A stretch of 64,000 nt of DNA, taken from Deltaproteobacteria bacterium (GTDB taxonomy: Bacteria; Desulfobacterota; Binatia; UBA9968). The position numbers and the translations under genes are program-made. Location: positions 1 to 64,000 of the forward strand of contig SHYW01000003.1 of assembly GCA_009692615.1 (NCBI GenBank), written 5' to 3'. The notes beneath the pieces are model-generated. The model searched no databases. It saw nothing but the letters and a program-made list of their open reading frames with translations, and had not been told where the DNA came from. Positions 1 to 64,000 of the stretch are shown in pieces; the first letter of the stretch is position 1; each line of letters starts with the position of its first letter.

Positions 1-153
1 ACGCACACACTTGGCCTATATCGAACCAACTCCAACAAGGTGGGGTTCCGCTATGGCCAGGTTTCTAACTTACGACCTCAACCCAACGCACTACCCTGAC
101 ATAATCGCGTTGCTGTTAACATGACATATTGACGTTGCCACGACACGATTTTT

Positions 154-1884
154 TTAGTATTTTCCTCTAAGAATCGCGGTTTCTTCCTCGTGCAATTCGA
201 AGTCGCCGCCAGCTTCACGCAGCGCGACGCCGTATTGCGAACGGGCGCAGCCGATGGACACGTAGCCTTGGCGCACGTCTTCGAGAACTTTTTTCGGGTT
301 GCGTTTGAAGGGATTGCCGAGGCCGCCGCCGCCGGGCCGTTCGACGCGGATGGTGTCGCCTTGCCGCAAGCGATGGTCGCCGAAGCGCGATGGTAGATGC
401 TTGGCAGCGTTTGATTGTAGATTGACCACGCAGGCACCTTTGCCGCCTGGCAGACCCTCCTCGCTGCCGAATGGTTCGATGGCATGTTTGTCGGTGCGCA
501 TGGAGAAGCGCACTTCGTCGGCGAGAATCCGGTAGTCGCGAGCGAAGCCCAGGCCGCCACGCCATTCGCCGGCGCCGCCGGAGTCGGCGAGCATTTCAAA
601 GCGTTCCACTCGGGTGGGGAACTCCGACTCGATGATCTCGATGGGCGCGGTTTTGCAGTTGCTCAGATGGAAAGCCGTCGCCGACACGCCGTCTTTGCCC
701 GAGCGCGCGCCGGTGCCGCCGCTGAAGATTTCGTAATGGACATACGCGCGATTGGACTGCGCGTCGCGGCCGCCGAGCACCAAGGCGCCGCTGCCGGAGC
801 CGCCGGCGATGCGCTTGTCCGGCACGAAGGCCGCCAGGGCATTCAGGATCGCTTCGGCCGCGGTGAGCGCTGTCGGCATGTAAGTATTCACCGCCGCCGG
901 AAAGCGCGGATTGACCACGCTGCCGTCGCGGAAGGTCGCATCGATGCAGCGGGCGAGGCCTTGGTTGATCGGCAGGAAACGATCCACCAGCGCAACTAAA
1001 CAGTAGGCGCAAGCGGCGCGCACCAGTGGCGGGCGAATGTTCGCCGGCCCTTGAGTCTGATCGCTGCAGCCGCTGAAGTCGAAATGTAATCTGTCGCCGG
1101 TCTTGTTTACTTTGACATGAATGCGGATCGGCTTGGTGAGATCGATGCCGTCGTGATCGACGAAGCTTTCGCCTTCGGACTCGCCGTCCGGCCAACCGGC
1201 GATGGTCTGGCGCACGCGCCGTTCGGTATAAGCTGAAAGTTGTTCGGTGGACTCGACGATCGTCGCTTTGCCGTAGCGCTCCATGAGTTCGCAGACCCGT
1301 CGTTCGCCCAAGCGCGCCGCGCCGACCTGGCCGCGCAGGTCGCCGATCACCAGCGCCGCGGTGCGGCTGTTGGCGGCGATCATCGCTTCTATTTCTTTCA
1401 CCGGTTTGAGTTCGGCCATGAACTTCACCGGCGGCAGGTGCAAACCTTCTTGATAAATTTCCCGCGCGTTGCCGCTGCCGCTGCCGGGCACGGTGCCGCC
1501 GATGTCGCTCTTGTGCGCCATGTTGGCGGCGAAGCCGACCAATTCATTGTCAAAATAGATCGGTGTGAACACGCCCATGTCGGGCGCATGAGGGCTGCCG
1601 CCGAGATAAGGATGGTTGGTGATGAAGGCGTCGCCGGGATGAATTTCCTCTTGAGAAAAAGTTTTCAAGATCGCCGCGGCGCAGGCGGGAAAGGCGCCCA
1701 TGTGGAGCGGCAGAACGACGTGCTGGGCGATCACTTCGCCCTGGGTATTCAAGATCGCGCAGCTGGCGTCTTGGGATTCACGAATAATCGTCGAGTAGCC
1801 GGTGCGAAATAAACTGTTCTGCATCTCCTGGACGATGCCGGCCAGGCGCGCTTGGATGACTTGCAGGGTGATGGGATCGACCAT
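154..1884 (-). CDS. hyuB: hydantoinase B/oxoprolinase family subunit, copy 1
   Basis: The 576-aa product belongs to the HyuB family, which pairs with a HyuA-type ATPase subunit to form ATP-dependent hydantoinases or oxoprolinases and, in relatives, acetone or acetophenone carboxylases. It is full length: an N-terminal 'TLQVIQARLAGIVQEM' helix, 'ITNHPYLGGSPHAPDM' at residues 88-103, and a Gly-rich 'RPGGGGLGNP' near the end. I chose the ATG at 1884 because upstream codons lie inside a palindromic repeat and the second copy starts at the same place. It is last in the order hyuA-hyuB-hyuB and closely resembles the copy upstream, so a tandem duplication is likely. No Shine-Dalgarno is visible. The substrate cannot be told from sequence. 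Confidence 0.9.
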   Translation of the reverse strand: MVDPITLQVIQARLAGIVQEMQNSLFRTGYSTIIRESQDASCAILNTQGEVIAQHVVLPLHMGAFPACAAAILKTFSQEEIHPGDAFITNHPYLGGSPHAPDMGVFTPIYFDNELVGFAANMAHKSDIGGTVPGSGSGNAREIYQEGLHLPPVKFMAELKPVKEIEAMIAANSRTAALVIGDLRGQVGAARLGERRVCELMERYGKATIVESTEQLSAYTERRVRQTIAGWPDGESEGESFVDHDGIDLTKPIRIHVKVNKTGDRLHFDFSGCSDQTQGPANIRPPLVRAACAYCLVALVDRFLPINQGLARCIDATFRDGSVVNPRFPAAVNTYMPTALTAAEAILNALAAFVPDKRIAGGSGSGALVLGGRDAQSNRAYVHYEIFSGGTGARSGKDGVSATAFHLSNCKTAPIEIIESEFPTRVERFEMLADSGGAGEWRGGLGFARDYRILADEVRFSMRTDKHAIEPFGSEEGLPGGKGACVVNLQSNAAKHLPSRFGDHRLRQGDTIRVERPGGGGLGNPFKRNPKKVLEDVRQGYVSIGCARSQYGVALREAGGDFELHEEETAILRGKY

Positions 1885-1888
1885 GGGG

Positions 1889-1984
1889 TAGGCAATAGGC
1901 ATTAGGCAACAGGCAATAGTAGGAAAACCGGACAACGAATGACTGGCATCTTTCTGTTGCCTATTGCCTGTTGCCTGTTGCCTG
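1889..1984. repeat. GGCAAYAGGC palindromic intergenic repeat, copy 1
   Basis: Two arms (1889-1919 and 1954-1984), each built from near-identical GGCAAYAGGC units, are reverse complements over about 31 nt with 6 mismatches, around a 34-nt centre. The element fills the gap between the two hyuB genes. It supplies the last codons and the TAG stop (1961-1963) of the upstream hyuB, and it takes the place where the downstream hyuB would carry a ribosome-binding site. Confidence 0.85.
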
Positions 1985-3709
1985 CGCGCGCAGTGCGCTA
2001 GTTTGCTGCTGATTGATCACGTAATCCGCATCCGCGCTATCGATCGCCACGCGATAAACTTCCCGCGCGCGCGCTTGGGTCACGTAGCCGTTGCGCACGT
2101 CGTTTAAGACGCGCGCTGGGTCGCGGGTCAGTGGATCGCCTAGGCCGCCGCCGCCGGGGGTTTCTAGACTGAAGACTTCGCCGGGATGCATGACATGGTC
2201 GGAGAAGCGCGATGGGATCACGCGCTCGCCGGCTTTGCCGGGATTGAGCACGCAGTGGCCGGTCCTGCCATCGCTGCCGCCGTCGATGCCCTTGGGCGCG
2301 ACGCTGTGTTTGGTCGAGCGCAGCGAGAAACGCGCGTCGTTGTCGAGCATCTCGTATTCGCGGACGAAACCCAAGCCGCCTCGAAATGCTCCAGGGCCGC
2401 CGGAGTCGGCGATCAGTTCGAAGCGATTGACCCTGGTGGCGAATTCCGATTCGATGATTTCAATCGGCGCGATTTTGGCATTCGATTGATTGACATTGGT
2501 TCCCGACACGCCGTCCTTGCCGCTGCGGCCGCCGGAGCCGCCGCCAAAGATTTCATACTGCACATAACCCTTGCCGGTTTTGTTGCTGCGGCCGCCGATG
2601 ATGATCGACCGGCTGCTGCAGCCGTCGCCGACCTTTTTGTGCGGCGTGATTTGGCTCGAGGCTTCGAGCAGCGCCTCCACCAGGGCGTGGACGGTCGGAT
2701 TGTAAGTATTCACCGGCGCGGGAAAGATCGGGTTGACCACGCTGCCGTCGCGCACTTTGATTTCGATGCAGCGCGCCAAACCATAATTGATCGATAACGC
2801 CGGATCGACCAGGCAAGTCATCAGATAGGCGCAGGCGGCGCGCACGATGGTCGGGCGAATATTCGCCGGCCCCTTGGTCTGATCGGCGCTGCCGGTGAGA
2901 TCGAAGAGCACACGGTCGCCTTTTTTCTCCATGCGCACATGCAGACGCACGGGTTTGTCGAGTTCAACGCCGTCGCTGTCGACGAAGCGTTCGCCGGTGC
3001 CCTCGCCGTCGGGCCAGGAAGCGATTTCCTTGCGTACTTTGGCTTCGGTGAGGTCGAACAATTCATCGAAGGCGGTTAGAATCGTCTCTTTGCCGTAGCG
3101 CTCCATCATTTCTTGAAAGCGCCGTTCGCCCAGACGCGCCGCGCCGACTTGGCCGCGCAAATCGCCGATGACCAATTCCGGCGTGCGGCTGTTGGCGGCG
3201 ATCATCGCTTCGATGTCTTTGCTGATCTGCAACTTGTGCACGAATTTAATCGGCGGGACGTGCAGGCCTTCTTGATAAATTTCCCGCGCCTGACTCCAAC
3301 AGCTGCCCGGCACTGGCCCGCCGATGTCGCTCTTGTGCGCCAGGTTGGCGGCGAAGCCGACCCATTCGCCCTTAAAAAAAATCGGCGAGAGCACCGCCAT
3401 GTCGGGCGCGTGAGGACTGCCGCCAAGATAAGGATGGTTAGTAATGAAGGCATCGCCTTCATGGACTTCGTCGGCAGTGTAATTTTTTAAAATTCCCGCG
3501 GCGCAGGCGGGAAAGGCGCCCATGTGCAGCGGCAATACGACATGCTGCGCGACGACTTCGCCGGCGCGATTCAAGATCGCGCAGCTGGCGTCTTGCGATT
3601 CTCGAATGATCGTCGAGTAGCCGGTGCGGAACAAAGAGTTTTGCATCTCCTGGACGATGCCGGCCAGGCGCGCTTGGATAACTTGCAGGGTGACGGGATC
3701 GACGGTCAT
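1961..3709 (-). CDS. hyuB: hydantoinase B/oxoprolinase family subunit, copy 2
   Basis: This 582-aa HyuB family protein is full length and strongly similar to the neighbouring copy; the first 46 residues after the start are nearly identical. It carries the same 'ITNHPYLGGSPHAPDM' and 'GDLRGQVGAARLGERR' stretches and the Gly-rich C-terminal 'TPGGGGLGDP'. It lies 80 bp downstream of hyuA, so it is probably cotranscribed and supplies the large partner subunit. The ATG at 3709 has no visible Shine-Dalgarno, and the gap is filled by a strong hairpin. Its final seven residues (QATGNRQ) and stop are encoded by the GGCAAYAGGC repeat, so the original C-terminus may have been replaced when the repeat arrived. 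Two B subunits with one A subunit could form a heteromeric complex, but that is inference. Confidence 0.9.
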   Translation of the reverse strand: MTVDPVTLQVIQARLAGIVQEMQNSLFRTGYSTIIRESQDASCAILNRAGEVVAQHVVLPLHMGAFPACAAGILKNYTADEVHEGDAFITNHPYLGGSPHAPDMAVLSPIFFKGEWVGFAANLAHKSDIGGPVPGSCWSQAREIYQEGLHVPPIKFVHKLQISKDIEAMIAANSRTPELVIGDLRGQVGAARLGERRFQEMMERYGKETILTAFDELFDLTEAKVRKEIASWPDGEGTGERFVDSDGVELDKPVRLHVRMEKKGDRVLFDLTGSADQTKGPANIRPTIVRAACAYLMTCLVDPALSINYGLARCIEIKVRDGSVVNPIFPAPVNTYNPTVHALVEALLEASSQITPHKKVGDGCSSRSIIIGGRSNKTGKGYVQYEIFGGGSGGRSGKDGVSGTNVNQSNAKIAPIEIIESEFATRVNRFELIADSGGPGAFRGGLGFVREYEMLDNDARFSLRSTKHSVAPKGIDGGSDGRTGHCVLNPGKAGERVIPSRFSDHVMHPGEVFSLETPGGGGLGDPLTRDPARVLNDVRNGYVTQARAREVYRVAIDSADADYVINQQQTSALRAQATGNRQ

Positions 3710-3717
3710 GAATGGTT

Positions 3718-3790
3718 AGGCAACAGGCAATAGGCACCAGGCAATAGTAAGAATTCCGAACATCCTACTGTTGCCTATTGCCTGTTGCCT
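3718..3790. repeat. GGCAAYAGGC palindromic intergenic repeat, copy 2
   Basis: Arms at 3718-3740 and 3768-3790 pair over 23 bp with one mismatch around a 27-nt loop. The element belongs to the same family as 1889-1984 and fills almost the whole hyuA-hyuB gap, overlapping the hyuA TGA stop at 3790-3792 by one base. As RNA it would form a very stable hairpin just before the hyuB start codon. Confidence 0.9.
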
Positions 3791-5859
3791 CATGCCTTCT
3801 CCTTTATGATGATATTTCGATACTCATCCACGGCCGCTTCCTGTTCCGGCTGAATTACGGTCGTGGTGTCGAGTTGTTCGACGATGGCCGGGCCGGTGAT
3901 TCGATGTCCCGGCTCGAACAGGTCGCGGTTATAAACTTGGGTCATGAGCACGCCGTGTTCTTTACCGAAGAAGACTTTGCGCTCGCCGGTTTTCGCTGCT
4001 TCAACTTTTCGTCCGGTGACTTTTCCCGGCGACAGTTTCGCCTGGGGCACCAGGCCGAGGGAAATCAATCGCAGACTGACCAGCTCCACCGGTTCGCTCT
4101 CGGCTTTGTGGCCGGAGTTCTGCTCGTGCATGGTGTCGAAGCGGCCGCGCATGAGAGTCAGATCATGCCTGGTGAACGGCGGCATGGACGCGGGCACGGT
4201 GAGTTCGTAGCCTTGGCCGGCGTAGCGCAGATCGAGATAAGGTTCGATTTTGATTTCTTCGTCGCTGAAACCTTCGCTGTGCAGATCAGCTTTGGCGCGC
4301 TCGATCAACTGATGAAACATATGGTTGATCTCGGCTAAATCTAAATCGTCGAGGCCGACGAGTTTCGAGCGCACGTAGTCGTGCTTAACATCGGACATCA
4401 ACAGACCCAGAGCCGAGTGCACACCCGGTGTCAGAGGCACGAGCACCGATGGAATGCCGAGATCGAGCGCCATTCTGCCGGCGTGCATCGGCCCACCGCC
4501 GCCGAAGGCGACCAGCGTGAAGTCGCGGATGTCATAACCGCGCGCGGATGAAACCGCTTTGATCGCTTCTTCCATCTTGGCGTCGATGATTTTCAAGACG
4601 CCGTCGGCGGCTTCGAGCAAATCGAGCTTCAACGGCTTGGCGAGTTTTTCCTGCAAGACGCGCTCGGCTTTGGCTTTGTCGAGCTTCATGCGGCCGCCGA
4701 GAAAGTGATTGGGATCGAGGACGCCGCAGACCATATTCGCGTCCGTGACGGTGATGTTCTCGCCGCCGCGGTCGTAGCACACTGGGCCAGGATCGGCGCC
4801 GGCGCTATCGGGACCGACTTGCAAGCCGCCCACGGCGTCGATGCGCGCAATCGTCCCGCCGCCGGCGCTGACCGTATGAATGTCCAACATCGGCAGCGCA
4901 ATCGGTCGCAAATTTATTTTTCCCTGCGTCGTGATCACCGGATTGCCTTGATGGATCAGCGCGACATCGCAGCTCGTGCCGCCCATGTCGAAGGTGATGA
5001 TGTTGTTGATGCCGACCCGCTCGCAAGTTCCCATCGACGCGATGACGCCGCCGGCGGGGCCGGAGAGCACCGTCGCCACCGGTTTTTCCGCCGAGCCTTT
5101 AAAGGTCGACACGCCGCCGTTGGACTGCATGATGTAGAGTTTCGGCGTGGTGACGCCCAGCTCTCTCATTCGGCTTTCAAGGCGGCCCAAGTAGTTCGCC
5201 ATCACCGGCGCGATGTAGGCGTTGATCACCGTGGTGCTCAACCGATAGAACTCGCGGATCTGCGGCAGGACTTCGTAGGACAGCGATAGGCGTGCTTCGG
5301 GAAATTCCTCGGCGAACAGCTCTTTGATTTTCAGTTCATGGTCGGGATTCAAAAACGAAAAGAGAAAACAGACGGCGACCGATTGCACGCCTTTTTTCTT
5401 GAGGCTGCGCACAGCTTGGCGCGACGCTTCGACGTCGATCGCCTTCAGCGCGTTGCCTTTGAAGTCGACGCGCTCGGGAATTTCTTCGGTGAGATAAGGC
5501 GGCGCGAGCAATCTTGGCTTTTCGAAAAACAGATCGTAGGTCGCCGGGCCGTAGCCACGGGTCTGCTCCATCACTTCGTAAATGCCGCGAAAGCCCTGGG
5601 TGACCAGCAGGCCGGTCTTGGCGCCTTTTTCTTCGAGCAGCGTGTTGGTGCCGACCGTGGTGCCGTGGCAGAAAAACGACACGTCGCCGGCGGTGACGCC
5701 TTGATCGATCAGTTCTTTGACGCCGTTCAGTACGGCTTGAAACGGTTCCTTCGGTGTCGACGGCACTTTGGTGATGGCGATCTCGCCGTTGTCTTCGTTG
5801 AAGAAAACGAAATCGGAAAAGGTGCCGCCGGTGTCAACGGTAACTCGGTACTTGGACAT
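3790..5859 (-). CDS. hyuA: hydantoinase A/oxoprolinase family subunit
   Basis: The 689-aa product is a HyuA-type ATPase subunit of the ASKHA fold. The N-terminal phosphate-binding loop reads 'VDTGGTFSDF' (residues 8-17), a second nucleotide-site motif 'DMGGTSCDV' is near residue 290, and 'FGGGGPMHA' follows further on. The length is usual for the family. It phosphorylates or activates the substrate carbonyl while the HyuB subunits complete the reaction. It is first in the hyuA-hyuB-hyuB cluster. A terminator at 5929-5966 separates it from the BNR gene upstream, so it probably has its own promoter in 5860-5930, although I see no convincing -35/-10 pair there. Substrate class (hydantoin, oxoproline, ketone carboxylation) is undecided. 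Confidence 0.93.
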   Translation of the reverse strand: MSKYRVTVDTGGTFSDFVFFNEDNGEIAITKVPSTPKEPFQAVLNGVKELIDQGVTAGDVSFFCHGTTVGTNTLLEEKGAKTGLLVTQGFRGIYEVMEQTRGYGPATYDLFFEKPRLLAPPYLTEEIPERVDFKGNALKAIDVEASRQAVRSLKKKGVQSVAVCFLFSFLNPDHELKIKELFAEEFPEARLSLSYEVLPQIREFYRLSTTVINAYIAPVMANYLGRLESRMRELGVTTPKLYIMQSNGGVSTFKGSAEKPVATVLSGPAGGVIASMGTCERVGINNIITFDMGGTSCDVALIHQGNPVITTQGKINLRPIALPMLDIHTVSAGGGTIARIDAVGGLQVGPDSAGADPGPVCYDRGGENITVTDANMVCGVLDPNHFLGGRMKLDKAKAERVLQEKLAKPLKLDLLEAADGVLKIIDAKMEEAIKAVSSARGYDIRDFTLVAFGGGGPMHAGRMALDLGIPSVLVPLTPGVHSALGLLMSDVKHDYVRSKLVGLDDLDLAEINHMFHQLIERAKADLHSEGFSDEEIKIEPYLDLRYAGQGYELTVPASMPPFTRHDLTLMRGRFDTMHEQNSGHKAESEPVELVSLRLISLGLVPQAKLSPGKVTGRKVEAAKTGERKVFFGKEHGVLMTQVYNRDLFEPGHRITGPAIVEQLDTTTVIQPEQEAAVDEYRNIIIKEKA

Positions 5860-5928
5860 AGTCCGTTTCGTCTACCATGGAATTTTCACTGCTTCAATCT
5901 TAGTGCGTGCGCGCCGTGAGAGCGGAAC

Positions 5929-5966
5929 AAAAATGCCGCGCAGGCGGACGGCTGCGCGGCATTTTT
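5929..5966. terminator. bidirectional intrinsic terminator
   Basis: A perfect 10-bp stem (5933-5942 with 5953-5962, ATGCCGCGCA against TGCGCGGCAT) with a 10-nt loop is flanked by A5 on the left and T5 on the right, so it works as an intrinsic terminator on either strand. It lies 24 bp past the stop of the minus-strand BNR gene and should end that transcript before hyuA. Confidence 0.8.
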
Positions 5967-5989
5967 CTGCGGGTAAAATTTACGCTGAG

Positions 5990-7075
5990 CTACGCCGCTT
6001 GCACCAGCGCGCGGTAATGGCCGGCCTTGGAGATCGGCGGCAAACCTTTGACGATCACTTGCCAGCTGTCGCCGAGATCGTTGCTTGAGAAAATTTCGCC
6101 GGCGGTGGTGGCGGCATAGATCGCCGTCGAAGCGCCGGCTTCTTCTAAGCAGAAAGCTTCGATGCTCGCTTGCAGCCGGTCGGGTAAACCGTTTTTCAAA
6201 ATCTCCCAACTCTTGCCGCCGTCTTTGCTGCGCGAGATGCGCGCGCCGGCGAAGTGTGTATTGCGCCAAGTGCCCGGCGCGTCGTGGGCCGCGGTCATGA
6301 ACATCAACTTGGGATCGCTGGGACGAAACACGAAGCCGTCGGGATAACCGCCGATTTCATCTTCACGCCGGGTCCACTGTTCCCAGCTGGCGCCGGCTTG
6401 AGGGCTGGCGTAGAGGCCGCGGCCGGTGACGGCGTATAAAAATTTGCCGTTGCTCGGATGGATCATCAAACGATGCACGTCTTCATAGAGATCGGTGGCG
6501 CCAAGCTCTTGCCAATGCTCGCCGCCGTCGGTGCTCTGCAGCAAAGCGCCGACTTCGATGGCGGCGTACATGGTGGTCGGGTTGTCCGGATCAAAATTGA
6601 TATGCTTGACATGACCGATATGGGGCGGCGCGGGAAAACTCCACTTGGCGACGCTCGGCACCGAGCGCAGGTTGGGCAACTCAGTCCAGTTCATGCCGAG
6701 ATCGTCACTGACGAATAGATGGGCCGGTTCGGTTCCGGCGAAGACGCGCACGCGGCCGTTGATTTTTTTCGCCGCCAGCGAGTAGACGTTGTTTTGGGTC
6801 ATGCCGTTGTTGCGCGCTTCCCAGCTCTTGCCGCCGTCGGCGCTGACCAAGACGCCGCCCTGAAACGCGCCGGCGAAGATCAAGCCGCTTTCCGGTTCTT
6901 CGACGATGGCGCTCACATGTTTGTCGGTGACGGCACGATGAGCGATACGCCAATCGGACTTTGCCGAGTCGCGTTCGACCGAGATGGCGCCCTCGCGGCT
7001 GCCGATCAGGATTTGGTTCGACGGCGTGTTGGCCGAGTAAATGGTCGTGCCGCCGTGGGATAAAGCGATCGTCAT
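5990..7075 (-). CDS. BNR/Asp-box repeat beta-propeller protein (sialidase-like fold)
   Basis: The 361-aa protein holds several Asp-box type repeats: 'SADGGKSWE', 'SDDLGMNWTE', 'STDGGEHWQE', 'SKDGGKSWEI', 'SNDLGDSW'. This predicts a beta-propeller of the BNR/VPS10/exo-sialidase-like class. No signal peptide is visible, so it is probably cytoplasmic. I took the ATG at 7075, which follows GGAGG by 8 nt; the track of codons extends five residues upstream from a TTG that overlaps the ribosome-binding site. It is paralogous to the protein at 54231-55286, sharing an aromatic 'W-S-(F/Y)-P-x-P-P-H' segment. Members of this group are often called glycosyl hydrolases, but I see no catalytic tyrosine-glutamate set, so the function is unassigned. 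Confidence 0.75.
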   Translation of the reverse strand: MTIALSHGGTTIYSANTPSNQILIGSREGAISVERDSAKSDWRIAHRAVTDKHVSAIVEEPESGLIFAGAFQGGVLVSADGGKSWEARNNGMTQNNVYSLAAKKINGRVRVFAGTEPAHLFVSDDLGMNWTELPNLRSVPSVAKWSFPAPPHIGHVKHINFDPDNPTTMYAAIEVGALLQSTDGGEHWQELGATDLYEDVHRLMIHPSNGKFLYAVTGRGLYASPQAGASWEQWTRREDEIGGYPDGFVFRPSDPKLMFMTAAHDAPGTWRNTHFAGARISRSKDGGKSWEILKNGLPDRLQASIEAFCLEEAGASTAIYAATTAGEIFSSNDLGDSWQVIVKGLPPISKAGHYRALVQAA

Positions 7076-7402
7076 ATGCCTGCCCTCCAAATAAAAATGT
7101 AAAATGTAAATAATAGGTGCGGACTCGGCGGTAGCATTTCACTTCACCATTTTTCTGTCAAGCGAACCGTGGATTAGGTCGTGGCTCGGTTAGATTGCCG
7201 TGTCGGTACATGGTGTGAGTAAGATTTCTCGCTGCGCTCGAAATGACATATTTCCAACGGTTGTCATCCCGAACCCTTCGGCTACGCTCAGGATAAACTT
7301 CGTGAGGGATCTCGCTATGCTGAACCACTACCGTGGATTACCGCAGCGGATTTGACAGCCCGTCGGCTTTGTTGGAAGGTTCAGGTGAAGAGGAGAAACG
7401 CC
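7076..7402. other. divergent intergenic region with repeat fragments
   Basis: This 327-bp gap separates the divergent BNR gene and the damaged Rieske gene. About 7205-7322 holds fragments of a common genomic repeat: a TTCTCGCTGCGCTCGAAATG segment followed by GTCATCCCGAAC and CCCTTCGGCTACGCTCAGG. The last segment resembles the insert module seen inside other composite repeats of this window (8840, 12432, 21581). AGGAG at 7391-7395 serves the Rieske start. I see no gene or confident promoter. Confidence 0.6.
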
Positions 7403-8752
7403 ATGAATGCCGAAAGCATGTACCAAGCCGGCCAGGACGCAGTGCGCAACTTCACCAAAGATGAAAACGACGCGCTGACCAAAGTCGGGCCGGCGACTGT
7501 GATGGGCAACTTGTTTCGCCAATACTGGATACCAGTGACGCCGGCGGTGGATGTGCAGAGCCGGGCGGCAAGCCATTGCGGGTCAAACTGCTCGGCGAGG
7601 AACTGGTGTTGTTTCGCGCTAAAAATGGCCAATTGGGTTTGATCGGCGCTATTTGCCCGCATCGTTTGGCGCCGCTGTTTTATGGCCGGGTTGAAGACGA
7701 CGGCCTGCGCTGCATTTACCATGGCTGGAAATTTGCCCCCGGCGGAAAATGTTTGGAGATGCCGAATGTTCCCGCCGAGCTCGGCTTCACCGATCGGATT
7801 CACCATCCCGGTTATCCTTGCGTCGAACGCGGCGGCATTATTTGGACTTACATGGGACGGGCGCAAGAGTTGCCGGCGTTGCCGGATTTGGAATTTCTTC
7901 GGGTCGACGACGACGACCGGCAGTACCGATTAATTTTTTCAGGAGTGCAATTATCTTCAAGTGCTCGAAGGCGGCATCGATCCGACCCACGTCATGTGGC
8001 TGCACTCGCCCTACGATCTGGCGGACGAAGTGTTGACCGCCGCCAACCAGCCAGAGCAGCATAAAGCCGCCCAGCGCTCGGGCGCGCGCACGCCCCTCGA
8101 TGTCACCATCGCTGACACCGCCGGGGGATTTACTTACGGCGCCAAACGGCCGGCGGGCGAGGGCAAGAGTTTGTGGCGCGTCAATCAGTTCATCATGCCT
8201 TTTTACACCATGCCGCCGGGCGGCGATCAGAAGCAGGCGCGGGCTTATATTCCGGTGGACGATGAGAACTGCATCAAATGGCAGATCAAATGGTATCCCA
8301 GTAAAGCGATCAAGGCGGCGTCAAAAGAAAGTTTGCGCCCACCGTTTGCCGAAGAGGCCTACGATGCGCCGACCAACGCGCTGCCCTACGGCCACATTCG
8401 CACCCAGGCGAAGAAGTCGAATGATTACTTGATCGACTGGGAATTACACAAGGCGCGCCGCTTCGGCATCGCCGGGGTGAATCTGCAAGACGTTGCGGTC
8501 ACCGAGAACGAAGGACCGCTGCCGATTCTCGATCGCACCAAGGAAAATCTTTGCGCCGGCGATCTGACGGTGATCAAGGCGCGGCTCATGTTGCTCGAAG
8601 CGGCTCAGGCGTTGCGCGAACATGGCTCAACGCCCATCGGCGCCAACGATCCGAGCGTCTATCGCGTGCGCGGTAGCTCGGTGATCGTGCCGGACGACAT
8701 CGATTGGGTCGAAGGCGCGCGCGAGTCGGTGACCGTGCCGGCGGTGGGGTAG
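7403..8752 (+). pseudogene. Rieske [2Fe-2S] ring-hydroxylating oxygenase, broken by two frameshifts
   Basis: Three successive frames encode one Rieske oxygenase large subunit. The first (from ATG 7403, AGGAG 7 nt upstream) ends in 'PAVDV'; one base is missing near 7556-7560, where restoring a G gives 'QEPGGKPLRVKLLGEE'. The second frame has the Rieske centre 'CPHR' and 'CIYHGW'. It then breaks at the T6 run 7934-7939; removing one T gives 'FQECNYLQVLEGGIDPTHV', the normal approach to the mononuclear iron ligands. The third frame runs to 8752. The intact relative is at 11193-12416. Either this is a recent pseudogene or both indels are assembly errors; the near-perfect protein between the breaks favours a recent event or an error. 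Confidence 0.85.
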
Positions 8753-8759
8753 GAAGAAT

Positions 8760-8920
8760 TCACCACGGAGGACACAGAGGACACAGAGTAGGGGCCGGTC
8801 GCGACCGGCCCGGTCCTGGTTCGGAAAAATTAACCGCACCCTTCGACGTTGCTCAGGGCAATCGGGGCGCAAAGAGCGCAAAAAAAATTCTGACGTAGGG
8901 GCGACCGGCGGTCGCCCTTC
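8760..8920. repeat. composite palindromic repeat array A
   Basis: Five modules stand in series: CACCACGGAGGACACAGAGG (8761-8780); GTA followed by the perfect 20-nt palindrome GGGCCGGTCGCGACCGGCCC (8792-8811); CCGCA (8835-8839) followed by a CCCTTCG...CTCAGGG insert (8840-8868); CGCAAAGAGCGCAAA (8869-8883); and a second GTAGGGGC hairpin with arms 8899-8906 and 8910-8917. The same modules recur in this order at 21478-21620 and in part at 12426-12515 and 33376-33486. Confidence 0.85.
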
Positions 8921-8923
8921 CGA

Positions 8924-9973
8924 TCAACGCAACGTTCTGCCAACCGGGTCGAATTGCTGATTCACGCCGATCTCTTTTAGTACACTGTCGACGAAGCGGG
9001 TGTCGGTCCATTCGCTGACTTCGATCTTGGGAACTTTTTCAAACGAAGCGGTTTGGTAATTGAACTCGGCGGTTTTTTTGTACTGATCGAGATTCATTAA
9101 ACCATTTACCGCCCAAGCGGATTTGAATCCAAGCCATAGATTCGCCGCGTCTTTGCGATCGAGTTTGGGCCGTCGCTTGGTGATGGCGTTGACCCAGGCT
9201 TCTTGGTTGTCGGCGAAGTAGCGGCTGGTTTTGATGATCGCCGAGGTGAAGCGGCGCAGCTGTTCGGATTTCTCTTCAATCACTTTCGCCGTTACGGCGT
9301 TGACCTTTTCCACCACCGTGGCGTTTTCGAAGAATGCGTTTTGATCGATCAACACTTTGACGCCGGGTTCGCGTTGAATCGTCGCCCAGGTGCCCACCGA
9401 CATGGTCGTCGCATCGACCCGGCCGGCCACTAGCGCTTGGGCGCGGGTCGACGGCACGCCCATGGCGAGAACCGTCAGGTTCGCGGTGTTCACTCCGAGT
9501 CCTTTGAGGGCGATCATTGACAAAGTATGATCGACGCTGCCGAGACGCGCCACGGCGAAAGATCTGCCGTGTAGGTCTTGCGCCGATTTGACCTCGTCGC
9601 GGGCGGCGACGAGAAAATACAGTCGGGCATCGGGGGAGTGAATGGCGCGCAAGGTTTGCACTTTCGCCGCGGTCAATCGTATCGCTTCGGAAGTCGCGAT
9701 GTTACCGACGTTGATGTCGCCGGAGATCATGGCGGCCACCGCCAGCGGCGTGCCCTGGAGTTCGATCAATTCGACTTCCAGCCCTTCGCGTTGATAGAAG
9801 CCCAAATCTTTGGCCAACCAATTGACCGAATTGGGCAACGGCGGCACCGGCGAGGAAGCCAGACCGACGCGCAGTTTGAGCGGCTCTTTCGACCTCAGTT
9901 CGGCGCCGTGAACGGTTGCGCTTTGACAAAATAAAGCGAGCGTGAGCAGTGCGGCGAGCAAATGCATTTTCAA
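8924..9973 (-). CDS. NMT1/SsuA-like ABC transporter substrate-binding protein
   Basis: This is a periplasmic type-2 binding protein of the NMT1/THI5/SsuA group (about 349 aa). After a hydrophobic signal peptide it shows 'LRVGLASS', 'WLAKDLGFYQREGLEVELIEL' divided over the first lobe, 'ISGDINVGNIATSEA' and a hinge region typical of the fold. I chose the TTG at 9973 (MKMHLLAALL...), 9 nt after GAGG; ATG 9967 with GGGG upstream and ATG 9994 are alternatives. It stands alone on its strand, with no permease or ATPase gene near, and lies divergent to the next binding protein at 10121. The ligand is unknown; aromatic or sulfonate compounds are common for this group. Confidence 0.88.
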   Translation of the reverse strand: MKMHLLAALLTLALFCQSATVHGAELRSKEPLKLRVGLASSPVPPLPNSVNWLAKDLGFYQREGLEVELIELQGTPLAVAAMISGDINVGNIATSEAIRLTAAKVQTLRAIHSPDARLYFLVAARDEVKSAQDLHGRSFAVARLGSVDHTLSMIALKGLGVNTANLTVLAMGVPSTRAQALVAGRVDATTMSVGTWATIQREPGVKVLIDQNAFFENATVVEKVNAVTAKVIEEKSEQLRRFTSAIIKTSRYFADNQEAWVNAITKRRPKLDRKDAANLWLGFKSAWAVNGLMNLDQYKKTAEFNYQTASFEKVPKIEVSEWTDTRFVDSVLKEIGVNQQFDPVGRTLR

Positions 9974-10120
9974 TTCCCCATACCTCGTGAACATCTAACA
10001 GCAACGACCTTACACGGCGATTATCTGGAGTCAACTTGCGTTGCTTGACCTTGCCCGCGTCGGGCTGTAAACGATTGTCAGTGGTTGCCGATGCTAGCCA
10101 TCGGGGCAAGGAGTATGTGA

Positions 10121-11089
10121 ATGAGTTCCAATGAAAAAATCGTCGTGTTTGGGCCAGCATTACCGCTCAACATCGCGCCCATGTGGGTCGCCTACGACAA
10201 GGGGTTTTTCAAAGAGGAAGGTTTGGACGTCGATCTACGGCCGGTGCAGGGCATTCCCGATAGCGAGCATCCGCGCCATCAATGGCGCAAAGAGGGCGCG
10301 ATCGTTTTCCAATCTCCCGGCGGCTCGCCGCCGTTTCGCTCGGTGTTGGAGAAGCGCGATCACATCGACGGCGAAGTCAACGTGGTTTCCATCGCCAACC
10401 GCACGGCCCATGTGTTTGTCGCCAAACCCTATATTAAAGACGTTGCCGACTTGAAGGGCAAGAAAATCGCCGGCGATTTGAAAGGCGGGTCGAGCATGGA
10501 CGCCAAGATGGTCATGCGCCACTTCGGCGTCGATCCGGATAAGGATGTCACCTGGATCGACAGCCGCGGCAAGCCGCCCAACACGGAACGTTTTCGCTTA
10601 GGGCTGTTCGAGCGCGGCGAAGTCGACGCAGTGTGCTGCGATCCGCCGCACTGGAATATCGCCGTGCAGATGGGCGGCCATGCGCTGGCGTCGTGCCGCG
10701 ATCTTTTTAAAATCCCCGAGGCGGGCTTTTCCACTTCGCCGGCGGTGATCGCCGAGAAACCCTTCGTGGTGAAGGGAATGATTCGCGCGCTGCTCCGCGG
10801 CGTGATGGTGGCGCGCCATAGCAAACAAGAGACCCTCGACTCAATCTTGCGCCATAATCATTTTATCAACCGCGAGTTGGCAACGTTGGCTTACGACGAA
10901 GTGCACAAAGAATGGGGCCCGGTGCTCGACTTGGAAGCCTATCAACGCAAGGTCGATTTCTACACCAGCGAGTGGAACCTGCCGAAGAAGCCGGTGAGCG
11001 ACTACTACAATTTTAAATATTTGAAGGAAGCGCTCGACGAGTTGGGTTTGCTGCACACTTGGGATCCACGGCTGGAATTCAAAGAATAG
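10121..11089 (+). CDS. NMT1/THI5-like binding protein without a signal peptide
   Basis: The 322-aa product has the periplasmic-binding-protein fold of the NMT1/SsuA group: 'NIAPMWVAYDKGFFKEEGLD' near the N-terminus, 'VADLKGKKIAGDLKGG' and 'HFGVDPDKDVTWI' in the hinge and second lobe. Unlike the other members in this window, it has no signal peptide. The start is firm (AAGGAG at 10108-10113, 7 nt from ATG), so the protein should stay in the cytoplasm. It lies 103 bp ahead of the Rieske oxygenase gene at 11193 on the same strand. It might be a cytoplasmic ligand carrier, a sensor or an enzyme of the THI5 kind. A -35-like TTGACC at 10045 with 17-nt spacing to TAAACG is a weak promoter candidate. 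Confidence 0.8.
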   Translation: MSSNEKIVVFGPALPLNIAPMWVAYDKGFFKEEGLDVDLRPVQGIPDSEHPRHQWRKEGAIVFQSPGGSPPFRSVLEKRDHIDGEVNVVSIANRTAHVFVAKPYIKDVADLKGKKIAGDLKGGSSMDAKMVMRHFGVDPDKDVTWIDSRGKPPNTERFRLGLFERGEVDAVCCDPPHWNIAVQMGGHALASCRDLFKIPEAGFSTSPAVIAEKPFVVKGMIRALLRGVMVARHSKQETLDSILRHNHFINRELATLAYDEVHKEWGPVLDLEAYQRKVDFYTSEWNLPKKPVSDYYNFKYLKEALDELGLLHTWDPRLEFKE

Positions 11090-11192
11090 TCCGCCAATAA
11101 GCAGAAGTTAGTAGATAAATTAGAAGATCCGATCTGGCGTTAAAGGCAATTTCTTTGGGTTCATCGCGATTGAGTTTTGGGAGGTTGCTTGA

Positions 11193-12416
11193 ATGTACAA
11201 AACCACCAAAGAAGAAAATGAGATTCTCACGCGCACCGGCAAGGGAACGCCGATGGGCGAGTTTCTACGGCGCTATTGGTGGCCGGTTGGGATTTCGGCG
11301 CATTTGAAAATCAAGCCGACGTTCATTCGCGTATTCGGCGAGGATTTAGTCCTGTTTCGCGACGGCACGGGCAAAGCCGGCGTGATCGGCGCCTACTGCG
11401 CGCATCGGCGGGCGAATTTATGTCTTGGCGATGTCGAGAAGGACGGCGTGCGCTGCCGTTATCATGGTTGGTTGTACGATCGCGACGGTCAGTGCCGGCA
11501 GATTCCCGGCGAGCCGGCCACCAGCGAATTGAAAAAAGAATCGATCCGCCTACCGGCGTATCCTGTCGAAGAGCTTGGCGGACTCATCTTCGCCTACTTT
11601 GGCCCGCAGCCGGTGCCGCTGGTGCCGCGTTACAATTTTCTCGTCGGAGACGGCGAAGTTTATATTACCGTTCAAGGCATTCAGAACTGCAACTGGCTCC
11701 AATGCGTCGAGAACGGCATGGACCCGGTGCATCCGAGTTTCACCCACGGCGGCGCTTGGCCCGATATCATGAGCACCGAGCCAGAACTGGGTTTCCATGA
11801 AACCGAATGGGGCATGGTCTATAAAGCCTATCGCAACACCAAAGATCCCGGCATTCTCAACTACCGTGAGCACCACTTGCTGATGCCCGGCGTGAGCTGC
11901 GGCGGCAGCGGCGGACGCTACTTGTCGGGTCAGAACGCCAACACGCCGGTGTCGGCGGCGCGTTGGAGCGTGCCCATCGACGACACCCACACGTTGCTCA
12001 TGCGCGTGCGCTTCAAGCCGTCGGATAATCCCGGCAAGTATGAAGGCGATCCATTCAGCAAACGTTGGAAGCCGCCGCAGGTGTTCATCGCGCCCTACAA
12101 AGAATACCTGGACTCCGACAATCCCGAATTGGGCTATCCAATCCCGCCGCTCCATTTCATCGAGGACGGCATGGTGGTCGATAGCATGCCGTCCATCGCC
12201 GACCGCGAGAATGAAAATCTCGGCCCGGCGATCGACGACGGCATTATTAAATTACGCCAGATGTATTTGCGCGAGATCGACAAAGTGAAACGCGGCGAAG
12301 ATCCGCGCTGCGTGGTGCGCGATCCGGCGAAGAATCAGATGATTCTAATTCCCGCCTACGAAACCTGGGTGCCGGAGAGCGAACGCAATCTCGGTAAAAC
12401 CGTGGCGGCGGGATAA
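11193..12416 (+). CDS. Rieske [2Fe-2S] aromatic ring-hydroxylating oxygenase, large subunit
   Basis: The 407-aa protein is a phthalate-dioxygenase-type oxygenase subunit that hydroxylates or demethylates aromatic substrates using electrons from a separate reductase. The Rieske ligands are C69-x-H71 and C88-x2-H91 ('CAHRR', 'CRYHGW'). The mononuclear iron motif 'NWLQCVENGMDPVHPSFTH' gives D177, H180 and H185; its aspartate and histidines look intact. GGGAGG stands 9 nt before the ATG. No reductase or ferredoxin gene lies beside it. It heads a run with a cupin, an alpha/beta hydrolase and a binding protein, consistent with opening of an aromatic compound. It is the intact relative of the broken gene at 7403. 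Confidence 0.92.
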   Translation: MYKTTKEENEILTRTGKGTPMGEFLRRYWWPVGISAHLKIKPTFIRVFGEDLVLFRDGTGKAGVIGAYCAHRRANLCLGDVEKDGVRCRYHGWLYDRDGQCRQIPGEPATSELKKESIRLPAYPVEELGGLIFAYFGPQPVPLVPRYNFLVGDGEVYITVQGIQNCNWLQCVENGMDPVHPSFTHGGAWPDIMSTEPELGFHETEWGMVYKAYRNTKDPGILNYREHHLLMPGVSCGGSGGRYLSGQNANTPVSAARWSVPIDDTHTLLMRVRFKPSDNPGKYEGDPFSKRWKPPQVFIAPYKEYLDSDNPELGYPIPPLHFIEDGMVVDSMPSIADRENENLGPAIDDGIIKLRQMYLREIDKVKRGEDPRCVVRDPAKNQMILIPAYETWVPESERNLGKTVAAG

Positions 12417-12425
12417 GAGAGATTG

Positions 12426-12515
12426 GCCGCACCCGTCGACAAAGCTCAGGGCGATCGGGAACGCAAAGGGCGCAAGAAAAATTCGGATTTGTAGGGGCGG
12501 GTTTTAAACCCGCCC
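12426..12515. repeat. composite palindromic repeat array B
   Basis: Modules in order: CCGCA (12427-12431), a CCCGTCG...CTCAGGGC insert (12432-12460), CGCAAAGGGCGCAA (12462-12475), then GTA and the hairpin GGGCGGGTTT-T-AAACCCGCCC (12495-12515). This is the second half of array A in the same order. It ends just before the GGAGG of the cupin gene, so the hairpin lies in that gene's leader. Confidence 0.8.
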
Positions 12516-12528
12516 TCTCGGAGGAACT

Positions 12529-12849
12529 ATGGCGATACACGTCGTTAATGAAAATGATGTTGAGAAAGTAAAGAGCGGCCGCGGTTTTACTAAGTGGCTG
12601 CATGTTTCGCCGGGCGGGGCGGGGCCGGAGATGATGATCCGTAACTGGGGGCCGGATACCGATATCCCGGTGCACAGCCATCCTTATCACGAAATGTTTT
12701 ACGTCCTTGAAGGCGAAGTCGAGATCGACGGCAAGACGTACACCGCCGGCTCGTGCATCTACATCGAGAAAAACACGCCCTACGGTCCGACCCGCGCGCC
12801 CAAGGGCGGCAAGGTGTTGCGCTACGCCGAGGCCGGAATCGGCAAATAG
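12529..12849 (+). CDS. small single-domain cupin protein
   Basis: The 106-aa product is a one-domain cupin. It carries the metal-site pattern 'HSHPYHEMFYVLEGE' (His, His, Glu of motif 1) and the weaker second motif 'GSCIYIEKNTPYG', in which the usual histidine is not obvious, so metal binding may be partial. GGAGG lies 6 nt before the ATG. Its stop is one base before the start of the alpha/beta hydrolase at 12851, so the two are translationally close and cotranscribed. Small cupins of this kind are ring-cleaving dioxygenases, isomerases or binding proteins; the exact reaction is unknown. Confidence 0.8.
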   Translation: MAIHVVNENDVEKVKSGRGFTKWLHVSPGGAGPEMMIRNWGPDTDIPVHSHPYHEMFYVLEGEVEIDGKTYTAGSCIYIEKNTPYGPTRAPKGGKVLRYAEAGIGK

Positions 12850-12850
12850 C

Positions 12851-13657
12851 ATGGAAGAAAAATATATCGATGCCGACGGCATCAAGACTTTTTACGTCAA
12901 GGCCGGCAACGGCTTTCCCGTGGTCATGTTCCACGGCGCGGCGCCGGGCGCTTCGGCGCAGGTCAATTGGCAGTTGAATATCGAACCGCTGGCCGCTGCT
13001 GGCTTCACAGTTTACGCCTACGACCAAGCCGGCTATGGCCGTAGCGATAACCCCGCCGATCTTTCCATCGAATATCGCGTCACTCACGCGAAAGCTTTCA
13101 TCGACGCTTTGAAGCTAGATCGCTATCATGTCATCGGCAATTCCGTCGGCGGCTATATCGCGGCGCGCCTCGCGCTCGAAGATCCACGCGTCGGCAAATT
13201 TGTCACGACCACTAGCGGCACGCTCGCGCCCAAAGGCTCGGCGGAGTCGCAGGCTTTGGGGCAAAAACATTCCGAAGAGCTGCGCGAGTACGTTCCGAGC
13301 CTAGAAAACATGCGCGCGCTGACGCTCGGTACGCTGCATCGCAAAGAGTTGGTTACTGAAGAGTTGGTGCGGGCGCGCTACGAGATGAGCCTCGGCAAGA
13401 ATCAAGAAGCGGCGCTCAAAAGAAAAAGCGCCAAGCCGCCGCGCTCGTTGATCGACGAATTGCCCAAGCTCAAGACCAAAACGCTGCTGTTATGGGGCAA
13501 CCAAGACCGCGGCGTTTCGGTCGAACGCGGCCTGCTGCTGTTTCAATTGATTGCCAATGCCGAGTTCCATCTGTTCGACCAGTGCGCCCATTGGGTGCAA
13601 TGGGATCAAGCCGAACGGTTCAACCGGCTGGTGAGCGATTTTCTCAAAGCCAGTTAA
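12851..13657 (+). CDS. alpha/beta hydrolase, meta-cleavage-product hydrolase-like
   Basis: This 268-aa alpha/beta hydrolase has the oxyanion segment 'MFHGAAPGASAQ', the nucleophile elbow 'GNSVGG' (Ser near residue 98), an acid in 'WGNQDRG' and the histidine in 'DQCAHWVQWD'. The layout matches carbon-carbon hydrolases that cut meta-cleavage products of aromatic rings (the MhpC/BphD group). The ATG at 12851 starts one base after the cupin stop; codons farther upstream overlap the cupin in another frame and are not used. With the Rieske gene and cupin it makes a plausible aromatic degradation set. Confidence 0.85.
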   Translation: MEEKYIDADGIKTFYVKAGNGFPVVMFHGAAPGASAQVNWQLNIEPLAAAGFTVYAYDQAGYGRSDNPADLSIEYRVTHAKAFIDALKLDRYHVIGNSVGGYIAARLALEDPRVGKFVTTTSGTLAPKGSAESQALGQKHSEELREYVPSLENMRALTLGTLHRKELVTEELVRARYEMSLGKNQEAALKRKSAKPPRSLIDELPKLKTKTLLLWGNQDRGVSVERGLLLFQLIANAEFHLFDQCAHWVQWDQAERFNRLVSDFLKAS

Positions 13658-13682
13658 CGGCGTAGCGCCGCAAGGAGCGAGG

Positions 13683-14672
13683 ATGAAGCAAGTCCTTACA
13701 TCGATTCTAATCTTGATTGCGCTCTCAGCCGTTACAGCGCCGGCGCAAGAGCGTAAGCTCGAGCGCATCCGCATCGGCGGCGGCTCCACTTCGGCGACCC
13801 AGATGGCGATGTGGTTGGCCAAAGAGGCCAATCTTTATGAGAAGCATGGCCTCGGCGTCGAAGCGATCAGCATTCCCGGTAGTTCGTTGGCGCTGCAGGC
13901 GATGCTCTCGGGCGAGCTGCCGATCATTCAGCTCGGCGGCGCGGCGTCGATCCAGGCCAATCTCGCCGGCGCCGATACGATCATCATCGCCACCATCGTC
14001 AAGAAATTTCTTTTCTGGATTTACGGTCAGGCGAATATCAATCGGATGGAAGATCTGAAGGGCAAAGTGTTCGGCACAACGCGCTTCGGTTCGCTGTCCG
14101 ATCTGGCGTCGCGTTTCGCGCTGCGCGCCGCCGGCATCGATCCCGAGCGCGATATCACGATGGTGCAGACCGCCGGGCCGGCGGAAACCGTGGCGGCCAT
14201 CGCCAGCGGTAAGATTCATGCCGCGGCGTTGAGTCCGCCGGCAACCTTGCAGGCGAAGAAAGCCAAACTCAGAGAACTGCTCGACATGTCCAAGCTTGAC
14301 GCCGAGTATCACATCAACGGCGTGGTGACGACGCGGAAATATTTGAAGACCAATGAAGACACGGTGCGCCGTTTCATGCGCGCCTACACCGAAGCGGCGG
14401 TGCGCGGTCAGCGCGACAAAGCTTTCGCCGTGCGCGCCATGGGAAAAATTTTTCGCAGCGACGACCGCGAACTGCTCGATGAAAGCTACGATCTGATCAT
14501 CAAACCGAGCTTCGTCGTGCCGCCGCATCCTTCCGTCGCCGGCGTGGCGAGCTTGTTAAAAGGGTTGGAGCCTTCTAGTCCGAAGGCCAAGGGCTCGAAG
14601 CCGGAAGATCATGTCGACGGGCGTATCGTGCGTGAGTTGGAGCAGAGCGGGTTTATCAAATCTCTACAGTAG
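13683..14672 (+). CDS. NMT1/SsuA-like ABC transporter substrate-binding protein
   Basis: A 329-aa periplasmic binding protein with an N-terminal signal sequence (MKQVLTSILILIALSA, cleavage near 'APA-QE'), then 'RIGGGSTSATQMAMWLAKEA', 'GSSLALQAMLSGELPIIQLG' and 'MEDLKGKVFGTTRFGSLSD'. AAGGAG lies 7 nt before the ATG. It closes the run Rieske-cupin-hydrolase-binding protein on the plus strand, and the 25-bp gap to the hydrolase suggests cotranscription. It may therefore deliver the substrate of that pathway. No permease or ATPase is encoded nearby. Confidence 0.9.
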   Translation: MKQVLTSILILIALSAVTAPAQERKLERIRIGGGSTSATQMAMWLAKEANLYEKHGLGVEAISIPGSSLALQAMLSGELPIIQLGGAASIQANLAGADTIIIATIVKKFLFWIYGQANINRMEDLKGKVFGTTRFGSLSDLASRFALRAAGIDPERDITMVQTAGPAETVAAIASGKIHAAALSPPATLQAKKAKLRELLDMSKLDAEYHINGVVTTRKYLKTNEDTVRRFMRAYTEAAVRGQRDKAFAVRAMGKIFRSDDRELLDESYDLIIKPSFVVPPHPSVAGVASLLKGLEPSSPKAKGSKPEDHVDGRIVRELEQSGFIKSLQ

Positions 14673-14808
14673 TAGATGGCGTGGGAGCGACGGCGACAAT
14701 TGACACCTTATTGATTGCTGGAGTAGTTTCGAATCGACGATCGTTGGATATTTAATAGAGATCAGTTCACTTAATGGTTGGGCCTTAAAGGGGTACCGAG
14801 GCTAACGA

Positions 14809-15288
14809 ATGTTTCGAACCACTGCGGATAAATTCAAGATCTTATCCAGTTACCTTATAGGTGGCGCCGCTATCCTGTTTTGTTTGTACACGGCAGTGAC
14901 TGAGGGCTTAAACCCCAAACTTCAAGTGCTAATCTGTCTTCTTGGTGGCACTGTAGGCTGGTGCGTCGGTTTGTACCTCACACCCACAAGTGAAGGAGAG
15001 AAGCAGCAACTTTCCGAATTTAGCAAAGCTCTTTTAACCCTCATCTCGGGTTTCGGTCTGGGAAAAATCGACATAGTGGCAGCAAAGATTTCGGAGTGGG
15101 TTCCGGCGGGTGCAACTGAATCAGCGATTCGAATTCTCTTGTTCTTGTGCATGTTGCTTATCGGAGCGCTCTTCACATATATAAGCCGGTTGTTTGTAAC
15201 TGGGACGGAGGATGAATTTAAGACGAAACGAGCGAAATTAATTGCTGAGCTGAAGAAGTCTGTTGCTGAACTTGAAAACAGTAACTAA
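14809..15288 (+). CDS. small membrane protein of unknown function
   Basis: I do not recognise the family. The 159-aa protein has three likely transmembrane helices: about residues 13-31 ('LIGGAAILFCLYTAVT'), 38-57 ('LQVLICLLGGTVGWCVGLYL') and 104-128 ('LLFLCMLLIGALFTYI'). It ends in a charged helix rich in Lys and Glu. Base composition is clearly AT-richer than the catabolic genes on either side, as it is in the next gene (15575), suggesting both arrived by transfer. A TTGACA at 14700-14705 with TAGTTT 18 nt on is a possible promoter. GAGG lies 8 nt before the ATG. Confidence 0.6.
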   Translation: MFRTTADKFKILSSYLIGGAAILFCLYTAVTEGLNPKLQVLICLLGGTVGWCVGLYLTPTSEGEKQQLSEFSKALLTLISGFGLGKIDIVAAKISEWVPAGATESAIRILLFLCMLLIGALFTYISRLFVTGTEDEFKTKRAKLIAELKKSVAELENSN

Positions 15289-15574
15289 ATAACTAGGCAC
15301 ATCCTGGTTTTTAGACCGACAAGCATCGAAAAGTCTACCTCGATTTTTGTCTCGTAGGATATGGGCCGATTTGGCATTGAGGTCCTGGCTTGGTGTTGAT
15401 GTCGAATCATAGTCATTTGAGAAGAAAGTCGGGACAGGCTACTTTTTTTGCAACAATACTGTAGAATAGAAGCCTAACTCCAAATTCATTACGGGTCTCC
15501 AAGCTAGTGGCAAATCTGTGCGCGCCCAAACGACACTTCTCTCGATAGTTAGACCACTTAATTAGAGAGCGTGT
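15289..15574. other. AT-rich gap with a REP-like fragment
   Basis: This 286-bp gap lies between the membrane protein and the HEPN-like gene. I find no reading frame. At 15427-15449 it holds GTCGGGACAGGCTAC followed by T7, which looks like one arm of the REP palindromes mobilised by RAYT transposases; the second arm is not visible, so it would be a remnant. Confidence 0.4.
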
Positions 15575-16618
15575 ATGTTGACCTATATTGTTCGACCACG
15601 CGGGTTGTACTGCGAGCCCGAACTTACGGTGCTAGAATTTCCTGGTACGGTCCAGCTCGAGTTTAAATTAGAGCCCGGTGGGCCTTTTGGCGAAGATGTC
15701 CCCCCGATTCGCACTGTACCCGTCGGAGCAAATGCTCGCTTTGGGTGGGACGCCTGTCGCGGTGAGACTTCTGTGCAGACGGACGCTCGCTTGCCATGGT
15801 TGAACTTTACAATGCACGGAACAGATCAACAAATCACCTTAGATGGAGCCACGGTCAGAGTTGCCACCGACGTCCACTCGCGCGAAGAACTGGAGATTGT
15901 CTTAGAAACATATTATTACGCGTTGCCACCGTTGCTTGGACTTGAAATGCTGGACTCGCCAATTGTGGCAGAAGTTCGCGGTCGTTTAGGCGGTGTGTCA
16001 TTTTGCTGGGGGCTCGTCGAAACTGGTATCGAGTCAATCGATGTAACTACAAAGGAACGTCAAGAAGAACGTGTACGGCGAGCATTCTCTCGTTTAGGTA
16101 TCGTTGATAAGCGACTTGGTCTCGCGAATCGCCGGTTACTGGCCGCAACACATTACTTTCAAATCGCGTGTCGATTGTTGGGTGCTCAAGGACGACGCGG
16201 GGAGTTCCTTTCTGAAAGTATTCTGAATTTCGCAAAAGTTTTGGAAGTCTTATTTCCTGCTGCACCTCAGCAAAGCATCGACACGACTCGGCAGGCGTTG
16301 ACGGGGCTGGATTTCACGGAAGTTGAGATTGAGGCTTTGTACATACCTGCCGTTGCATTGCGTAATTCAATCGACGTGGCGCATCCTACACTCGCAGTCT
16401 TTACAAATGACCAGTTGAAAACTTTGGCGCGTTATAGCGAGTTAGCGGAGGGAGCGTTTCGCGTCCTACTTGACCGTATTTTTGATAGTATTGGACTTGG
16501 CAAGTTTGAGCTGAAAGCTCTGCCAGACACGAAACCATCACCTGAGACGTTGCGAGTTATAACGCGGGTGGACGAGAACTTGAAAAGATATGAAACGACT
16601 CGCGTATCGTTAGTCTAA
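15575..16618 (+). CDS. HEPN-like domain protein of unknown function
   Basis: The 347-aa protein has a beta-rich N-terminal half and a helical C-terminal half. The latter has the pattern 'LSESILNFAKVLEVLF' (about 212-227) followed by 'ALRNSIDVAHP' (261-271), giving R263-N264...H270. That resembles the R-x4-6-H active site of HEPN ribonucleases and ApeA-like proteins, with an Asn after the Arg as is usual. HEPN proteins act in toxin, abortive-infection and RNA-processing systems; such a role here is inference. The gene is AT-richer than the surroundings and pairs with the membrane protein at 14809. There is no nucleotidyltransferase partner beside it. It could equally be an uncharacterised non-catalytic HEPN protein. 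Confidence 0.55.
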   Translation: MLTYIVRPRGLYCEPELTVLEFPGTVQLEFKLEPGGPFGEDVPPIRTVPVGANARFGWDACRGETSVQTDARLPWLNFTMHGTDQQITLDGATVRVATDVHSREELEIVLETYYYALPPLLGLEMLDSPIVAEVRGRLGGVSFCWGLVETGIESIDVTTKERQEERVRRAFSRLGIVDKRLGLANRRLLAATHYFQIACRLLGAQGRRGEFLSESILNFAKVLEVLFPAAPQQSIDTTRQALTGLDFTEVEIEALYIPAVALRNSIDVAHPTLAVFTNDQLKTLARYSELAEGAFRVLLDRIFDSIGLGKFELKALPDTKPSPETLRVITRVDENLKRYETTRVSLV

Positions 16619-16758
16619 CAATTGGCTTGCGTCGGATCGCTAGATTGCGCTCGTCAATTTCCTCCGCTCAGCCTTCGCGTTGGCTTAGCCTTGTGCCATC
16701 GAACGGCAGTAACGGAAGCCGTTTTCATGTGGCTCAACACTCGCACGTCGTTACGTAC

Positions 16759-17799
16759 CTACAGCGCGTAGAACCGTTTGGCGTTGTTGTAGATGGTTTT
16801 CTTTTTCGCCGCTGGGCTCAAATCTTTTCTGGCGAAGTGCTCTTTGACTAATTTTTTCATGTCGGTGCGCGTCGCTTCGTGGGGGAAGTCGGAGGCCCAT
16901 AGCAAACAATCGTCGCCGAGCAGTTCCACATCGCGTTTGGTGGTGATCTCTTCGCCGCATTGAAAATAAATTTGCTTGCGCGCCAACAGTTCGCTCGGCA
17001 GTACCGGCCGTTCGGTCGGCGGCACGCGCTGGAGGCGGTCCTCGATCTTGTCGATCAGATAGGGCGTCCAGCCGCTGCCGGCTTCCAAAAATCCCAGGCG
17101 GAGCTTTTTCAGTTTATTCATCACGCCGGAGAACATGATGTTGGTGAACTGGCGCATTTGCGGGATGACGTGGGTCAGCGTCGCCGCTTCGTTGGGCACT
17201 AGATAGCGGTCGTTATCGCGCAGGGAATTGCACGAGTGCACCGACAGCACGCAGCCCAAGCGGTCGGCTTCTTGAAACACCGGCCAATATTGTTTGTGGC
17301 CCAGCGGCAGTTGTAAGCCGTCCGCCGGCAGGATACCGCCGACCATGCCGTAGCGCTTGACCACGCGGCGCAATTCCTTCACCGCGGCTTTCGGGTCCTG
17401 CATGGGCAACAGCGCCATACCGCGAAAGCGCCGGTCATGAACTAAAAAGCGATCATGCAAATAGTCGTTGTAGGCGCGGCATAGTTCGACGGCGTAGGTC
17501 GGATTGCCGATCTGGCCGACATGCATGAAGCGAGTCGGGTAGAGCACCGTTAGCTCGAAGTTTCCTTCATCGAGTTTCTCGACCCACTCGCGCCAGTCGG
17601 GGACGCGGAAATCGGACGGGCGAAAGTCGTTGGCGGGGATCGAGCGATGCCAGCCGTGGTGCGGCGTCAACGGAAAATAAAGCATGGCGTCGCGCCGGTT
17701 GCGGTAGCCGGCCGACATGTATTCGATAATTTCTTCATCGGTCTCACGCACATGGCCGTCGGCGTCGATGATGCGCGGTTGCCCAGGGAGTTTTTTCAT
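16759..17799 (-). CDS. amidohydrolase 2 family TIM-barrel hydrolase/decarboxylase
   Basis: The 346-aa product belongs to amidohydrolase family 2, which includes aromatic decarboxylases such as ACMSD and gamma-resorcylate decarboxylase. It begins 'PRIIDADGHVRE' (first metal-ligand loop), continues with a barrel containing 'SVHSCNS', and ends with 'WASDFPHEATR', whose Asp is the usual last metal ligand. I chose ATG 17799, directly before the conserved start; an upstream ATG at 17838 adds 13 atypical residues. It is one of three such proteins in the window (also 45610, 49248). It stands alone on the minus strand beside the transferred-looking island. Confidence 0.85.
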   Translation of the reverse strand: MKKLPGQPRIIDADGHVRETDEEIIEYMSAGYRNRRDAMLYFPLTPHHGWHRSIPANDFRPSDFRVPDWREWVEKLDEGNFELTVLYPTRFMHVGQIGNPTYAVELCRAYNDYLHDRFLVHDRRFRGMALLPMQDPKAAVKELRRVVKRYGMVGGILPADGLQLPLGHKQYWPVFQEADRLGCVLSVHSCNSLRDNDRYLVPNEAATLTHVIPQMRQFTNIMFSGVMNKLKKLRLGFLEAGSGWTPYLIDKIEDRLQRVPPTERPVLPSELLARKQIYFQCGEEITTKRDVELLGDDCLLWASDFPHEATRTDMKKLVKEHFARKDLSPAAKKKTIYNNAKRFYAL

Positions 17800-18215
17800 T
17801 GTCGGACTCTCGCTTTCTATTAGCTGATGGTTTCGCACGGGCAGCGAACTTCTGTCAACGAGAACAGCCTGGTTGCGTCAGTGTTAGTTCGAGCGTTGCT
17901 AAAAATGTTCTAGCTGCGCGTGGGGGAAAATCCCCCTTGATCCCCCTTTTCTAAAGGGGGATATGGATGCTAGACAGCTACCTGCACGTTCACGGGTCCA
18001 GCGAACGAAATGTCGCGCATGATCAGTTCTTCAAAGGGGGGAAGTTTAAAGTCTCCCTTTGTAAAGGGAGATTTAGAGGGATTTTGCCGATTGCGCGCCG
18101 CGACAAACTCGCCGGGGAAAAAACCGCCGTCAATAATTGCCACCGAAAAACCGTCCGCCGACTATTTCTTTACCGCTGATTAGAATTTTTCATCCGCCTA
18201 CGTTACACTCGTCAG
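17800..18215. other. divergent intergenic region with GGGGGAT palindromes
   Basis: This 416-bp gap separates the amidohydrolase and the SNF2 gene. It contains GGGGG-AAAAT-CCCCC (17922-17936), a perfect 10-bp hairpin (17940-17949 with 17953-17962, ATCCCCCTTT/AAAGGGGGAT) and a perfect 9-bp hairpin (18052-18060 with 18063-18071, TCTCCCTTT/AAAGGGAGA). The copies at 35314-35332 are related. No gene is supported. I see no promoter good enough to call. Confidence 0.7.
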
Positions 18216-21200
18216 ATGGCCGATTCTCTGACAGCGCGGCTTTTTAACCAGGTCGACCGGACTTCACAGGAGCGCGGCCGGGGTTATTTTTTGCACGGCG
18301 CGGTAACTTTCATCGAAGGCACAGCATGGACCATGCACGCCTCGGTGCAGGGGACGCGGCTCTACGACGTTCAGGTCAGCACCGAAAATCATCACGTCAA
18401 CGCTTCCTGTACCTGCCCTTTTTTCGAGCGCGAGGAAGAACCGTGCAAGCATGTTTGGGCAGCTTTGTTGGCGGCCGAACGGGGCGGCTTGTTGTCGGGA
18501 CTCAACTCTTTGGCGGCGCCGCATTTACGCGGTGTGCCGGCGCAACCGTTGGTGACCAGCGCGGGCACGAAGGCGCGGCCGCAGACGCGAGTGGCGCCGC
18601 CGACTTGGAAACAACAGCTGCAAAACCTCCGCGGTCAGCTCGAAGCCGCGGCGGTGCGAGACGACGGCAAACCGGCAGGCGAACGTGAATTGATGTATTT
18701 CATCTCGGCCGACGATTCCCTGCGGGCCGGCCAGCTGCGCTTGCAGCTCGCCCAACGCGAGCGCAAAGCCGACGGCAACTGGGGCAAGCTCAAGCACAAA
18801 AAATTTACCGTCTTGGACGTCGCCCAGTTGAGCGACGCCATCGATCGCCGCGTGCTCACCATGTTGCTCGGCGCCAGCGACGATTTCGGTTATGGCTATG
18901 GTTTGGGCGCACACTCGAGTCAGTTCTCTCTGGCGCCGACGATGTGGGATATTGCGCTGCCCCTGATGTGCTCGACGGGACGCTGCATTCTGCGCGAGTC
19001 GGTGGTCGACGATGATTTAACCGCGCTCCAATGGGACGGCGACGCGCCTTGGGATTTCGCCCTGCGCGTCGGGCCGGTGGAGGGTCGTAAACAATATAGC
19101 GTCAGCGGCGTCTTGCGCCGCGGCGACGCGGAAATGGCGCTGTCCTATCCCAATCTCATGGTCGCCGGCGGCTTGGTGATTTACGACAACATCGCGGCGC
19201 CGCTCAACGACGCCGGCGTGTTTGTCTGGATCGATCTGCTGCGCAGTCGGGAAACCCTGCGCTTCGCCAAGGGTGAAGCCGATGAGTTCATCGACGAATT
19301 ATTGCATCTGCCGCGCCAGCCGCGCCTCGAATTGACCGAAGAGCTGCGCTTCGAGATCGTCTCGGCGCGTCCTAAGCCGAATCTAACGATCAAGCCGGGG
19401 CGCAGCGATCCCTGGGGCCGCGATTACGTCAGCGCCAATTTGGCTTTCGATTACGATGGCAATCTGATTGACGCTTCGCTGACCCGGCAAAATATTTATC
19501 AGAAGAACCGGCGCCGGGTGATCGAACGGGATTTGGCCGGCGAAGCGAGCGCCAAGGCGCGGCTCTCGCAGCTCGGCTTTCGCGACGGCTATTTGCTCCG
19601 CGATGGCCAGTTCGAGCTGCCCGCCGAGCGCATGGCGCGCGCCGTGCGTGCGCTCACCCAGGAAGGTTGGCGCGTCGAGGCCGAGGGTAAGCTCTATCGC
19701 AACGCCGGCAAGGTCAGCATGCAGATCAGCTCCGGCGTCGACTGGTTCGATCTCGACGGCGGCGCCGAGTTTGGCGATAGCCGGGTATCGTTGCCGAAAC
19801 TGCTGCGCGCCATCAAGCAGGGCGAACAGAGCGTGCGCTTGGACGACGGCTCCATGGGGATCATTCCGGAAGAGTGGTTGTCCAAGTATCGTTTGCTCGC
19901 CAATCTTGGCAGCGTCAGCGGCAGCCATCTGCGTTTTACCCGGCCCCAAGCGGGCTTGCTCGACGCTCTGCTCGCCAATGAGCCGGATGTCAACGTCGAC
20001 GAATTGTTTTCCCGCGTGCGCCGCGAGTTGAGCGAGTTTGCCGGCGTCATCGCGGTGGACGCGCCCGCCGGTCTATGCGGCGAACTGCGCGGCTATCAGC
20101 GCGAAGGATTGGGCTGGTTGGAGTTTCTCCAACGCTTCGGTTTCGGCGGCTGCCTCGCCGATGACATGGGTCTGGGCAAAACCATACAAGTCTTGGCGAT
20201 GCTCGAATCGCGCCGCGCCTTGCGTTCTAAGAATGGCGCCGCCGCGCATCCGCCGTCGTTGGTGGTGGTGCCCAGGTCGTTGATGTTTCACTGGCGCGAG
20301 GAAGCGGCGCGCTTCGCGCCGGAAATAAAGATCCTCGAACATTTCGGCAGTGCCCGGCGCGTGCCGGACCGCCATTTTAACGACTACGATTTGGTCATCA
20401 CGACTTACGGCACGCTCACTCGCGATGCTCTGCATTTAAAAAAGATTCACTTCGAGTACGCCATTCTCGACGAAGCCCAAGCGGTGAAAAATGCCAGCAC
20501 CTTATCGGCCAAAGCGGTGCGTTTGCTGCAAGCCGATCATCGCCTGGCCTTGAGCGGTACGCCGGTGGAAAATCATTTGGGCGAACTTTGGAGCCTGTTT
20601 GAATTTCTCAATCCCGGCATGCTCGGCCACGCTTCGGCCTTCGGCGGCGCCGGGCGCAATCCGGATGTGGCGACGCGCGCACTGTTGGCGCGGGCGCTGC
20701 GGCCGTTTATCTTGCGCCGCACCAAGGGGCAGGTGGCTAAGGAGTTGCCGCTCAAGACCGAACAGACATTGTATTGCGATCTCGAAGGCGAGGAGCGCAA
20801 ACATTACAACGAGCTGCGCGATTATTACCGCGACAAGCTGCTCAAGAACGTCGCTAGCGATGGACTTAAGAAGTCGAAATTTCAAGTCCTCGAAGCGTTA
20901 CTGCGTTTGCGTCAAGCGGCCTGTCATCCAGGTTTGATCGACAAGGGAAGCGTTCATCTCGGCAGCGCTAAACTCGACGCCTTGATGGCGCAACTGGAGC
21001 AGGTTCTCGAAGAGGATCACAAAGCGCTGGTGTTCTCGCAGTTCACCAGCTTGCTGGCGATCTTGCGCGATCGGCTCGACAGCGCGAAGATCCCTTACGC
21101 CTATCTCGACGGCCGCACCCGCGACCGCCAAGCCAAGGTCGAACAGTTTCAAAACGATCCCAACACCAGACTGTTTCTAATTAGCTTGAAGGCCGGCGGC

Positions 21201-21470
21201 TTGGGCTTGAACTTGCACGCCGCCGAATATGTTTATCTGCTCGATCCCTGGTGGAACCCGGCGGTGGAAGCGCAGGCAATCGACCGCGCCCACCGCATCG
21301 GCCAAACCCGCCAGGTGTTCGCCTACCGCCTGATCGCCCGCGACACGGTCGAAGAAAAAGTTTTAGAATTACAAAAATCGAAGCGCGACTTGGCCGACGC
21401 GATCATCACTGAGGATAACAGCGTGATGCGCAACCTGACCCGCGACGATTTGGAATTGCTGCTATCGTGA
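18216..21470 (+). CDS. SWIM zinc-finger SNF2-family helicase/ATPase
   Basis: The 1084-aa protein is a bacterial SNF2 translocase. Near residues 64-80 'CTCPFFEREEEPCKHVW' is a SWIM zinc finger (C-x-C-x-n-C-x-H). A long middle region follows, then the SNF2 ATPase: 'DDMGLGKT' (about 649-656), 'DEAQAVKN' (about 750), 'LSGTPVENHLGELWS' (about 778), and the C-terminal lobe with 'VFSQF' (about 938), 'DPWWNPAVE' and 'QAIDRAHRIGQ' (about 1021). All helicase motifs look intact. Proteins of this design remodel protein-DNA or RNA polymerase complexes and sometimes occur in defence loci; no methylase or nuclease partner is beside it here. Start ATG 18216 follows a leader with weak Shine-Dalgarno. Confidence 0.93.
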   Translation: MADSLTARLFNQVDRTSQERGRGYFLHGAVTFIEGTAWTMHASVQGTRLYDVQVSTENHHVNASCTCPFFEREEEPCKHVWAALLAAERGGLLSGLNSLAAPHLRGVPAQPLVTSAGTKARPQTRVAPPTWKQQLQNLRGQLEAAAVRDDGKPAGERELMYFISADDSLRAGQLRLQLAQRERKADGNWGKLKHKKFTVLDVAQLSDAIDRRVLTMLLGASDDFGYGYGLGAHSSQFSLAPTMWDIALPLMCSTGRCILRESVVDDDLTALQWDGDAPWDFALRVGPVEGRKQYSVSGVLRRGDAEMALSYPNLMVAGGLVIYDNIAAPLNDAGVFVWIDLLRSRETLRFAKGEADEFIDELLHLPRQPRLELTEELRFEIVSARPKPNLTIKPGRSDPWGRDYVSANLAFDYDGNLIDASLTRQNIYQKNRRRVIERDLAGEASAKARLSQLGFRDGYLLRDGQFELPAERMARAVRALTQEGWRVEAEGKLYRNAGKVSMQISSGVDWFDLDGGAEFGDSRVSLPKLLRAIKQGEQSVRLDDGSMGIIPEEWLSKYRLLANLGSVSGSHLRFTRPQAGLLDALLANEPDVNVDELFSRVRRELSEFAGVIAVDAPAGLCGELRGYQREGLGWLEFLQRFGFGGCLADDMGLGKTIQVLAMLESRRALRSKNGAAAHPPSLVVVPRSLMFHWREEAARFAPEIKILEHFGSARRVPDRHFNDYDLVITTYGTLTRDALHLKKIHFEYAILDEAQAVKNASTLSAKAVRLLQADHRLALSGTPVENHLGELWSLFEFLNPGMLGHASAFGGAGRNPDVATRALLARALRPFILRRTKGQVAKELPLKTEQTLYCDLEGEERKHYNELRDYYRDKLLKNVASDGLKKSKFQVLEALLRLRQAACHPGLIDKGSVHLGSAKLDALMAQLEQVLEEDHKALVFSQFTSLLAILRDRLDSAKIPYAYLDGRTRDRQAKVEQFQNDPNTRLFLISLKAGGLGLNLHAAEYVYLLDPWWNPAVEAQAIDRAHRIGQTRQVFAYRLIARDTVEEKVLELQKSKRDLADAIITEDNSVMRNLTRDDLELLLS

Positions 21471-21477
21471 TTCGGAT

Positions 21478-21620
21478 TTTCACCACAGAGGACATGGTTC
21501 GACTCCGCTCACCACAGGCGACGATCACAGAGTAGGGGCCGGTCGCGACCGGCCCGGTCGGAGTCGGAAATTTAACCGCACCCTTCGTCACGCTCAGGGC
21601 GACCGGGAACGCAAACTACG
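21478..21620. repeat. composite palindromic repeat array C
   Basis: Modules: CACCACAGAGGACA (21481-21494), interrupted by a GGTTCGACTCCGCTCACCAC segment (21497-21516); GTA plus the 20-nt perfect palindrome GGGCCGGTCGCGACCGGCCC (21536-21555), identical to that at 8792; CCGCA (21576-21580); a CCCTTCG...CTCAGGGC insert; and CGCAAACTACGCAAAG (21610-21625 region). Order matches array A. Confidence 0.85.
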
Positions 21621-21670
21621 CAAAGCTCGGACTCGGTCCGCGCACGACCACGACCACGATCACGATTCCG

Positions 21671-22723
21671 TTACGTTCCCTTGCGGGCGATCTCCTTTAA
21701 TAACCGGTGCCAGCCGTCGAGGGATTCTTCGTATTGCGCCACGGTGCCGCCTTTTTCGGGATACCAGCGTTTGAAGCCGTAATCTTTGTGGGTAACGCCG
21801 AAAAATAAATCCTCATAAATTTTTTGGCCTTCGGGGCTCATTAAAAAATCGACGAACAGCAGCGCGGCGTGGGGTCGCGGCGCGTTCACATAAACCGCTG
21901 CGCCGCCGGCGCTCGCCACCACCAGGTCCAGCGGCACCCAGGCCACCGGCGCGCCGCGTCGGGCGGCGACGTTGGTGGCGCTGAAGAACTGACTCGGCGA
22001 GCCGTAGATTTCGCCGGCCGCGACGAGTTGGGTTAGGGCGCTGCCGGCCATCATGTGCATACGGATATTTTGTTCCTTCAGCCTTCTGACCCAGGCTAAG
22101 CCTTTGGTTTTGACCATTGCCCCGATAATGCGCGCGCCGGTGTCTTCGCCGGCGATCCCCAGGTTGTCACGCAGCGCGGGTTTCAACAGCCCTTCGAAAT
22201 CTTTCGGCACGTCGGCGGCATTCAAATAACGCTTGTTGTAGCCGAAACCGACGTAGGATTCGCGCACGATGGTCCACATTACGGTGTTTTTGGCTGCCCG
22301 TTCTTTGGCATCCTCGGGAAACACCGCCAGGTGCGGCGAGGTATAAGGCAGCAACAACTGGCTCTCGCGAAAAGTCATCATGCCGCCGGGGGTGGTCTCG
22401 ATGGCGTCGGCGATATGGCGGCGCGCTTTGGCTTCGGTCAGCAGCCGTTGCGCTAACGCGCTCGACCCGGTCCGGTAGGTATCTACGGTCACACCCTGAT
22501 ATTTCTTCTCGAAGGCGGCGGTGATCTGTTTGTTCTGATCGGTGGCCAGCGTGGTGTACCAGACCAGTTTGCCCTCGCGCTTGGCGCCGTCGAACAGGAG
22601 GCGCTCGCGGTCCGCGCCGCTGTAGGTAGCCAGCTCGCTCGATGTCATCGGTTTAGCGGTTTGGCTCCAAGCGGGGGCGGCAAAAATGGAGCAAACAAAT
22701 AGAGTTAGGGCGATCGGGTTCAT
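21671..22723 (-). CDS. extracellular solute-binding protein, iron/putrescine-type PBP2
   Basis: This 350-aa periplasmic protein starts with a signal peptide (MNPIALTLFVCSIFAAPAWSQ) and continues with the pattern of family-1/Fe(III)-type binding proteins: 'REGKLVWYTTLATDQNKQI', 'AFEKKYQGVTVDTYRTGSS', 'RHIADAIETTPGG', and 'AYVNAPRP...FVDFLMSPEGQKI' near the C-terminus. ATG 22723, with GAGG 5 nt upstream, is preferred over the GTG two codons earlier that overlaps it. It has no permease or ATPase neighbour. In these genomes such proteins are often not iron-specific and may bind organic acids. It resembles the protein at 55303. Confidence 0.87.
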   Translation of the reverse strand: MNPIALTLFVCSIFAAPAWSQTAKPMTSSELATYSGADRERLLFDGAKREGKLVWYTTLATDQNKQITAAFEKKYQGVTVDTYRTGSSALAQRLLTEAKARRHIADAIETTPGGMMTFRESQLLLPYTSPHLAVFPEDAKERAAKNTVMWTIVRESYVGFGYNKRYLNAADVPKDFEGLLKPALRDNLGIAGEDTGARIIGAMVKTKGLAWVRRLKEQNIRMHMMAGSALTQLVAAGEIYGSPSQFFSATNVAARRGAPVAWVPLDLVVASAGGAAVYVNAPRPHAALLFVDFLMSPEGQKIYEDLFFGVTHKDYGFKRWYPEKGGTVAQYEESLDGWHRLLKEIARKGT

Positions 22724-22916
22724 CGACACCTCGGGTTTTTGCTAAGCGCGATTCTCGCCCCGAGATTAGTGCAAAATATTCGCCGCGGCAATGCGCCGAC
22801 AATTAAATTTCGCATTGCCATGAATCTTCCGGAGGCGCCGGCGTTCGCGCCCTGGGCCTTGCATTGGCGATATTTACTATGTTAGAAATTTATCTACACT
22901 TTAGGAGTTCCTACTC

Positions 22917-22941
22917 AAAGTGGGCTTTGCCCGCTTTTTTT
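22917..22941 (+). terminator. hairpin and T-run ahead of rimP (leader attenuator)
   Basis: Arms 22917-22925 and 22929-22937 (AAAGTGGGC with GCCCGCTTT, one G-T pair) around a TTT loop are followed by T-rich sequence to 22941. The GTGGGC/GCCC(A)C hairpin with a T tract just upstream of rimP is seen in many proteobacteria, so it is likely the conserved leader of the nusA operon, acting as an attenuator. It begins 54 bp before the rimP start. Confidence 0.7.
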
Positions 22942-22970
22942 GTTTCTGGGGTCGGTAGCGATCCGCGATC

Positions 22971-23438
22971 ATGGACACGGCGATCGAAAAGGTTTGGCAA
23001 ATGGCCGCGCCACTGGCGCTGAGCGAAGGATTGGAAGTCGTCGACATCGAACTGAAATCCGAAGGCGGCCGCGGTGGCCGGGTATTGCGTTTGTATCTCG
23101 ACAAAGAGGGCGGCCCGAACATCGACGAATTGGGCCGGGTCAGCCGGGGGCTAAGCGATCTGTTGGACGAGCGCGATGTCGTCGACGGCAATTACACTTT
23201 GGAAGTCTCTTCACCGGGGATCAACCGCCCGCTGCGCCGGCCGGAACACTTCGAACGCTTTGTCGGTAAAAAGATCCGTGTACGCACGCGCGATATGATC
23301 AACGGCCGGAGAGCGTTTCTCGGCGAGTTGCTGGAAGTCTCGGCGGAAAGGATCGCCGTGGACCAAGACGGTGTGCGTTGGGATATTCCATTTACGCAGA
23401 TAGAAAAATCCAATTATGAGCACGACTGGGGCGCCTAA
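22971..23438 (+). CDS. rimP: ribosome maturation factor RimP
   Basis: The 155-aa protein assists 30S subunit maturation. It has the two-domain RimP layout: an N-terminal alpha/beta domain with 'EGLEVVDIELKSEGGRGGR' divided around 'VLRLYLDKEGGPNIDEL', then 'YTLEVSSPGINRPLRRPEHF' leading to the C-terminal SH3-like domain ('DGVRWDIPF'). The length is typical. It is first in the rimP-nusA-rnpM-infB-ylxP-rbfA-truB operon, with its stop one base before the nusA start. The upstream hairpin and T-run suggest control at the leader. Confidence 0.97.
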   Translation: MDTAIEKVWQMAAPLALSEGLEVVDIELKSEGGRGGRVLRLYLDKEGGPNIDELGRVSRGLSDLLDERDVVDGNYTLEVSSPGINRPLRRPEHFERFVGKKIRVRTRDMINGRRAFLGELLEVSAERIAVDQDGVRWDIPFTQIEKSNYEHDWGA

Positions 23439-23439
23439 T

Positions 23440-24780
23440 ATGCAGCAGGACTTAAATCGCGTCATCGAACAGGTAAGTAAAGAGAAGGGCATCGACAAAG
23501 CGATTCTCATCAGCGCTTTGGAAAACGCGATGATTTCGGCGGCCAAGAAAACCTTCGGCCATCAGCGCAAGATCGAAGCCCAGTACAATGCCGAGATCGG
23601 CGAAGTCGAGCTTTTCGAAGCCAAGACCGTCGTTGAGACCGTGCAGGATGCCGCCACCGAAATCACCCGCGACGAAGCGCGTGAGAATCTCGATCCCGAT
23701 GCCGAAGTCGGCGACGAGCTCTTGTCCAAATTGGACTCGAGTCTGTTCGGCCGTATCGCGGCGCAAGCGGCCAAGCAGAACATCGTACAAAAGGTGCGCG
23801 ACGCCGAGCGGGAAATCATTTACAACGAGTTCAAAGGCCGGGAAGGCCAATTGGTCAACGGTATCGTGCAGCGCTTCGAAAAGCGTAACCTGATCGTCAA
23901 CCTCGGCCGCACCGATGCGATTCTGCCGGAAAAAGAGCAGGTGCCGCGGGAACGTTATCGCCAGGGCGATCGGATTCGCGCTTACATCGTCAGCGTCGAG
24001 ATCACCAGCCGCGGTCCGCAGATCGTTTTGTCGCGCACCCATCCGGGCATGTTGATTCAATTATTCGCCCAGGAAGTGCCGGAGATCTACGAAGGCATCG
24101 TCGAAGTCAAAGGCGCGGCGCGGGAACCGGGTGGCCGGGCCAAGATCGCCGTGGTCTCCCATGACAGCGATGTCGATCCGGTGGGCGCGTGCGTCGGCAT
24201 GAAGGGCACCCGGGTGCAGTCCGTGGTGCAGGAACTGCGCGGCGAAAAAATCGACATTGTGCACTGGATCGCCGATCAGGCGGAATATGTTTGCCGCGCT
24301 TTGGCGCCGGCCAAGGTTTCCAAAATCATCATCGATGACGAAGACCATACCATGCAAGTGGTCGTGCCGGACGATCAACAGTCCCTCGCGATTGGCAAAA
24401 AAGGCCAAAACGTCCGCCTCGCCTCGCGTCTGACCGGCTGGCGTATCGACGTTTGCAGCGAAGCGGAGGCCGAAGAAGAGACGCGTCAGGCGCGGCAATC
24501 GATCAATTCGATTCCCGGCATTGGCGATATCGCCGGTGAGCTGCTTTATCAAGAGGGTTTCAAATCGGCGGAAGATGTTGCCGACAGCGCCCTGGAAGAA
24601 ATTATGGACGTCGAAGGCATCAGCAAAGAGAAAGCCGAAGCGCTGCATCAGTCGGCCAAACAGTATGTCGTCGAGAAGCGCGCTCAAGAAGCGGAGCTGG
24701 CGGCGCGCGCCGCCGAAGTGGCCGCTCTAGAGGCGGCGGCTGCAGCGGAAGCAGCGGCCGCGGTGGAGAGCGAATCGTAA
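23440..24780 (+). CDS. nusA: transcription termination/antitermination factor NusA
   Basis: The 446-aa protein binds RNA polymerase and nascent RNA to control pausing, termination and antitermination. Domains in order are the NusA N-terminal domain, an S1 domain ('[17 protein letters not shown]'), two KH domains ('[19 protein letters not shown]', '[12 protein letters not shown]') and a C-terminal helix-hairpin-helix region ('[17 protein letters not shown]', '[13 protein letters not shown]'). It ends in an Ala-Glu-rich tail. I chose ATG 23440, preceded by GGGG, over ATG 23416, which overlaps rimP by 23 bases and has no ribosome-binding site. Confidence 0.97.
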
Positions 24781-24797
24781 TCGAGACCACCGGTGCG

Positions 24798-25067
24798 ATG
24801 GCGAAGCGTGGGTATCGGCCGCAACGCACTTGTTTGGGTTGCGGTGCCCGGGCGGATCAAGCGCAGATGATACGGCTCGCCGCGGCGGGACCGGATCAAT
24901 TACGAGTCGAACGCCATCAAGGGCGGGGCGGCTATCTACACCGCGATGAGCGCTGTCAAAGAGCATTTGTCGGGCGCAAGGGAATGTACCGGGCGTTTCA
25001 CGTTGAAGTGAACCGCGCGGCGAAAACAAAATTGATCGAAGAATTAACGGGTCGCGACGGGGAGTAA
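24798..25067 (+). CDS. rnpM: YlxR/DUF448 family RNA-binding protein
   Basis: This 89-aa basic protein has the YlxR signature: 'PQRTCLGCGARADQAQMIRL' near the start and 'GRGGYLHRDERCQRAF' further on. In Bacillus the homologue (RnpM) binds and modulates the RNase P RNA. The position between nusA and infB is the classical one. It lies 17 bp after nusA and 6 bp before infB. The usual second-position cysteine pattern C-x2-C is present. Confidence 0.93.
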   Translation: MAKRGYRPQRTCLGCGARADQAQMIRLAAAGPDQLRVERHQGRGGYLHRDERCQRAFVGRKGMYRAFHVEVNRAAKTKLIEELTGRDGE

Positions 25068-25073
25068 GACGAG

Positions 25074-27824
25074 ATGGGAAAGACGAGAGTCCATCTACTA
25101 GCAAAAGACTTGGGGATCGCGACCAAAGATCTGATCGCCCAGCTTGAGAAGATGGGGATGCGTGGGCGCAAGTCTCAGAGCGCTCTGGAAGACGACGAAG
25201 TCGTGCGCATTCGCGCCGCCTACACCGCGTTGGAAAAGCCGCAAGTTCACGTCGGCGAGGAAAAGATTGTCGCCGATCGCATGGTCGTGGCCGAAGAAGA
25301 GGGGCAGCCCAGCATCGAATCCCATGAGACCGTTGTCGAACGGCGCGTGCGTGCCAACGTCATTCGCCGTCGCACCAGTCGAGTGGAAGTGGCCCCGAGC
25401 GAACCGCCGGCGGTTGCCGCGGAAGCGGCGCCAGAGCCGGTAATCGAAGCATCGCCGGTTGAAGTGGCGGCGGAAATTCCGCCGGCGCCGGTGCCAGCGA
25501 TGGCCGAGATCACGGCCCAGCAAAGCGCGCCGGTGATTGAAGTCACCGCGCCGCTTGCGCCCGTCGAAGCCGAGACTCGCGCCCCGTCTATTCACGCGCC
25601 CGTCGTTGAAATCGCACCAGCGGCGCCCGTCGAAATTATTCCGGCCGTCGCGCCCGCACCGCCGCCTCGGGTAGTCGCGGAACCGGCGCCGACGATGCAG
25701 CAAGCCGTGCCGAAAGTTTCGCGCATTCTTGGCCGTATCGACCTTAAGCAAACCCAGCGTATCGAACCGGCGCCGACGCCGGTGCTACGCCGGCCGCCGC
25801 AAGCCGCTCGTCCAAGCGAAGCGCCGCGGCCGACCGATGGTTTGCCGCCGCCTGCGGGAGCCGGCGACAAGCCGAAAACCGGGCGCCATAAAAAGCGCGT
25901 GGTTAAAAAACACGATGTCTTGGAAACCCGTGAAAGCGAAGTGCGGGGCGGCCGGTTTCAGAAAAAGCGTCGGGCGCTTCCTGGCAAAGATGCCAGACGA
26001 ACAGAGATCACGGTTCCCAAAGCGAGCAAGCGGGTCGTCAAGATTTCCGAAGTGATCACCGTGGGCGATTTGTCGCGCGAGATGGGCGTCAAAGCCGGCG
26101 ACGTGATTAAAAAGCTCATGGGCATGGGCATGATGGCGACCATCAACCAAGTGCTTGATGCCGATACCGCGACTTTGATCGCTTCTGAATTCGATCACCA
26201 AGTGGAAAACGTCGCCTTCGACGCCGACAGCATGTTGGAAGTCGAACACCAGGCCGACGAACAGGAAGTCGCGCTGGTATCGCGCCCTCCGGTGGTGACG
26301 ATCATGGGCCACGTCGATCACGGCAAGACTTCTTTGCTCGATGCCATTCGCAGCACCAACGTGACTGCTCATGAGCATGGCGGCATCACCCAACATATCG
26401 GCGCCTATCACGTCCAAGTCGACGGCCGCAGCGTCACCTTTCTCGATACTCCCGGTCACGAAGCGTTCACCGCCATGCGCGCCCGCGGCGCCAAGGTGAC
26501 CGATATCGTCGTCTTGGTGGTTGCCGCCGATGACGGCGTCATGCCGCAGACGATCGAGGCGATCAATCACGCGCGCGCCGCCGAAGTTCCGATCATCGTC
26601 GCGGTCAACAAGATCGACCGGCCCGATGCCAATTTGGAAAAAGTCAAAAAGGGAATGTCCGAATACGGCTTAGCGGCGGAAGATTGGGGTGGCGACACGG
26701 TGTTCGCGCCGGTGTCGGCCAAGACCCATGAGGGGATTCCGCATTTACTAGAAATGCTCCAACTGCAAGCCGATATTTTAGAGCTCAAAGCCAATCCTGA
26801 AAAACTCGCGCGCGGCACCATCGTCGAAGCCAAGCTCGACCGCGGCCGCGGCCCGGTGGCGACTGTGCTGGTCCAGGAAGGCACGCTGCATGTCGGCGAC
26901 GCCTTTGTCTGCGGCGTGTTTTACGGCAAGGTGCGCGCCATGATCGACGATCAAGGCCATAAGGTCGAGACCGCGCCGCCGTCGTTCCCGGTGGAAATTC
27001 TCGGTTTGCAGGGTGTGCCGCTGGCGGGCGATTCCTTTGTTGCCGTGGCCGATGAAGCCAAGGCGCGCCAAGTCGCCGAGTTCCGCCACAGCAAACAGCG
27101 CGAAACCGAATTGGTCAAGTCGAGCAAAGTTTCCCTTGACGAACTCTACAGCCAGATCAAAGCCGGCGACGTCAAGGAACTCCGAGTCGTGCTCAAGGCC
27201 GACGTGCAAGGTTCGGTCGAGGCGGTGTCCGACGCGCTCACGCGCATGTCGACCGGCGACGTCAAACTCAAAGTGCTGCACGGCTCGGTGGGCGGTATTA
27301 CCGAAAGTGATATTTTACTCGCTGCGGCTTCCAACGCCATCGTCATCGGTTTCAACGTGCGGCCCGAATCCAAGGGCGCCGCGTTGGCGGCCAAAGAAGG
27401 CGTCGACGTGCGGCTCTACACGATCATTTACGAAGTGGTCGCCGATGTGCGCGCCGCCATGGAAGGTTTGTTGGAACCGACCTTCCGCGAGCAGGTTTTC
27501 GGCCGGGTGGAAATCCGCCAGATCTTCAACATCGCCGGCGTCGGCACCATCGCCGGCGGCTATGTCAGCGAAGGCAAGATCGCGCGCGGCAATCTGGTGC
27601 GCTTGCTGCGCGACCACGTGGTGGTGCACGAAGGCAAGCTCGCCAGTCTCAAGCGCTTCAAAGACGACGCCCGTGAAGTGGGCGCGGGTTATGAATGCGG
27701 TCTGTCGTTGGAAGGTTACCAAGATCTCAAGCAGGGCGACGTTCTCGAGAGCTACGAAAAGATTCCCGTCATTCGTCGAATCAACCCGAATCCGAATCCG
27801 ACCCGCCCGGAAGCGCGCGCGTAA
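25074..27824 (+). CDS. infB: translation initiation factor IF-2
   Basis: The 916-aa GTPase places initiator tRNA on the 30S subunit. It starts with an IF2 N-terminal domain (residues 1-55), followed by a long Ala-Pro-Glu-rich linker (about 100-285), a second IF2_N domain ('[19 protein letters not shown]'), and the G domain from about 410: G1 'GHVDHGKT', G2 '[10 protein letters not shown]', G3 'DTPGHEAF', G4 'NKID', G5 'SAK'. The C-terminal beta-barrel domains follow with '[11 protein letters not shown]'. All switch residues look intact. Confidence 0.98.
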
Positions 27825-27859
27825 TTCGGGCGCCGCGCCGGTCAGTTTCAATTTTCTCC

Positions 27860-28147
27860 ATGGTCGTCGGTGTCCTCAAGCTCAACCTGGCGATTCCCGA
27901 AAATCATTCGCTCAAGGGCAAGCGCGGCGTCATCAAACGCATCCAGGCGCGGGCGGCCGAGCGTTTCAACGTTTCGGTGACCGAATGCGGCGACCAAGAT
28001 CTGTGGCAGAGCACGGTGCTCGGCTTCGCCGTCTCCGGAACCAGCCGGCCGGTGATCGAAGCGACGCTCAATAAAATCGTCGACTTCGTCGACGGTTTGG
28101 GTTTAGCCGAAGTGGGCGATTCCGGTGTGGAGTTTTTTTACTGCTGA
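27860..28147 (+). CDS. ylxP: DUF503 family protein YlxP
   Basis: The 95-aa product is a DUF503 protein: 'VGVLKLNLAIPENHSLKGKR' opening, 'KRIQARAAERFNVSV', and 'GVEFFYC' end. The start at ATG 27860 matches the family N-terminus; codons upstream overlap infB in another frame. The gene usually lies between infB and rbfA, as here, and the family is linked to ribosome maturation by position, without a proven reaction. It is followed by a palindromic repeat. Confidence 0.9.
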   Translation: MVVGVLKLNLAIPENHSLKGKRGVIKRIQARAAERFNVSVTECGDQDLWQSTVLGFAVSGTSRPVIEATLNKIVDFVDGLGLAEVGDSGVEFFYC

Positions 28148-28165
28148 GTGACAGATAAATGGTAT

Positions 28166-28185
28166 GGGCGCGATTGATCGCGCCC
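28166..28185. repeat. GGGC-stem-GCCC palindrome inside the nusA operon
   Basis: GGGCGCGAT-TG-ATCGCGCCC is a perfect 9-bp hairpin between ylxP and rbfA. An element with the same stem but TC in the loop occurs at 33379-33398, where it carries the GTAG flank of the repeat family. Lacking a T tract, it is unlikely to be a terminator. Confidence 0.8.
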
Positions 28186-28207
28186 TCAGACATTCTTGGT
28201 ACAATTC

Positions 28208-28549
28208 ATGGAATATCAACGTTCGGAACGGGTCGGCGATTTGATCCTCGAAGTGATCGCCGAATTGCTGCGCAAAGAAATCAACGATCCGCGCGTGCGC
28301 GGCGTGACCTTGACCGGGGTGAAAGTCAGCAAAGACTTGCGCCACGCGCGGGTCTATTTCAATTTGCTCGGCGGCCAGGAAGATCGCACCGCGGTGTTGG
28401 CGGGACTGAAGAGTGCGACCGGTTTCATTCGCGCCAAAGTCAGCAAGCAGCTCAAGCTGCGCTACGTGCCGGAGTTCGAATTTACCTACGACGAAAGCGA
28501 AGACTCGGCCCAGCGCATCGATGAATTATTGAAACAGGTGAAAAACTAG
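28208..28549 (+). CDS. rbfA: ribosome-binding factor A
   Basis: The 113-aa protein binds the 30S subunit near the 5' helix of 16S rRNA and assists its late maturation. It shows the KH-like RbfA pattern 'RSERVGDLILEVIAELLRKE' at the N-terminus, 'VTLTGVKVSKDLRHARVY' and 'FIRAKVSKQLKLRYVPEFEF'. ATG 28208 gives the normal N-terminus; the ATG-like codon four residues upstream adds nothing conserved. It lies in the usual place after ylxP. The DHH phosphoesterase often found next (nrnA) is absent. Confidence 0.96.
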   Translation: MEYQRSERVGDLILEVIAELLRKEINDPRVRGVTLTGVKVSKDLRHARVYFNLLGGQEDRTAVLAGLKSATGFIRAKVSKQLKLRYVPEFEFTYDESEDSAQRIDELLKQVKN

Positions 28550-28558
28550 GAAACTGAT

Positions 28559-28632
28559 TTCACCACGAAGGCACGAAGAGCACGAAGTTCGGAGTTGAAA
28601 GTTCCGAAACCTTCGTGTCCTTCGTGGTGAAT
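28559..28632. repeat. CACGAAG palindromic repeat inside the nusA operon
   Basis: Left arm TTCACCACGAAGG (28559-28571) continuing as CACGAAGAGCACGAAG; right arm CCTTCGTGTCCTTCGTGGTG (28610-28629). The two ends are reverse complements around a centre of about 35 nt. Related elements are at 30671-30763, 42725-42807 and 45517-45592. This copy fills the rbfA-truB gap. Confidence 0.88.
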
Positions 28633-28684
28633 AGATATTTGGCCTTGCTAGAATTTTCTAATTGTCTCCAAACAACTTTCTTCT

Positions 28685-29593
28685 ATGTTAACCACGCAAA
28701 GCGGTGTGCTGCTCATCGACAAACCCATCGGGCCGTCTTCGGCTCAGGTCGTCCATCGGGTCAAAACTATTATCGGCGCGAAGAAAGTCGGCCATCTCGG
28801 CACCCTCGATCCGTTCGCTTCCGGTTTGCTTCTGCTGGGCGTCAACGAAGGCACCAAGATCGCCGATATTTTTTTGAGCGGCGCAAAGCGCTACGTCGGC
28901 GTAATGGTGTTGGGCATCGAAACCGATACCCAGGACGGCACCGGCAAGGTTATTCAGACGCGCGACGTGGCGCCGGTGAGCGCGGCGCAGTTGGCGCGCT
29001 TGGAAAGCAAATTTACCGGCGCGCTCAAACAGATCCCGCCGATGTTTTCCGCGCTCAAGAAAGACGGCGTGCGTTTGTATGAGTTGGCGCGCCAGGGCAA
29101 GGAGATCGCGCGCGAGGCGCGCGATATTCGCATCGATGCCTTGACGCTGCGCCAGCTGAGCGACAGCGAGATCGAGCTCGACGTCACCTGTTCGCGCGGC
29201 ACCTACGTGCGCACCTTGGCCGCCGACATGGGCCATGAACTGGGCTGCGGCGGGCATTTGAAAACGCTCCGGCGCATGGCCTGCGATCATCTTCAACTGG
29301 AGCGCGCGCTGACGCCGGATCATTTGGCTGAAGCGTGCGCCGTCGGCCCGGCCCCCTTGGTGAGTCTGCGTTCGGCATTGAGCCACCTGCCGGCGATAGT
29401 TTGGCAAAGCCGGTTGTTGTCGCGCTTACGCATGGGACAGCAAGACGTACTGGCCGAGCTCGGCCAGCCGCGGGCCGGCGAAAAGCTGTTGGCGATTCTC
29501 GATCCGCGCAACGCCTTGGCGGCGCTAGTCGAATGGAGTACGGAAGATGTCGCGGCGGGCCGCTGGCGGCTCGAGCGGCTGTTCAAAGAGTAG
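28685..29593 (+). CDS. truB: tRNA pseudouridine(55) synthase TruB
   Basis: The 302-aa enzyme converts U55 of the tRNA T-loop to pseudouridine. The catalytic motif 'GHLGTLDPFASGLL' places the aspartate at residue 42. The N-terminal 'GVLLIDKPIGPSS' and central 'CSRGTYVRTLAADMG' are also family markers. A C-terminal PUA-like extension follows. It closes the translation operon. In many relatives rpsO and pnp come next, but here an unrelated alpha/beta hydrolase follows after 94 bp. Confidence 0.97.
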   Translation: MLTTQSGVLLIDKPIGPSSAQVVHRVKTIIGAKKVGHLGTLDPFASGLLLLGVNEGTKIADIFLSGAKRYVGVMVLGIETDTQDGTGKVIQTRDVAPVSAAQLARLESKFTGALKQIPPMFSALKKDGVRLYELARQGKEIAREARDIRIDALTLRQLSDSEIELDVTCSRGTYVRTLAADMGHELGCGGHLKTLRRMACDHLQLERALTPDHLAEACAVGPAPLVSLRSALSHLPAIVWQSRLLSRLRMGQQDVLAELGQPRAGEKLLAILDPRNALAALVEWSTEDVAAGRWRLERLFKE

Positions 29594-29687
29594 CCGGGCG
29601 CTCCTATCGGTGCTCAGGTTTATTTTTCGACATTGCCACGAAAAAAATACCGCGAGCGATGTCGCGGGCGAATATCTCTAAACGACC

Positions 29688-30644
29688 ATGCGACGAGCCG
29701 GCAAAATTTTGTTGACCGCGCTGATGAGCGCGATCGTTAGCGTGAACGTCGTCGCCTTCATGCAGGCGCGGGCGATGACGCATTTTGCCGATGGCGGTTC
29801 GCGCACCGCGGCGCCGGAGCAGTTATCGGCGTTGGAGAAATTTTCCGTTCTGCTGACCGGCGTGAATATTCCCCGGCCGAAAAATAATCGAACGCCGTCT
29901 TCCTGGGCGTCTGATTTTGAAACTTATCGTATTCAAAATCCTGACGGTGCGACGCTGGAAGCTTGGTACGTGGCAGGTGGTAAGGATCGACCGATCGTCA
30001 CCTTGTTCCACGGTTTCGCGGTGAGTAAGGCCGCATTGCTGCCCGCAGCGCAAGTATTTCACGAACTCGGTTATGGCGTACTACTGGTGGATTTTTACGG
30101 CTCCGGCGGTTCTACTGGCAGCGGCACGACAATCGGCGTGAAAGAAGCGGACGATGTCGTCGCGACGCTCGCGTACGCCCGGCGTACTTGGCCGGAGCGC
30201 AAGATCGTGCTCTACGGCATCTCCATGGGCGGCGCGGCGCTGCTGCGCGCCATCGCCGTCAACGGCGCGCGCCCCGAGGCAATCATCGTCGAAGCGACCT
30301 TCGATCGCTTGCGCCACACCAGCCAGAACCGTTTTCGCGTCATGGGCGTGCCGCTGGCGCCGTTGGCGGACCTTTTGCTGTTTTGGGGCAGCGTGCAGCA
30401 AGGAATTAACTTTTTCGCGCATAATCCGGCGCAGTACGCGCGCGCGGTCAAATCGCCGGCGCTGATTTTGCACGGCGAAGAGGATCAGCGCGCCACTTTG
30501 GCGCAAGGCCGGGCGGTGGCGACGGCGATGGGAGCGCACGGCCACTTCATTTCCTTTGCCGGCGTGCGCCATATGCCGATCGTCGAAGCCCGGCCCGAGC
30601 AATGGCGCGCGGCGGTGCGGCAATTTCTCGCATCGCTTCGCTGA
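29688..30644 (+). CDS. membrane-anchored alpha/beta hydrolase
   Basis: The 318-aa protein has an N-terminal hydrophobic helix (about residues 8-25, anchor or signal) followed by a serine hydrolase domain: 'TLFHGFAVSKAALLP' (oxyanion region), 'YGISMGGAALL' (nucleophile Ser near residue 178), and 'LHGEEDQRATL' with the histidine in 'GVRHMPIVEA'. The fold suggests an esterase or peptidase of the BAAT/Bem46 type. It follows truB on the same strand but is probably not part of the translation operon by function. The ligand is unknown. Confidence 0.82.
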   Translation: MRRAGKILLTALMSAIVSVNVVAFMQARAMTHFADGGSRTAAPEQLSALEKFSVLLTGVNIPRPKNNRTPSSWASDFETYRIQNPDGATLEAWYVAGGKDRPIVTLFHGFAVSKAALLPAAQVFHELGYGVLLVDFYGSGGSTGSGTTIGVKEADDVVATLAYARRTWPERKIVLYGISMGGAALLRAIAVNGARPEAIIVEATFDRLRHTSQNRFRVMGVPLAPLADLLLFWGSVQQGINFFAHNPAQYARAVKSPALILHGEEDQRATLAQGRAVATAMGAHGHFISFAGVRHMPIVEARPEQWRAAVRQFLASLR

Positions 30645-30670
30645 TCGATGGCGTGCTGTCAAATATATTC

Positions 30671-30763
30671 TCACCACCAAGGACAGGAAGTGCACGAAGT
30701 AGGGGCGCCGCATGCTGCGCCATTACACGAACCCTTCGTGTCCTTCGTGATCTTCGTGGTGAG
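30671..30763. repeat. CACGAAG palindromic repeat with a nested GTAGGGGC element
   Basis: Outer arms TCACCACCAAGGACAGGAAG (30671-30690) and CTTCGTGTCCTTCGTG...CACGAAGA-type sequence to 30763 pair as in the CACGAAG family. The centre (about 30699-30722) holds GTAGGGGCGCCGC-ATGC-TGCGCC, a member of the GTAGGGGC hairpin family. One repeat family therefore lies within another. Confidence 0.75.
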
Positions 30764-30888
30764 ATCAGACTTTCTCATGGAACGTGAACACTTAGGAGCA
30801 CCGGACTGGAAGCGGCACAAACTTCAGTTTGATCCGCCAGCCAATCGGCGCTATTAGTCAAAAACTGCCGGTTTAGAATTGCCTCACC

Positions 30889-32288
30889 GTGGAATCGCGC
30901 ATCAACTATCTGCTTCTCTCTACCGCACTTCTGGGAACATTTTTTCCGGCACGGCGACGCGCATCGTCAGCATCTCCATGCCCACCGTGGCGGCGAGTTT
31001 GGGCACCGATCTGCTCGGCATCTCTTGGGCGCTGCTTTCCTATCAGCTTTCGAATATCGGCCTGTCGGTGGTCTTCGGCCGCATCTCGGACATCTGGGGA
31101 CGAGAGAAAATGTTCGCCCTCGGTTTTTTTGTCTTCGCGATTAGCTCGCTACTGTGCGGTATTTCTCAGACTGTCTTGCAGCTAATTCTCGCGCGCTTCG
31201 TTCAAGGCGTCGGCGGCGCCATGTTGCAGTCGTCGAGCCGGGCGCTGGCGGCGGAGTCGGTGAGCGAAGATCTGGCAGGCCGCGCCCAGGGATTTATGAC
31301 CACGGCCCATCATGTCGGTTTCATTCTCGGTCCCGGCATCGGCGGCGTGATGATCGATTATTTCAGTTGGCGCTGGAGTTTTTATTTGCTGGTGCCGGTG
31401 GGATTGGCCGGCACGGCGCTGGCGCTGGTGAACATGAGACGGCGCCGCACCGGGACGGCGCGGCATGTCGAGTCGACCGATTATCTCGGCGCGGCTTTGT
31501 TGTTCGCCATCACCAGCACGTTGGTATTTCTCTTCGACCGGCGCACGGGGCAGGCGCTGGGCGGAGCTCTGAAAATATTTCTTGCCTTAGTGTTCTGCGC
31601 CAGTCTGGCGGCGTTCTTGTATCACGAGTCGCGCACGGCGAGTCCCTTCGTCAATTTGCAGCTATTCAAAATCCGCCGCTTCAGTTTCAGCGTGTTAAGC
31701 TTGCTGATCGTCGCCATCTGTTATTCGCTCACCGGATTTCTCCTGCCCTTTTACTTGCAAGATGTGTTGCATTTGTCGCCCACCAAGATCGGTATTCTAT
31801 TCATGGCGCCATCGATATTGACCGTCGCCTTGGCGCCCTTGAGCGGTTACTTGTCCGATCGTCTCGGGCCGCGCATTCCAGCCACCGTCGGAGTTGCGTT
31901 CATGGTGGTGTCCCTGGCGATGGGTAATTTGTTGCGCGTCGATTCGCATTGGTCCATGGCCGCGCTGCTGGTTATCGTCGGCGCCGCCACCAACGGTATT
32001 TTTAATCCCGCTAATTCAACCGCAATGATCGCCATGATGCCGAAAGAGCACCGCGGCTTCGCCTCGGCGATGAACCACGTGACTTTCGGCTTCGGCAGCG
32101 TTTTCGGCATCGCCCTGGGCGGTTTGTCGATGTCGCTGGCATTAGAACATTTCACCGGCGTGCCGGGGGCGACGCTAACGACGGACAATCCCGCCGGTTT
32201 TGTCAGCGCGCTCAACACGACTTTTCTCGCCGCCATCGGCTTGACCTTGATCGCGCTGTTTACTTCGGCGGCGCGCGGCGATCGTTGA
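30889..32288 (+). CDS. MFS drug-resistance-type transporter with an N-terminal frameshift
   Basis: This is a major facilitator of the EmrB/QacA-like (DHA2) kind with about 14 hydrophobic helices. It has the loop motif 'GRISDIWGREKMFALG' and 'GPGIGGVMIDYFSWRW'. The normal N-terminus 'MESRINYLLLSTALLGTFF' is encoded from GTG 30889 in one frame, and 'SGTATRIVSISMPTVAASLG' in the next. The switch falls at the T6 run 30940-30945; one more T would join them. A TTG start at 30879 in the second frame gives an atypical N-terminus. It may be a fresh mutation or an assembly error. As given it could lack helix 1 and be inactive. Confidence 0.8.
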
Positions 32289-32315
32289 TGTGCTACCGGC
32301 GCGGGGCGAATTTCT

Positions 32316-32344
32316 TTGACCTTGATTCTCGCTCTTGGTACAAG
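32316..32344 (+). promoter_or_regulatory. sigma-70-like promoter of the 32380 binding-protein gene
   Basis: TTGACC (32316-32321), 17-nt spacer, TACAAG (32339-32344). Five of six and four of six bases match the consensus. Transcription would begin near 32350, just downstream of or at the upstream ATG codons, so it supports the TTG start at 32380. Confidence 0.5.
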
Positions 32345-32364
32345 CGATGGACGTTGAGTTTAGC

Positions 32365-32371
32365 AAAGGAG
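32365..32371 (+). promoter_or_regulatory. ribosome-binding site that decides a TTG start
   Basis: AAAGGAG lies 8 nt before TTG 32380. No comparable site precedes the ATG codons at 32335 and 32347. Confidence 0.75.
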
Positions 32372-32379
32372 TAAAGTCG

Positions 32380-33357
32380 TTGACTACCAAATTGCTGCGA
32401 CTGCTGATTCTAACTTGGTTGCTGGCTGCGCCAACCGGCGGAAGTGCGCAAACCCTCAAGGCCGGCTACATTTCCAAAGACCTCAACTATCTGCCGTTCT
32501 TCATCGCCCAGAAAAAAGGTTTCCATGCTAAAGAGGGCATCACCGTCGATTTGGTGAGCATCGGGCGCAGCGATATTCAGCTCCAAGCGTTGGTCGCCGG
32601 TGAGCTGCACTTTGCCAATATCAATGCCGACAATATAATCATTTGGAACGAGCGCACCAACGGCAATCTCAAAGTCGCCGCCGGTTCGAGCAACGCCGCG
32701 CCGTATTTGCTGATCGGCGCGAAATACATCAAACGGATCGAAGATCTCAAAGGGCAGCGGCTGGGCGTCAACAGTCTGTCGGGCGGAGCGACGTCGATCT
32801 TGCTCACGTATTTAAAAAGCAAAGGACTGATCCACCCGCGCGACTTTTCCATGTCGGTGATCGCCGGCGGTACGCCGGCGCGCTTGAGCGCGCTGGAGAG
32901 CGGCGCGGTGGCGGGCGCCGTGCTAGTGCTGCCGTTTTCCGATATTGCCGTCGACAAAGGATTCACCAAGCTGGGCGACACCACCGAGATCATCTCCGAA
33001 TACCAATTCAACAACATCAACATCAATCCCGCCTGGGCTGAGAGAAACCGTCCGGCGGTGGTGAAATTTATCAAGGCGCATATTCAATCGCTGCGCTGGC
33101 TGCACGAACATCCGGCCGAAGCGGTGGATTTTCTCAGCAAGGAATTCGGCCTGGCGCCGCAGTACGGTCGGCGCGGCATCGATTATTACACCAAGAATAA
33201 AGTCTATCTGATTAACGGCGATGTGACGCTGGCTGGGCTAAAAGTGAATATCGAAGTGCAGGTGCAAGACGGCATCATCAAGGGCGCCGTGCCGGCGCCG
33301 GAAAAATATATCGACTTGAGCTATCTCAGACAGGTGCAGAAAGAGTTGGGCTTGTGA
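32380..33357 (+). CDS. NMT1/SsuA-like ABC transporter substrate-binding protein
   Basis: From TTG 32380 the product is 325 aa and begins with a clean signal peptide (MTTKLLRLLILTWLLAAPTG, cleavage near 'GSAQ'). The binding domain follows: 'YISKDLNYLPFFIAQKKGF', 'GRSDIQLQALVAGELHFANI' and 'RIEDLKGQRLGVNSLSGGA'. The start choice rests on AAAGGAG upstream and a promoter ending at 32344. It stands alone, with repeats downstream. The ligand is unknown. Confidence 0.88.
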   Translation: MTTKLLRLLILTWLLAAPTGGSAQTLKAGYISKDLNYLPFFIAQKKGFHAKEGITVDLVSIGRSDIQLQALVAGELHFANINADNIIIWNERTNGNLKVAAGSSNAAPYLLIGAKYIKRIEDLKGQRLGVNSLSGGATSILLTYLKSKGLIHPRDFSMSVIAGGTPARLSALESGAVAGAVLVLPFSDIAVDKGFTKLGDTTEIISEYQFNNININPAWAERNRPAVVKFIKAHIQSLRWLHEHPAEAVDFLSKEFGLAPQYGRRGIDYYTKNKVYLINGDVTLAGLKVNIEVQVQDGIIKGAVPAPEKYIDLSYLRQVQKELGL

Positions 33358-33375
33358 CGCCGAGACGAACAAAGG

Positions 33376-33486
33376 TAGGGGCGCGATTCATCGCGCCCTC
33401 GGTTTGAAGAATGAATTAGCCGCAAAGAACGCAAAAGGCGCAAAACAAATTCCGGCGTAGGGGCAACCCCCGTGGTTGCCCTTCCG
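33376..33486. repeat. composite palindromic repeat array D
   Basis: GTAG plus hairpin GGGCGCGAT-TC-ATCGCGCCC (33379-33398), then CCGCAAAGAACGCAAAAGGC (33420-33439), then GTAG plus hairpin GGGCAACC-CCCGT-GGTTGCCC (33461-33481). The CCGCAAAG module here is uninterrupted, in contrast to arrays A-C. Confidence 0.85.
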
Positions 33487-33526
33487 ATGCTTTGTCCGTT
33501 ACCGCAGTCCAGCGAAAACTGTCTTC

Positions 33527-35272
33527 ATGCTGCGACGTTGTTGCTTAACAAGTTTTATTTATTTCATCTGCCTGTGGCTGAGCGCTGGCGTGGCGCCGAA
33601 GCTATTACAAGCGGCGGCGATCAACGGACCACGGATGATCAAAGACATTTCCTATCCCGGCGCGGTGGCGGGGGACCGTCGCCGCAGTCTCGATCTTTAT
33701 CTGCCGGCCGATAGCGCCAAGAAACCGCCGCTGTTGGCGTTCGTGCATGGCGGTTTTTGGTTGCTCACCGATGACGACTATCGGATCGGCGTGTACATCG
33801 CCGAAGCTTTGACGCGCGAAGGGATCGCCGTCGCTTTGATCCGTTATCGCTTGGCGCCGGCCGCGGCTCATCCGGCGCAAACCGAGGATGTCGCGGCGGC
33901 GGTGGCGCTGTTGATGCGCGAGGCGGGGCGCTACGGTTACGATTCGAGCCGGATTTTTCTCGCCGGTCATTCCGCCGGCGGCCATCTCGCGACCTTGGTC
34001 GCCCTCGATGCGAGTTATCTCGGCAAACATAATCTCAATCCGAAGTCCCTGGCCGGTGTGGTCTCCTTCAGCGGTCTTTACGATCTGGCGCCGAAATGGA
34101 AGGTGACCGACAATCAGATAAGCGCCACGGTGAAAACTTTCGGCACGGATGGCAATACTCTCAAGCGCGCTTCGCCGGTGACTCATGTGCGGGCCGACGC
34201 GCCGCCATTGTTGTTGCTTAACGCGCAGAATGATTTTCCCGGTTTCGCCATCGATTCAAGAAATTTTCATGAAGCGTTACGCCGGGCCGGGCATAAGTTC
34301 GTCGAACGTTGGTTGGCGCCGGAGCGCGATCACTTCACCCTGATGCGCTTGGACGAAGCGGACAACGAGGCGCGTATGCTGCTGCTGGATTTTGTCAAAG
34401 CCGCGCCGTTGGTGCCGGAATTTAAAATCCTGGTCGACGCCAGGCGGCGTTGGCGCGATCCGCCGTTTTCGACCCAGCCGTTTTGGCGCCATGAAAAACT
34501 AGTTCGCGCTTATCCGGTCGATCAGCGCTTCGTCGATCGGGTCGGCGTGGTTTACAGCACTCTCGGTTATGAACTCAAGGAATGGCCGCTGAAAAACTTT
34601 CACGCCATCGGTTTGTCCGACTATCTCAATTCTATTCCGGCGGAGAAAATCGGCCGCGGCGATTATCTGGTGACGACCAACATTCGCGGCGAGAAACAGT
34701 TCTGGCTGCGCGCTCAGATCGAAGCCTACAAGCCGGTGATCGTGGTCGGCCTCGACGACGAGAAGAATATGTTCAAGCTTGGCGTGTTTTATCGGGCGCT
34801 GCGCGAATATTCCTGGAAAAGCGCCGTGCCGCCGCCGATGATGGCGCGGCCCTTGGGCGCGTTCCTGCACTTCCTCAACGAGCCGCCCCAGGAATTTGGG
34901 CTGCAGGCGGCGCAGTTCGGCCTGACCGAAGATAGTTTTCGCTTAGTTGCCAACGATCCTTTGGCGCGGTTCAAGGATCTGCGCAAAGATCTCTATGAAA
35001 CCGTTACCGTGCGCAACGGCTGCGTCTATTGCAACGGCCTGCGCGGCACCAACGTGCGCAGCCATCACATCGTCGCCGGTACCGGCACGGCCTACGGCGG
35101 CGAGGCGTTGGCGCTAGAATCCTATCCGCCGGAAGTTTGGCGCGCTTTTATCTTCGATCAAATCAACGTCGCGAAAAAAATCGGCGCGTCACCGAACGTC
35201 GTCGCCGAATCGGTGCGCCAAGAGCTTTTCGAGTTGGTGAATCAATCGCGCCGGTCGATGGAAAAGAAGTAG
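33527..35272 (+). CDS. alpha/beta hydrolase fused to a C-terminal domain with a degenerate heme-like motif
   Basis: The 581-aa protein starts with a signal peptide or anchor (MLRRCCLTSFIYFICLWLSA). Residues about 35-290 are a carboxylesterase domain of the BD-FAE/HSL type: 'FVHGGFWLL' (oxyanion), 'GHSAGGHLA' (Ser149), 'NAQNDFPG' (Asp235) and 'ERDHFTL' (His269). The remaining 290 residues contain 'NGCVYCNGLRGTNVRSHHI' (C499-x2-C502) followed by 'LESYPPEVWRAFIFDQINVA'. That tail looks to me like a c-type cytochrome-like domain, but the heme-ligating His after CxxC is Asn. So the domain may have lost heme or be something else. A secreted esterase with an unusual tail is as much as the sequence supports. 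Confidence 0.7.
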   Translation: MLRRCCLTSFIYFICLWLSAGVAPKLLQAAAINGPRMIKDISYPGAVAGDRRRSLDLYLPADSAKKPPLLAFVHGGFWLLTDDDYRIGVYIAEALTREGIAVALIRYRLAPAAAHPAQTEDVAAAVALLMREAGRYGYDSSRIFLAGHSAGGHLATLVALDASYLGKHNLNPKSLAGVVSFSGLYDLAPKWKVTDNQISATVKTFGTDGNTLKRASPVTHVRADAPPLLLLNAQNDFPGFAIDSRNFHEALRRAGHKFVERWLAPERDHFTLMRLDEADNEARMLLLDFVKAAPLVPEFKILVDARRRWRDPPFSTQPFWRHEKLVRAYPVDQRFVDRVGVVYSTLGYELKEWPLKNFHAIGLSDYLNSIPAEKIGRGDYLVTTNIRGEKQFWLRAQIEAYKPVIVVGLDDEKNMFKLGVFYRALREYSWKSAVPPPMMARPLGAFLHFLNEPPQEFGLQAAQFGLTEDSFRLVANDPLARFKDLRKDLYETVTVRNGCVYCNGLRGTNVRSHHIVAGTGTAYGGEALALESYPPEVWRAFIFDQINVAKKIGASPNVVAESVRQELFELVNQSRRSMEKK

Positions 35273-35313
35273 CGGCGAGAGTTACAGTCCTGAAAGCTAT
35301 TTCCGACAGCCTC

Positions 35314-35332
35314 CCCCCTTTGAAAAAGGGGG
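35314..35332. repeat. CCCCCTTT/AAAGGGGG hairpin
   Basis: Arms 35314-35321 and 35325-35332 around GAA form an 8-bp stem; a second GGGGGATTT follows to about 35346. It belongs with the 17922-18071 family and lies between convergent genes (33527 and 35409). Confidence 0.75.
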
Positions 35333-35408
35333 ATCGAGGGGGATTTAACTTTGCGCGCAGAAGAAAATCTCCTCCCCTTTCTCAAAGCGGGTGATTCAAT
35401 TCAATTTG

Positions 35409-36407
35409 CTATGGCGGGGTGATTTCGATCAACACCGCTTCAGGGTCGGCGCCCCAGCGCAGCGGCAGCAGGATGCTGCCGAGGCCGCGCGAGACTACGA
35501 GCAGCGATTTGCCGAAGCTGAACAACCCTTCGTCGAGGCAGAAGCGGCTTTGGCGAATGATCGCCGGGCCGCTCGGTAAGCGAATTTGGCCGCCGTGGGT
35601 GTGGCCGGATAGCGTCAGCGGTATGCCGCGCGCTTCGGCTTCGTAAAAGTGGTCTGGGTTATGGGCCATCAGTAAGTGCGGCGGGCCGTGTTTGGCGAGC
35701 ACTCGATCCCAGTCGGGTTTGCCCATGATCCGGTCGTCGATGCCGCCGAGGACGAAACTGCCGCCGCGATGATTAACTATCGTGCTGTCGTTTTTCAAAG
35801 TTTGAATGCCGATGGCGGCGAGATTGTTTCTCAGTTCTTCCGGGTTGCCGCCGAAGTAATCGTGGTTGCCGAAACAAAACCAAGCGCCCAACGGCGCGCG
35901 CGTGAGCGGCACCAAGGCGTCGAGAATTTTTACCACTTCGCTGACATGGCCGGTGACCAGATCGCCGCCGACGATGACCATGTCGGGTTGCAGTTGCATC
36001 AGTTCGTGGACGATGCGCCACAAGGTTTCCGGTTTCAAAAAAATCCCGGCATGAATATCGGTGATCAAGAGCACGCGCAGCGGCGCCAGGCTCTGGGGCC
36101 AGTCGGTGGGTGATAATTTCGCTTCGGCGAGGGCGAAGTTCCGTTGCAATTGCCAACTGTAGGGATTCCACAGCGGATCGAGCAAGGGATAGCCGAAGCG
36201 CGAGATAAAAATATCGGCGTAGCGGTCGAAGAGCTTGATCAAGCCGCGATTGGGATTCATCAAGCGCCGTTCATTGCCGGTCATGACGCGCGGCGGGTCG
36301 AGTCGGCGGGTGCGCAGCGGAGCGGCGGACTCTTCCTGGATGTCGGTGGCTGCGAGCAAGCTCATGGCGGCCATTCTAAACCGTCGGGCCGGGGATTTCA
36401 CCAGCAA
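35409..36407 (-). CDS. calcineurin-like metallophosphoesterase (YkuE/LpxG-like)
   Basis: The 332-aa protein has the complete metallophosphoesterase set: 'ITDIHAGI' (D-x-H), 'VGGDLVTGH' (GD), 'CFGNHDYFGG' (GNHD), 'MAHNPDHF' and 'LSGHTHGGQIRLP'. The C-terminal 'SRGLGSILLPLRWGADPE' is typical of the YkuE/LpxG-like group, some of which hydrolyse lipid A precursors at the membrane. The first 100 residues form a Pro/Trp-containing extension with no clear helix. The start is uncertain; an internal ATG at residue 15 is possible. It is convergent with the upstream esterase gene and divergent from the Dpp-like gene. Confidence 0.85.
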   Translation of the reverse strand: MLVKSPARRFRMAAMSLLAATDIQEESAAPLRTRRLDPPRVMTGNERRLMNPNRGLIKLFDRYADIFISRFGYPLLDPLWNPYSWQLQRNFALAEAKLSPTDWPQSLAPLRVLLITDIHAGIFLKPETLWRIVHELMQLQPDMVIVGGDLVTGHVSEVVKILDALVPLTRAPLGAWFCFGNHDYFGGNPEELRNNLAAIGIQTLKNDSTIVNHRGGSFVLGGIDDRIMGKPDWDRVLAKHGPPHLLMAHNPDHFYEAEARGIPLTLSGHTHGGQIRLPSGPAIIRQSRFCLDEGLFSFGKSLLVVSRGLGSILLPLRWGADPEAVLIEITPP

Positions 36408-36498
36408 TTTGCGGATCGCGTAATGTTGCCGATAATAAAAATGCCCATGATCTGAACCTGAGAGTTAGCTTAGATCCGATATCGGGGCAAATGGCGAG

Positions 36499-36527
36499 TT
36501 GGCAATTGGCCGTGAAACCATTACATT
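36499..36527 (+). promoter_or_regulatory. sigma-70-like promoter of the Dpp-like operon
   Basis: TTGGCA (36499-36504), 17-nt spacer, TACATT (36522-36527), giving five of six and four of six consensus bases. It lies 48 bp before ATG 36575, whose GGAGG is at 36565-36569. It also rules out the ATG at 36491 as the start. Confidence 0.5.
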
Positions 36528-36574
36528 GCCCTGAGAAGTTCGTATATTCGCTCAAAGAAACTCTGGAGGAGCTC

Positions 36575-38194
36575 ATGAAGGAAAGAATTATTGCTGCGAG
36601 TTCAGGGCAACGGATTGTCATGTCTCTGCTGACGCTTGTCGCTCTTGGCTTCGCGGCGATTTCCGTTTTGGCCGCCGAAGCGCCGCGCTCCGGTGGCGAA
36701 TTGGTTTTTGCCGTCGGCGAAACGCCGCCGTCCTATGACGGCCATCGCGAGACGACTTTCGGCATGCTCCATCCGGTGGCGCCCCACTACAGCACGTTGC
36801 TGCGTTTCGATCCGCAGAATTATCCCAAGATCGTCGGCGATGTCGCCGAGAGCTGGTCGTTCTCACGCGACGGCATGACCGCGACCTTCAAGATTCGCAA
36901 GGGCATTAAATTCCATGACGGCACGCCGCTGACGGCCCACGACGTCAAAGCGACTTACGATAAGATTATTTTTCCCGCCGAAGGAGTGGCGAGCGCGCGC
37001 AAGGCGTCCTACGCGATGGTCGACAAGGTCGAGGCGCCGGACGATTTGACCGTGGTGTTCAAGCTCAAACATATCGCCGCGTCGTTCCTGGCCAATCTCG
37101 CGTCGCCGTGGAACTTTATCTACAGCGCGGCCAAGCTCAAGCAAGATCCGCGCTGGTATGAAAAAAACGTCATGGGTTCCGGGCCGTTTGTTTTTGTCGA
37201 TCACGTCGCCGGTTCGCACTGGGTCGGCAAGAAAAATCTCAACTACTTTATGCCGGGGCGGCCCTATCTCGACGGCTTCAAGGCGGTGTTTATTCGCGAC
37301 ACTGCGCCGCGCATTGCCGCGATACGCAGCGGCCAAGCGCTGGTCGAGTTTCGCGGCTTCAATCCAGCGGCGCGCGATGATGTGGTCAAATCCTTGGGCG
37401 ACAAAGCGGTGGTGCAAGAAAGCCCGTGGGCGTGTAATATCTTGGTCGCCTTCAACAATGAGAAGAAGCCCTTCAGCGATGTCCGTGTGCGGCGCGCTCT
37501 GACCCTGGCCATCGACCGTAACGAGGCTTCGAAAGCGTTGGCGCAAATCTCGGTGATGAAATATGTCGGCGGCGTGTTTCGGCCGGGGTCGCAATTTGCT
37601 ACGCCGCAAGCTGAGCTTAACAAACTGTCCGGGTTTGGCAAAAACATCGACGCGGCGCGCGCCGAAGCCAAGCGTTTGCTCAAAGAAGCCGGCGTGGCCG
37701 AAGGCTTTTCTTTCGTATTGAAGAACCGCAACGTCAAGGAGCCCTATGAAGTCACCGGCGTTTATTTGGTCGATCAGTGGCGCAAGATCGGTTTAAACGT
37801 GACCCATCAACCGCTCGAAGGCGGGCCGTACTTTAACGATCTACGCCAGGGCAATTTCGATGCCGGTGTCGACTTTGACTGCGAGTTCATGGACGAGCCG
37901 GATCTCTACTTGCTTAAATATTTGAGCAGCGACAAAAGTCCGGTCAACTACTCGCGCTACAAAGACCCGATGCTCGACGAACTCTACGAGCGCCAGAGCC
38001 GCATGCTCGATCTGCAAGACCGCTTGCCGATTATTAGGCAGATGGAAAAGCGTGCGATTGCCGAGCAGGCTTATCAGTTTCCGATTCTCTGGTGGCAGCG
38101 GGTCATTCCGCACAGCAATCGGCTCAAGGGTTGGAAGATTGGCCCGAGCCATTATGTCAATCAGGATTTGCGCGATGTTTGGCTAGGGCAGTGA
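36575..38194 (+). CDS. ABC transporter substrate-binding protein, family 5 (Dpp/Opp/Nik-like)
   Basis: The 539-aa product is a large three-lobed binding protein of family 5 with a signal peptide (MKERIIAASSGQRIVMSLLT region, then 'VLAAEAPRSGG'). It shows 'LLRFDPQNYPKIVGDVAESW', 'FKIRKGIKFHDGTPLTAHDV' and 'VRRALTLAIDRNEASKAL', all diagnostic. GGAGG is 5 nt before the ATG. It heads a run with two permeases (38260, 39236) and likely presents peptides, amino-acid derivatives or other organic compounds to them. The operon has no ATPase gene. Confidence 0.93.
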   Translation: MKERIIAASSGQRIVMSLLTLVALGFAAISVLAAEAPRSGGELVFAVGETPPSYDGHRETTFGMLHPVAPHYSTLLRFDPQNYPKIVGDVAESWSFSRDGMTATFKIRKGIKFHDGTPLTAHDVKATYDKIIFPAEGVASARKASYAMVDKVEAPDDLTVVFKLKHIAASFLANLASPWNFIYSAAKLKQDPRWYEKNVMGSGPFVFVDHVAGSHWVGKKNLNYFMPGRPYLDGFKAVFIRDTAPRIAAIRSGQALVEFRGFNPAARDDVVKSLGDKAVVQESPWACNILVAFNNEKKPFSDVRVRRALTLAIDRNEASKALAQISVMKYVGGVFRPGSQFATPQAELNKLSGFGKNIDAARAEAKRLLKEAGVAEGFSFVLKNRNVKEPYEVTGVYLVDQWRKIGLNVTHQPLEGGPYFNDLRQGNFDAGVDFDCEFMDEPDLYLLKYLSSDKSPVNYSRYKDPMLDELYERQSRMLDLQDRLPIIRQMEKRAIAEQAYQFPILWWQRVIPHSNRLKGWKIGPSHYVNQDLRDVWLGQ

Positions 38195-38259
38195 GGAACT
38201 AGATGTCAGTTGTCAGGAGTCAGTAGTCAGAAGTTCGCAGTGGGTTGGGGTTTTGTCGG

Positions 38260-39213
38260 ATGGGCAATTATATTGTTAAACGTTTGCTGTTGATGATTCC
38301 GACGTTGTTCGGCGTTGCCGTGGTGGTATTTTTTTTGTTGCGAGTGGCGCCGGGGGATATTGTCGAGCTGAAATACGCCGGCAGCGGCACCTTCGCACCC
38401 AAGGAAGCGCTCGATCGCGAGCGCGCGCAGTTGGGTTTGGATAAGCCACTGGCGCAGCAGTTCGTGGTTTGGATCGCCGGCATCACGCGCTTCGACTTCG
38501 GCGATTCGATGTGGACCGGCCGGCCGATCACCGACGAGATCAAGATTCGTTTGGAGTTAAGTTTAGAACTTGCGCTGATGGCGACTTTGGTCGCGGTCTT
38601 GATCGCGCTGCCCTGCGGCACGCTGGCGGCGCTCAAGCAGGATACTTGGGTCGACTATTTGGTGCGGATTTTTTCCATCGGTGGATTAGCCGTGCCGTCA
38701 TTTTGGTTGGGTATCGTCATCATTCTTTTTTTCTTGATCGTCTTCAAATGGCTGCCGCCGCTGACTTTCACTTCTTTCTGGGTCGATCCCTGGGCCAATT
38801 TGACACAGCTGATTTGGCCGGCCCTTGCCGTCGGTTACCGCTATTCGGCGATGGCGACGCGCATGACGCGCTCGGCGGTTTTGGATGTGCTGCGCGAAGA
38901 TTTCGTCCGTACCGCCCGCGCCAAGGGACTACGGGAAAATGCCGTCGTAGTCAAACATGCGCTGCGCAACGCGCTGTTGCCGATCGTCACCGTGATCGGT
39001 TTGGAGTTCGCCTTTCTGATCGGCGGTTTGGTGGTCACCGAGCAGGTGTTCAACTTGAACGGCATCGGTATGCTGTTCGTCGAATCGATCACGCATCGCG
39101 ATTACACGATGACCCAGGCGCTGGTGCTGTTGGTTTCGTTTGCCTTTATCCTGATGAATTTTTTGATCGATCTGATGTACGCCTGGCTCGATCCGCGTAT
39201 CCGTTACCAATGA
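38260..39213 (+). CDS. ABC transporter permease, DppB-like
   Basis: The 317-aa membrane protein has the DppB/OppB N-terminus 'IVKRLLLMIPTLFGVAVVVF' and 'PLAQQFVVWIAGITRFDFGD', about six transmembrane helices, and the EAA loop 'FVRTARAKGLRENAVVVKHA' that contacts the ATPase, followed by 'GGLVVTEQVFNLNGIGML'. It lies 65 bp after the binding protein. The gap holds a GTCAG direct-repeat run. It should form a heterodimeric channel with the next gene product. Confidence 0.94.
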   Translation: MGNYIVKRLLLMIPTLFGVAVVVFFLLRVAPGDIVELKYAGSGTFAPKEALDRERAQLGLDKPLAQQFVVWIAGITRFDFGDSMWTGRPITDEIKIRLELSLELALMATLVAVLIALPCGTLAALKQDTWVDYLVRIFSIGGLAVPSFWLGIVIILFFLIVFKWLPPLTFTSFWVDPWANLTQLIWPALAVGYRYSAMATRMTRSAVLDVLREDFVRTARAKGLRENAVVVKHALRNALLPIVTVIGLEFAFLIGGLVVTEQVFNLNGIGMLFVESITHRDYTMTQALVLLVSFAFILMNFLIDLMYAWLDPRIRYQ

Positions 39214-39235
39214 CATCGCTGCCGAGTCCGACATC

Positions 39236-40099
39236 GTGACGCGTTTCGCTGCGCAAAAATGGCTCGCCGGCGCATGCTACTTTGGCTCGCGCTGGCCCCT
39301 CGGTGGCGCTGGCGCGTTGATCATCGTCCTGATGCTGTTAGCGGCCATGTTGGCGCATCTGTTGGCGCCCTTCGATCCTCTCGATACCGACTACGGCGCC
39401 ATGCTCCAAGCGCCCGGCGCCAAGCATTGGTTTGGCACCGACTCTTTCGGCCGCGATCTTCTCTCGCGGGTTCTGTTTGGCGCCCGCACGGCGTTGTTGG
39501 TGGGCTTTTGCTCGTCGTTTTTCGCCACCAGCGCCGGCGCGGTGATCGGCGCGACCTGCGCCTACTTCGGCGGTCGGGTCGATCTCTTGATGCAGCGCTT
39601 GATGGATATTTTACTTTCGTTTCCGTTGATCGTTTTAGCCTTGGTGGTGGTGTCGATCATGGGTTCGGGGATCTCGAACGTGATCATCGCGATCTCGGTG
39701 CCGATGATTCCGCGCGCCGCATTGGTCGTGCGCAGCAGCGCTTTGGCGTTGCGCCAAATGCTCTTCGTCGAAGCTGCGCTGACCCTCGGCGCCAGCCATG
39801 GACGGATTATTTTTCGCCATATGCTGCCCAATGTATTGGCGCCCTACCTGATCATGCTGACGGCATTTCTCGGTCAGGCGATTCTTTTGGAAGCGTCGCT
39901 TTCTTTTCTCGGTTTGGGCGTCGCTGAGCCGACGGCGGCGTGGGGCTTGATGTTGCGCGGCGCGGCGGTGGAGTTCGCCGAGCGCGCGCCTTGGCTGGCG
40001 CTATTTCCCGGACTGGCGATCAGTCTGGCGGTGTTCGCTTTCAATGTTTTGGGCGATTCGCTGCGCGATGCCCTCGATCCCAAGTTGCGCCTACCTTAG
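39236..40099 (+). CDS. ABC transporter permease, DppC-like
   Basis: The 287-aa permease partner carries the DppC/OppC pattern: an N-terminal helix, 'HWFGTDSFGRDLLSRVLFGA' and the EAA loop 'VEAALTLGASHGRIIFRHML', followed by 'EASLSFLGLGVAEPTAAWG'. Start GTG 39236 lies 22 bp after the first permease. The DppD and DppF ATPases that usually follow are missing; the next genes are convergent and unrelated, so ATPases must come from elsewhere. Confidence 0.94.
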   Translation: MTRFAAQKWLAGACYFGSRWPLGGAGALIIVLMLLAAMLAHLLAPFDPLDTDYGAMLQAPGAKHWFGTDSFGRDLLSRVLFGARTALLVGFCSSFFATSAGAVIGATCAYFGGRVDLLMQRLMDILLSFPLIVLALVVVSIMGSGISNVIIAISVPMIPRAALVVRSSALALRQMLFVEAALTLGASHGRIIFRHMLPNVLAPYLIMLTAFLGQAILLEASLSFLGLGVAEPTAAWGLMLRGAAVEFAERAPWLALFPGLAISLAVFAFNVLGDSLRDALDPKLRLP

Positions 40100-40159
40100 C
40101 GAGAATCGGTGCTGCGATACGATATCGTTGAGTTACGATCTTAACTTGAAGCTGAGCCG

Positions 40160-40762
40160 CTATTTGCCGTTTCGCCATGGATCTGAGCCCACCGGTGCGC
40201 TGCGGCCTTCGTAGAAACGCTTTTGCAGTTTGTAGAGATCGGGGATGGTCATCAGTTCGTTGTGGGTTTTGCCATCGCTGGCGGTGAATTCAAATACGAC
40301 GCGGCGAGCGTCTTTAGAAATCTTTACCAGCTGGCCTTTCTGGCCGTCAACCAACCGGCCGATGGTGCGGAGCATTTCAGCTAAGCTGTGAATGTCGGGA
40401 AGTTTGCCGGCGGTAAAGCGCCGGCTGATGCCGATGTCATCAATCCGGTTTATATCTTCGGCTGCGTATCGCTGGTTGAATTCGACGCTTGCCGTTAGCC
40501 CTTTCTGGCCGAGCGCGGTGACGTCGCGGCTGAGGAAATCGGCGCAAAATTCTTTTAGACCTTTGCGCTGGGGCGTGGGCTGGCGCGCGTCCAGTCGACT
40601 CTTCGCGCATCGGCCGCTGACGACAAACGTCTCGCCGTGAAATTTAATCTCAACGGTGTCGGGAAATAAATCGGCGAGATCCTGGCCGATGACGCGTAGC
40701 GCCCGAGCAAAAGTTCCTGGCGTCGTCGAGGTTAATATTTTGAACGATTGGGCGAGTCTCAT
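40160..40762 (-). CDS. unrecognised protein, tandem paralog 1
   Basis: I do not recognise this 200-aa family. It shares with the gene at 40832-41389 the opening 'ARALRVIGQDLADLFPDTV' and the later 'IHSLAEMLRTIGRLVDGQKG' followed by 'QLVKISKDARRVVFEF'. The paralog reads 'RALRAIGQDLSDLLPESV' and 'IYSLGERLRTIGKVIDSHLG'. No signal peptide or membrane helix is visible, so it is probably soluble. The middle differs strongly between the copies. It lies 69 bp downstream of its paralog on the same strand, so the two are likely cotranscribed and arose by tandem duplication. No function is proposed. Confidence 0.7.
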   Translation of the reverse strand: MRLAQSFKILTSTTPGTFARALRVIGQDLADLFPDTVEIKFHGETFVVSGRCAKSRLDARQPTPQRKGLKEFCADFLSRDVTALGQKGLTASVEFNQRYAAEDINRIDDIGISRRFTAGKLPDIHSLAEMLRTIGRLVDGQKGQLVKISKDARRVVFEFTASDGKTHNELMTIPDLYKLQKRFYEGRSAPVGSDPWRNGK

Positions 40763-40831
40763 ATTGACTTAAGATCGGCGTGTTTGACCCTGACTTAAGT
40801 CAAATAGCTTGTTTTTTGGTTGGTGTTGGAA

Positions 40832-41389
40832 TCACACCCCGTCAGGATTGGCGGCGGCGGTTTCAATGTCGCTACGTTCGGTGGTGTAGCCGCTTTGTAG
40901 GCGATACAGCTCAGTGTTGTCGAGTTCGACCTTGTGCGGGGTAATGTCGGTATCGCAGTACTCGAAGACGACGTGATGGAGGTCTTTATAGATTTTCACG
41001 AGCCGGCCGAGATGGCTATCGATGACCTTGCCGATGGTGCGCAGCCGTTCGCCGAGGCTATAAATTTCCGGCATGCCGCCGTCGCCAACTCGGCACTGAT
41101 TGCCGCGCTTGTAGATCTCGTCGATACTCTCCGCGTTGTAACTGCGCGAGAACGGCACTAGGTCGAGATCGGCTTCAGGCGTGTGATGGTTGAGAAGCTT
41201 GGCGCCCAACCTTCTGAGCCCGGCCCAGCCGCTGGATTCTAGGGCTTCGAGCCGAGTGCGATTGCACATGCCGCGGGCGATAAAGTCGTCGCCTTCAGGC
41301 TCGATGGTCACGCTTTCGGGCAGTAAATCGGAAAGATCTTGACCGATGGCGCGTAACGCTCGCGCGTAGTAACCGGGAAATTGTTCCAT
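40832..41389 (-). CDS. unrecognised protein, tandem paralog 2
   Basis: The 185-aa relative of the protein at 40160-40762. ATG 41389 follows AAGGAG by 7 nt; a TTG one codon earlier also lies in frame. It keeps the shared N-terminal 'ARALRAIGQDLSDLLP', then a conserved 'F..RYNAESIDEIYKRG' region matching 'FNQRYAAEDINRIDDIG' in the other copy, and the C-terminal 'LVKIYKDLHHVVFEYCDTD'. It appears soluble. The pattern of conserved blocks and variable linkers suggests a folded domain with a specific role, but none is known to me. Upstream is a 213-bp divergent gap to the bicupin gene. Confidence 0.72.
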   Translation of the reverse strand: MEQFPGYYARALRAIGQDLSDLLPESVTIEPEGDDFIARGMCNRTRLEALESSGWAGLRRLGAKLLNHHTPEADLDLVPFSRSYNAESIDEIYKRGNQCRVGDGGMPEIYSLGERLRTIGKVIDSHLGRLVKIYKDLHHVVFEYCDTDITPHKVELDNTELYRLQSGYTTERSDIETAAANPDGV

Positions 41390-41602
41390 CAACTTGCTCC
41401 TTCTATTCGATATTATGATTCAACGAGGATTTTGGCACAATCAATAATTCCAGCGCGCCGAGGAATCCGGGGTCCATGCGAAGAATATCGGCCCGCACCT
41501 GTTGGATCCGTATTAAGTTCTTGACCCGCCGATGCCTAGCGTACTAAAAACTAGCTAAACGTCAACAAAAAAATTGATATTTAGAGAGAGGTAACGGCAA
41601 AC

Positions 41603-42703
41603 ATGGCAGATGCAGGAAGTTTGAAAACCTTAAGCAAGGCGGGTAATGAGCTCGGCGCCAAGACGACGTACCAGTTGTTTCTCGAAAAAGAAGCGCTTCC
41701 GGCGCTACGCGGCTTTCACATTGACGATATCAATACGGTGGAACTCCATTCCTGGGCCCGGTTTGACGGGCGCGGCGTGTTTCTCAATCTTGACGGTTCG
41801 GAGGGTGTCAACGATTGCTACATCGTCGAGATCGCCCCAGGAAAATCGCTGGCGCCGCAGCGTCATATGTTCGAGGAGCTGGTTTACGTCGTCAGCGGCC
41901 ACGGCGCGACGACTGTGTGGCAGGAGGGCGGTAAAAAACAAACTTTTGAATGGGGCCAAGGCGCATTGTTTTCGCCGCCGCTCAATGCCAGCTATCAGCA
42001 TTTCAACGGCGCCGGCGACAAACCGGTGCGCTTGTTGGCGATGACCAACGCGCCGACCGTGCTCAATCTCTACCACAACATCGACTTCGTCTTTAATTGC
42101 GATTACCGCTTCACCGACCGCTATGCCGGCGAGGAGGATTTTTTTAACGGTGTGGCGAAGATTCCCGGCGCTGGGTTCCACGACACCAACTTCATCCGCG
42201 ATGTGCGCGCTTATGAATTGCCGGACCGCAACGACCGCGGCGCTGGCGGCAAGATGTTGATGATCGAGATGTCGAACAACGTCATGTCGGCGCATATCTC
42301 GCAGTTCCCCGTGGCGACCTACAAGAAGGCCCACCGCCACGGCGCCGGCGCCCATGTGATTATCCTCAAGGGCGAAGGGTTCTCGATGGTGTGGAAAGAA
42401 GGCGAGGACATCAAGCGCTACAGCTGGAGCCCCGGCAGTTTGATGGTGCCGCCCGAACGTAGCTTTCATCAACACTTCAACGTCGGCGCCGAGCCGGCGC
42501 GTTACCTGGCGCTGAAACCGTTTAGCAGCCGCAAATTTCCCGGCCTGCGCAAACAATGGGGCACTTCGGAAAGCGTCAAGTTGGGCGGCGATCAAATCGA
42601 ATATGAAGACGAGGCGCCGCTGATTCGCGCGACTTTCGAAGAAGAACTCGCCAAGCGCGGCGTCACGAGTCGGATGGGGCCGGTTTACAAGGCGGCGAGC
42701 TGA
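41603..42703 (+). CDS. bicupin protein
   Basis: The 366-aa protein has two cupin barrels. The first has 'PQRHMFEELVYVVSGHG' with 'GALFSPPLNASYQHFN', and the second has 'KAHRHGAGAHVIILKGEG' with 'GSLMVPPERSFHQHFN'. Histidines and acids are retained in both, so each may bind metal. Bicupins of this length include oxalate decarboxylases, gentisate-type dioxygenases and quercetinases, and I cannot choose between them. 'GAGG' or 'AGAGGT' upstream of the ATG at about 41590 serves as ribosome-binding site. A binding-protein gene and a gentisate-dioxygenase-like gene follow. Confidence 0.82.
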   Translation: MADAGSLKTLSKAGNELGAKTTYQLFLEKEALPALRGFHIDDINTVELHSWARFDGRGVFLNLDGSEGVNDCYIVEIAPGKSLAPQRHMFEELVYVVSGHGATTVWQEGGKKQTFEWGQGALFSPPLNASYQHFNGAGDKPVRLLAMTNAPTVLNLYHNIDFVFNCDYRFTDRYAGEEDFFNGVAKIPGAGFHDTNFIRDVRAYELPDRNDRGAGGKMLMIEMSNNVMSAHISQFPVATYKKAHRHGAGAHVIILKGEGFSMVWKEGEDIKRYSWSPGSLMVPPERSFHQHFNVGAEPARYLALKPFSSRKFPGLRKQWGTSESVKLGGDQIEYEDEAPLIRATFEEELAKRGVTSRMGPVYKAAS

Positions 42704-42724
42704 ATTGTGGATCACCGGGCTGTT

Positions 42725-42807
42725 TTACCACGAAGGACACGAAGTGCACGAAGCTCGGAGATTGAAATTTGCGAATCCTTCGTGGAGCATCGTGTCCTTC
42801 GTGGTGA
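42725..42807. repeat. CACGAAG palindromic repeat
   Basis: Arms TTACCACGAAGGACACGAAG (42725-42744) and CGTGTCCTTCGTGGTGA (42791-42807) pair around a 46-nt centre. It is the same family as 28559, 30671 and 45517, and fills the gap between the bicupin and the binding protein. Confidence 0.88.
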
Positions 42808-42848
42808 GTAATCTTCTGCACGCTTGGCACTAGCGGATGGATGTTTAC

Positions 42849-43808
42849 ATGAAATCGTTAATTCTATTTTTCTGTTTTCTCACGTTGAGTGTTGTTCCTC
42901 AGTCGGTCGAAGGCGCGGACAAGACGCGCATCGCGGTGACCAACTTTAACATGACCTTTTTGCCCACCGGCGTGGCGCTCAAACGAGGCTTTTTCAAAGA
43001 TGAAGGTCTCGAGGTTGAGATCATCCGCATGAACACGCCGACAACATTGGCAGCAATGACCACCGGGGAAGTCGGTTACACGCTCTTATTCGGCTCCATT
43101 GTGCGTGCGGCACTGCGCGGCATGCCGATTCGTGCCCTGGCGAGTCTGATCGATAGTCCGACTTATGCGCTGATATCTCGGCCGGAGTACAAGTCGGTCA
43201 AAGAACTTAAAGCCAAGACTATTGGCATCGCCAACTTCGGCGGCACCGATGAAGTCTTGTCGCGCTTGATCTTTCGCAAGCAAGGTCTCGACGACAAGGA
43301 GATAAAATTTCTCGCCCTCGGTCCGGACCGTGCGCGCTTGGCGGCGTTGAAAGAAGGGATCATCGACGTGGCGATCATTTCACCGCCCGGCGACACCATC
43401 GGCCGGCAAATGGGCTTCAACGTGTTGACCCGGGCTTATGAGAATTTCACCTTTCCGTTTAGCGGCGTCGGGACAACGACGAAACTGCTGAAGGATCGGC
43501 CCCAGGAAGTCAGAAAAATGACCAAGGCGCTAGTGCGCGCCAACCGATTGATCCGTGACGACAAGGAAAGTGCCGTGCGCGTGCTGATCGAGTGGGCCGG
43601 GTTAGAACGTGATCACGCAATCGCGTCTTGGGACTCGACATGGAAAGTACTTAGCCCAGACGGAACCATACCGGCCGAGGGCATGAAGCTCTTACTCGAC
43701 CAAGCCAAGAGCGAAATGAAGCTGACCCGCGACGTGCCTATCAGCGAGATCGTCGACCCCGCGCCGTTGCAAGACGTGCAGCGCGAGCTGGGAATAAGAA
43801 GACCCTAG
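42849..43808 (+). CDS. NMT1/SsuA-like ABC transporter substrate-binding protein
   Basis: The 319-aa product starts with MKSLILFFCFLTLSVVPQSV, a clear signal peptide, and the fold-typical 'TFLPTGVALKRGFFKDEGLE', 'TTLAAMTTGEVGYTLLFGSI' and 'SVKELKAKTIGIANFGGTD'. ATG 42849 is preferred over ATG 42837, which adds four residues. It stands between two cupin genes on the same strand and could deliver their substrate. No transporter genes adjoin. Confidence 0.88.
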   Translation: MKSLILFFCFLTLSVVPQSVEGADKTRIAVTNFNMTFLPTGVALKRGFFKDEGLEVEIIRMNTPTTLAAMTTGEVGYTLLFGSIVRAALRGMPIRALASLIDSPTYALISRPEYKSVKELKAKTIGIANFGGTDEVLSRLIFRKQGLDDKEIKFLALGPDRARLAALKEGIIDVAIISPPGDTIGRQMGFNVLTRAYENFTFPFSGVGTTTKLLKDRPQEVRKMTKALVRANRLIRDDKESAVRVLIEWAGLERDHAIASWDSTWKVLSPDGTIPAEGMKLLLDQAKSEMKLTRDVPISEIVDPAPLQDVQRELGIRRP

Positions 43809-43843
43809 AGATCTCAGCAGAAGCGTCGGCCTCGGAAGTTTTA

Positions 43844-43869
43844 CCGCAAAGAACGCAAAGTACGCAAAA
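43844..43869. repeat. CCGCAAAG module
   Basis: A lone copy of the CCGCAAAGAACGCAAAG...CGCAAA module also seen uninterrupted at 33420 and interrupted at 8835, 12427 and 21576. It lies upstream of the cupin gene at 43914. Confidence 0.7.
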
Positions 43870-43913
43870 CATATAATTGGGAATTGTTTTCGCGCCGTGT
43901 AAGGGAGCAGAAA

Positions 43914-44966
43914 ATGTCGGAAGCAGAAATTCTCCGCGATCTCGATCGGAAGCTGCGCGGGTTGAGCGTTGAAGGGTTGTGGTCGCCGGCGTCGGATGCC
44001 GACATGGCGACCTACAGCAAAGATCCTCACACGACGGTGTTGCCCCATGTTTGGAAGTGGCCGGCGCTTTACGAGGCGATTCAAACCGTCGCCAGCATGC
44101 ATGGCCTCGACGGCTTGGCCGAACGGCGTGTGCTGCGGCTGATCAATCCGGCCTATCTCGATCAGCACAATCGCCGGCAACGGACGACTACGCATACCAT
44201 GCTGATGACGTTGCAATTGCTCAAGCCCGGTGAAGTCGCCCACGATCACCGCCATAATTTCGCCGCCTTTCGTTTCATTCTCAAAGGCGCCGGCGCCTAC
44301 ACGGTGGTGGAAGGCGAGCAAATTCCGATGGCGGCCGGCGATCTGATTCTTACTCCGTCCATGACTTGGCATGGCCATCGTAACGGCGGCGAACCGGTGG
44401 TGTGGCTCGACGGTCTCGACAATCCGCTGCTGTTCTTGTTGCAGTCGATCACTTGGGAGGCTTATCCCGGCGGCTTGCAGCCGATGAAAGCGAGTTTTGA
44501 AAACACCGCGCCGCGCATCGGCGCCACCAGGCCGCTTTGGGAAAAATCCGCGCAACGGCCGAGCTACAACTTGCACTACAAATGGCGGGATACTTACGAA
44601 AAGCTACGCAGTCTGAGTGCCGGGACCGGCAGTCCGTTCGATGGTATTGCGCTGGAGTACGTCAATCCCGAAGGCGGCCACACCATGCCGACCATGTCCT
44701 GCGCGATTCAGATGCTTCGGCCCGGTGAAGCGACCAGGACGCATCGCCACAACTATAGCGTCGTCTATCACGCCTTTCGCGGCAGCGGCGTGACGGTGAT
44801 CGACGGGCAACGGTTTGAGTGGGATGAGGGCGACTGCTTCGTCGTGCCGCTGTGGAGCTGGCATAGTCACGAGAATCGTTCGAAGAGTGACGAGGCGATT
44901 CTCTTTTCTGTGAGCGATCTACCGGTGATGGAGGCGTTGAAACTTTTGCGCGAAGAAGCGGCCTGA
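43914..44966 (+). CDS. gentisate 1,2-dioxygenase-like bicupin
   Basis: The 350-aa bicupin resembles gentisate and 1-hydroxy-2-naphthoate dioxygenases, which open aromatic rings with Fe(II). The first barrel has 'GEVAHDHRHNFAAFRFILKG' with 'DLILTPSMTWHGHRNGG', typical of that family's iron site. The second has 'GEATRTHRHNYSVVYHAFRG' and 'DCFVVPLWSWHSHENR'. GGGAG lies 7 nt before ATG 43914, which is preferred over an earlier ATG at 43884. Substrate specificity cannot be deduced. It fits the aromatic-degrading theme of the region. Confidence 0.85.
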   Translation: MSEAEILRDLDRKLRGLSVEGLWSPASDADMATYSKDPHTTVLPHVWKWPALYEAIQTVASMHGLDGLAERRVLRLINPAYLDQHNRRQRTTTHTMLMTLQLLKPGEVAHDHRHNFAAFRFILKGAGAYTVVEGEQIPMAAGDLILTPSMTWHGHRNGGEPVVWLDGLDNPLLFLLQSITWEAYPGGLQPMKASFENTAPRIGATRPLWEKSAQRPSYNLHYKWRDTYEKLRSLSAGTGSPFDGIALEYVNPEGGHTMPTMSCAIQMLRPGEATRTHRHNYSVVYHAFRGSGVTVIDGQRFEWDEGDCFVVPLWSWHSHENRSKSDEAILFSVSDLPVMEALKLLREEAA

Positions 44967-44994
44967 GATCGCGCGCGTGGTCGCGCGCGATCTC
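44965..44994. terminator. perfect 12-bp hairpin overlapping a stop codon
   Basis: GAGATCGCGCGC (44965-44976) pairs perfectly with GCGCGCGATCTC (44983-44994) around GTGGTC. The left arm begins on the second base of the cupin gene's TGA stop. No T tract follows, so it may act as an mRNA 3'-end stabiliser or rho-independent-like structure between convergent genes rather than as a classical terminator. Confidence 0.5.
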
Positions 44995-45027
44995 AATTCC
45001 AAGTTACAGATTCCAAATTTCAAATCG

Positions 45028-45444
45028 TCAGCGGCTCTGCAGGACCTGGCCACCCATGTTGGTGATCTTATCGACGTGGATTTGTACGATGATGCCTTTG
45101 CGCTCGGGATCTTTGTCCAGCTCTTCTTTGACGCAGCGCGCCATGCCTTGCTCCCACACCGGTCCCGATTCGTGCAATTCGGCCGTGCCATGAAAACGCC
45201 ACGCCGCCTTGGTTTTGGCGTCGCGGAACAGCACGATGACTTTCTTGTTCTCTCTGAGGTTCTTCAAATGCACCCGCTTGGTGCGCTCCAAATATGCCAG
45301 CGACTGCTTGTCGTAGACCATCACGCTGCCTTTGTAGCCGATGTCCGGTTCGCCGTCGCCCGACACCGTCGCGAGAACGCAGGCACAGCCGTTGGCTAGG
45401 GCCGGTTCGATCATTTCTTTCATCTGGTCGAGAATTTCAATCAT
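45028..45444 (-). CDS. pyridoxamine 5'-phosphate oxidase-fold protein
   Basis: The 138-aa protein has the split-barrel flavin-binding fold of the PPOX family: 'CVLATVSGDGEPDIGYKGSV', 'LRENKKVIVLFRD', 'WRFHGTAELHESGPVWE'. Such small proteins bind FMN or F420 and reduce varied substrates. A TTAGGAGGTG-type site (about 45450-45458 on this strand) precedes the ATG. It is convergent with the gentisate-like cupin gene. Its substrate is unknown. Confidence 0.82.
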   Translation of the reverse strand: MIEILDQMKEMIEPALANGCACVLATVSGDGEPDIGYKGSVMVYDKQSLAYLERTKRVHLKNLRENKKVIVLFRDAKTKAAWRFHGTAELHESGPVWEQGMARCVKEELDKDPERKGIIVQIHVDKITNMGGQVLQSR

Positions 45445-45516
45445 GGTTCACCTCCTAGAGTGCACTACTAGTAAACAATTGGCCAATCGTCAAACTGCAC
45501 GAAAAGAAATTCGGAT

Positions 45517-45592
45517 ATTAACCACGAAAAACACGAAAGGGTCGGCAAGCTAATTCCGATTTTCGTGTGTTTCGTGCCTTTCGTGGTTAAAT
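45517..45592. repeat. CACGAAA palindromic repeat variant
   Basis: Arms ATTAACCACGAAAAACACGA (from 45517) and TTTCGTGCCTTTCGTGGTTA (about 45569-45588). It is an A-for-G variant of the CACGAAG family, so base changes in one arm are matched in the other. It separates the PPOX gene from the amidohydrolase at 45610. Confidence 0.82.
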
Positions 45593-45609
45593 TCTTTATT
45601 CCGAATTTT

Positions 45610-46767
45610 CTAACCGACAAGCCGCGGGCCGTAGAGTTTTACCGAGTTGTCCCAGAGGATTTTTCGTTTGGCTTCGCTGGAAATCGGCTGGGCGTCGAAG
45701 TCCGGCAGCGCGCGTTCGGGCTCAATGGCGTCGGGGTGCGGGTAGTCGGTGTTCCAGACGATGTTCTCGCCGTTCATTTCTTCGACGACGTGCTTGAGCG
45801 TGCGTTCGTCGCTGTCGCAGGAAACCATGCACTGGCGCATGAAATATTCCGTCGGCCGCAGTGTCAAATTTTCCGACTTGCCCATGACGCTGTTGCGGCC
45901 ATGGGTGTGGTCGTCCATGCGGCCGAGCCAGAAGGGCAGCCAGCCGGCGTTCGATTCGAGAATGGCCAGCCGCAGTTTGGGAAAGCGTTCCAACACGCCG
46001 GCAAAAATAAAGTGGCCGAGGGTGGTCATGTTGTCGCAGGGAAAACCGAGCGCATGATTCAAACCGCGGAGCGCCAGCTGGGTGTCGTCTTTGCGATTGC
46101 CTTCGAGTTCGCGGAACGGTTGAAAGCGGCGCTGGCGATTCTCGCCGTGGACGGCGATGGGGAAGTCCAGCTCGGAGGCCAGGTTCCACATGGCGTCGTA
46201 CTCGGGTTCGTGCAGCCATTTGCCTTCCGGCAAATAAGGGTTGCGCACCGATACCGCGCCTAACTCCTCGACGGCGCGGCGCGCTTCCTTGACCATCTCG
46301 CCGACATCCGAGCCCGGCAACACGGCGACGAACTTCAGCCGTTTGGGATCGGTGCTGCAATAGTCGTGGCACCAGTTGTTATACGCGCGACACATGGCGG
46401 CGCCGAGTTGAAGATCTTTGAGCGCGATACGGTAGGCGAAGTTGCCGTTGTTACCGCTCGGCAGGAGCACCTGAATGTCCCAACCGTACTTGTCCATGTC
46501 GCTGAGCCGAATCTGCGGCGACCACCATTGGCGATATGCCTCGCCATACTTTTCTTCAAAGGCGCGCCGCGCACTTTCGACGTGCGCCGACTGGAATTCG
46601 CTCTTGGTGATGAACTTGCCATCGGGCTCGTAAACCATGAAGTTGCCGTCCATATACGCAACCTTCGGCACCTGATCGCGGAACTTGGGCTCGACGTAGC
46701 GCTCCCAAAGATACTGCGGTTCGTGCATGTGGCCGTCGGCGTCGATGACTTTAAAAGTTTTCCACAT
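45610..46767 (-). CDS. amidohydrolase 2 family TIM-barrel hydrolase/decarboxylase
   Basis: The 385-aa product begins 'VIDADGHMHEPQYLWE' (metal-ligand loop), has 'PIAVHGENRQRRF' and 'TLGHFIFAGVLERFPKLRL' across the barrel, and ends with 'VWNTDYPHPDAIEPE' carrying the catalytic-metal aspartate. Length and motifs fit the ACMSD-like branch of amidohydrolase family 2, which decarboxylates or hydrolyses aromatic-derived acids. The gene is convergent with nothing and reads toward the PPOX gene. It is the longest of the three family members in the window. Confidence 0.87.
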   Translation of the reverse strand: MWKTFKVIDADGHMHEPQYLWERYVEPKFRDQVPKVAYMDGNFMVYEPDGKFITKSEFQSAHVESARRAFEEKYGEAYRQWWSPQIRLSDMDKYGWDIQVLLPSGNNGNFAYRIALKDLQLGAAMCRAYNNWCHDYCSTDPKRLKFVAVLPGSDVGEMVKEARRAVEELGAVSVRNPYLPEGKWLHEPEYDAMWNLASELDFPIAVHGENRQRRFQPFRELEGNRKDDTQLALRGLNHALGFPCDNMTTLGHFIFAGVLERFPKLRLAILESNAGWLPFWLGRMDDHTHGRNSVMGKSENLTLRPTEYFMRQCMVSCDSDERTLKHVVEEMNGENIVWNTDYPHPDAIEPERALPDFDAQPISSEAKRKILWDNSVKLYGPRLVG

Positions 46768-46880
46768 ATGGGTCTCCGGTTTGTGAGTCCGTTATAGATT
46801 GAGATGATGCAATGTTAACGCTGTGCTGTGCGGCGGGCTCGCACGATATTGAATAGAGGCACGCCGCCCGTGCATAGCAG

Positions 46881-47393
46881 CTACGGGTTAGAGCGCACTG
46901 ACAACGCATATTCGAGGTTCTTGATTGAGCGCTCGCAATAACTATCAAAGTCCTGGTCTTTTCGAAATGCGAATTGAAAGTAACATAGCAATGCCTCAAT
47001 CTCGGGACGGGTCAATTCTGTACAAATCTCTCCGAGCCGATGCTGCCCCCGTAGGTCGTCCGGCATTGGGCCGAAGCGATACGTAAGGTGGTCTCTACAG
47101 ACGTCTAAATCTTCCGGCTCGTGGATTGCCGCGATTAGATAACCTGGCAGAAAGAAACAGTACGCTTCGACTGTAAATAAACCGTCGTTGTCGCCATACC
47201 TTCGAAGTTCTTGTCCTTTCAGTTCTCGCCAGGATTTGGCTTTGAAGAACTCTGCCATCTCTTGGCATTCCCAACAGGGTTCATCGTATGCGCCACCGTT
47301 TCGCTTGTCGTATTTACAACGCGTAATGTTGTTGTCACCGGGGTAATGACGCGACTCAAAGGCAGTTGTGATGGTGGGGGCAATGGATTCCAT
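46881..47393 (-). CDS. DUF6714-like small protein
   Basis: The 170-aa protein is one I associate with DUF6714: an N-terminal 'APTITTAFESRHYPGDNNIT', 'CWECQEMAEFFKAKSWRELK', 'FTVEAYCFFLPGYLIAAIHE' and the closing 'LTRPEIEALLCYFQF'. No enzymatic function is established for such proteins. Four cysteines are present in the first 110 residues, including C-x2-C (in 'CWEC'). Composition is AT-richer than its neighbours, and it sits alone between metabolic genes, both suggesting acquisition by transfer. Confidence 0.6.
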   Translation of the reverse strand: MESIAPTITTAFESRHYPGDNNITRCKYDKRNGGAYDEPCWECQEMAEFFKAKSWRELKGQELRRYGDNDGLFTVEAYCFFLPGYLIAAIHEPEDLDVCRDHLTYRFGPMPDDLRGQHRLGEICTELTRPEIEALLCYFQFAFRKDQDFDSYCERSIKNLEYALSVRSNP

Positions 47394-47451
47394 GCGCTCT
47401 ATTCCAATTTACCTTCGACGAAGTGGTGAATTTTCTTCCTGTTCGGTTTTA

Positions 47452-48180
47452 CTAATCCGCCGCCACCAACAACCCGTCGCGATGCTCGACGGTTTTTCCG
47501 GTCATCTCCATGCCTGCTTGCGCGGCGAGGACGAAGCCGTTGCCTAAACTTTCCGGGCCGGGCAAGCGTTGGCGCGCTTCTTCGGGCGCGTCTTCCGTTG
47601 CGATCGCTTGCTTGGGGCTGAAGGCAACGATGCAGATGTTCCACTCGCGTTCTTCTTCGGCCATGAATTTGGTGAAGGTGCGAATGGCGTCTTTGCTGAC
47701 GACATAAGGCGATGCGCCGTGATTTTCCGGCCGGCCGCCGCCCCAGAGATTGACGATGTTGCCCGAGCGGCGTTCTTCCATGAATGGCACGACGTACTTC
47801 GAGCAAAGAAACGTGCCGCCGAGGTTGGTTTGAATTACGCTGTTCCAGAAGTCGTAACTTAAATTGCGCACCCGCGGCCAGCGGGGAATGCCCCAATTGA
47901 AATGCGGCACGATGCCGGCGTCGTTGATCAGTGCGTCGATCTGGCCGAAGCGGTCGGCGACTTTGTAAACTAATTGACGCACGTCTTTTTCGTCGCGCAC
48001 GTCGGTGGGAACAGCGATGGCCTCGGCGCCGAGTTTCTGCACTTCGCCCAAGGTTTTATGCAGACGTTCGGCGTCGGCGTCGGCGAGCACGATCTTCGCG
48101 CCGGCCTTGGCTAGCGTATGCGACGCATGGCGGCCGATGCCCTTGGCCGCGCCGGTGACGATAACAACTTTTCCTTGCAT
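47452..48180 (-). CDS. short-chain dehydrogenase/reductase with an altered active site
   Basis: The 242-aa protein has the SDR nucleotide fold: 'VTGAAKGIGRHASHTL' near the N-terminus and 'DADAERLHKTLG' after beta-2. The motif normally reading NNAG is 'NDAGIV'. The catalytic block is 'YVVSK', but the serine expected about 13 residues before the tyrosine is replaced in 'NIVNLWGGGRPENHGASPY'. AGGAGG is 8 nt before the ATG at 48180. It may be a dehydrogenase with a changed mechanism or a non-catalytic member. It points the same way as the following epimerase gene. Confidence 0.82.
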   Translation of the reverse strand: MQGKVVIVTGAAKGIGRHASHTLAKAGAKIVLADADAERLHKTLGEVQKLGAEAIAVPTDVRDEKDVRQLVYKVADRFGQIDALINDAGIVPHFNWGIPRWPRVRNLSYDFWNSVIQTNLGGTFLCSKYVVPFMEERRSGNIVNLWGGGRPENHGASPYVVSKDAIRTFTKFMAEEEREWNICIVAFSPKQAIATEDAPEEARQRLPGPESLGNGFVLAAQAGMEMTGKTVEHRDGLLVAAD

Positions 48181-48258
48181 GAAATTGATCCTCCTAAACT
48201 TTAATTTTCCAATTATGAAGCGAAACTCGAATCTTGCGCCACGCGCTTATTTCGCTTT

Positions 48259-48375
48259 CTAGTCGGCTTTAAACCCGATGTCTTTATGGGAACCCTGGCA
48301 GAAGGGGACGTTTTTAAACGCGGTTATTTTCACCTCTGCAATGATGTTCTCCTTGTCGTAATTGCAAACGTTGCT
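48259..48375 (-). pseudogene. remnant of a CDGSH iron-sulfur domain protein
   Basis: On the minus strand, reading from about 48375 to the TAG at 48261-48259, the frame ends 'AFKNVPFCQGSHKDIGFKAD'. This matches the end of CDGSH iron-sulfur proteins, whose motif is C-x-C...P-x-C-D-G-(S/T)-H. Here the Asp is Gln and the preceding C-x-C pair is missing. A GTG at 48333 would start a 24-residue peptide. I read it as a decayed or 5'-truncated gene, left between the SDR and epimerase genes. Confidence 0.6.
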
Positions 48376-48385
48376 AAATGTTTTT

Positions 48386-49216
48386 CTATTTATCGCGCCA
48401 GGTGTGAATCGGCTGCCAACCGAGCAGCTCTTTCGCGCGCGCGTTGGCGTAAACTCCCTTGCTGCCGGTTAAACCGCGGGCTCTGTCGCCGATGGCCGGC
48501 CGGACACGCGGGTAAAGATCGCATAACGGTTCGGCCAGCGTGCTGTCGTCGGCGACGACAAACATGACGGTGCCGCCCGGCACTGGCCGCTCCACCGCCA
48601 AGCGAAACGCCACGGCGAGATCGCGCGCGTCGATGTAACTGTAGGCTTGAAAGCCCGCCGGCTTTCGGCCACCGGCTTTTTTCATTTCTTCGAGTTCCTC
48701 GGGCGCTACCACTCCGCTCGGCCGCAGGCTGACCGTTTCGAGCCCCTTCCGCGCATAGGACCGCGCGATGGTCTCGCCGATTTCCTTTGAAAGACCATAA
48801 GCGTCTTCGGGCCGCAGCGGATGCGCTTCGTCGATGGGCAAGTAGTCCGGCATGAACTTTTCACTATAGCTCCAGCCGACAATCGCGTTGCTGCTCGCCG
48901 ACACGACACGCTTTACGCCCAGGCGAAAGGCGGCGTGATGGGCGTTGAAAGTCCCGATGACGTTGGTCCGATAAACCACTGGGGTTGTCGCGATATTGGG
49001 ACTATGAACCGCCGCCAGATGAATCACCGCGTGGTTGCCGGCCATCGCTTCCATTACTTGGCCAAGATCCTCAATGTCGCCGATCAAATATTTCACCGGG
49101 TCGCGTTCTGGGCCCGGGATTCGGTCGAGCACCGTCACGTCATGCCCCGAGTTGACCAACTCTTGGACGACGAAACGACCCACTTTGCCTTGTCCGCCGG
49201 TAACGAGGATTTTCAT
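48386..49216 (-). CDS. extended SDR NAD-dependent epimerase/dehydratase
   Basis: The 276-aa product starts 'MKILVTGGQGKVGRFVVQEL', an extended-SDR nucleotide loop (TGGxGxxG), and has the catalytic 'AYGLSKEIGE' (YxxxK) and 'NAIVGWSYS' upstream, with 'VIHLAAVHSP' after beta-4. Sugar epimerases and dehydratases share this set, but so do NAD(P)-dependent reductases of small carbonyl compounds. It directly follows the minus-strand amidohydrolase (31-bp gap to 49248), so they may be cotranscribed. Confidence 0.85.
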   Translation of the reverse strand: MKILVTGGQGKVGRFVVQELVNSGHDVTVLDRIPGPERDPVKYLIGDIEDLGQVMEAMAGNHAVIHLAAVHSPNIATTPVVYRTNVIGTFNAHHAAFRLGVKRVVSASSNAIVGWSYSEKFMPDYLPIDEAHPLRPEDAYGLSKEIGETIARSYARKGLETVSLRPSGVVAPEELEEMKKAGGRKPAGFQAYSYIDARDLAVAFRLAVERPVPGGTVMFVVADDSTLAEPLCDLYPRVRPAIGDRARGLTGSKGVYANARAKELLGWQPIHTWRDK

Positions 49217-49247
49217 GAGTTTGCTCTAAATGGTTCGACGACGAACC

Positions 49248-50276
49248 TCACAAACTATATAACGCCCGGGAGTTGGCGCTGACGATTTTCGCGGCGATCG
49301 CTGGATTCAACCGCGGATCGTTGCAGATGCCGTCGAGCGCGGCGAGCTCGGTTGCGCTATCGGCGTGTCCATAGTCGGTGCCGACCACCAGGTTATCGTC
49401 GCCGGCGGCTTGAATGATGTAAGGAAGATCGTCTCTGGTTTCGCAGCCGACGTAGAACCGGCTTTCGCGCAGTAAATTTTTCGTGTGCAACTCGCGCCCC
49501 TGCAGATGGTACCGCTTGGCTAAATCGGTTAGCACATAGGGCAACCATTGCGCGCTAACTTCGAGGAAGGCAATTTTAAGCTTGGGAAAACGTTCGGGGA
49601 TTTTGTCGGCGATCAGATTGTGAAACGCGCCGACGATCACCAGCTTAAATTTGGCAAAGCCGATGGTTTCGTATTTGTAGTAGTCGAACAACGCCGTGCT
49701 GCCAGTGGCCGAGTGGATGCATATCGGCAGATCGAGACGACTCGCGGCGTCGTAGAGCGGGAAGAAATAACTATCGCTCAACAACTTCTCGCACTCCGAG
49801 CCGCGCAGAAAGATGCCCACCGCGCCGTTTTCCTTGGCGAACTTCGCTTCCTCAAAAACCTTATCCATGCTGAATAGCGGCAACACCGCCACCCATCGCA
49901 AACGCTCCTTCGCCTGCTTCCAGATATCTGCCATCCAGCGGTTGTAGCTGCGGCAAAGCGCCAGTTCGATCTCCGGCCGCTGTGTCAGCGGAATAATAAA
50001 TATGGTCGGGAAAATCACTTGGATGTCGATGCCCAGCTCATCCATATGCTTGAGCCGCGCAGCGGGGTCGCTTAATTCGCGTGAGGCCATCGGCGTATTC
50101 TTGCCGACGTTACGCGACTTAAGCCGCAGGGTGCCGTCCACCAGCCAGTATTCGTCGTTCGACGAACCGTCGGTAGAGCCGACAACCTGCGGCCGGTATT
50201 TGCGCTCGCCACCTTCCATGTATTGCCAAGTTTGCGTGGTTTCCAGCACATGGGCATCGGCGTCAATTTTGATCAT
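49248..50276 (-). CDS. amidohydrolase 2 family TIM-barrel hydrolase
   Basis: The 342-aa protein starts 'MIKIDADAHVLETTQTWQYM' with the D-x-D-x-H-like loop, has 'PICIHSATGST' and 'FLEVSAQWLPYVLTDLAKRY' across the barrel, and ends 'VVGTDYGHADSATELAAL' with the expected final aspartate. It is the third family member in the window and closest in form to the others. It is first in a short minus-strand run with the epimerase. The divergent 177-bp gap to the molybdenum hydroxylase operon should hold both promoters; TTGACA at 50357 is the best -35 there. Confidence 0.86.
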   Translation of the reverse strand: MIKIDADAHVLETTQTWQYMEGGERKYRPQVVGSTDGSSNDEYWLVDGTLRLKSRNVGKNTPMASRELSDPAARLKHMDELGIDIQVIFPTIFIIPLTQRPEIELALCRSYNRWMADIWKQAKERLRWVAVLPLFSMDKVFEEAKFAKENGAVGIFLRGSECEKLLSDSYFFPLYDAASRLDLPICIHSATGSTALFDYYKYETIGFAKFKLVIVGAFHNLIADKIPERFPKLKIAFLEVSAQWLPYVLTDLAKRYHLQGRELHTKNLLRESRFYVGCETRDDLPYIIQAAGDDNLVVGTDYGHADSATELAALDGICNDPRLNPAIAAKIVSANSRALYSL

Positions 50277-50453
50277 GGGACTTCATCTCCAGCGGATGTT
50301 TGGCTTGACTTAGCTGTCATAACACCGGGCTAAGCGATGCGTCAATGAATCGATCCTTGACAGCGCCCGGCTCTGTGATAGGTAGCAAACATCTTTTCCC
50401 GCAACGATCTGCGGTCAGCACAAATTAATTGGCTGCTGGGTGGACGATATAAT

Positions 50454-51305
50454 ATGCGACGATTCGAGTTAACCGAGCCGCGCACGCTAGAAGAAGCGTG
50501 TTTGCTGCTGAGCGATGACGCCGATGCCAAGGCGATGGCCGGCGGCACCGCGCTGCTGACGCTCATAAAACATGGCCTTTTCATTCCTAAAACTGTCGTC
50601 AATCTAAACAAAATCCAGACCGCGAGCGCCATCGACTACGACGCGAAACGGGGCCTCCGCATCGGCGCGTTAACGAGCATTTTTGATGTCGAATCCTCTC
50701 CCGTTGTGCGTCAATACTATCCGGTGCTGGCGCAGGCATGCCACCTGGTGGCCAACATTCGGATTCGCAACATGGCCACCATCGGCGGCAATCTGGCCCA
50801 TGGCGACTATCAGTCCGATCCGCCCACGGCGCTGGTGGCGCTGGACGCCAGCGTGGAATTGATGCAGCGCAACGGCACGCGCCAGATGAAGCTGTCGGAG
50901 TTTTTGCTGGGAAGCTACGAGACTGCGCTAGAGCCGGGAGAGTTGCTATCGGCGGTGCTGGTCCCGCCGCCGGACGAATGGCGCGGCACTTACATCAAAT
51001 TTACCACTGGCTCTTCCGAGGAGCGGCCGTGCGCCGGAGTCGCCGCGCTGGCGCGCATGGAACACGGTATCTGTCGCGATCTTCGCTTGGTCGTGGGTGC
51101 GGTTTCGCCCCGTCCGGTTCGGCTGCACGGGGCCGAAGAGTTGGCGCGTGGTAAAGATCTCACGCAGTCGGTTTTGCAAGAGCTCGGCGCCGAAGCGAGC
51201 CGGATGGTGGATCCCATTGACGACTTGCGCGGTCCGGCCAAATACAAGCGTCAACTGGTCGATGTTCTCGTGCGCCGCGCGGTTGCGGCGGCGATGCAGA
51301 AATAA
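50454..51305 (+). CDS. molybdenum hydroxylase FAD-binding subunit (CoxM/CutM-like)
   Basis: The 283-aa subunit carries the FAD-site motifs 'KAMAGGTALLTLIKHGL' and 'ATIGGNLAHGDYQSDPPTA', both hallmark features of xanthine-dehydrogenase-family medium subunits. It passes electrons from the Fe-S subunit to the acceptor. It is the first gene of an FAD-Mo-FeS operon (gaps 14 bp and 1 bp). A possible promoter is TTGACA at 50357-50362 with TAGGTA 16 nt on, though the -10 is weak. Confidence 0.93.
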   Translation: MRRFELTEPRTLEEACLLLSDDADAKAMAGGTALLTLIKHGLFIPKTVVNLNKIQTASAIDYDAKRGLRIGALTSIFDVESSPVVRQYYPVLAQACHLVANIRIRNMATIGGNLAHGDYQSDPPTALVALDASVELMQRNGTRQMKLSEFLLGSYETALEPGELLSAVLVPPPDEWRGTYIKFTTGSSEERPCAGVAALARMEHGICRDLRLVVGAVSPRPVRLHGAEELARGKDLTQSVLQELGAEASRMVDPIDDLRGPAKYKRQLVDVLVRRAVAAAMQK

Positions 51306-51319
51306 CAGGAGCCTGGAGC

Positions 51320-53638
51320 ATGGCATTGGTGGGTAGCGACGTGGCAATGGTGGGCGGAATCGCCAAAGTAACCGGGGCGGTCAATTACGCCCCTGACCTC
51401 CTGTTAGCGCGCATGCTGTTCGCCAAAGCGTTGCGCAGCCCCTTCCCCCACGCCAACATCCTTCGCATTGACACGACCAAAGCCGAAAAACTCCCCGGTG
51501 TCGTCGCGGTCGTAACCCGCGATGATCTGAGCGGACTCAATCCCTACTTTGGGCCGGTCGTCGACGATCAGCCGGTGGTCGCGACCGAGCGCGTGCGCCA
51601 TGTTGGTGAAGTGGTCGCTCTGGTAGCTGCCGAGTCGCGTGAGATCGCTGAAGAAGCGCTAGACTTAATCGACGTCGAGTACCAGGAATTGCCGGCAGTC
51701 TTCGATCTCATGGAAGCGGTCAAACCCGGTGCGCCGGTGCTTCATGCGCAGCGCAAAGAAACCACCGCCGGGGTGCATCGAGAGGAGTTCAACTTTCAGG
51801 TCGGCGGCAATGTTTGCAGCGTCTACCATGTCGAAGACGGCGATATCAAAACGGGATTCGCCGAGGCCGACGAGATTCTAGAAAACACTTACACTTTACC
51901 GCCGGTGCAGCACGGCCACATCGAGCCCCACGCCGCGACGGCCTACTGGGAACCGAGCGGTAAGCTGGTGCTCCATTCCGCGACTCAAAACCCTTCTGGC
52001 GTACAGGAGCAGCTGGCGCAGATTTTCAAGTTGCCGGAAAACCAAGTGCGCGTCATCGTGCCACTCGTAGGCGGCGGCTACGGCGGTAAAACCCATGCGC
52101 GTTTGGAGCCTGCGCTGGCGCTGCTCGCGCGCAAAGCGCGCCGCCCCGTGCAGTGGGTGCTGACGCGCGACGAAGTATTTCTCACCGGCAGGCGCTACGG
52201 CGCGGTAGTCAAGATTAAAACCGGCTTCAAACGCGATGGTCGCATCGTCGCGCGCCAGGTCGAAGCGTTCTATGAGATCGGCGCCTATGCTCTCAACGGC
52301 CCGGTCAACGCCAAAACCGGCTGCTACGTGGCGAGCGGGCCGTATAATATTCCCAATCGCAGTCTGACGACCTATTCGGTTTATACCAATTTGCCGCCCA
52401 CCGGTCCGTTTCGCGGTGTCGGCGTTTCCCATGTCTGCTGGGCCTATGAATCGGAAATGGACGATATCGCGCGGCGGTTGCATATCGATCCATTGGAGTT
52501 GCGCCAGAGGCATCTGGTCCAAGAAGGCGATGTTTTCGTGACCGGCGAAAAGCTGGTTTCCGTCGGCATCGCCGAATGCTTGCGCCGCACGGCCGAAGCC
52601 ATTGGCTGGAAAGGCAAAGAAGAGCAAGCTCAACCCGCCGACGGTAAAACCCTGGTTCGCGGCAAGGGCCTCGCGGTTACGATCAAGAGCACGACCACGC
52701 CGACGACATCGTCGGCCAACGTCCGGCTCAATGCCGACGGTTCAGCGGTCCTTTTGACCAGCAGCGTTGAGATGGGCCAGGGTCTGCTCACTATCCTGGC
52801 GCAAATCGTCGGCGACGAATTGGGGCTACCCTTCGACAGAGTTACCGTGAGCTCGCCCGACACTGACATCACGCCGTACGACAAATCATCGAGCTCGAGC
52901 CGCACGACCTTTCACATGGGACAGGCCGCATTGAAAGCAGCGCAAGAGATCAAGAATCAGTTGCTCGAGGTCGCGGCGAAAAAACTCGAAGCACGCGCCG
53001 AAGACTTGGAACTACGCGACGGCGCCGTGTCCGTGCGCGGCGTACCAGATAAAAAAATGTCGATCACGGAGATCTTCAAAGCGCGCTACGGCTCGACGGT
53101 TGGCAGCATGTTCGGCGGCTATTGTTTCAAATCCGATGGCGGCTTGGATCCCAAGACCGGCAAAGGCAAAGCCGCGGCGTTCTGGTTTTTCTCGGCCTGC
53201 GGCGCCGAAGTCGAGGTCGATATCGAGACCGGCAAGGTGCGCGTGTTGAACACCGTCACCGCCGTGGACGCCGGCAAAGCGATTCATCCGAAGCAATGTG
53301 GATTGCAGAACGAAGGATCGATGCTGTCGGGCATGGGGTCAGCGCTCTTCGAAGAAATGGTGTACGACAACGGCCAGCCGATCAACAGTAATTTTTTGGA
53401 ATACATGCTGCCGTCCTTGGAAGACCACCCGCAGGGATTTCAATCGATCCTGGTAGAGACACCGCATCCCGACGGGCCCTTCGGTGCCAAAGGTGTCGGT
53501 GAAGCCGCGTTGCCGCCGGTGGCGCCGGCCATCGGCAACGCCATTGCCAACGCCCTCGGCGGCGCCCGCATACGAGATTTGCCAATCAAACCCGACAAAA
53601 TCATCGCCGCGCTTGAGGCGGCAAAGGAGCAACGCTGA
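51320..53638 (+). CDS. molybdenum hydroxylase large subunit (xanthine dehydrogenase family)
   Basis: The 772-aa subunit binds the molybdenum cofactor. Diagnostic stretches are 'VPLVGGGYGGKTHARLEPAL' (Moco loop), 'SSVEMGQGLLTILAQIVG' and the C-terminal 'GAKGVGEAALPPVAPAI', whose Glu (about residue 727) is the catalytic base of the family. The active-site loop that reads AYxCSFR in form I CO dehydrogenases and AYRGAGR in form II is 'TGPFRGVGVSH' here. It is therefore probably neither and is more likely a hydroxylase of an aromatic or heterocyclic compound. Its N-terminus matches the usual start. Confidence 0.94.
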   Translation: MALVGSDVAMVGGIAKVTGAVNYAPDLLLARMLFAKALRSPFPHANILRIDTTKAEKLPGVVAVVTRDDLSGLNPYFGPVVDDQPVVATERVRHVGEVVALVAAESREIAEEALDLIDVEYQELPAVFDLMEAVKPGAPVLHAQRKETTAGVHREEFNFQVGGNVCSVYHVEDGDIKTGFAEADEILENTYTLPPVQHGHIEPHAATAYWEPSGKLVLHSATQNPSGVQEQLAQIFKLPENQVRVIVPLVGGGYGGKTHARLEPALALLARKARRPVQWVLTRDEVFLTGRRYGAVVKIKTGFKRDGRIVARQVEAFYEIGAYALNGPVNAKTGCYVASGPYNIPNRSLTTYSVYTNLPPTGPFRGVGVSHVCWAYESEMDDIARRLHIDPLELRQRHLVQEGDVFVTGEKLVSVGIAECLRRTAEAIGWKGKEEQAQPADGKTLVRGKGLAVTIKSTTTPTTSSANVRLNADGSAVLLTSSVEMGQGLLTILAQIVGDELGLPFDRVTVSSPDTDITPYDKSSSSSRTTFHMGQAALKAAQEIKNQLLEVAAKKLEARAEDLELRDGAVSVRGVPDKKMSITEIFKARYGSTVGSMFGGYCFKSDGGLDPKTGKGKAAAFWFFSACGAEVEVDIETGKVRVLNTVTAVDAGKAIHPKQCGLQNEGSMLSGMGSALFEEMVYDNGQPINSNFLEYMLPSLEDHPQGFQSILVETPHPDGPFGAKGVGEAALPPVAPAIGNAIANALGGARIRDLPIKPDKIIAALEAAKEQR
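53623..53629 (+). promoter_or_regulatory. ribosome-binding site for a TTG start
   Basis: AAAGGAG lies 10 nt before TTG 53640, within the end of the large-subunit gene. It supports the TTG as the true start of the Fe-S subunit, one base after the large-subunit stop. Confidence 0.75.
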
Positions 53639-53639
53639 C

Positions 53640-54113
53640 TTGAAGATCGACATCTCGACAACCCTTAACAATCAAGCGCTCGAAGCCACGGTCTCCCCTA
53701 ATCAGACTTTGCTCGAGTTCCTGCGCGACGATTTATCTTTAAAAGGCACCGTAGAAGGTTGCGGGGTTGGTGTTTGCGGTTCATGCACCGTGCTGCTCAA
53801 TGGCCGGCCGGTGAGCTCTTGTCTCATGTTGGCAACCAACGCCGCCGGGAAACAAATCACCACCATCGAAGGGCTGGCGCAGAATGGCGAACTCGATCCG
53901 GTCCAGCAAGCGTTTCTCAAACACCAGGCGTTTCAATGCGGCTACTGCACGCCGGGGATGATCATGGCGGTAAAAGGCTTGTTAACCAGCCATCCACATC
54001 CCTCCGAAGAACAGGCGCGAGACTATCTCTCAGGCAACCTCTGCCGTTGCGGCACCTATGTTGAAGTGTTGGCGGCGGTAAAGGAGTTGGCCGAGGGGAA
54101 AAGATTGGAGTAA
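53640..54113 (+). CDS. molybdenum hydroxylase [2Fe-2S] subunit (CoxS-like)
   Basis: The 157-aa subunit holds two [2Fe-2S] clusters that relay electrons between Mo and FAD. The plant-type cluster ligands are in 'GCGVGVCGSCTVLLNG' with a later Cys ('SSC'), and the second cluster is in 'CGYCTPGMIMA' and 'NLCRCGTYVEVL'. All eight cysteines are present. It starts at TTG 53640, one base after the large subunit, with AAAGGAG upstream. The gene completes a functional three-subunit hydroxylase. Confidence 0.95.
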   Translation: MKIDISTTLNNQALEATVSPNQTLLEFLRDDLSLKGTVEGCGVGVCGSCTVLLNGRPVSSCLMLATNAAGKQITTIEGLAQNGELDPVQQAFLKHQAFQCGYCTPGMIMAVKGLLTSHPHPSEEQARDYLSGNLCRCGTYVEVLAAVKELAEGKRLE

Positions 54114-54196
54114 TGGAGTAATGGAATGTTGGAGTGATGGGTAATTCGGATTCCTACCTTCCCCATTACTCCAACGCTCCAGTACTCCAATCTTAT
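54108..54196. repeat. TTGGAGTAATGG inverted repeat
   Basis: Left arm TTGGAGTAATGGAGTAATGG (from about 54106) and right arm ending CCATTACTCCAACGCTCC-AGTACTCCAA (about 54162-54189) are imperfect inverted copies around a short centre. The element runs from the stop of the Fe-S subunit gene to just ahead of the BNR gene and overlaps the stop. Confidence 0.75.
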
Positions 54197-54230
54197 ATCG
54201 ATAACGTTTCAGACAAAGGAGGAATCACTC

Positions 54231-55286
54231 ATGCCAACTCCCGTGCGCATATACGCCGGCACCCAAGAAGGATTGTTCGTTTGGCGCGCGAAAAACCGTG
54301 ACTGGGAAACCGTTAACGTCGCGTTTAAGACCGGCACCATTGACGCCATCGACGGTTCGCGCAGCAAACCCAATATCGTTTACCTCGGTGTTACCCAAGA
54401 TGGACTCTATAAAACCGAGGATGCCGGTAAAAATTGGCGAAGAGTCTTCGAAGGCAACGTCCGTGCCGTAACCGTCGATCCAACCGATGAAGAAGTCATT
54501 TACGTCGGTGTTGAGCCGATCCACCTTTACCGCAGCGAAGATGGCGGCAAGAGTTGGCAAGAGCTCGTTGGCGTGCAAGCTCTGCCCGCGGAGGTAAAAA
54601 ATCACTGGAGTTACCCGCGCCCGCCGCACCGCGAGCATGTGCGCCATGTTTTTGTCCATCCCGACGATCCCAGGATTCTGCATGTTTGTTTGGAACATGG
54701 CGGCATCATCCGCAGCTTTGACCGCGGCGCAACCTGGCAGGATGTAAGCGGCGGCATCGACTATCTCGACATTCATCACTTGAGCAGCGCGCCAGGGAGC
54801 AAAGATTTATTTTTCGTTGCCACTGCCCGTGGATTCTTTAAGAGCGACGATCCTGGCAAAGGGTGGCAGCGCGCCGAACAAGGGCTGACGCGCGACTACT
54901 TTCACGATTTTGTTTTTCTGCCGGGCAAGCCCGGCGCCATGCTGGTGGCCACAGCGGATAAATCTCCGGGCTATTGGGAGCGCCCGGAGCGCGCCCAGGG
55001 CGCGGTTTTTCGCAGTCGTAATTTGGCCGAGAGCTGGGAGCGCGTCGGTGTTGGCAAGTGGCTGCCCAATGACATGAAACAGATGGTCTGGGCACTGGCT
55101 CAGCATCCTGAAGACTCGTCGATTGTATATGCCGGTCTCGGCGCGGTCTCGCGCGGACGCTCGGCGGATGCTAGCCAAAAAGGCGAAGGCGATATTCTTG
55201 TCAGCGAAGATCAAGGCGACAGCTGGGAAAGATTGCCGCTGGAAATGCCCGCTGACCGCGTGCTTTGGATTGCCGAGGACTCTTAG
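54231..55286 (+). CDS. BNR/Asp-box repeat beta-propeller protein, paralog
   Basis: The 351-aa protein has Asp-box type repeats: 'TEDAGKNWRRV', 'SEDGGKSWQEL', 'SFDRGATWQDV', 'SDDPGKGWQRA', 'SEDQGDSWERL'. AAAGGAGG lies 7 nt before the ATG. It is paralogous to the protein at 5990-7075, with shared 'EPIHLYRSEDGGKSW' and 'WSYPRPPHREHVRH'. It has no signal peptide. It follows the molybdenum hydroxylase operon and precedes three binding-protein genes; the 17-bp gap to the next gene suggests cotranscription. The function is unknown. Confidence 0.75.
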   Translation: MPTPVRIYAGTQEGLFVWRAKNRDWETVNVAFKTGTIDAIDGSRSKPNIVYLGVTQDGLYKTEDAGKNWRRVFEGNVRAVTVDPTDEEVIYVGVEPIHLYRSEDGGKSWQELVGVQALPAEVKNHWSYPRPPHREHVRHVFVHPDDPRILHVCLEHGGIIRSFDRGATWQDVSGGIDYLDIHHLSSAPGSKDLFFVATARGFFKSDDPGKGWQRAEQGLTRDYFHDFVFLPGKPGAMLVATADKSPGYWERPERAQGAVFRSRNLAESWERVGVGKWLPNDMKQMVWALAQHPEDSSIVYAGLGAVSRGRSADASQKGEGDILVSEDQGDSWERLPLEMPADRVLWIAEDS

Positions 55287-55302
55287 GTCGCCAGGAGGTA
55301 TT

Positions 55303-56331
55303 ATGAACTGTGGTTTCGATTTGTCGCGTCTCGCTTCGTTGATCGCCGTCGCCTGCTTTTGGACTCCGGTTTTCGCGCAATCCCCGGAACTCATTCAGGC
55401 CGCCAAGAAGGAAGGTGAAGTGATCGTTTTCGGCTCCCTAGAAAACGACGTTGCCGCGGCGATCAATAATGGCTTCGAAGCCAAGTATGGCGTCAAAGTA
55501 AAGTACTTTCGCGGCTCGTCCACCGTTATCATCGATCGCATCACCACCGAACATCGCACCGGAAAGGTCAGCTCGGACATTGTCTACACGACGTCTGAGC
55601 CGATGAAGTTCATCAACAAAGAAAAGGGACTGCTCGTACGCCACGTTTCGCCGTCGGCAAAGAACTACGACAAAAAACTCATCGATGATTTTTTCGGCCC
55701 CAACTATCGCAGCGTCATCATCGGCTTCGTTTTCAACAAGAGCATGATTAAACCCGAGGATGCGCCCAGGAGCTACGAAGATATCGTCAACCCGAAGTGG
55801 AAAGGTAAGATCGCCATGGGCAACCCGTCGCTGCACGACACGACGATCGATTGGCTATCGAGTCTCGCTCTCGTGTTTGGCTCACAGCAGAAAGCCAATG
55901 ACTGGATCAAGCGGCTGGCGGCACTGGAGCCGTTGATGCTCGACTCCATGGTTCCGGTCGGCGAGCGCATCGCTTCAGGCGAAGTTCCCCTGGGAATCGC
56001 CTATCCCAAGTATGTCCAAGTATGGGGCAGAAAGGGCGCTCCTCTCGATTACGTCAAGGGACTGCCGGTCTACCTGGGAGACGGAAATTACATCGCCATG
56101 ACCGGCAAGGCGCCCAATCCCAATGCCGCGAAACTTTTTATCGATTATTTTCTTGGCCAGGAAAGCTCCGAGATAATGGCCAGCGCCGGCGAGTTTGTAA
56201 ACCGCCAAGGCATCTACCCGCCGATCCCTGGCGCCGATCAGGTCGTCAGCAAATTCCTTCAGATGAATGTGATGAGCGCCGACGAGTACGGCAAAAAAAA
56301 GGAAGAGTATCGGCAAATCTTCAAGCGCTAA
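55303..56331 (+). CDS. extracellular solute-binding protein, iron-type PBP2
   Basis: The 342-aa protein begins with MNCGFDLSRLASLIAVACFW, a signal sequence, and continues 'ELIQAAKKEGEVIVFGSL', 'NNGFEAKYGVKVKYFRGSS' and 'KLFIDYFLGQESSEIM'. AGGAGG lies 6 nt before ATG 55303, which settles the start; a longer frame upstream lies inside the BNR gene. It resembles 21671-22723. The family includes Fe(III)-binding proteins, but organic ligands are also common, and there are no iron-coordinating tyrosine pairs that I could identify. Confidence 0.88.
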   Translation: MNCGFDLSRLASLIAVACFWTPVFAQSPELIQAAKKEGEVIVFGSLENDVAAAINNGFEAKYGVKVKYFRGSSTVIIDRITTEHRTGKVSSDIVYTTSEPMKFINKEKGLLVRHVSPSAKNYDKKLIDDFFGPNYRSVIIGFVFNKSMIKPEDAPRSYEDIVNPKWKGKIAMGNPSLHDTTIDWLSSLALVFGSQQKANDWIKRLAALEPLMLDSMVPVGERIASGEVPLGIAYPKYVQVWGRKGAPLDYVKGLPVYLGDGNYIAMTGKAPNPNAAKLFIDYFLGQESSEIMASAGEFVNRQGIYPPIPGADQVVSKFLQMNVMSADEYGKKKEEYRQIFKR

Positions 56332-56393
56332 TGGCTCTGGCCCATAGAATTGGGGCGCTCGCAACGAATCGGTCTCCCACGGAGGATATACCC

Positions 56394-57416
56394 ATGAGCA
56401 GATACACTCGTTCGATGTGTACGACCCTCGGCTGTTTCGCTGCTACGATCGTTCTTTTCGCGGCAGCCTATTTCTATGCTGCATCTGATTCCCACGCTGC
56501 GCCGGCGCCGGCGAAATCTCGAGCGGCATACACAGTCATCTCGGGTATTCTCACCCCCCTATGGATCGCCGCGGAAGAAGGCGCGTTTCGGAAATATAAT
56601 CTCGCCCTCGATTTGGTTTTTATCTCCGGCTCACCCGTCACAATCAGTTCTCTGGTTTCCGGGGAAATCGATTTCGCCGCGCCCGGCGCTGAGCCGGCGG
56701 TTAGCGCAATTTTGGCTGGCGCGGATCTGTCGATCGTCGCTTTTGTCGCCAACCGCACTCCGATCAGCCTGTATGTCGAACCCACCATCGCCAAAGTTGA
56801 GGATCTAAGGGGCAAGACTGTGGCGTTGACAAGCTTTGCGTCGAGCGGCGCCTATTTACTTAAAGTTTGTCTCGGCGAGGTGCGCTTAGAACAACGCAAG
56901 GATGTTCAGGTTACCCAGTCCGGGGGTTATGTAGAATCTCTGGCTGCCCTAAGCTCCGGCCGGGTACAGGGCGCGCTCTTGGCGCCGCCGATCAGTTGCC
57001 GGGCGGAAGCTTTGGGCTTCAAGAAAATCTGGAGCGGCGCCGGCGTCGAGTATCCGTCAACGACGATCGCCGTGCGTAAGTCGTTCCTCAAGAAGTCTGA
57101 AGATTCGGTTATGCAGTTTCTGCAGGCCGTCGCCGACGGCGTGCATGTTTTCAAGACCGATCGGGATAAGGCGCTCAAAGTCATGGCGCACTACACTAAA
57201 ATCAAAGACCGTAACATTTTGGAGAAAACCTATGTCGACAACAAAGACGTGCACAACCAGATGTTGTTGCCCACGGAGTCCGGCATAAAAACCATTCTCG
57301 AAGTCCTGGCTGCGGTGAATCCCAAGGCCGCAAACGCCAAACCCGAAACGTTCATCGATACCGGCCCGGTGAAGAAACTCGAGGAACGCGGCTTTTTCAA
57401 GAAGTTTTCGAGCTAG
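56394..57416 (+). CDS. NMT1/SsuA-like ABC transporter substrate-binding protein
   Basis: The 340-aa product begins MSRYTRSMCTTLGCFAATIV (signal sequence or anchor with cleavage near 'SHAAPAPA'). It contains 'LTPLWIAAEEGAFRKYNLA', 'ISSLVSGEIDFAAPGAEP' and 'KVEDLRGKTVALTSFASSG'. GGAGG is 8 nt before ATG 56394. It follows another binding protein by 62 bp and is itself followed by a third, all on the plus strand behind the molybdenum hydroxylase. The three could serve one transporter with different ligands. Confidence 0.9.
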   Translation: MSRYTRSMCTTLGCFAATIVLFAAAYFYAASDSHAAPAPAKSRAAYTVISGILTPLWIAAEEGAFRKYNLALDLVFISGSPVTISSLVSGEIDFAAPGAEPAVSAILAGADLSIVAFVANRTPISLYVEPTIAKVEDLRGKTVALTSFASSGAYLLKVCLGEVRLEQRKDVQVTQSGGYVESLAALSSGRVQGALLAPPISCRAEALGFKKIWSGAGVEYPSTTIAVRKSFLKKSEDSVMQFLQAVADGVHVFKTDRDKALKVMAHYTKIKDRNILEKTYVDNKDVHNQMLLPTESGIKTILEVLAAVNPKAANAKPETFIDTGPVKKLEERGFFKKFSS

Positions 57417-57516
57417 CGCGCCAATAAGATTACGCCTAATTGTATTGGCAGTTTTATCTGTTTCCATCCCATCGATTCAAACCGGTAGTACACCGTTAAG
57501 TTGCAAAAGAGGATTC

Positions 57517-58503
57517 ATGATTGGATACAAAATCTTTTCCCTTCTATTGTTGTTTCTATTTGGCGGGGTAACCGAGTCCCGTTCCCAGGATAAAATCCGC
57601 GTCGGCTTGGGCTCCATCAGTTTGCAGTCGGGGCTGGTGCATATCGGCAAGGATCGTGGCTTGTTCGCTAAGTATGGACTGACGACCGAGGCAATCTATA
57701 TTCCCGGCGGCTCGACCAACGTGCAAGTTCTCATCTCCGGCAATCTCGATCTGTCGCAGTTGAGCGGCGCGCCCGGCGTGGCGGCGAATTTGGAAGGCGC
57801 GGATATCGTTTACTTCGCCGGTCTGCTCGACAAGTTAAATTATCAACTGATCGCCCGCTCCGACATCAAGTCGATTGAACAATTGAAAGGCAAAAAATTC
57901 GCCGTCAGCCGCTACGGGTCGTCCGCCGATTTCGGCATGCGCGCCATGCTCAAGCGCGTCGGCGTCGATCCGGTAAAAGAAGCGACGATTTTGCAGATCG
58001 GCGACGAGCCGGCGCGCATCGCCGCGATCACGTCGGGCAACGTCGACGGCACCGTGGTCAATGCGCCGTTTAGCAGCGAGGCGGAACGTTTGAAGCTCAA
58101 CGTGCTCGCTGATTCCGTAAAGATGAACGTGCCGTTCTTCAATACCGGCTTACTCGGCAGCCGGCGCTTTCTCGAAAAGCAGGATGGCCGGGTGATGAAC
58201 TTCCTGCGCGCTTATCTCGAAGCGATAAAGATTTTGAAAACCGAACGGGAATATTCGGTCAAGGCATTAGGCCAGTTCACGCGGGTAAATAACGTTAAAG
58301 CGCTGCAGGAAGGCTACGACTATTTCGTCAATCAATTAGCGAATGTGCCGTATCCTTCGGTGGAAGCGATGCAAGCGGTGGTCGCACAGATCGCCGAGAC
58401 CAATGCCAAAGCGCGCGGCATCGACGCGAAAATTTACGTCAACGATCGCTATTTGAAACGGTTGGAGGAAGAAGGGTTTGTGAAGAAGATTTGGGGCAAG
58501 TGA
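57517..58503 (+). CDS. NMT1/SsuA-like ABC transporter substrate-binding protein
   Basis: The 328-aa protein starts MIGYKIFSLLLLFLFGGVTE (signal peptide) and continues 'KIRVGLGSISLQSGLVHIGK', 'STNVQVLISGNLDLSQLSGA' and 'SIEQLKGKKFAVSRYGSSA'. AGAGG lies 7 nt before ATG 57517. It is the last of the plus-strand binding proteins; a minus-strand HD-GYP gene lies beyond. The ligand is unknown. Confidence 0.9.
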   Translation: MIGYKIFSLLLLFLFGGVTESRSQDKIRVGLGSISLQSGLVHIGKDRGLFAKYGLTTEAIYIPGGSTNVQVLISGNLDLSQLSGAPGVAANLEGADIVYFAGLLDKLNYQLIARSDIKSIEQLKGKKFAVSRYGSSADFGMRAMLKRVGVDPVKEATILQIGDEPARIAAITSGNVDGTVVNAPFSSEAERLKLNVLADSVKMNVPFFNTGLLGSRRFLEKQDGRVMNFLRAYLEAIKILKTEREYSVKALGQFTRVNNVKALQEGYDYFVNQLANVPYPSVEAMQAVVAQIAETNAKARGIDAKIYVNDRYLKRLEEEGFVKKIWGK

Positions 58504-58558
58504 GCGGGCGTGCCGTTATGGCAACGCGCGGCGATGACAATGGCGGAATCGGAAAATT

Positions 58559-59788
58559 CTAATACAGGTAGTCCAGCGGATCGATCTGCCATCTCTCCGG
58601 AGATTCGCAGCCGACGATGTCGTAGGGATTGCCGGCGTTAATTTGGCCTTCCAGGACTATCTCGTAGGGCTCGATCTTGGAATGTTTTGTGACATCATAG
58701 ACGGCGCGCACGACCGGGTGAAGCATGTCTTTTTTGCCGTGGTCGATCACGATCGCCAATAGGGAATTTTCCAGACGGACCAGAGTGCCGATCGGATAGA
58801 TGCCCAGATGGGCGATGAATTTTTCGACCAGGTCGCGGTTCAAGTAGCTTTCGCTCCACTCCAAGAGTTTTTTTAACGCTTCGGTGGGCGGTAGGGCCTT
58901 CTTATAGCAACGTTCAGAGCTCAGTGCGTCGTAGATATCGACAATGGCGGCGATCTGACCGAAGACACTGATCTGGTCGCCCTTTAACCCCTCGGGGTAA
59001 CCCGTACCGTCCAGACGTTCGTGATGATGGGAGGTTACGCAGGTGCAGCTTTGATCGAGTTGGGTATACTGCTCAAGCGTTGTCTCTCCGTCTTTGACAT
59101 GGCGCTTGATGATGTCAAATTCTTTCTCGGTCAGCCGGCCCGGCTTATTGAGGATCTCCGGCGGTACTTTCATTTTGCCGATGTCATGCAGCAAACCGCC
59201 GATGCCGATTTGCTTTATTTGGCCGGCGTCGAAGTGAAGTCCCTGGGCGAAGGAAATGCACAGCGCGGAAACTGAGATGGAATGCACATAGGTGTACTCG
59301 TCGACTTCTTTGATGCGCAGCAGGCTGACGAGCGCGTCTTTGTTGCGCAAAACCGACTCGGTCATTCGGTCGACAGTGCTCTCAACCTTGTTCATCTCCA
59401 TGCGGGTGCCGAGCTTGACGTCCAGCATGAACTTCTCGGTGGTTTGTTTGGCCTCGCGGATCAGCAGTCTGGCCCGGGCTAGCTCGTCTTTCATCGAGCT
59501 GCGATGCTTTGCCGCCGTCGCGGGAATATTTAGTTGGGTTAACTCGCTTTGAATTTTCTCCGCCGCCTCCCGCTGTGTCGGCGCGTCATCGATGTCTAGC
59601 CCTTTGTCCGTGTCGATGTAGAGTTCGCGTATGCCCTGTTTAACTATTTTATGAATTTGTTTGTCGGTCTTGATTTTGGTGCGGTCGGCGAGGAACGGAT
59701 GATGCAGCCATCTACAGTTGAAATCGTGAACAAAAAACCCCGGCTTGAGCTGCTCAGCTTTGATCTTCTTGATCATATTTGATTCCAT
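58559..59788 (-). CDS. HD-GYP domain phosphodiesterase with an N-terminal DUF3391 region
   Basis: The 409-aa protein is a likely c-di-GMP phosphodiesterase or related signalling enzyme. Residues about 6-130 resemble DUF3391 ('AEQLKPGFFVHDFNCRWLHH'). The HD-GYP domain has 'LLHDIGKMKVPPEILNKPG' (HD at 201-202), 'HHERLDGTGYPEGLKG' (HHE and GYP at 255-265) and 'AIVDIYDALSSERCYKKAL'. The metal and GYP signatures are intact. The ATG at 59788 is close to a repeat hairpin; ATG 59776 is an alternative. It reads toward the binding-protein gene at 57517 (convergent). Confidence 0.92.
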   Translation of the reverse strand: MESNMIKKIKAEQLKPGFFVHDFNCRWLHHPFLADRTKIKTDKQIHKIVKQGIRELYIDTDKGLDIDDAPTQREAAEKIQSELTQLNIPATAAKHRSSMKDELARARLLIREAKQTTEKFMLDVKLGTRMEMNKVESTVDRMTESVLRNKDALVSLLRIKEVDEYTYVHSISVSALCISFAQGLHFDAGQIKQIGIGGLLHDIGKMKVPPEILNKPGRLTEKEFDIIKRHVKDGETTLEQYTQLDQSCTCVTSHHHERLDGTGYPEGLKGDQISVFGQIAAIVDIYDALSSERCYKKALPPTEALKKLLEWSESYLNRDLVEKFIAHLGIYPIGTLVRLENSLLAIVIDHGKKDMLHPVVRAVYDVTKHSKIEPYEIVLEGQINAGNPYDIVGCESPERWQIDPLDYLY

Positions 59789-60111
59789 TTAACCCCGCCT
59801 CTTGAGGCGGGCACAATTAAATGGGGTTTCCAAAGGGGGCGAGCATCCCCTTTGGTCGCGAGCGGGGTTCAAACCCCGCTTGCGATTCTAACTTGATTGA
59901 CCGCGATAGCGCTCCTCAGTAGCATCGGCTGCTATTGGAAAAACTTAATCCAGGCACAGTGAAGTTGGGGACGGCGGGCGCTAGCCCTGGGGGCGGGAGC
60001 CTGCGCCGCCTCGAAAGGCTGGAGATTGGGTTTTGCATTTCACGGGCCACGGGCGTATGCCCGAAGGTGTCTATGGGATCACAAGGTTTACTGATTTTGC
60101 CGGAGGCATTC
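59777..60111. other. divergent gap with three hairpin repeats
   Basis: This 335-bp interval separates the divergent HD-GYP and TctC-like genes. It contains three successive hairpins: CCCGCCTC-TT-GAGGCGGG (59794-59811), CCAAAGGGG/CCCCTTTGG (59830-59838 with 59847-59855), and AGCGGGGTT-CA-AACCCCGCT (59861-59880). No gene is supported. Between about 59895 and 60100 I see no repeat or confident promoter. Confidence 0.75.
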
Positions 60112-61182
60112 ATGAAATCGCGTTGTCGGTCGGCAACTAACGGTTTGCTTGGCACGCTACTGATATCGCTTGCGGCGGTCGTCCACGCGGGTTACGTTTT
60201 TGCCCAAGCCGATTTTTACAAGGGCAAGACCATCAAGATCATCCGCGGCGGCGGCCCCGGCGGCTCGGGCGAGTTTCAGACCAGGGCATTGGTGAAGTTT
60301 CTCGAAAAATATATTCCCGGCAAGCCGCATATCATGGTTGAGTTCATCGAGGGCGCGGCGGGAAGAAAAGCGGCCAATGTCATTTACAGCACCAGCAAAC
60401 CCGACGGACTGACCATCGGCTCCATCGGCGCGGGACTGGTGGTCGGGCCGATCTTGGGTCTGCCGGGCAGCAACTACGATCTCGACAAATTTATTTATCT
60501 GGGCTCCACCGACGGCGGCGATCCCTATGTGTTCTACACCAAGGGCGAAATGGGTTTCGATAGTCTGGCCAAACTGCGCGCCGCCAGCGGTGTCAGATTC
60601 GGCGCCCACTCGGTGGGCCATCCGGTCTACGTCACCGGGCGTATGGTCGCCTATCTGCTCGGTTTAAAAGAGCCCAAGTTTGTCACCGGCTTCACCGGGC
60701 CGGAAATTTACATAGCCGTCGAACGCGGCGAGCTCGACGCCCATGCCACCGGCGCGGCGCGGTTCGTCATAGAGAAGTCGGAGTGGATCGAGAAAAAACA
60801 AATTCATCTTCACGCCACGCTGACGGTGCCCAAAGGCCGCCACCATCCAAGCTTCGCCCACTTGCCGGAGTTGGGAACATTTGCCAAGACCGACACCGAA
60901 CGGAGACTGCTCGACATGTTCCGCGCCTTCCAATATCCGCGCTGGCCCTACATCTTTTCTCCCGGCACGCCCAAAGACCGCGTGCAGATCATCCGCGCCG
61001 CCATGAACAAAGCCTTCGCCGACCCGGAATTCCCCGGCGAGTTCAAAAAACTCATGGGCGACGGCCCGGCGCCGATGAGCGGTGAAGAACTGGAACGCGC
61101 GATCAAGGAACTGCCGCGGGATAAGGAAGTCGTGCAGCTTTATCAGAAACTGGCGGGGGCGGAGCCGTTGCCGGCGCGGTGA
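60112..61182 (+). CDS. tripartite tricarboxylate transporter-type substrate-binding protein (TctC-like)
   Basis: The 356-aa protein begins MKSRCRSATNGLLGTLLISL, a signal peptide, then 'KGKTIKIIRGGGPGGSGEF', 'HIMVEFIEGAAGRKAANVIY' and 'DLDKFIYLGSTDGGDPYVFY', matching TctC-type binding proteins (Bug family). CCGGAGG is 5 nt before ATG 60112; an earlier ATG at 59935 gives 59 atypical residues. TctC proteins serve TctA/TctB membrane subunits, which are not encoded here. A downstream kinase gene starts 26 bp later. Confidence 0.88.
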   Translation: MKSRCRSATNGLLGTLLISLAAVVHAGYVFAQADFYKGKTIKIIRGGGPGGSGEFQTRALVKFLEKYIPGKPHIMVEFIEGAAGRKAANVIYSTSKPDGLTIGSIGAGLVVGPILGLPGSNYDLDKFIYLGSTDGGDPYVFYTKGEMGFDSLAKLRAASGVRFGAHSVGHPVYVTGRMVAYLLGLKEPKFVTGFTGPEIYIAVERGELDAHATGAARFVIEKSEWIEKKQIHLHATLTVPKGRHHPSFAHLPELGTFAKTDTERRLLDMFRAFQYPRWPYIFSPGTPKDRVQIIRAAMNKAFADPEFPGEFKKLMGDGPAPMSGEELERAIKELPRDKEVVQLYQKLAGAEPLPAR

Positions 61183-61207
61183 GTGGGGGCCAAAACCGTC
61201 TGAACTT

Positions 61208-61798
61208 ATGTCCGATCTAGTCGTCATAGTTGGTCCGCCTGCGGCTGGTAAAGCCGCAGTTGGACACGCGGTCGTGCAGTTGACTGGATACCGCTTGTTT
61301 CACAACCATCTCACAGCTGAGCCGGCAGCGGCTCTTTTCGGATGGGGAACGCCCAGGCAAGAAGCGTTTGCTACTGAGATACGATTACTAGCTTTTTCGC
61401 GTTTGCTGGAAAATCCAAAGAGCTTGGGCACGATCTTTACGTTCGTTTGGTGCTTCGACCTACCAGCAGACAACGACTTTATTGCTGAGGTCGTGCGGCT
61501 GTTTGAGTCCAAGAAACACAAGGTGTTTTTTATTGAACTACTGGCTTCTCTGGAATCACGTATTGCGCGTGAAGGTACGCCACTGAGACTGTCGTTGAAA
61601 CCAAGCAAACACGATGTAAAACGTGCCCGCGCACTGCATCGGGAACGAGAAGGTAAGTATCAAATGAACTCCGAAGGAAAGTTTCCGTATCCTGAGCGTC
61701 ATTCGATCATCGACACGGACATTCACACACCGGAGGAGGCCGCTAAGATGATCGTCGAGAGATTTGGGCTTACGCAAACAAAGAAGGGTTCCGCCTAA
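61208..61798 (+). CDS. small P-loop NTPase/kinase-like protein
   Basis: The 196-aa protein has an N-terminal nucleotide loop 'VVIVGPPAAGKAAVGHAVVQ'. The residue after the invariant Lys, normally Ser or Thr, is Ala; relatives I know with 'GPPAVGKMTVG' also lack it there, so nucleotide binding remains likely. The rest resembles small kinases of the shikimate/AAA type, with a C-terminal Arg/Lys-rich segment ('KHDVKRARALHRER'). Composition is AT-richer than neighbours, suggesting transfer. A weak ribosome-binding site precedes ATG 61208. The substrate is unknown. Confidence 0.65.
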   Translation: MSDLVVIVGPPAAGKAAVGHAVVQLTGYRLFHNHLTAEPAAALFGWGTPRQEAFATEIRLLAFSRLLENPKSLGTIFTFVWCFDLPADNDFIAEVVRLFESKKHKVFFIELLASLESRIAREGTPLRLSLKPSKHDVKRARALHREREGKYQMNSEGKFPYPERHSIIDTDIHTPEEAAKMIVERFGLTQTKKGSA

Positions 61799-61867
61799 AT
61801 CACGGTCGGTCGGCAGATCCGACAATTCTTCATCTTCGTGAGAGACTTCCCACACGCGACGAGGATT

Positions 61868-62683
61868 CTACTTCGCGAGAAAATCCGCCACCAGCTTCGC
61901 CGTCTCCGCCGGCTTCTCCACATGGGCGCTGTGCCCAGCGCCGGCGATCACTTTCAAGTCACCGCTGTTGGCAATCAGCTTGGCGTAGGTCTCGCCGTGG
62001 GAGCGCGGCACGAAGCCGTCTTTTTCGCCCCAGATGACCAGCGCAGGCGAGGTGATGCGATGCAGGCGGTTTCTGAGCGGGCGATTGTAAAAATACGGCG
62101 GCTTGAAGCCGATGCGCGAACTCAGTCTCAACATTTGATAGCGGCGCACTTCGTCTTCCAGTTCGCCCTTGCCGTCGGGGAACATTTCTAGCGCATCGGC
62201 TTGGCTGGCGCTGAAGAATAGCATTTCGCGCAGCGTCGCATAGCGTTCGCCGAATTCCGGTTGGGCGTGCATGAAGATGTCGGCGATCAGCGCGCCTTCG
62301 ACGAACAGGCCCGACGCGCCGATCAGCACTAGCTTGCGGATTTTTTCCGGATGGCGGGCGGCGAGTTCGGCGGCGATCCAGCCGCCCAGGCAGTGGCCGA
62401 CCAGATCAAACTTGTCGAGCTTTAAAGCGTCGATCACTTCGAGATAGTGAAAGACCACGTCTTCGATCACGTCGATGTCTTTGTTCTCATCGCTCTGGGC
62501 GCAGCCGGGATGGGCCGGGGCGATGACGCTGGCGTTTTTTGCCAGCTGTTCGTGGAACGGCAGCCACGACTCTTTTACCGAATGCACGTCGGCGAAGCCG
62601 TGCAGGTACAAGAGCGGCGCGCCGCTGCCGTTTTCCAGGAGCCAAACTTTTCTGCCGTTGACGTTCAATACGCGACCGCTCAT
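61868..62683 (-). CDS. alpha/beta hydrolase with a cysteine nucleophile
   Basis: The 271-aa protein has the hydrolase fold with 'YLHGFADVHSVKESWLPFH' (oxyanion region), nucleophile elbow 'GHCLGGWIAAELA' where Cys98 replaces the usual Ser, acid 'WGEKDGFVP' (Asp222) and His251 in 'GAGHSAHVEKP'. A cysteine at this position is known in dienelactone hydrolases. ATG 62683 overlaps the stop of the LLM oxidoreductase gene by four bases (ATGA), so translation is coupled. The pair likely acts in one pathway: flavin-dependent oxidation followed by hydrolysis. Confidence 0.85.
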   Translation of the reverse strand: MSGRVLNVNGRKVWLLENGSGAPLLYLHGFADVHSVKESWLPFHEQLAKNASVIAPAHPGCAQSDENKDIDVIEDVVFHYLEVIDALKLDKFDLVGHCLGGWIAAELAARHPEKIRKLVLIGASGLFVEGALIADIFMHAQPEFGERYATLREMLFFSASQADALEMFPDGKGELEDEVRRYQMLRLSSRIGFKPPYFYNRPLRNRLHRITSPALVIWGEKDGFVPRSHGETYAKLIANSGDLKVIAGAGHSAHVEKPAETAKLVADFLAK

Positions 62684-63927
62684 GACTGCACCGCCTGTGC
62701 CGATGGCTCGATGTTGATGCCGGGAAATTCTCTGGTGAACTGTTTTTCCGAGTCGTGACGCAAGAGCGGCGCGACTTTCTCGGCGAACAGCTTCATGTTC
62801 TTGCGCGCCAGATGGTCCTGCATGTTGCCGAATTGAAACTGGATCAACAGATTGCCGACCTTGGCGCGCTCGATCAAAGCGCGGATGCGGTTGGCGACGG
62901 TCTCGGGGCTGCCGACGATGATCGACTGTGAGGCTTCCAACTCTTCCCAGTTTTCGACGTCGCCGAGTAGCTTGCGTCCCGGCTTGTAGCCCTTCATATA
63001 TTCGCGCCAGGCTGCCGCGGGGATGTACGGCACGCCGGGGCCGTAGGTGAGCTGGCGGCCTTCTTTGCGCAGGTGGCCCTTTAAACAGTTCTTCAAGAAA
63101 TACCAGACGCCTTCTTCGCACTCTTCGCGCGCCTGCTGATCCGTATCGGCAACGTAAACCGACATCAAAATGCCAAACCTAAACGGGTGATACTTGTCGC
63201 CGTGATCTTCCAACACTTTGGCGAACTCTTGCTGGGCGCGATGGGTTTCGCCGCCATGGCTGCGCGATGAGAGAAAATAACAGTAGCCGCGTTTAGCGAC
63301 TTCGATCATGGTCGACGGACTGCGCGAGCCGGGAATCCAGACCGGTGGAAACGGTTTCTGCAGCGGCTTGGGCCAGAGGTTCACATAGCGCAGCGGATAG
63401 TAGCGGCCTTCGTGGGTGAATGGCCCGTCGTCGGTCCAGGAGCGGACGATCAGATCAGCAGCCTCCCAAAATTTTTCCCGGGTGTTGGCCGACGGCACGT
63501 CGTAGTTGAATGTTTCCGGACCGCCGCCGGGAGCGAAGCCGGCGATCAATCTGCCGTTGCTCATCTGGTCGAGCATGGCGTATTCCTCGGCGACGCGCAT
63601 GGGATTCATGTGCAGTGGGAGAAGATTTCCGAGGATGACGATTTTTCCGCGCTTGGTGCGCTGGGTCAGCGCCGAAGCGATGATGTTGGGCGACGGCATC
63701 AAGCCGTAAATATTCTGGTGATGCTCGTTCAAGACCATGCCGTCGAAGCCGAGCTCGTCGGCGAGGGCGAGCTGATCGATATACTCTTGATAGAGGCCGC
63801 GGGCCTGCTTGTTGTCCCAGAGTTTGTTGGGTGTGGTCACCCAACCGCTATGGCCCGACTTGTCGAAGTCTTTATCGAGGTAGGGATAGGCCATGAAATG
63901 CCAGCAAAACAGTTGCACAGGTTGCAT
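62680..63927 (-). CDS. LLM-class flavin-dependent oxidoreductase
   Basis: The 415-aa protein belongs to the luciferase-like monooxygenase family. Typical stretches are 'DELGFDGMVLNEHHQNIYGL', 'RVAEEYAMLDQMSNGRLIAG' followed by 'FAPGGGPETFNYD', and 'VGSPETVANRIRALIERAKV' near the end. It uses FMN or F420 to oxidise an organic substrate with O2 or by hydride transfer; the flavin type cannot be determined. GAGGTG is about 5 nt before ATG. It is first of a two-gene minus-strand operon with the Cys-hydrolase. Confidence 0.92.
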   Translation of the reverse strand: MQPVQLFCWHFMAYPYLDKDFDKSGHSGWVTTPNKLWDNKQARGLYQEYIDQLALADELGFDGMVLNEHHQNIYGLMPSPNIIASALTQRTKRGKIVILGNLLPLHMNPMRVAEEYAMLDQMSNGRLIAGFAPGGGPETFNYDVPSANTREKFWEAADLIVRSWTDDGPFTHEGRYYPLRYVNLWPKPLQKPFPPVWIPGSRSPSTMIEVAKRGYCYFLSSRSHGGETHRAQQEFAKVLEDHGDKYHPFRFGILMSVYVADTDQQAREECEEGVWYFLKNCLKGHLRKEGRQLTYGPGVPYIPAAAWREYMKGYKPGRKLLGDVENWEELEASQSIIVGSPETVANRIRALIERAKVGNLLIQFQFGNMQDHLARKNMKLFAEKVAPLLRHDSEKQFTREFPGINIEPSAQAVQS

Positions 63928-64000
63928 CGATCACCTCATGTGAAGATTGCTAATGGCTTGGGAATTTTTTCGGACTATAGCGGCAATTGTCGGCGTAGTG

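Follow-up and report, generated by a model that had tools for sequence, protein, structure and literature searches.

The genes of a hydantoinase (hyu) operon in the 64,000-nucleotide stretch of DNA analyzed here (the window) are separated by two hairpin-forming elements, J1 and J2, which we regard as probable (roughly 60%) members of a genome-wide set of non-autonomous, REPIN- or MITE-like hairpin repeats whose sites persist and whose contents are replaced, as we infer, by re-insertion or break repair. Occupancy of such sites outlasts their contents: Gaps filled in one genome are far more often filled in its relatives than empty gaps of equal residual length are, and the repeat unit found there is frequently a different one. 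Throughout this work, G000 denotes the genome that contains the window, G001 to G004 are genomes of the same genus, f1 is its own family, and f3 is another family of the same order.

Tandem-armed palindromes in the hyu operon and across the genome

The hyu operon is transcribed from the minus strand in the order hyuA (positions 5859-3790), J1, hyuB1 (3709-1961), J2, and hyuB2 (1884-154). Its open reading frames encode, by Pfam, one protein with Hydantoinase_A domains (hyuA, a hydantoinase A or N-methylhydantoinase-type subunit; PF05378, PF01968, and PF19278) and two Hydantoinase_B proteins (PF02538). As originally predicted, each hyuB copy is preceded by the same palindrome, built of tandem GGCAAYA units with 23-nt arms: J1 (approximately 3714-3797) has arms at 3718-3740 and 3768-3790 around a loop of 27 nt, and J2 (approximately 1889-1984) has arms at 1897-1919 and 1961-1983 around a loop of 41 nt, with the outer boundaries of both set by additional, poorer units outside these arms. 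The two elements are similar to each other at 84% over 49 nt and at 89% over 37 nt, and the J1 loop holds the apex word TTCGGA/TCCGAA (3755-3760). RNA folding yielded -46.2 kcal/mol for J1 and -46.5 kcal/mol for J2 (z of -7.6 and -5.3 against shuffles) and thus predicts a strong hairpin ahead of each hyuB start, through which hyuB expression might be changed. An Rfam scan of the window gave no match above any family's gathering score.

The original prediction had tied this repeat to hyuB, and within the window the association stands, with all 9 matches to GGCAAYAGGC located in J1 or J2 (shuffles predict 0.30). Genome-wide it does not, as the unit is dispersed: GGCAAYAGGCAAYAGGCA occurs with up to 2 mismatches at 118 places in G000 and its reversed control at none. 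We ran a palindrome detector on 799,113 bases (the window and 40 other stretches, approximately 16% of the genome), which at a net score of at least 15 returned 60 palindromes, 28 of them with tandem arms of 6- to 9-mers, and none in shuffled DNA (one shuffle per stretch); two or three of the 28, of the TCCGTCATGCC and CCTCTCCC types, passed the period filter yet resemble other kinds of repeats. Elements of this class are about 50-110 bp long, often with an apical TTCGGA...TCCGAA stem, occupy gaps behind genes at a short distance from the stop codon, and are rarely located between divergent genes; their units in G000 include GGCAAYA, TGGAGTAY, CACGAAGRN, CACAGAGRN, CGCAAAGRN, and ATTCCAA. The window itself contains, besides J1 and J2, a CACGAAGRN-type palindrome with TTCGGA apex (28559-28628, recognized by eye and missed by the detector), a CACGAAG-type tandem palindrome of period 9 (30669-30764), a GTCAGTA direct array of period 7 (38201-38234) whose orthologous gap in G004 is filled by a two-armed palindrome of the AGTCAGTAGTCAGGAGT type, a CACGAAGRN palindrome (42727-42805) with CACGAAGRN in G004 too and CGCAAAGG in G001, a CACGAAA palindrome of period 9 (45518-45590), and a TGGAGTAY palindrome of period 8 (54114-54189).

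The apex word is strongly enriched in the loops of these elements, with 14.25 occurrences of TTCGGA per kb in 80 loops compared to 1.14 per kb elsewhere between genes and 0.35 within coding sequence; similarly, TCGGA or TCCGA was found in 50 of 78 loops compared to 14.9 in shuffled loops, in a set that is not independent since it includes orthologues and members of the same family. Comparison of loops from G000 (11 GGCAAYA elements) and G004 (11 GGCRYGA elements) found none of the near-identical ones that recent whole copies would have. These data also bear on the idea that each element is born locally, through slippage and fold-back copying of adjacent sequence and with no mobility involved. 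Such an origin would suit the 3' end of hyuA, where GGCATGA shares the register of the J1 units (by eye), as well as the reported homogenization of inverted-repeat arms by template switching (PMC8604942). Yet identical units stand at dozens of places and the TTCGGA apex is common to the elements, and we consider local birth very improbable because dispersed identical units need transfer between sites.

Other repeats were encountered alongside this class. An exact 34-bp repeat at 8782-8815 and 21526-21559 of the window contains GTAGGGGCCGGTCGCGACCGGCCC and resembles a GTAG-tagged REP, and CCCCCTTTGAAAAAGGGGG-type repeats at 17914-17960 and 35314-35360 represent another dispersed palindromic family of G000. 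A stretch of about 112 bp at the start of G000 contig C19 (L209:35-146) recurs in G004 with approximately 90% identity, terminally or close to an end on at least 27 contigs; this high-copy repeat probably interrupts assembly.

Occupancy of gene slots outlasts their contents

Stretches of G001 to G004 were mapped onto G000 (74-85% DNA identity in blocks), resulting in 228 slot-by-relative pairs over 137 slots, of which 33 were occupied in both genomes, 32 in G000 only, 24 in the relative only, and 139 in neither. Because an element lengthens its own gap, we compared gaps by their residual length with the element removed, using gaps of up to 60 bp and excluding divergent ones. The relative was occupied in 26 of 49 such pairs when G000 was occupied and in 2 of 79 when G000 was empty, and leaving aside the loci chosen for having a G000 element gave 20/36 compared to 2/43. 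A different unit was present in 16 of the 26 pairs with shared occupancy, where the empty-gap rate predicts about one. A control restricted to long gaps (at least 50 bp in G000 and at least 20 bp in the relative, non-divergent) gave an odds ratio of 2.2 (p = 0.058), or 1.8 (p = 0.34) once the chosen loci were removed, with all p values of the slot test being too small since pairs share slots and genomes; in our view this control conditions on the element itself, yet it makes clear that the raw signal is due mostly to gap size.

Among all 33 pairs occupied on both sides, 19 had different units and 14 the same, compared to 3.6 same-unit pairs when families were dealt at random (maximum of 10 in 2,000 trials). 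Loops could be aligned (z > 5) in 5 of the 14 same-unit pairs and in 1 of 17 different-unit pairs (2 of the 19 were dropped for loops shorter than 8 nt), which leaves a model of arm rewriting around a retained "barcode" loop unsupported. With loops unconserved in 16/17 different-unit and 9/14 same-unit pairs, no replacement event can be seen directly, and the loops favor neither arm-only rewriting nor recent whole copying. At one slot (L193:14967), G000 and G004 have right arms (CACGAAG and CACAGAG, respectively) that are in register and have a common GGTGAAAA end by eye, an alignment that would instead suit unit-by-unit change.

A shift of units was observed in G004, where the exact sequence GGCRYGAGGCRYGAGGC, representing the GGCRYGA unit, occurs 38 times compared to 5, 2, 0, and 3 times in G000, G001, G002, and G003, respectively; GGCAAYA nevertheless persists in G004, with 23 matches at up to 1 mismatch. 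Of the GGCAAYA slots in G000, eight were resolved in G004, and five of these carry GGCRYGA arrays there (J1, L209:13051, L210:9765, L109:4443, and L208:5821; one of the five is one-armed). The remaining three hold a GGCAAAA-like array (J2), a CGTGYT array (L207:5131), and unchanged GGCAATA (L012). Viewed from the other side, 2 of 18 G004 stretches around GGCRYGA sites were resolved on both flanks (L281 and L291) and make six together with four known ones, with GGCAAYA in G000 at five of these sites and TGGAGTR at one. The GGCRYGA unit is probably derived at L209:13051, because arrays resembling GGCAAYA are found at this locus in G001 and G003 too; we are unsure of the branching order of G000, G002, and G004.

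Could junctions that are hot spots simply draw independent insertions again and again, with frequent loss and irrespective of any prior element? Elements do lie close behind stop codons (median distance of 10 nt for the 48 G000 gene ends that have a tandem-armed palindrome no farther than 60 nt away), and the relative was scored as empty in 23 of the 49 short-residual pairs. However, empty gaps of equal residual length were occupied in only the 2 of 79 pairs given above, same-unit pairs exceed random dealing, the five same-unit pairs with alignable loops reflect true inheritance, and the G004 unit sits at G000 GGCAAYA slots in five of six resolved cases. Furthermore, inspection by eye shows that many pairs scored as empty contain arrays that are weaker or of another kind (such as L204:11909 in G001 and G004, and L207:5131 in G004). 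Overall, we view recurrent hot-spot insertion as unlikely. As a limit on the slot test itself, two "empty" pairs at window position 42703, where the flank is poorly aligned, may be paralogues. Six slots were aligned with empty relatives, and their flanks are too diverged to read a target duplication.

We extended the comparison to the hyu junctions of more distant relatives, using 24 stretches behind hyuA or hyuB1 from 14 f1 genomes and 10 stretches from 5 f3 genomes (G011, G021, and the 952-bp hyuB1-hyuB2 gap of G007 were left out, and the G016 stretch behind hyuB1 ends at the contig end). A period of 7 or 9 was found in 22 of the 24 f1 stretches, at a value reached by no more than 3 of 200 shuffles, with J2 of G023 and G020 as the junctions lacking a significant period; no palindrome above a low threshold was detected in 8 of the 24. 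The f3 stretches showed periodicity in 1 of 10 (J2 of G028, period 6). At least five unit types can be told apart by eye at the f1 junctions: GGCAAYA in G000 and partly in G001, GGCRYGA together with GGCAAAA in G004, GGATSGA in G010 and G015, 9-mers around TGGAACGAC in G017, G014, G020, and G023, and GAGTTTT or TTTTGAA types in G016, G018, and G006. J1 of G007 has a nested look by eye, with GGCAGTA-like arms flanking a TTGAGTT array, and looks like an insertion into an older palindrome.

This recurrence could also be expected if RNA hairpins at these junctions were under selection, for example in mRNA end protection, attenuation, or translational coupling, so that any element supplying one would be kept and contents would vary. 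The folds of eight hyu junction stretches were all stronger than their own shuffles (z of -2.8 to -8.5), the f1 junctions are periodic in nearly all stretches as just described, and translation of hyuB1 would run into J2. Moreover, elements are rare in divergent gaps, which hold 1 of 57 intergenic palindromes and make up 86 of 433 gaps of at least 60 bp (orientation taken from a home-made gene finder with 801 genes; 3 of the 60 palindromes lie inside predicted genes). Against this, the f3 relatives have the same operon without such arrays in 9/10 stretches, and there is wide variation among the unit families in both sequence and stem strength. We judge selected hairpins to be a rather unlikely explanation. 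Hot or selected junctions could be a source of the slot counts too.

An old hyuB duplication and variable gene ends

The original prediction proposed that recombination between the repeats had duplicated hyuB in tandem. The repeat ahead of each copy and the likeness of J1 and J2 would fit this scenario, in which we nevertheless place almost no credence. The order hyuA-hyuB1-hyuB2 is common to same-genus, f1, and f3 relatives wherever contigs extend far enough. We built a tree from 15 hyuB1 and 15 hyuB2 proteins (15 genomes each, f1 and f3) with 7 outgroup proteins, in which the two copies lie on either side of a branch with a single label change (group-table support of 100/100); for the clade lines, support is 100/95 and 100/100, and the outgroups fall outside both. 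The copies thus form old, separate lineages, the very outcome that the original prediction had named as refuting it; they are 62% identical in protein sequence, and the GGCAAYA pattern (up to 1 mismatch) was found in 0 of 9 f3 genomes. Because both lineages are shared by f1 and f3 and f3 has no match, the GGCAAYA repeat did not cause the duplication, which is older than and independent of these elements, and we rejected repeat-mediated duplication.

As separate observations on these genes, hyuB1 and hyuB2 (window 154-3709) share 87% identity in their first 100 residues and 44% in the last 82, a gradient that recurs in G001, G014, and G018, is shallower in G028, and may reflect constraint or partial gene conversion. 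The hyuB1 tree pairs G000 with G004 and the hyuB2 tree pairs G000 with G002; interspecies recombination is a possible reason for these discordant groupings.

Regarding gene ends, the hyuB1 protein (the first-transcribed copy, previously called copy 2) ends in RAQATGNRQ-stop, of which QATGNRQ is encoded by the array and the stop codon lies within J2, as predicted from the sequence. Relatives' hyuB1 C-termini vary with the local array: By eye, tails read QATGNRQ in G000, QAIGNRQ in G001, QA in G004, TQV in G002, NAEDRE in G010, DAEDRE in G017, and AQQL in G014, and they are array-encoded in G000, G001, G010, and G017. The variable C-terminal tail of hyuB1 is an effect of the elements at hyuB. 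More broadly, 7 of the 48 G000 gene 3' ends introduced above have their stop inside a tandem-armed palindrome, six of them in period-7 units (two of the 7 stops are inside by only 4-5 nt and one belongs to a weak 105-nt ORF). The final Ala-stop of hyuA was not donated by a GGCAAYA unit, because G010, with a different array, has it too (by eye).

The start regions of both hyuB copies lack a purine-rich Shine-Dalgarno sequence by eye, as do all 8 junction starts inspected by eye in G000, G001, G002, and G004. Genome-wide, AGGA, GGAG, or GAGG precedes 272 of 770 genes, compared to 0 of 7 genes whose start lies within 15 nt of an element and 13 of 20 with an element at 16-60 nt. These counts, small as they are, are consistent with the suggested replacement of the Shine-Dalgarno sequence by the element at both copies.

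Known repeat systems and possible routes to replacement

The REPIN or REP doublets of other bacteria are extragenic inverted doublets that form hairpins, come in many families per group, and are non-autonomous, with doublet spacings of 71 and 110 bp (PMC3116915, PMC3686654), and the elements described here are likewise extragenic, inverted, hairpin-capable, and present at high copy number. An "orthoswitch", the spread of new REP variants that may in part supplant existing ones, has been described (PMC3686654). Different from REPINs, arms consist of tandem 6- to 9-mers here, and replacement is seen slot by slot at orthologous gaps. REP palindromes are reported to end in a GTAG or CGTC tag (PMC3733652), which is absent by eye from the outer ends of J1 and J2. 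We also considered a REP-RAYT pairing, in which the repeats flank the gene of their cognate Y1 transposase (RAYT), and rejected it: Approximately 3.3 kb around each of the two Y1 transposase (Y1_Tnp) genes of G000 (about 290 aa; G000:C78:2693-3025 and G000:C21:44397-44720) contain no tandem-armed palindrome or GGCAAY array, in a genome of 186 contigs from which a copy may be missing.

REPINs are nearest in behavior, and paired tandem oligomers of Geobacter metallireducens are nearest in anatomy. The latter, described as "global regulator binding sites" of classes 1-4, are paired octa- or heptanucleotide tandem arrays on opposite strands in dozens of copies in and between genes (PMC2700814), and paired 7- to 8-mer arrays on opposite strands are found here in dozens per genome as well. 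Their units (GTTGCTYN, MTYCTGA, and TCTCCGTS) differ from ours when compared by eye only and are interpreted there as regulator sites; unlike our analysis, the accessible parts of that study do not compare orthologous positions (PMC2700814). In the P6b stem of the Nostoc tRNA-Leu(UAA) intron, degenerate heptamers pair into a hairpin and two repeat classes occur at one site (PMC3488679, citing Costa et al. 2002), though this is a single cyanobacterial intron stem and not a set of genome-wide intergenic slots. The TAACTGA repeats of Beggiatoaceae are intergenic heptamer arrays just before starts where canonical ribosome sites are rare, but they are direct (one inverted case of 170) and of a single unit (PMC4679880), whereas J1 and J2 are built of inverted GGCAAYA units. 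Bacterial MITE-like repeats are short and non-autonomous and can fuse to ORF ends, such as RU-3 in a LivJ-like protein, at its C-terminus (PMC2229807); in contrast, we found no related transposase (among the two Y1 genes). The flanks of the six aligned slots are too diverged for a target duplication to be read. The component features are thus already known, and slot-by-slot replacement is new as far as our search goes: Open-access titles and abstract beginnings contained no account of unit replacement at conserved slots, a search largely outside the subscription literature that does not imply absence.

How might contents be exchanged at a persisting site? An existing element would make its own site the likely location of the next one, by either of two routes. 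New elements may land within or next to an old palindrome, the arms of which decay afterwards, and insertion sequences have indeed been reported to insert at REPs (PMC1525189). Alternatively, the palindrome may break or stall replication, with repair copying an element from elsewhere. Complementarity of the arms would be maintained by template switching, and tandem units by slippage. Our tentative proposal, which we hold to be possible and no stronger, is a self-perpetuating slot in which each hairpin is the target of the next, so that junctions throughout a genus or family would inherit a hairpin with its sequence overwritten from a changing pool of units that share little beyond the TTCGGA apex.

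Orthologous slots with a changing occupant separate the inheritance of a site from the inheritance of its sequence, and thereby make it testable how short bacterial palindromes spread and persist when no transposase is evident. If true, a self-perpetuating slot would amount to site-level concerted evolution without a dedicated transposase that continually rewrites gene ends and leader hairpins. If the pattern is general, gene ends, operon hairpins, and protein tails at such places would have to be viewed as fast-changing rather than conserved sequence.
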